Positions 1 through 11,877 of a DNA stretch of 11,877 bases are shown one piece after another. The DNA comes from Klenkia sp. (GTDB lineage: Bacteria > Actinomycetota > Actinomycetes > Mycobacteriales > Geodermatophilaceae): NCBI GenBank assembly GCA_025966215.1, contig JAOPVM010000423.1, forward strand, positions 1-11,877, read 5' to 3'. Below the pieces are notes generated by a model. It did no database searches, was not told the DNA's origin, and saw only the letters and a list, made by a program, of their open reading frames with translations. A program made the translations under genes and the position numbers. Numbering within the stretch: the first letter of the stretch is position 1; the number at the start of each line of letters is the position of its first letter.

Positions 1-1285
1 AGGTCGCGCCCGGCGGTCTCCGGGAGCAGCCGCAGAGGATCAGCCCGCAGATGACGGCCACGCCGGCCAGGAAGAACCCGGGGGCGTAGTCCAGTCCGGT
101 GCCGACGACGAGCGCCGCGCCGATCAGCGGGCCGAAGCCCGAGGGCGCCCCGACGCCGAGGTTGAACCCGACGGAGCCGGCGGTGAGCCGGGTGGAGGCC
201 GGGAACATCTCGATGAGGATGAGCGAGGTGTTGGCGTTGATCGGGGCCTGGAAGACCGCGTAGACCACCAGCGCCAGCACGACCAGCACCGGGTTGCCGC
301 CGCTGAGCACCAGGAACACCGGGATGCCCAGGACGGCGTGGCCCAGGCACCCGAAGAGCACCGTGCGCCGGCGACCGAACCGGTCGGACAGCCGCCCGGC
401 GATCGGGCAGAACACCGCGTAGACGGCCAGCCCCAGCGAGGCCAGCAGCACCGCCTGGGTGCGCGGCAGCTCCACCGTCGTCGACAGGTAGTTCACGACG
501 TAGGAGCCCAGGTAGTAGAGGCCCACGCCGCAGATCCAGGAGAAGCAGAACGTGATCAGCAGGGCCTTGGCGTGGTGCCGGCTGAACGCGTCGCGCCAGA
601 CCGCCTGGGGGCGCTCCCCGCCGGCGGACTCCAGGGCCTGGAAGACCGGGGTGTCCTCGAGCTGGCGGCGGATGTAGAGCCCGACCATCGCCAGCGGCAG
701 GGCCAGCAGGAACGGGATCCGCCAGCCCCAGGTGGCGAGCGCGTCCTCTGACAACAGCACGCCGAACAGCAGCGCGAGCAGTCCACCGCCCACCAGTCCG
801 AGGGCCGCGGCCATCGACGGGTAGCTGCCCCGCACCCCGCGTCGTCCCGGCGCCGCGGTCTCGATGAGGTACGCCGAGCTGGCCCCCCACTCACCGCCCA
901 CCGACATGCCCTGCACGCAGCGCAGCAGCACCAGCAGGACCGGGGCCAGGATGCCCACCTGGGCGTAGGTGGGGAGCACCCCGATCAGCGACGTCGCCAG
1001 GCCCATCAGCACGATGGACAGCGAGAGCGAGAGCCGACGGCCGTGCCGGTCGCCGATCAGGCCGAACACCAGCCCACCCAGCGGCCGGACGACGAACGCC
1101 ACCCCGAACACCGCCAGCGAGGACAGCAGCTGCACGCTGGCCGACTCCCCGGGGAAGAAGGCCGCCCCGATCGCGACGGCGAAGAAGCCGTAGAGCGCGA
1201 AGTCGAAGTACTCCAGGAAGTTGCCGATGATGCAGGCCGCGGCGACCTTGCGCTGCGAGCTCTTCGAGTAGATGTCGCTGGTCAC
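1..1285 (-). CDS. MFS transporter, metabolite:H+ symporter (MHS-like) family; partial, apparent C-terminal frameshift
   Basis: Twelve-helix secondary transporter of the inner membrane, probably importing an organic acid or related substrate by proton symport. The GTG start at 1285 is preceded by AAGGAGA (1292-1298), six bases away. The N-terminus VTSDIYSKSSQRKVAAA leads into GNFLEYFDFALYGFF, typical of MHS members. GDRHGRR marks the loop between helices 2 and 3, CVQGMSVGGEWG is an MHS signature, and GRLSDRFGRRRTV marks the loop between helices 8 and 9. The frame stays open for 428 codons to the window edge. The last in-frame residues (CGCSRRPPGAT) do not look like this family. The next frame reads LRLLPETAGRD, the expected MFS ending, so one base seems to be missing near 36. 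The gene is divergent from the six-gene operon and shares its control region. The family call is secure; the substrate is unknown. Confidence 0.93.
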   Translation of the reverse strand, partial: MTSDIYSKSSQRKVAAACIIGNFLEYFDFALYGFFAVAIGAAFFPGESASVQLLSSLAVFGVAFVVRPLGGLVFGLIGDRHGRRLSLSLSIVLMGLATSLIGVLPTYAQVGILAPVLLVLLRCVQGMSVGGEWGASSAYLIETAAPGRRGVRGSYPSMAAALGLVGGGLLALLFGVLLSEDALATWGWRIPFLLALPLAMVGLYIRRQLEDTPVFQALESAGGERPQAVWRDAFSRHHAKALLITFCFSWICGVGLYYLGSYVVNYLSTTVELPRTQAVLLASLGLAVYAVFCPIAGRLSDRFGRRRTVLFGCLGHAVLGIPVFLVLSGGNPVLVVLALVVYAVFQAPINANTSLILIEMFPASTRLTAGSVGFNLGVGAPSGFGPLIGAALVVGTGLDYAPGFFLAGVAVICGLILCGCSRRPPGAT

Positions 1286-1318
1286 GGAGCGTCTCCTTGC
1301 CGGGTGGCCCGCACGGGC

Positions 1319-1343
1319 TTCGTGATGTCGAATGGTGCTTCGA
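1319..1343 (-). promoter_or_regulatory. Operator-like site A upstream of the transporter
   Basis: Read on the minus strand, 1334-1319 is CATTCGACATCACGAA. It differs by one base from each of the copies in front of the two CoA ligases. Further upstream, at 1343-1339, is another half-site, TCGAA, giving TCGAA-N4-CATTCGACATCACGAA. The half-sites TCGAA, TTCGA and CGAA recur about every 10 bases, so two overlapping palindromes share the central arm. The core begins 49 bases before the GTG start. This is most likely a binding site for a dimeric regulator that is not identified in the window. Confidence 0.72.
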
Positions 1344-1355
1344 ACTCTTGGCACC

Positions 1356-1384
1356 AGTAGAACGCACCGAGACGGCGCACACAA
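1356..1384 (-). promoter_or_regulatory. Possible sigma-70-type promoter for the transporter
   Basis: On the minus strand a weak -35 (TTGTGT, 1384-1379) is followed after 17 bases by a -10-like TCTACT (1361-1356). It lies just upstream of operator-like site A and would give a leader of roughly 60 bases or more. Both boxes match the consensus poorly, so this is tentative. Confidence 0.3.
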
Positions 1385-1397
1385 GGCCGCCGCCTGC

Positions 1398-1427
1398 TTG
1401 ACCGTCTCGATGCCCGGTGCGTACCTT
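1398..1427 (+). promoter_or_regulatory. Putative sigma-70-type promoter for the six-gene operon
   Basis: TTGACC (1398-1403) is followed after 18 bases by TACCTT (1422-1427), fitting actinobacterial -35 and -10 boxes. Transcription would begin near 1434, so operator-like site B would fall at or just after the start, a common place for a repressor to act. The promoter is back to back with the candidate transporter promoter. Confidence 0.5.
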
Positions 1428-1435
1428 GCGAGAGA

Positions 1436-1460
1436 TCGAATACTCATTCGACTTCACGAA
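1436..1460 (+). promoter_or_regulatory. Operator-like site B upstream of the first CoA ligase
   Basis: The core CATTCGACTTCACGAA lies at 1445-1460. With the upstream half-site TCGAA at 1436-1440 it forms TCGAA-N4-CATTCGACTTCACGAA, the same extended layout as site A on the other strand. A perfect palindrome, TCGAAT-ACTC-ATTCGA (1436-1451), overlaps TTCG-N6-CGAA (1447-1460). The core begins 42 bases before the ATG, exactly as at site C. Confidence 0.75.
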
Positions 1461-1486
1461 CCTGATGCGCGCCCGGAGGTGCCGGC

Positions 1487-3103
1487 ATGACGTCCGTCCC
1501 GACCGCGACCACGCTGCCCGAGCTCCTCCGGGTGACCGCGGCCGGCACCCCGGATGCCCCGGCCCTGGTCACCGGGGGCACCCGGTGGACCTACGCCCAG
1601 TTGTCCGCCGAGGTCGACCTGGCCGCGGACGTGCTCGCCGGCCTCGGCGTCGGACCGGGGGACACGGTGGCCCTGCTGGCCCCCAACACCGCCTCCTGGG
1701 TGCCGGTCTCGTTCGGGGCGATGGCCCTGGGCGCCCGGGTCGACGCGTTCAACACCTGGGTCAAGGCCTACGACCTCGAGCACCTGCTGGCCAGCTCCGC
1801 GGCCTCGGTCCTGGTGCTGGCCGACCGGGTGCGCGGCAGCGACCTGCTGGCCGAGCTCGAGTCCCTCCTCCCCGAGCTGACCGACACCGCTGACGGCCGC
1901 TGGCACAGCGACAGGTTCCCCGCGCTGCGGCACGTGGTCGTGCTCGGCGACCGGGTGTCGGCCGGTGCCCTGTCCTGGACGGCGCTGGCAGCAGCGGCGA
2001 CCCCGACGACGCGCGAGCCGGTCGCCCGGGCCGAGGACCCCGCGTTCGTGCTCTACACCTCCGGCTCCACGAGCCGACCCAAGGCCGTCCCGCTCTGCCA
2101 CCGCGACCTGGTGCTCAACGGGTTCCACATCGGCGAGCGGATGGGGGTCACCGCCGCGGACCGGGTCTGGTTCGGCTCGCCGCTGTTCTGGAGCTTCGGC
2201 TGCGCGAACGCCCTGATGAACGCGATGAGCCACGGCGCCTGCTTCGTGCTGCAGGAGCAGTTCACCCCGCAGGACGCCGCTGCGCTGATGGCCGCCGAGC
2301 AGGTCACCGTCGCCTACCTGCTGCCCTCCATGGTCGACGCCCTGGTCGGGGCGGTCGCCGAGCAGGTGCGCGCGGTGGGATCGCTGCGCACGGGGGCGAC
2401 GATCGGGCGCCCCGAGGAGGTCCGCCGGGCCGTCGTCGACCTCGGCATCACCGGGATGTGCAACGTCTACGGGGCCACCGAGACCTACGGCAACTGTTGC
2501 GTCACCGACCACCGCATGCCGCTGGAGGCGAGGGTGACCACCCAGGGCCCGCCGCTGCCCGGCGTCGAGGTCCGGGTGATCGGCGCGGACGGCGAGGTCC
2601 TCCCGGCCGGCGAACCCGGGGAGATGCAGGTCCGCGGCCGGGTCACCCCCGGCTACCTGGGGGACGACGACGCGACCGCAGCCGCCTTCACCCCCGACGG
2701 CTGGTACCGCACCGGCGACCGGATGGTGGTCGACGACGAGGGCGTCGTCTCCTTCGTCAGCCGCACCAGCGACATGATCAAGACCTCCGGGATCAACGTG
2801 TCCCCCGCGGAGGTGGAGAGCTTCCTCGCCTCGCACCCCGACGTCGTCGAGGTGACCGTGCTCGGCGCACCGCACCCCTCCCGCGACGAGGTGGTGGTGG
2901 CCTTCGTCGTCGCCCGCACGGCCGACCTGACCGCGGCAGACCTCATCGCCTGGTGCAGGGACCGGGTCGCCGGTTACAAGGTGCCCTGGGTGGCGGCGGT
3001 CGTCGACGAGCTCCCGCGCACCGGGACCGGCAAGCTGGCCCGGCGCACGCTGCAGCAGGACGCGGCCGACCTGGTGACCGCCCGACTCGAGGAGACCGCG
3101 TGA
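1487..3103 (+). CDS. AMP-forming acyl-CoA synthetase (CoA ligase), first of two
   Basis: Cytoplasmic ANL-superfamily enzyme that activates a carboxylic acid with ATP and CoA, giving acyl-CoA, AMP and PPi. The ATG at 1487 follows GGAGGT (1475-1480), six bases away. The 538-residue length is normal. Motifs in order: phosphate loop YTSGSTSRPKAV (residues 190-201), YGATE (328-332), the TGD of WYRTGD (409-411), the hinge region SDMIKTSGINVSP, and the C-terminal PRTGTGKLARR, whose Lys516 is the expected adenylation lysine. The A3 loop departs from the usual TSGTTGxPKG, with Ser196 and Ala200 in place of glycines. It is the first gene of the operon; its stop overlaps the next start by four bases (GTGA), implying translational coupling. 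The acid substrate cannot be read from the sequence; medium- to long-chain, aromatic and ring-degradation acids all fit. Confidence 0.95.
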   Translation: MTSVPTATTLPELLRVTAAGTPDAPALVTGGTRWTYAQLSAEVDLAADVLAGLGVGPGDTVALLAPNTASWVPVSFGAMALGARVDAFNTWVKAYDLEHLLASSAASVLVLADRVRGSDLLAELESLLPELTDTADGRWHSDRFPALRHVVVLGDRVSAGALSWTALAAAATPTTREPVARAEDPAFVLYTSGSTSRPKAVPLCHRDLVLNGFHIGERMGVTAADRVWFGSPLFWSFGCANALMNAMSHGACFVLQEQFTPQDAAALMAAEQVTVAYLLPSMVDALVGAVAEQVRAVGSLRTGATIGRPEEVRRAVVDLGITGMCNVYGATETYGNCCVTDHRMPLEARVTTQGPPLPGVEVRVIGADGEVLPAGEPGEMQVRGRVTPGYLGDDDATAAAFTPDGWYRTGDRMVVDDEGVVSFVSRTSDMIKTSGINVSPAEVESFLASHPDVVEVTVLGAPHPSRDEVVVAFVVARTADLTAADLIAWCRDRVAGYKVPWVAAVVDELPRTGTGKLARRTLQQDAADLVTARLEETA

Positions 3104-3975
3104 CAGGCAACTGGGGACGCTGGGGTGCCGACGACGAGGTCGGCGCGCTCAACCTGGTCACCGAGGAGGTCACCCGGCGCGCCGTGGGCCTGGTGCGGTC
3201 CGGACGCACGCTCTCGCTGGCCCAGCCGCTGGGCCCGGGCACCCCGGGCCCGCCGCACCGGCACCGGCCCTCCCGTTTCATGGACCGGGACGCCGGCGAC
3301 TACGCCCTGGGCGCCCGCACCCCCGGGGGCTTCCGGTTCGCCGAGGACACCGTGCAGTTCGCCACGCACAGCGGCACCCACCTCGACGCGCTCTCGCACG
3401 CCTGGTCGGGCGAGGAGCTCTACAACGGGCACCCCCAGGCGGGCACCCGCAGCACCCGGGGCGCCGGCCGGCTGGGCGCGGACAAGCTGGTCCCGGTGCT
3501 CACCCGCGGCGTGCTGGTCGACCTGGTCGCCGCCGCCGGCGGACCGCTGGCACCCAGCACCCCGGTGGGCGTCGCAGAGCTGGAACGCGGGATCGCCGAG
3601 GCCGGGGTGGCTGTCGAGCCCGGCGACGTCGTGCTGGTCCGCACCGGCTGGCTGGAGTCCCGCGGGGACGCCGCCGACTACTTCGCCGACGAGCCCGGCA
3701 TCACCGAGGAGGCCGCCCGCTGGCTGGCCGAGCGGGACGTCGCGGTGGTCGGCGCGGACAACTACGCCGTCGAACAGCAGTCGGCCACCGCCGGGTTCCC
3801 CGCACACCTGGTGCTGCTGCACCAGCACGGGGTGCCGCTGCTGGAGAACGTGGTGCTGGCCGAGCTCGCCGCCGCGCTCGCCGCCGAGGACCGGTCCACC
3901 TTCCTGGTGGTGCTGGCCCCGCTGCCGCTGGTCGGCTCGACCGGCGCGCCGGTGACCCCGGTGGCCGTGCTGTGA
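3100..3975 (+). CDS. Cyclase-family metal-dependent hydrolase (kynurenine formamidase-like)
   Basis: A 291-residue cyclase-family protein, a Zn- or Mn-dependent fold that includes kynurenine formamidase and isatin hydrolase, which hydrolyse amides, lactams or similar bonds. The GTG start overlaps the preceding stop, and GAGGAG (3089-3094) lies five bases upstream. The N-terminus NWGRWGADDEVGALNL is characteristic. The metal-binding motif HSGTHLDALSH is intact at residues 90-100. Later signatures are GADNYAVE, HQHGVPLLENVVL and the C-terminal PLPLVGSTGAPVTPVAV. A reading frame continues far upstream of the GTG, but that part only shadows the ligase. In this setting it may open a lactone or cleave an ester-like product of the monooxygenases. 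That role is inference; the true substrate could be an amide. Confidence 0.92.
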   Translation: MTGNWGRWGADDEVGALNLVTEEVTRRAVGLVRSGRTLSLAQPLGPGTPGPPHRHRPSRFMDRDAGDYALGARTPGGFRFAEDTVQFATHSGTHLDALSHAWSGEELYNGHPQAGTRSTRGAGRLGADKLVPVLTRGVLVDLVAAAGGPLAPSTPVGVAELERGIAEAGVAVEPGDVVLVRTGWLESRGDAADYFADEPGITEEAARWLAERDVAVVGADNYAVEQQSATAGFPAHLVLLHQHGVPLLENVVLAELAAALAAEDRSTFLVVLAPLPLVGSTGAPVTPVAVL

Positions 3976-5186
3976 CGGCCGGCTGGATCACCGACGTCCT
4001 GCGCCCGGGTGACCTCGTCGTCGTCGCGCAGGGCTCCGGGGAGCCGACGCCGCTGCTGGAGCAGCTCGTGGACGCCGCGGCGACGCTCACCGACGTCGAG
4101 GTGTTCGTCGGCCTGAGCCACTCCGGGGCGCTGCGCCGGCCCGAGGCGGCCGGGTTGTCGCTGGTCTCCTTCGGCGCGATGGGCCCGCTGGCCCGGCTCG
4201 CCGCCGAGGGCCGGGTCGCCGTCCTGCCCTGCCACTTCTCCGACGTGCCCCGGCAGCTGGCCCAACGCGCCCCGGGCCGGGTGGTGGTCGTGCTGCAGGT
4301 CTCCCCCGCCGACGCCGAGGGACAGCACTGCCTGGGCCTGGCCGTGGACCACACCTGGGAGCTGCTCGCCGGTGCCCGCGCCGTGGTCGCCGAGGTCAAC
4401 GACCAGCTGCCGCGGACGACGGCCCCCCGGGTGCACCGCTCACAGCTCACCGCCACGGTGCCCACCTCCCGACCCCAGCCCCAGGTGACGAGCGGGACCC
4501 CGGGCGAGGTGCACCGGCAGATCGCCGCCCACGTCGCGACCCTGGTGCCCGACGGCGCCACCCTGCAGCTGGGCGTCGGCGTCCTCCCGTCGGTGGTGGC
4601 GGCCGCGCTGCGCGGGCGCCGCGGGCTGCGGGTGCGCTCGACCCTCGTCGGTGACTGGCTGTGCGAGCTGGCCACCGCCGGGGCGCTGGCCACCGACCCG
4701 GACGCCGTGGTGATCAGCGAGGCCGCGGGCTCCCCCGGGCTCTACGAGCACGTCGTCTCCAGGGGTGTGCAGATCGTCCCGGTCGGCGAGCTGAACCGGC
4801 CCGACGTGCTCGCCGGCATCCCCGGGTTCGTCGCGGTCAACGCCGCCCTCCAGGTCGACCTCACCGGCCAGGTCAACGCCGAGGAGCTCGGCAGCGGCTA
4901 CGTGGCGGGCATCGGCGGGCAGCCCGACTTCCTGCGCGCCGCCCAACGCTCGACCGGCGGCCTGGCGGTCGTGATGCTGCCGGCCACCGCCCGGTCGGGC
5001 CAGGAGTCCCGGATCGTCCGCCGGCTGCACGCCGGCGCGGTCACCACCCCCCGGTCCGGCGTCGACGTCGTCGTGACCGAGCACGGCACCGCCGACCTGC
5101 GCGGCCGCAGCCTGACCGAGCGCGCCCAGGCCCTGACGGCCATCGCCGCCCCCGACCACCGCGACGCCCTGGGAGGCCCCGCGTGA
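3972..5186 (+). CDS. Acetyl-CoA hydrolase/4-hydroxybutyrate CoA-transferase-family protein, catalytic Glu apparently absent
   Basis: A 404-residue protein with both halves of the family: an N-terminal domain starting ITDVLRPGDLVVVAQGSGEPTPLL, then LQLGVGVLPSVV, then a C-terminal domain with VDLTGQVNAE, GIGGQPDF (313-320), VTEHGTADLRG and IAAPDHRDAL. Characterised members move CoA between acids through a glutamyl-CoA thioester. The catalytic glutamate normally sits in an H-T/S-E motif about 92-94 residues before the GGxxDF loop. At that place this protein has RST, with Thr224 where glutamate is expected. It may therefore be a hydrolase-type or altered-mechanism subgroup. The GTG start overlaps the cyclase stop by four bases, with no clear Shine-Dalgarno, so coupled translation is likely. 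The protein is slightly shorter than the usual 430-500 residues. Confidence 0.85.
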   Translation: MTAGWITDVLRPGDLVVVAQGSGEPTPLLEQLVDAAATLTDVEVFVGLSHSGALRRPEAAGLSLVSFGAMGPLARLAAEGRVAVLPCHFSDVPRQLAQRAPGRVVVVLQVSPADAEGQHCLGLAVDHTWELLAGARAVVAEVNDQLPRTTAPRVHRSQLTATVPTSRPQPQVTSGTPGEVHRQIAAHVATLVPDGATLQLGVGVLPSVVAAALRGRRGLRVRSTLVGDWLCELATAGALATDPDAVVISEAAGSPGLYEHVVSRGVQIVPVGELNRPDVLAGIPGFVAVNAALQVDLTGQVNAEELGSGYVAGIGGQPDFLRAAQRSTGGLAVVMLPATARSGQESRIVRRLHAGAVTTPRSGVDVVVTEHGTADLRGRSLTERAQALTAIAAPDHRDALGGPA

Positions 5187-6217
5187 CGACCACCGTCACA
5201 GACACCGAGACCGACACGGCGACCGACGACGGCTCCACCACCCTCGAGCGGCTGACCCGCTTCCTGGCCACCCAGGAGGGCACCGCCGGCACCCGGATCG
5301 CCGACCTCCGCCGGGCCGGCGCCGGTCGCTCCCGGGAGAACTGGCTGTTCGACCTGATCGGGCCGGGACCCGACGACCGCGAGCCGCTGATCCTGCGCAG
5401 CGACCCCGACGGCGGGCTGGTCGACACCAGCCGGGCCGTGGAGTTCGCCGTGCTGCGTGCGCTGGAACCCAGCCCGCTGCCCACCCCGCGGGTGCGCTGG
5501 CTGGACGCCACCGGGGAGCAGCTGGGCAGCCCCTCGCTGCTGATGCGCCGCGAGCCCGGCGCCTGCGACTACCGGGTGGTCAACGGCGACCGCCCGCTGC
5601 CCGTCCGCCGGGCGCTGGCCGAGACGTTCTGCGACCTGCTCGCCGCCGTGCACGCCACCGACTGGCGCGGCCTGGGCCTGGCCGAGGTGCTCACCGACCC
5701 CGGCGAGCAGGCCGCGCTGCACGAGCTGGACCACTGGGAGCAGGTGCTCCGGCACGACCAGCTCGAGGCGCACCCCGAGCTGGACCTGGCGATCGACTGG
5801 CTGCGCTCCCGGGCCCGGCCCTCCCGGCGCACCGTGCTGGTGCACGCGGACTTCAAGCCCGGCAACATCCTGCTCGACGGCGACCGGGTCAGCTCGCTGC
5901 TGGACTGGGAGCTCGCGCACCTGGGCGACCCGCTGGAGGACCTCGGCTGGGTGACCCAGCCGCTGCGGGCCGGCGAGCACCTGATCGAGGGCAGCTGGTC
6001 CGCCGCCGACCTGGTTGCCCGCTACACCGCGGCCACCGGCCTCGAGGTGGACGCCGACGAGCTGCGCTGGTGGGTGGTGTTCTCCACCTTCAAGACCGCC
6101 GTCATGCAGGTCAGCGGGCTGCGCGCGTTCCTCGAGGGCCGTGCCGACGAGCCCTACCGGCCGACCCGCCGGGTGTTGTCCACCCTGCTGACCGCCCTCA
6201 CCGGACCGAGGAGCTGA
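5183..6217 (+). CDS. Phosphotransferase family protein (APH fold, ACAD10/LvaA-like)
   Basis: A 344-residue kinase-like protein of the aminoglycoside phosphotransferase fold. Relatives include the kinase domain of ACAD10/ACAD11 and bacterial LvaA, which phosphorylate 4-hydroxyacyl-CoAs so that an acyl-CoA dehydrogenase-type enzyme can remove the phosphate. The catalytic loop VHADFKPGN has His221, Asp223 and Asn228. The metal-binding DWE is at 241-243, within DWELAHLGDP, a form typical of this subgroup rather than of antibiotic kinases. The N-terminus has GAGRSRENWLF (nucleotide loop) and LILR. The GTG start overlaps the preceding stop by four bases; GGGAGG (5171-5176) is six bases upstream. 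The first ~18 residues are rich in Thr and Asp. Its place beside a CoA-transferase relative, CoA ligase and small partner gene fits hydroxyacyl-CoA phosphorylation. That role is inferred. Confidence 0.9.
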   Translation: MTTTVTDTETDTATDDGSTTLERLTRFLATQEGTAGTRIADLRRAGAGRSRENWLFDLIGPGPDDREPLILRSDPDGGLVDTSRAVEFAVLRALEPSPLPTPRVRWLDATGEQLGSPSLLMRREPGACDYRVVNGDRPLPVRRALAETFCDLLAAVHATDWRGLGLAEVLTDPGEQAALHELDHWEQVLRHDQLEAHPELDLAIDWLRSRARPSRRTVLVHADFKPGNILLDGDRVSSLLDWELAHLGDPLEDLGWVTQPLRAGEHLIEGSWSAADLVARYTAATGLEVDADELRWWVVFSTFKTAVMQVSGLRAFLEGRADEPYRPTRRVLSTLLTALTGPRS

Positions 6218-6219
6218 CG

Positions 6220-6627
6220 GTGCACCCGACCATCGACGAGCAGTTGACCGGCGCGCTGCGGCTGCTGGACGTGCTGGAGACCGAGGACGAGCTGTCCACC
6301 GCGTCCCGGGAGGTGCTGGCCAACGTGCGCCGGCTGCTGGGCAAGGTGCAACGCTCCTGGTCGGCCCAGCTGCCCTTCCACACCGCCGACAACGCCGCGC
6401 TGACCGACCTGCTGGAGCGCACCGCCCCGCTGGTCGACCCGGCCCTGGTCCCGACCGGGACCACGGTCGAGCCGCTGGACGCGGTGGCCGTGGCCACCCG
6501 CAACAGCGAGCTCCGGGCCCTGCTCTCCCGGGTGGTCACCGGCCTCCCCCGCTCCCCCGCCGGCGACGCCGCGCGCGCCCAGATCGGCGACCACCTGCGC
6601 CACCGGGTCGACACCGACCCCACCTGA
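6220..6627 (+). CDS. Small helical protein of unknown family, possible kinase partner
   Basis: A 135-residue soluble protein that I cannot assign to a family with confidence. It begins VHPTIDEQLTGALRLLDVLE and looks mostly alpha-helical, with a conserved-looking LANVRRLLGKVQRSW segment and a C-terminal AQIGDHLRHRVDTDP. It has no signal peptide, membrane segment or cysteine. GAGGAG (6208-6213) lies six bases before the GTG, and only two bases separate it from the kinase stop, so it is co-translated with the kinase. In the levulinate pathway of Pseudomonas putida, the kinase LvaA works with a small protein, LvaB. Gene order, size and helical character suggest an analogous partner here, but sequence homology is not established by eye. 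It is a real gene by codon bias, start context and operon spacing. Confidence 0.8.
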   Translation: MHPTIDEQLTGALRLLDVLETEDELSTASREVLANVRRLLGKVQRSWSAQLPFHTADNAALTDLLERTAPLVDPALVPTGTTVEPLDAVAVATRNSELRALLSRVVTGLPRSPAGDAARAQIGDHLRHRVDTDPT

Positions 6628-6642
6628 CGGAAGGCCTGACAC

Positions 6643-7770
6643 GTGACCGACCTGAGCATCGGCGACGAGCACGTCGCCGAGCAGTTCCCGCTGTCCCCGA
6701 TCGACGACTTCATGGTCCACCAGACCCCGGACCCGGTCCGGGTGTCCTGGACCGGCGACCCGCGGGCCTACGAGCGCTACTGGATGATCGCCCACGACGC
6801 GACCGGTGAGGTGATGGTCGCGACCGGGGGCAGCATCTACCCCAACCTGGACCGGGCCGAGGCCTACGCGATCGTCGTCCGCGGCGGGAAGCACACCGCC
6901 GTCCGCAGCTTCCGCCCCCTCGGCGTGGACCGGACCGACCTGCGGGTCGGCCCGATCGCCCCGGTGATCGTCCGGGGCCTGCGCGAGTGGCGGTACGTGC
7001 TGGAGCCCACCGACCAGGGCATCAGCTGGGACCTGACCTTCATCGACACCACCCGGCAGGTGTTCCGCGAGCCGCTGTCGGACTCCGCGCACGGCACCCC
7101 GCCCGGACGGCGCAACGACGTCACCGCCGGGTTCGAGGGCTTCGGCTCGGTGTCGGGCTGGGTCGAGGTCGACGGCGAGCGGATCGAGCTCGGCGAGGGG
7201 TCGTTCGGCACCCGGGACCGGCACTGGGGCACCGGCCGCGGCGTCGGCGGCCCGACCATGTCACTGGGCGGTCGGCTGCACGTCGGGGTCAACGGGAACG
7301 CCTTCGTGCCCTTCGCCGACTGGACGCTGTGGGGCGACCGGGTCTACTACCCGTTCGGCCACGCCACGCCGGGTGCCACCAAGGTGCTCAAGCCGACCCG
7401 CCGGCTGCGCTTCGACCCCGAGACCCAGGTCTTCGTCGAGGGGGTCGTGGACTACCGGCTGGTCACCGGGGAGACCCGGCAGCTGCACTACGAGCGGATC
7501 GCCGAGCAGACGGCGTACCTGCGCTGCGGCATGTACGGCGGCACCCCCGACGGCGACATCCACCAGGGCTCCTACGACGGGCCGGCGATGACCGAGGGCG
7601 AGACGTACGACCTCACCGACCTGCGGCAGCGGATCGGCCTGCGCGGGCTGGACGAGCACCTGTGCCGGGTGACCTGCGACGGCGAGACGGTGCTCGGGGT
7701 CTACCAGACCATCGACCCGGTCGCGTTCGAGCAGTGCACCGCGGGCCGCCCGGGCTGGGCCTTCCTCTAG
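6643..7770 (+). CDS. AttH/CrtC-like (DUF7064-like) protein
   Basis: A 375-residue soluble protein that looks like a two-domain beta-rich (lipocalin-type) protein related to the AttH/carotenoid hydratase CrtC group. Features include VHQTPDPVRVSWTGDPRAYERYW near the N-terminus, FGTRDRHWG in the middle, then FADWTLWGDRVYYPFGH and RRLRFDPETQ. Such proteins often sit in actinobacterial and sphingomonad clusters with CoA ligases, ACAD10-type kinases and monooxygenases. No biochemical role is well established for them; binding or transforming a hydrophobic acyl or terpenoid substrate is plausible. The GTG at 6643 follows GGAAGG (6629-6634), eight bases away and 15 bases after the preceding stop. It is the last gene of the operon and faces the monooxygenase genes. 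Family placement is from memory of conserved features and is moderate; the gene itself is certain. Confidence 0.82.
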   Translation: MTDLSIGDEHVAEQFPLSPIDDFMVHQTPDPVRVSWTGDPRAYERYWMIAHDATGEVMVATGGSIYPNLDRAEAYAIVVRGGKHTAVRSFRPLGVDRTDLRVGPIAPVIVRGLREWRYVLEPTDQGISWDLTFIDTTRQVFREPLSDSAHGTPPGRRNDVTAGFEGFGSVSGWVEVDGERIELGEGSFGTRDRHWGTGRGVGGPTMSLGGRLHVGVNGNAFVPFADWTLWGDRVYYPFGHATPGATKVLKPTRRLRFDPETQVFVEGVVDYRLVTGETRQLHYERIAEQTAYLRCGMYGGTPDGDIHQGSYDGPAMTEGETYDLTDLRQRIGLRGLDEHLCRVTCDGETVLGVYQTIDPVAFEQCTAGRPGWAFL

Positions 7771-7812
7771 ACCCGGGCCGCGCGGCCCTCAGACCCGGGC
7801 CGCGCGGCGCTC
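7769..7812. repeat. 22-bp tandem duplication at the convergent gene junction
   Basis: Two adjacent 22-base units, 7769-7790 and 7791-7812, are identical except for one base (C versus G at unit position 19). They share the exact 18-mer AGACCCGGGCCGCGCGGC. The right unit encodes the last residues and stop of the minus-strand monooxygenase. The left unit starts inside the TAG stop of the plus-strand gene and fills the whole intergenic gap. This looks like a tandem duplication of the 3' end of the monooxygenase gene. Confidence 0.85.
7775..7788. terminator. Possible bidirectional terminator hairpin
   Basis: The perfect 14-base palindrome GGGCCGCGCGGCCC lies between the two convergent genes and could fold as a five-pair stem with a GCGC loop in either transcript. 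There is no T-tract, so it would be a non-canonical actinobacterial terminator at best. The GC-rich background makes such palindromes fairly common. Confidence 0.4.
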
Positions 7813-9087
7813 CTCGGCCGCGGCGATCTCGGCCCGCAGCTGCAGCTGGTAGTCCTTCGGCGGCAGGTCCAGCGCGGCCCGCATCGTGTCCGGGCGGGCG
7901 GACCCCGCACGGTGCTCGGCGGCCAGCTCGGTGCACATCGCGTCCCGGTCGGGCAGGTCGATCTCGCCGTCGACCAGGGCGGCCAGCCAGCGGCACTGCC
8001 AGTCCATCATCCGGATGTTGCCACCGCCGTTGACGTCGAAGAGCCCGATGAAGGCCAGCCCCGGGTGGTCGGGGTGCACGATCCGCCGGTGCAGCCGCAC
8101 CTGGTCGGGGGTGACCGGGCGCAGCTCCGGGGCCAGGAACGGCAGGTCCACGGTGTACCCGGTGGCGGCGATGAGGACGTCGAACTCCGCGGAGCTGCCG
8201 TCGGCGAAGTGCACCTCGCGGCCGCTCACCCCGGTCACGCCCGGGCGGACCGAGACCCGACCCCAGCTGATGTGGCTGAACAGCGTGGGGTGGCTGGAGG
8301 GATGTGCCTCCTCGGTGGGGGTGACGAAGCCGGCGTCCTCCATCCGGCCGTGCACGGCGCGGGTCAGCTCCTCGCGGAGCCTGCGGCGCATCGGCCAGGT
8401 CATCCAGGGCTTCTCCACCTTGGCCAGCACCCGGGCGAAGGGCACCCCGAACATCATCCGGGGCATCACCAGCACCGGGGAGCGGGCCGAGAGCACGGTC
8501 GAGGCGGTGGCGGCGCAGACGTCGGCGGCGATGTCCAGGCCGCTGTTGCCGGCCCCGACGACCAGCACGTCCCGGTCGGTGAACTCCTCCGGCGACCGGT
8601 AGGACACCGCATGGCGGTACTCACCGGTGAAGTCCGTGGCGAACGGCGGGTGCAGCGGTTCGGCCTGGTGGCCGTTGGCCACGACGACCCGGTCGAACGC
8701 GACGGGCTGCGCACCCTCCACGGTGACCTCGAACCGCGACCCGACCGGTTCGACCGCCGTCACCCGGCTGCGGAACCGGATGTGCTCGCGCAGTCCGAAC
8801 TCCTCGGCGTAGGCCTCCAGGTAGGCCCGCACGGCGGTGTGCGAGGGGTAGAGCCCGGCCGCGGCCGGGATCGGGAAGTCCCGGTAGCCGGTGACCCGGG
8901 CCTCGGAGTTCAGGTGCAGCGAGCGGTAGGCGGGGCTGCGGCCGCTGTCGTTCCCGTAGACCCACAGCCCGCCCACGTGCGAGCCCAGCTCGAAGACCGT
9001 CACCCGGTGCCCGCGGGCCAGCAGGTGCTTGGCCGCGCCCAGCCCGGCCGCCCCGGCCCCGACGACGGCGATCTCCTGGGCGCTCAC
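7789..9087 (-). CDS. FMO-like flavin-containing monooxygenase
   Basis: A 432-residue class B flavoprotein monooxygenase using FAD, NADPH and O2 to oxygenate a heteroatom or ketone. The FAD-binding GAGAAG is at residues 10-15, followed by VGGLWVYG. The FMO fingerprint F-x-G-x3-H-x3-Y is present as FTGEYRHAVSY (153-163). The NADPH-binding GAGNSG is at 178-183, and the family ATGY appears in LIAATGYTVDLPFL. The fingerprint ends in Tyr rather than Trp, placing it with FMOs or type II-like enzymes rather than classic Baeyer-Villiger enzymes. The GTG start overlaps the stop of the upstream monooxygenase by four bases (9084-9087), so the two are coupled; only a weak AGGTG precedes it. A longer in-frame extension to 9492 is a shadow of the upstream gene. 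Substrate unknown; it may act in sequence with its neighbour. Confidence 0.93.
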   Translation of the reverse strand: MSAQEIAVVGAGAAGLGAAKHLLARGHRVTVFELGSHVGGLWVYGNDSGRSPAYRSLHLNSEARVTGYRDFPIPAAAGLYPSHTAVRAYLEAYAEEFGLREHIRFRSRVTAVEPVGSRFEVTVEGAQPVAFDRVVVANGHQAEPLHPPFATDFTGEYRHAVSYRSPEEFTDRDVLVVGAGNSGLDIAADVCAATASTVLSARSPVLVMPRMMFGVPFARVLAKVEKPWMTWPMRRRLREELTRAVHGRMEDAGFVTPTEEAHPSSHPTLFSHISWGRVSVRPGVTGVSGREVHFADGSSAEFDVLIAATGYTVDLPFLAPELRPVTPDQVRLHRRIVHPDHPGLAFIGLFDVNGGGNIRMMDWQCRWLAALVDGEIDLPDRDAMCTELAAEHRAGSARPDTMRAALDLPPKDYQLQLRAEIAAAEERRAARV

Positions 9088-11006
9088 GCCGACACCTGCG
9101 CGACGGCCGGGGTGGTCACGTAGTCGGCCAGGTCGGCGTGCCGCAACCGGTGCCAGAAGTCCACGACGGTGAACGGGTTGTTGACCACCACCCGGCCGCG
9201 GGAGTTGCGGTAGTAGACGTCCATCCCGGGGTGGGTCCACACCATCCGGTCGTGCGCGGCGTCGACGTCGTCGTTGTAGGCGTCGTGCACGTCCTGCCGG
9301 CACTCGACCGCGCCGATCCCCTGCTCCACCACCTGGCGGAGCAGGTCGGCCACGTAGTGCAGCTGGAGCTCGATCATGAACAGCAGGCTCCCGCCGTGGC
9401 CGAACTGCAGGTTGGGCCCGTAGAGGGTGAAGAAGTTGGGGAACCCGGGCACGGTCGAGCCCAGGTAGGCGCGCGGGTCGTCGTCGGCCCACTCGTCGTG
9501 CAGCACCCGGCCGTCCCGGCCGGTCACCCGCATCGGGGCCAGGAACCGGACGACGTCGAACCCGGTGGCCAGCACCACCACGTCGGCCTCGTGCTCCTCG
9601 CCGGCCTCGGTCACCACGGCGTCCGCGGTGAGCCGGGCGACCCGGTCGGTGACCAGCTCGACGTCGTCCCGGGTCATGGTGGCGAACCAGCCGTTGTCCA
9701 GCAGCATCCGCTTGCCGAAGGGCGGGTAGGTGGGCAGCACCGCCGGCAGCAGGTCCTGCCGGTCACCGAGCTGCTCGACGATGTAGCGGGTGAACGCGCG
9801 CCGGTGGCCGTCGTTGGCCGCGCTGATCGACCGCTCGGGGTGCTCCCACGCCGGGTCCTTCTGCAGCGCGCCGTGGATCCGGTCGTTGAAGGTCCAGCCC
9901 AGCCGCAGCCGGTACCACGTCTCGTAGAGCGGCACCTCGCGGTAGAGCCAGTGGACGGCGGGCGGCACGTCCTGGTGGAACTGCTCGAAGGGCGCGGCCC
10001 ACTGCGGCGAGCGCTGGAACACGGTGACCGAGCGGGCCCGGTCGGCGATCGCCGGCACCAGCTGCATGGCGCTCGCGCCGTTGCCGAGCACCGCGACCCG
10101 CTGGTCGGTGAGGTCGAGGTCCTCGGGCCAGCGGGCGGTGTGCGCGACCGGACCGCGGAACTCCGCCAGCCCGGCGATGTCGGGCACCTTGGGCTTGTTG
10201 AACGCCCCGACCGCGCTGATCAGCACCGAGCAGCGCAGCGTCTCCTCGCCGTCCGCGGTCCGGGCGGTGACCTCCCACTCCTGGGCGTCGTCGTCCCAGG
10301 TGGCCGCGGTGACCTCGACGCCGAACCGGGTCCTCGCCCGGACGCCGAAGTCGTCGGCGACCCGCTCGAAGTAGTCGCGGATCTCCTGCTGCCCGGCGAA
10401 CCAGCGGGACCAGTCGTTGGGGGCGAAGGAGAAGGAGTACAGGTGGCTGGGGGTGTCCACCCCGGCACCCGGGTAGCGGTTCTCGTGCCAGACGCCGCCG
10501 ACGTCGTGGTTGCGCTCCAGCACGGTGTACGGGATGCCGGCCCGGCCCAGGTGCACCCCGGCGCACAGCCCGGAGGCGCCGGCACCGATCACCAGCGCAC
10601 GGAACCCGGGGGCGGGCGGTGCCGGGGCCGGCGGCTCGTCGTCCAGGCCGAGCTCGTGGGCCAGCATGTCGGCGTAGTCCAGCGGCACCGGTTCGCCCAT
10701 GGACACCCCGAGCATCTGCACCAGCAGCTCCGCCGAGGGCTCCGGGACAGCCACCGGCGTCCCGGCCCGCCAGGCCGCGATGGCCTGCACCGCCGCGGCC
10801 CGCACCTCGTCCTGCACCGCCTGGTCCAGGCCGCCGGTCGGGTTGTCCCCCAGCCCCCGGCTCCGGGTCGGCCGGTAGGGCTCCTGGAGCCAGCGGAGGT
10901 CACCGGTCAGCTGCACCAGCACCAACAGCAGCGTCGGGATGTTGCCGACGGCGACGGCAGCCTCGAGCGCGGCACGGTCTGCAGGGTCCTGCTCGTCCTG
11001 GGGCAC
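9084..11006 (-). CDS. Baeyer-Villiger monooxygenase, 4-hydroxyacetophenone monooxygenase type
   Basis: A 640-residue FAD/NADPH enzyme that inserts oxygen next to a ketone carbonyl to give an ester or lactone. Residues 1-130 form the extra N-terminal helical region typical of 4-hydroxyacetophenone monooxygenase, which has a very similar length. The FAD motif GAGASG is at 141-146, followed by VGGVWHENRYPGAGVDTPSH. The Baeyer-Villiger fingerprint F-x-G-x3-H-x3-W-P is intact (FRGPVAHTARWP, 283-294). The NADPH motif GNGASA is at 308-313. The GTG start at 11006 follows GAGGAG (11011-11016), four bases away. It is divergent from tetR, and the shared gap holds an inverted repeat, so TetR control is likely. 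Relatives act on aryl ketones, aliphatic ketones and steroids, so the substrate is open. Confidence 0.95.
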   Translation of the reverse strand: MPQDEQDPADRAALEAAVAVGNIPTLLLVLVQLTGDLRWLQEPYRPTRSRGLGDNPTGGLDQAVQDEVRAAAVQAIAAWRAGTPVAVPEPSAELLVQMLGVSMGEPVPLDYADMLAHELGLDDEPPAPAPPAPGFRALVIGAGASGLCAGVHLGRAGIPYTVLERNHDVGGVWHENRYPGAGVDTPSHLYSFSFAPNDWSRWFAGQQEIRDYFERVADDFGVRARTRFGVEVTAATWDDDAQEWEVTARTADGEETLRCSVLISAVGAFNKPKVPDIAGLAEFRGPVAHTARWPEDLDLTDQRVAVLGNGASAMQLVPAIADRARSVTVFQRSPQWAAPFEQFHQDVPPAVHWLYREVPLYETWYRLRLGWTFNDRIHGALQKDPAWEHPERSISAANDGHRRAFTRYIVEQLGDRQDLLPAVLPTYPPFGKRMLLDNGWFATMTRDDVELVTDRVARLTADAVVTEAGEEHEADVVVLATGFDVVRFLAPMRVTGRDGRVLHDEWADDDPRAYLGSTVPGFPNFFTLYGPNLQFGHGGSLLFMIELQLHYVADLLRQVVEQGIGAVECRQDVHDAYNDDVDAAHDRMVWTHPGMDVYYRNSRGRVVVNNPFTVVDFWHRLRHADLADYVTTPAVAQVSA

Positions 11007-11029
11007 GGTGCTCCTCGACCTCGATTCAC

Positions 11030-11047
11030 CTACTGGTCGTTCAGTAG
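11030..11047. promoter_or_regulatory. Inverted-repeat operator between the monooxygenases and tetR
   Basis: CTACTG-GTCGTT-CAGTAG is a perfect 6-bp inverted repeat with a 6-bp centre, an 18-bp site typical of TetR-family dimers. It lies 23 bases upstream of the monooxygenase start and 70 bases upstream of the tetR start, where it could block both promoters. It is unrelated in sequence to the TTCG/CGAA motif elsewhere in the window. Clear -35 and -10 boxes are not visible here. Confidence 0.72.
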
Positions 11048-11117
11048 ATGGACGGTAGGGTCAGCGGACGCCGGCGGTCAACCCGGGCCCCGGTGCACCG
11101 TCGACCAGGGAGGCCCG

Positions 11118-11720
11118 GTGCCGGACACCCCCACCTCGCGCCGCCGCCAGGCCGCGGCCACCGAGGACGCGTTCATCGCCGCCGCGACCGCGCTGTTCGC
11201 CCGGCGCGGCTACCACGGCACCTCGATCGCCGACCTCGCGGCCGAGCTGGGCCTGACCACCGCGAGCCTCTACTACCACGTGGCCTCCAAGCAGGAGCTC
11301 CTGATGCGGGTGCTCACCAACGGCATCACGCCCTACCTGGAGCGGTTGGAGGCGATCGTGGCCGCGGGCACGGATCCGCGGACGACGCTGCGCGCGGCGG
11401 TGCACAACCACCTCTCCTCGGCCCTGCACGACCAGGACGCCGTCGCCGTCTTCCACCGCGAACGGCGCTTCCTGGAAGCCCCGCACCGCGAGCTGCACGA
11501 GCAGCGGGTGGCCCGCTACGACCAGCTGTTCACCGGCGTCATCGCCGCGGTGCTCGCCGAGGGCGACGTCCCGGGCGACCCCGACCTGCTGCGGCTGGCC
11601 GCGCTCGGGCTGATGAACTGGACGGTCGAGTGGTACGAGCCCGGTGGACGGCGCAGCGCCGACGAGGTGCTGGAGACCTTCACCGGGCTGATCACCGACC
11701 GGCTGCTCGGACCGGCTTGA
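11118..11720 (+). CDS. TetR/AcrR-family transcriptional regulator (KstR2-like)
   Basis: A 200-residue DNA-binding regulator. The helix-turn-helix spans about residues 35-57 (TSIADLAAELGLTTASLYYH), followed by the usual VASKQELL. The C-terminal ligand domain has HRERRFLEAPHRELHEQR and NWTVEWYEPGGRRSADEV, a pattern shared with KstR2-type regulators whose ligands are acyl-CoA intermediates of ring degradation. The GTG start follows AGGGAGG (11107-11113), four bases away. A much longer open frame upstream only shadows the monooxygenase and lacks a proper start. It is divergent from the two monooxygenases, so autoregulation and repression of them through the inverted repeat at 11030-11047 is the simplest model. 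An acyl-CoA effector is inferred. Whether it also controls the six-gene operon is doubtful, since the motif there differs. Confidence 0.93.
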   Translation: MPDTPTSRRRQAAATEDAFIAAATALFARRGYHGTSIADLAAELGLTTASLYYHVASKQELLMRVLTNGITPYLERLEAIVAAGTDPRTTLRAAVHNHLSSALHDQDAVAVFHRERRFLEAPHRELHEQRVARYDQLFTGVIAAVLAEGDVPGDPDLLRLAALGLMNWTVEWYEPGGRRSADEVLETFTGLITDRLLGPA

Positions 11721-11746
11721 CGCCTTCCCCGGGGCTGGTGCAGGGT
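11717..11746 (+). promoter_or_regulatory. Possible promoter for the second CoA ligase
   Basis: TTGACG (11717-11722, overlapping the tetR stop) is followed after 18 bases by a weak CAGGGT (11741-11746). Both boxes sit at exactly the same offsets from the downstream motif and ATG as the stronger candidate boxes of the first CoA ligase. The -10 box alone would not be convincing. Confidence 0.3.
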
Positions 11747-11763
11747 TCGGCGAGCTGCAGGCG

Positions 11764-11779
11764 CATTCGACATCTCGAA
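11764..11779 (+). promoter_or_regulatory. Operator-like site C upstream of the second CoA ligase
   Basis: CATTCGACATCTCGAA matches site A at 15 of 16 bases and site B at 14 of 16. It contains the perfect inverted repeat TTCGA-CATC-TCGAA (11766-11779). It begins 42 bases before the ATG, the same distance as site B. The extra upstream TCGAA half-site found at sites A and B is missing here. Confidence 0.72.
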
Positions 11780-11805
11780 GCAGCGCACCTGAGCCAGGAG
11801 GCCTG

Positions 11806-11877
11806 ATGACCCGCCCCAGCACCCTGCCCGCCGTGGTGTCCGCACACGCCGCCGCCGACCCGTCGGCCGTGGCGCTG
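11806..11877 (+). CDS. Second AMP-forming acyl-CoA synthetase, N-terminal fragment cut by window end
   Basis: Only 24 codons are present. The ATG at 11806 follows AGGAGG (11796-11801), four bases away. The peptide begins MTRPSTLPAVVSAHAAADP and continues SAVAL, matching the usual N-terminus of AMP-forming CoA ligases, in which a helix with A-x2-D-P-x-A-x-A-L precedes the first beta strand. The frame is open to the edge. The upstream site C, shared with the first CoA ligase at the same offset, supports the idea that both are regulated together. The functional call rests on a short stretch and could be wrong. Confidence 0.6.
   Translation, partial: MTRPSTLPAVVSAHAAADPSAVAL

Follow-up and report, generated by a model that had tools for sequence, protein, structure and literature searches.

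A Palindromic Site Shared by Transporter and Acyl-CoA Ligase Genes of Klenkia sp. as the Probable Operator of an IclR-Family Regulator

Genes of the Locus and a Shared 16-bp Motif

The window, that is, the whole stretch of 11,877 nucleotides of Klenkia sp. DNA that was analyzed, starts with a gene for an MFS transporter on the minus strand (2..1285) which is cut by the contig end. Its likely GTG start codon at 1285 was chosen by comparison with the related genome G001. The protein is metabolite/H+ symporter-like (TIGR00883, 361.5 bits, below the cut-off of 443.45; query 2-1288 with one extra codon). The plus strand encodes an AMP-forming acyl-CoA ligase (ligase 1, 1487..3103; PF00501, PF13193), a putative cyclase (3100..3975; PF04199), an acetyl-CoA hydrolase/CoA-transferase-like protein (3972..5186; PF13336), a phosphotransferase-fold protein (5183..6217; PF01636), a 135-aa protein with no Pfam or NCBIfam match at E 0.001 (6220..6627) and an Rv3169-family protein (6643..7770; NF053593, 300.1 bits, cut-off 150). 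A TetR protein (11118-11720) is encoded beside the start of a second ligase gene (ligase 2, 11806..11877, plus strand). Ligase 2 is cut by the contig end after 24 residues, which match the start of a gene in G004 that continues as an AMP-ligase relative.

Scanning of the window located the 16-bp motif CATTCGACWTCWCGAA at 1319-1334 (minus strand), 1445-1460 (plus strand) and 11764-11779 (plus strand). The scan bore out the sequence-only reading that one or two A/T swaps separate the copies and that the motif starts 42 bases before the ATG of both ligases (1445 to 1487; 11764 to 11806). The transporter copy begins 49 bases ahead of the likely GTG (1334 to 1285). With up to three mismatches the window contained three matches. 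Over 200 dinucleotide shuffles the average was 0.04 matches, and no shuffle attained three. The dyad core TTCG-N6-CGAA was present as described in all three leaders, but the bare core also occurs once within the coding sequence of ligase 1 (2195-2208). Thus, leaders are not the only places where the bare core is found.

The window's own assembly (2.92 Mb, 475 contigs, 73% complete) was scanned as well. Up to three mismatches yielded 20 matches, namely three exact ones, all in the window, one with two mismatches and 16 with three; the reversed control pattern gave eight. In this 73% complete assembly no copy beyond the three of the window was found at up to one mismatch. The motif is short and the assembly incomplete, which would leave room for a chance repeat or a transcript-level element. 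However, the shuffle control as well as the conservation and resampling described below count against both, and we consider them practically negligible.

Architecture of the Sites and Predicted Promoters

The 16-mer belongs to a larger site composed of boxes of alternating direction with a pitch of 10 bp, CGAA-N6-TTCG-N6-CGAA, to which a fourth, upstream box is added at the ligases. The coordinates of the 16-mer therefore undersize the site, which covers 24 bp at the transporter and up to 34 bp at the ligases. The putative IclR-type operator of the transporter (1319..1342, minus strand) consists of CGAA at 1342-1339, TTCG at 1332-1329 and CGAA at 1322-1319, separated by N6. This exact three-box pattern was found in the transporter leaders of all four genomes compared (G000, which is the window's own genome, G001, G003 and G004), with three boxes and no fourth. 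A likely -10 hexamer, TCTACT (1356..1361, minus strand), and a -35 hexamer, TTGTGT (1384-1379, spacing 17), were read from the sequence, and both fall within conserved stretches of the four-genome alignment.

The likely promoter of ligase 1 (1398..1427, plus strand), deduced from the sequence and the orthologous leaders, comprises TTGACC (1398-1403), N18 and TACCTT (1422-1427). It is followed by the putative operator of the ligase 1 operon (1427..1460, plus strand) with TGCG at 1427-1430, which is one base off TTCG, CGAA at 1437-1440, TTCG at 1447-1450 and CGAA at 1457-1460, again with N6 between the boxes. A weak promoter-like pair precedes ligase 2 (11717..11746, plus strand; TTGACG 11717-11722, N18, CAGGGT 11741-11746), with a poor -10 hexamer. 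The putative operator of ligase 2 (11746..11779, plus strand) contains TTCG at 11746-11749, a degenerate TGCA at 11756-11759, TTCG at 11766-11769 and CGAA at 11776-11779. Only its downstream dyad is perfect; one box is missing by degeneration, and the site has two mismatches to the three-box pattern. A further operator, whose first box is one base off register, precedes an acyl-CoA dehydrogenase gene located behind an iclR gene (see below).

At the transporter, ligase 1, ligase 2 (with its poor hexamer) and the dehydrogenase, the boxes begin at the -10-like hexamer or downstream of it. A promoter element recognized by an alternative sigma factor would account for the equal 42-base spacing at both ligases and for exact 16-mer copies occurring, in the own genome, only in cluster leaders. 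Nevertheless, the motif has dyad symmetry, separate conserved -35/-10-like hexamers are located upstream of it, and it accompanies an iclR gene across families. Given the position of the motif relative to the hexamers, the sigma-factor element was rejected as scarcely credible.

Conservation of the Sites and Co-Occurrence with iclR

Among nine genomes of the genus, the 16-mer was poorly kept. Seven matches at up to one mismatch were obtained: the three of the window, one in G004, in the leader of the orthologous transporter, and three elsewhere (G001, G006 and G007), the latter identical to each other with one mismatch each. The conservation expected in orthologous leaders thus applies to the box pattern and less so to the 16-mer itself.

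IclR orthologs at 86–100% to the G001 query were detected in four of 112 family genomes, the next among the matches listed being at 38% or lower. The same four genomes are those which possess ligase 1 at 83% or more, adjoining the transporter. The exact three-box pattern occurred 24 times in the 112 genomes, ten times in these four and 14 times in the other 108. In the gap between transporter and ligase 1, 23 of 24 box positions were invariant in the four genomes versus 75 of 174 other positions, a figure that is mildly circular because G000 served to define the boxes and the third one was recognized once the orthologous leaders had been inspected. As relatives, the four genomes of the genus represent few independent events.

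In a sample of 397 genomes of the order, ligase 1 was found in eight (E ≤ 1e-110), IclR in nine (E ≤ 1e-50) and both in seven. The two genes are linked in six of the seven; in G000 they lie on separate contigs. The two weakest of the nine IclR matches (G323 and G329) come from genomes without ligase 1 at 1e-110. The gap upstream of ligase 1 carried a three-box site with zero mismatches in six of the seven genomes, a score reached by none of 500 first-order Markov resamples per genome. In G001 the exact copy belongs to the transporter, and the site of ligase 1 carries one mismatch. The gap in G133 has the dyad only, with two mismatches to the three-box site, matched by 15 of 500 resamples. In three other families the ligase 1 and cyclase genes stand beside an IclR relative (41–62%), with an exact site in two and a weak dyad in one. 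Nothing besides the own genome was found at 1e-60 in a phylum sample of 396 genomes. In the families of G189 (one of 17) and G133 (one of 24), the centre genome itself was the sole match, with no further ligase 1 ortholog at 1e-110.

Scattered matches depended on stringency. In the four IclR-bearing genomes of the genus, exact three-box matches hardly occur outside the regulon, nine of the ten lying in cluster leaders or directly behind iclR. At one mismatch, outside matches outnumber or roughly equal those of the regulon. G000 gave seven (four regulon, two of them overlapping registers of one site, and three elsewhere; reversed control three), G004 eleven (four and seven; control five), G001 nine (three and six; control four) and G003 13 (three and ten; control two). 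G104 gave 14, none near ligase 1 (control six). G189, G149 and G133 gave 27, 47 and 14, of which two, two and one lay in the sequence retrieved around the cluster (controls two, ten and three). Hence in most of the eight genomes these matches are mostly outside the cluster. Since they are mostly background, a genome-wide extension of the regulon was dropped and no member was added.

The exact pattern also has a background in G149 (four genome-wide) and G189 (three), with one in each within the ligase gap. Six exact matches outside the cluster were read by ORF (two in G189, three in G149 and one on contig C12 of G003). One in G189 (contig C9) is placed at the starts of two divergent ORFs, one of which by eye resembles another IclR-type regulator. 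The other in G189 (C1) lies just behind an ORF, and the remaining four lie inside ORFs.

An IclR-Family Protein as Candidate Regulator

The sequence-only reading had proposed a shared operator linking uptake with both ligases, the cognate regulator not being evident in the window. The present data support this proposal and point to an IclR-family protein, encoded on contig C230 of the same genome (189-956), as the most likely regulator. This protein belongs to the IclR family by its N-terminal HTH_IclR domain (PF09339, 43.8 bits, cut-off 22) and its C-terminal IclR_C domain (PF01614, 118.4 bits, cut-off 24). Its best NCBIfam match is the PcaR/PcaU/PobR subfamily model TIGR02431, with 119.9 bits, under the cut-off of 284.75. 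One of the PDB matches of the profile carries the name p-hydroxybenzoate hydroxylase transcriptional activator.

The iclR gene is linked to the cluster in three congeners, including Klenkia brasiliensis and K. soli, and a contig scan for linked loci found two, both Klenkia. It is linked to the sites in G001, G003, G004, G133, G149 and G189. In G000, an operator copy lies about 60 bp behind iclR; because the gene sits on another contig there, its linkage was deduced from G004. Many IclR relatives at 49–64% were among the protein matches listed, which come without genome context; those of G133 and G189 were followed.

The TetR protein of the window, which the sequence-only reading had also suggested for binding tests, was considered as an alternative binder. 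Its gene adjoins ligase 2, the site is dyad-symmetric, and in G104 a TetR ortholog (64%) is encoded about 7 kb before ligase 1. However, among eight genomes searched, TetR orthologs were found only in G000, G004 (98%) and G104; G001 (30%), G189 (32–33%) and G149 (28–37%) gave weak matches, and at 1e-20 nothing matched in G003 and G133. The site is present without a TetR ortholog in these five genomes (G001, G003, G149, G189 and, weaker, G133), all of which have IclR. Conversely, in G104, where ligase 1 and TetR are both present, no IclR is linked, and the stretches tested before ligase 1 and its upstream gene held no site (best four mismatches). Moreover, a perfect dyad of its own, CTACTG-N6-CAGTAG, was assigned to TetR at 11030-11047 and is also present in G004. 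Consequently, the window's TetR is a poor candidate: the site does not follow its gene across genomes, and on this co-occurrence TetR was rejected as a very improbable binder of the motif.

The same IclR protein could instead act as an activator, or as activator and repressor. PcaU- and PobR-type relatives of IclR activate transcription, and both the best NCBIfam match, albeit under its cut-off, and the PDB match of the profile point in this direction. In contrast, activators usually bind upstream of the -35 region, and boxes at or downstream of the -10-like hexamers are placed suitably for blocking. We therefore regard an activating role as unlikely and favor simple repression by IclR.

Comparison with Known Operators

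Three-box and tandem operators of the IclR family are already known (Suvorova and Gelfand 2021, PMC8222616), so that the putative switch is of a well-known kind. The alternation of box direction is the same, with a third such box at transporter and ligase 1. The group 1 core, taken as TYCR-N5/6-YGRA, accommodates TTCG-N6-CGAA by eye at all three window sites; of the full consensus GKTYCRYW3-4RYGRAMC the core fits, and flanks and central bases fit partly by eye. Tandem dyad centres are 18–22 nt apart there and 20 nt apart at ligase 1 (TGCG/CGAA plus TTCG/CGAA, the first box with one mismatch). Site centres are mostly at -20 to -80 from the start codon, and here at about -33 at the ligases and about -40 at the transporter. 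The outward-facing pair differs from group 2, with N6 here versus N7-8 taken from the consensus. According to the summary in PMC8222616, operators of PcaU, PobR and HmgR have an additional external direct half-site. A palindrome plus one more box is common to both, whereas the box sequence here is different and the IclR protein falls under the TIGR02431 cut-off. The main text of PMC8222616 makes no mention of Klenkia, Blastococcus or Geodermatophil-.

In mycobacteria the TetR protein Rv3167c controls Rv3168-Rv3169 (PMC5340868). Both systems combine an Rv3169-family gene, a local repressor (putative here) and a palindromic site, but the mycobacterial regulator is of the TetR type, while the Rv3169-family gene of the window belongs to an operon that has an IclR-type site. 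Literature searches on Klenkia and IclR found no paper, and among the papers listed for IclR/PcaU operators, PcaU repeats, Rv3169 and IclR/Baeyer-Villiger/ligase regulons none was noted on this cluster.

Proposed Mechanism and Significance

The motif very probably forms the downstream half of an operator that is recognized by an IclR-family repressor, the gene of which lies beside the same gene cluster (C230:189-956 here). We infer binding, repression rather than activation, and an inducer as follows. Without inducer, IclR dimers would occupy TTCG/CGAA boxes 10 bp apart, at or downstream of the -10 hexamer, and at four-box sites probably two dimers would sit side by side on one helix face. In this state, transporter, ligase 1 operon, ligase 2 and acyl-CoA dehydrogenase would each have their promoter blocked. 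A third ligase (ligase 3) and iclR itself may also be served via a bare dyad. An imported acid or its CoA ester would release IclR and turn the pathway on.

Beyond this, we lean towards the view that an undescribed group of IclR orthologs, together with its operator of three to four boxes, constitutes a portable control module. The module would serve a catabolic cluster of ligase 1, cyclase and mostly an Rv3169-family gene, and would have been retained in at least four families within the order. The window's lineage would have extended the module to further units, and a separate TetR with its own dyad would control flavin monooxygenases, so that one pathway would have two switches.

The analysis names a likely regulator that lies beyond the window. 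It also places the Rv3169 family, the 135-aa protein and the PF04199 cyclase within a small regulon that represents one probably inducible pathway. Therefore, substrate screens become possible, and the inducer can be sought by reporter or shift assay. The set of sites can further serve the question, raised in PMC8222616, whether IclR proteins use two dimerization modes on boxes of alternating direction. Such a switch would let a soil actinobacterium turn on uptake and breakdown of an organic acid.

Gene content of the window and of related genomes

The window takes up its contig, C255 of the Klenkia sp. genome (G000), from end to end. An MFS transporter gene (likely start 1285, minus strand) and ligase 1 (start 1487, plus strand) are divergent and have one intergenic gap in common. 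The transporter resembles metabolite/H+ symporters, with a TIGR00883 score below the cut-off. Behind ligase 1 follow on the plus strand genes for a PF04199 (cyclase), a CoA-transferase-like, a PF01636, a 135-aa and an Rv3169-family protein. They are followed by two flavin monooxygenase genes on the minus strand, a TetR gene on the plus strand and, as the last gene, the start of ligase 2. In a search of 112 family genomes ligase 1 was found, besides its own genome, in G004 of the same genus (93% identity), in K. soli DSM 45843 and K. brasiliensis DSM 44526 (83% each) and in G104 of the same family (65%); the remaining matches among those listed reached at most 50%. All four genomes carry the cyclase-to-Rv3169 genes behind ligase 1, and in G004, K. 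soli and K. brasiliensis the transporter gene also precedes ligase 1. On contig C1 of G004, the matches of ligase 2 and of the CoA-transferase-like gene to the query are each split over two frames; both genes may be broken or contain sequencing errors.

Structure of the site

The sequence-only reading had proposed a shared palindromic 16-mer with the core TTCG-N6-CGAA at 1319-1334 (minus), 1445-1460 (plus) and 11764-11779 (plus). The three copies were recovered at these positions and are above chance (mean of 0.04 in 200 shuffles). A scan of the G000 genome (2.92 Mb, 475 contigs, 73% complete) revealed no match with up to one mismatch beyond these copies, one with two mismatches and 16 with three (reversed control, 8). 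As to the expected conservation in orthologous leaders, the box pattern was kept and the 16-mer itself poorly. These leaders revealed a longer site, of which the 16-mer forms the downstream part. The full site reads CGAA-N6-TTCG-N6-CGAA at the transporter and has an extra upstream box, TGCG or TTCG, at both ligases.

For the box comparison 14 leaders from six genomes were placed in register; the dyads of G133, a genome from another family of the order, and of a third ligase were left out. The middle TTCG occurs in all 14 leaders. The first CGAA is replaced by TGCA in the two ligase 2 leaders and intact in the other 12; the last CGAA is likewise found in 12, the exceptions being TGAA at ligase 1 of K. 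brasiliensis and TGGA at ligase 1 of G189. When the transporter/ligase 1 gap was aligned across four genomes, 23 of 24 box positions were invariant versus 75 of the 174 remaining ones (one-sided Fisher test, p 3e-7), a mildly circular figure as the boxes were defined on G000 and the third box was recognised from the orthologous leaders.

An identical one-mismatch 16-mer lies outside the cluster in three genomes of the genus (K. brasiliensis C6, L021; G006 C251, L023; G007 C10, L024). A bare TTCG-N6-CGAA was also observed inside the ligase 1 coding sequence at 2195-2208. Its surroundings are the same in K. brasiliensis, K. soli and G104, and it seems to result from a conserved protein stretch.

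A probable regulator gene

In K. brasiliensis and K. soli an iclR-family gene stands behind the operon in the same direction, separated from it by one gene, by eye a CoA-transferase III relative. If cotranscribed with the controlled operon, iclR would thus be self-regulating in both species. In G004 iclR is found past the start of ligase 2, at a distance of about 4.5 kb. The window contig stops short of this position; the G000 ortholog was found on contig C230 at 189-956. The C230 protein contains both IclR domains, scores below the cut-off of the PcaR/PcaU/PobR model and is 85–97% identical to the other three proteins. Among the matches listed from the 112 family genomes only G000, G004, K. 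soli and K. brasiliensis reached at least 86% identity to the K. brasiliensis query; the next matches had at most 38%. Further along C230 (L110, 6998-11187) CoA-transferase III, isochorismatase-fold, SnoaL-like and cytochrome P450 genes were observed, which perhaps represent more of the pathway.

The exact three-box pattern gave 24 matches in the 112 family genomes (reversed control, 2): 14 in the 108 other genomes and 10 in the four IclR genomes (three each in G000, G004 and K. soli, one in K. brasiliensis). Of these 10, nine belong to the cluster or are adjacent to iclR; the exception is on K. soli C12. Two of these nine matches define an additional location, in G000 (C230:1021-1044) and G004, where the pattern follows iclR at a distance of about 60 bp and precedes an acyl-CoA dehydrogenase gene (PF00441, PF02770, PF02771). 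A bare TTCG-N6-CGAA precedes iclR in G000 (C230:78-91) and in G004, where it sits between iclR and a divergent third ligase with recognisable ligase domains; G000 and G004 are so closely related that the shared dyad cannot be taken as conserved.

Distribution beyond the family

Among 397 sampled genomes of the order IclR was detected at E<=1e-50 in nine and ligase 1 at E<=1e-110 in eight; both occur in seven, namely the four Klenkia genomes and G133, G149 and G189 from three other families. In the latter three, iclR adjoins ligase 1 and a cyclase relative (IclR identity 62, 41 and 51%, respectively). The gap upstream of ligase 1 contains an exact three-box site in G149 and in G189, there in the opposite orientation to ligase 1, and in G133 a dyad only, two mismatches from the three-box site. 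Resampled gaps reached the observed match in 0 of 500 cases in six genomes and in 15 of 500 in G133. The sequence of the G189 IclR forms part of a protein from Nakamurella alba. G104 possesses ligase 1, but no linked IclR gene was found in the 45-kb stretch examined, and the best IclR-type match in its genome has 34% identity. Its ligase 1 overlaps the upstream gene; neither the 400 bases preceding ligase 1 nor the 300 preceding the upstream gene contained a site closer than four mismatches, and the rest of the 45-kb stretch has seven matches with two mismatches.

Two further sites were observed. In G133 a one-mismatch three-box site near the cluster (C26:67204-67227) lies where a further gene starts, and the gene divergent from it looks by eye like a transporter binding protein. 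Another exact site in G189 (C9:75299-75322, L140) lies at the start of two divergent ORFs, one of them by eye IclR-type regulator-like, which suggests that this box type is common to other IclR proteins.

The TetR protein of the window was considered as the alternative regulator. Its orthologs occur in three of eight genomes (G000, G004 and G104). Among the eight, K. soli and G133 gave no match at 1e-20, and K. brasiliensis, G189 and G149 gave matches of 28–37% only. Five genomes have IclR and the site without TetR (the site being weak in G133), and one has TetR without the site. Thus, site and TetR part in both directions. A perfect dyad, CTACTG-N6-CAGTAG, at 11030-11047, where the TetR gene and the flavin monooxygenase genes diverge, is also present in G004 and is likely the TetR protein's own operator.

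Comparison with published systems and proposed mechanism

According to the accessible part of a survey of IclR operators (PMC8222616), these include dyads with the same core, sites of three boxes that alternate in direction (32 orthologous groups) and tandem sites with centres 18–22 nt apart (94 groups), with site centres mostly at -20 to -80 from the starts. The present site is like them in core, tandem spacing and place, but in its outward-facing pair the boxes stand one or two bases nearer to each other than in the consensus as read from that part. It most likely belongs to the IclR operators of already known type.

By eye, the boxes are preceded by TTGACC-N18-TACCTT at ligase 1, TTGTGT-N17-TCTACT at the transporter, a poor TTGACG-N18-CAGGGT at ligase 2 and TTGACA-N18-TAGCTT at the dehydrogenase, where the first TTCG is shifted by one base from the register. 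The boxes thus begin at or downstream of the putative -10, and a protein bound there would be predicted to block RNA polymerase.

The mechanism we propose starts from the observed structure, place, conservation and co-occurrence of the site. One IclR dimer would occupy each TTCG-N6-CGAA, two dimers would bind side by side at four-box sites, and the promoter would stay blocked until an inducer binds. Because a symporter-like transporter adjoins AMP-forming ligases, the inducer is probably a carboxylic acid taken up by the cell or the CoA ester of that acid. For the mycobacterial Rv3168-Rv3169 pair, control by a TetR protein has been reported (PMC5340868, accessible part). Consequently, the control of Rv3169-family genes seems to vary between lineages.
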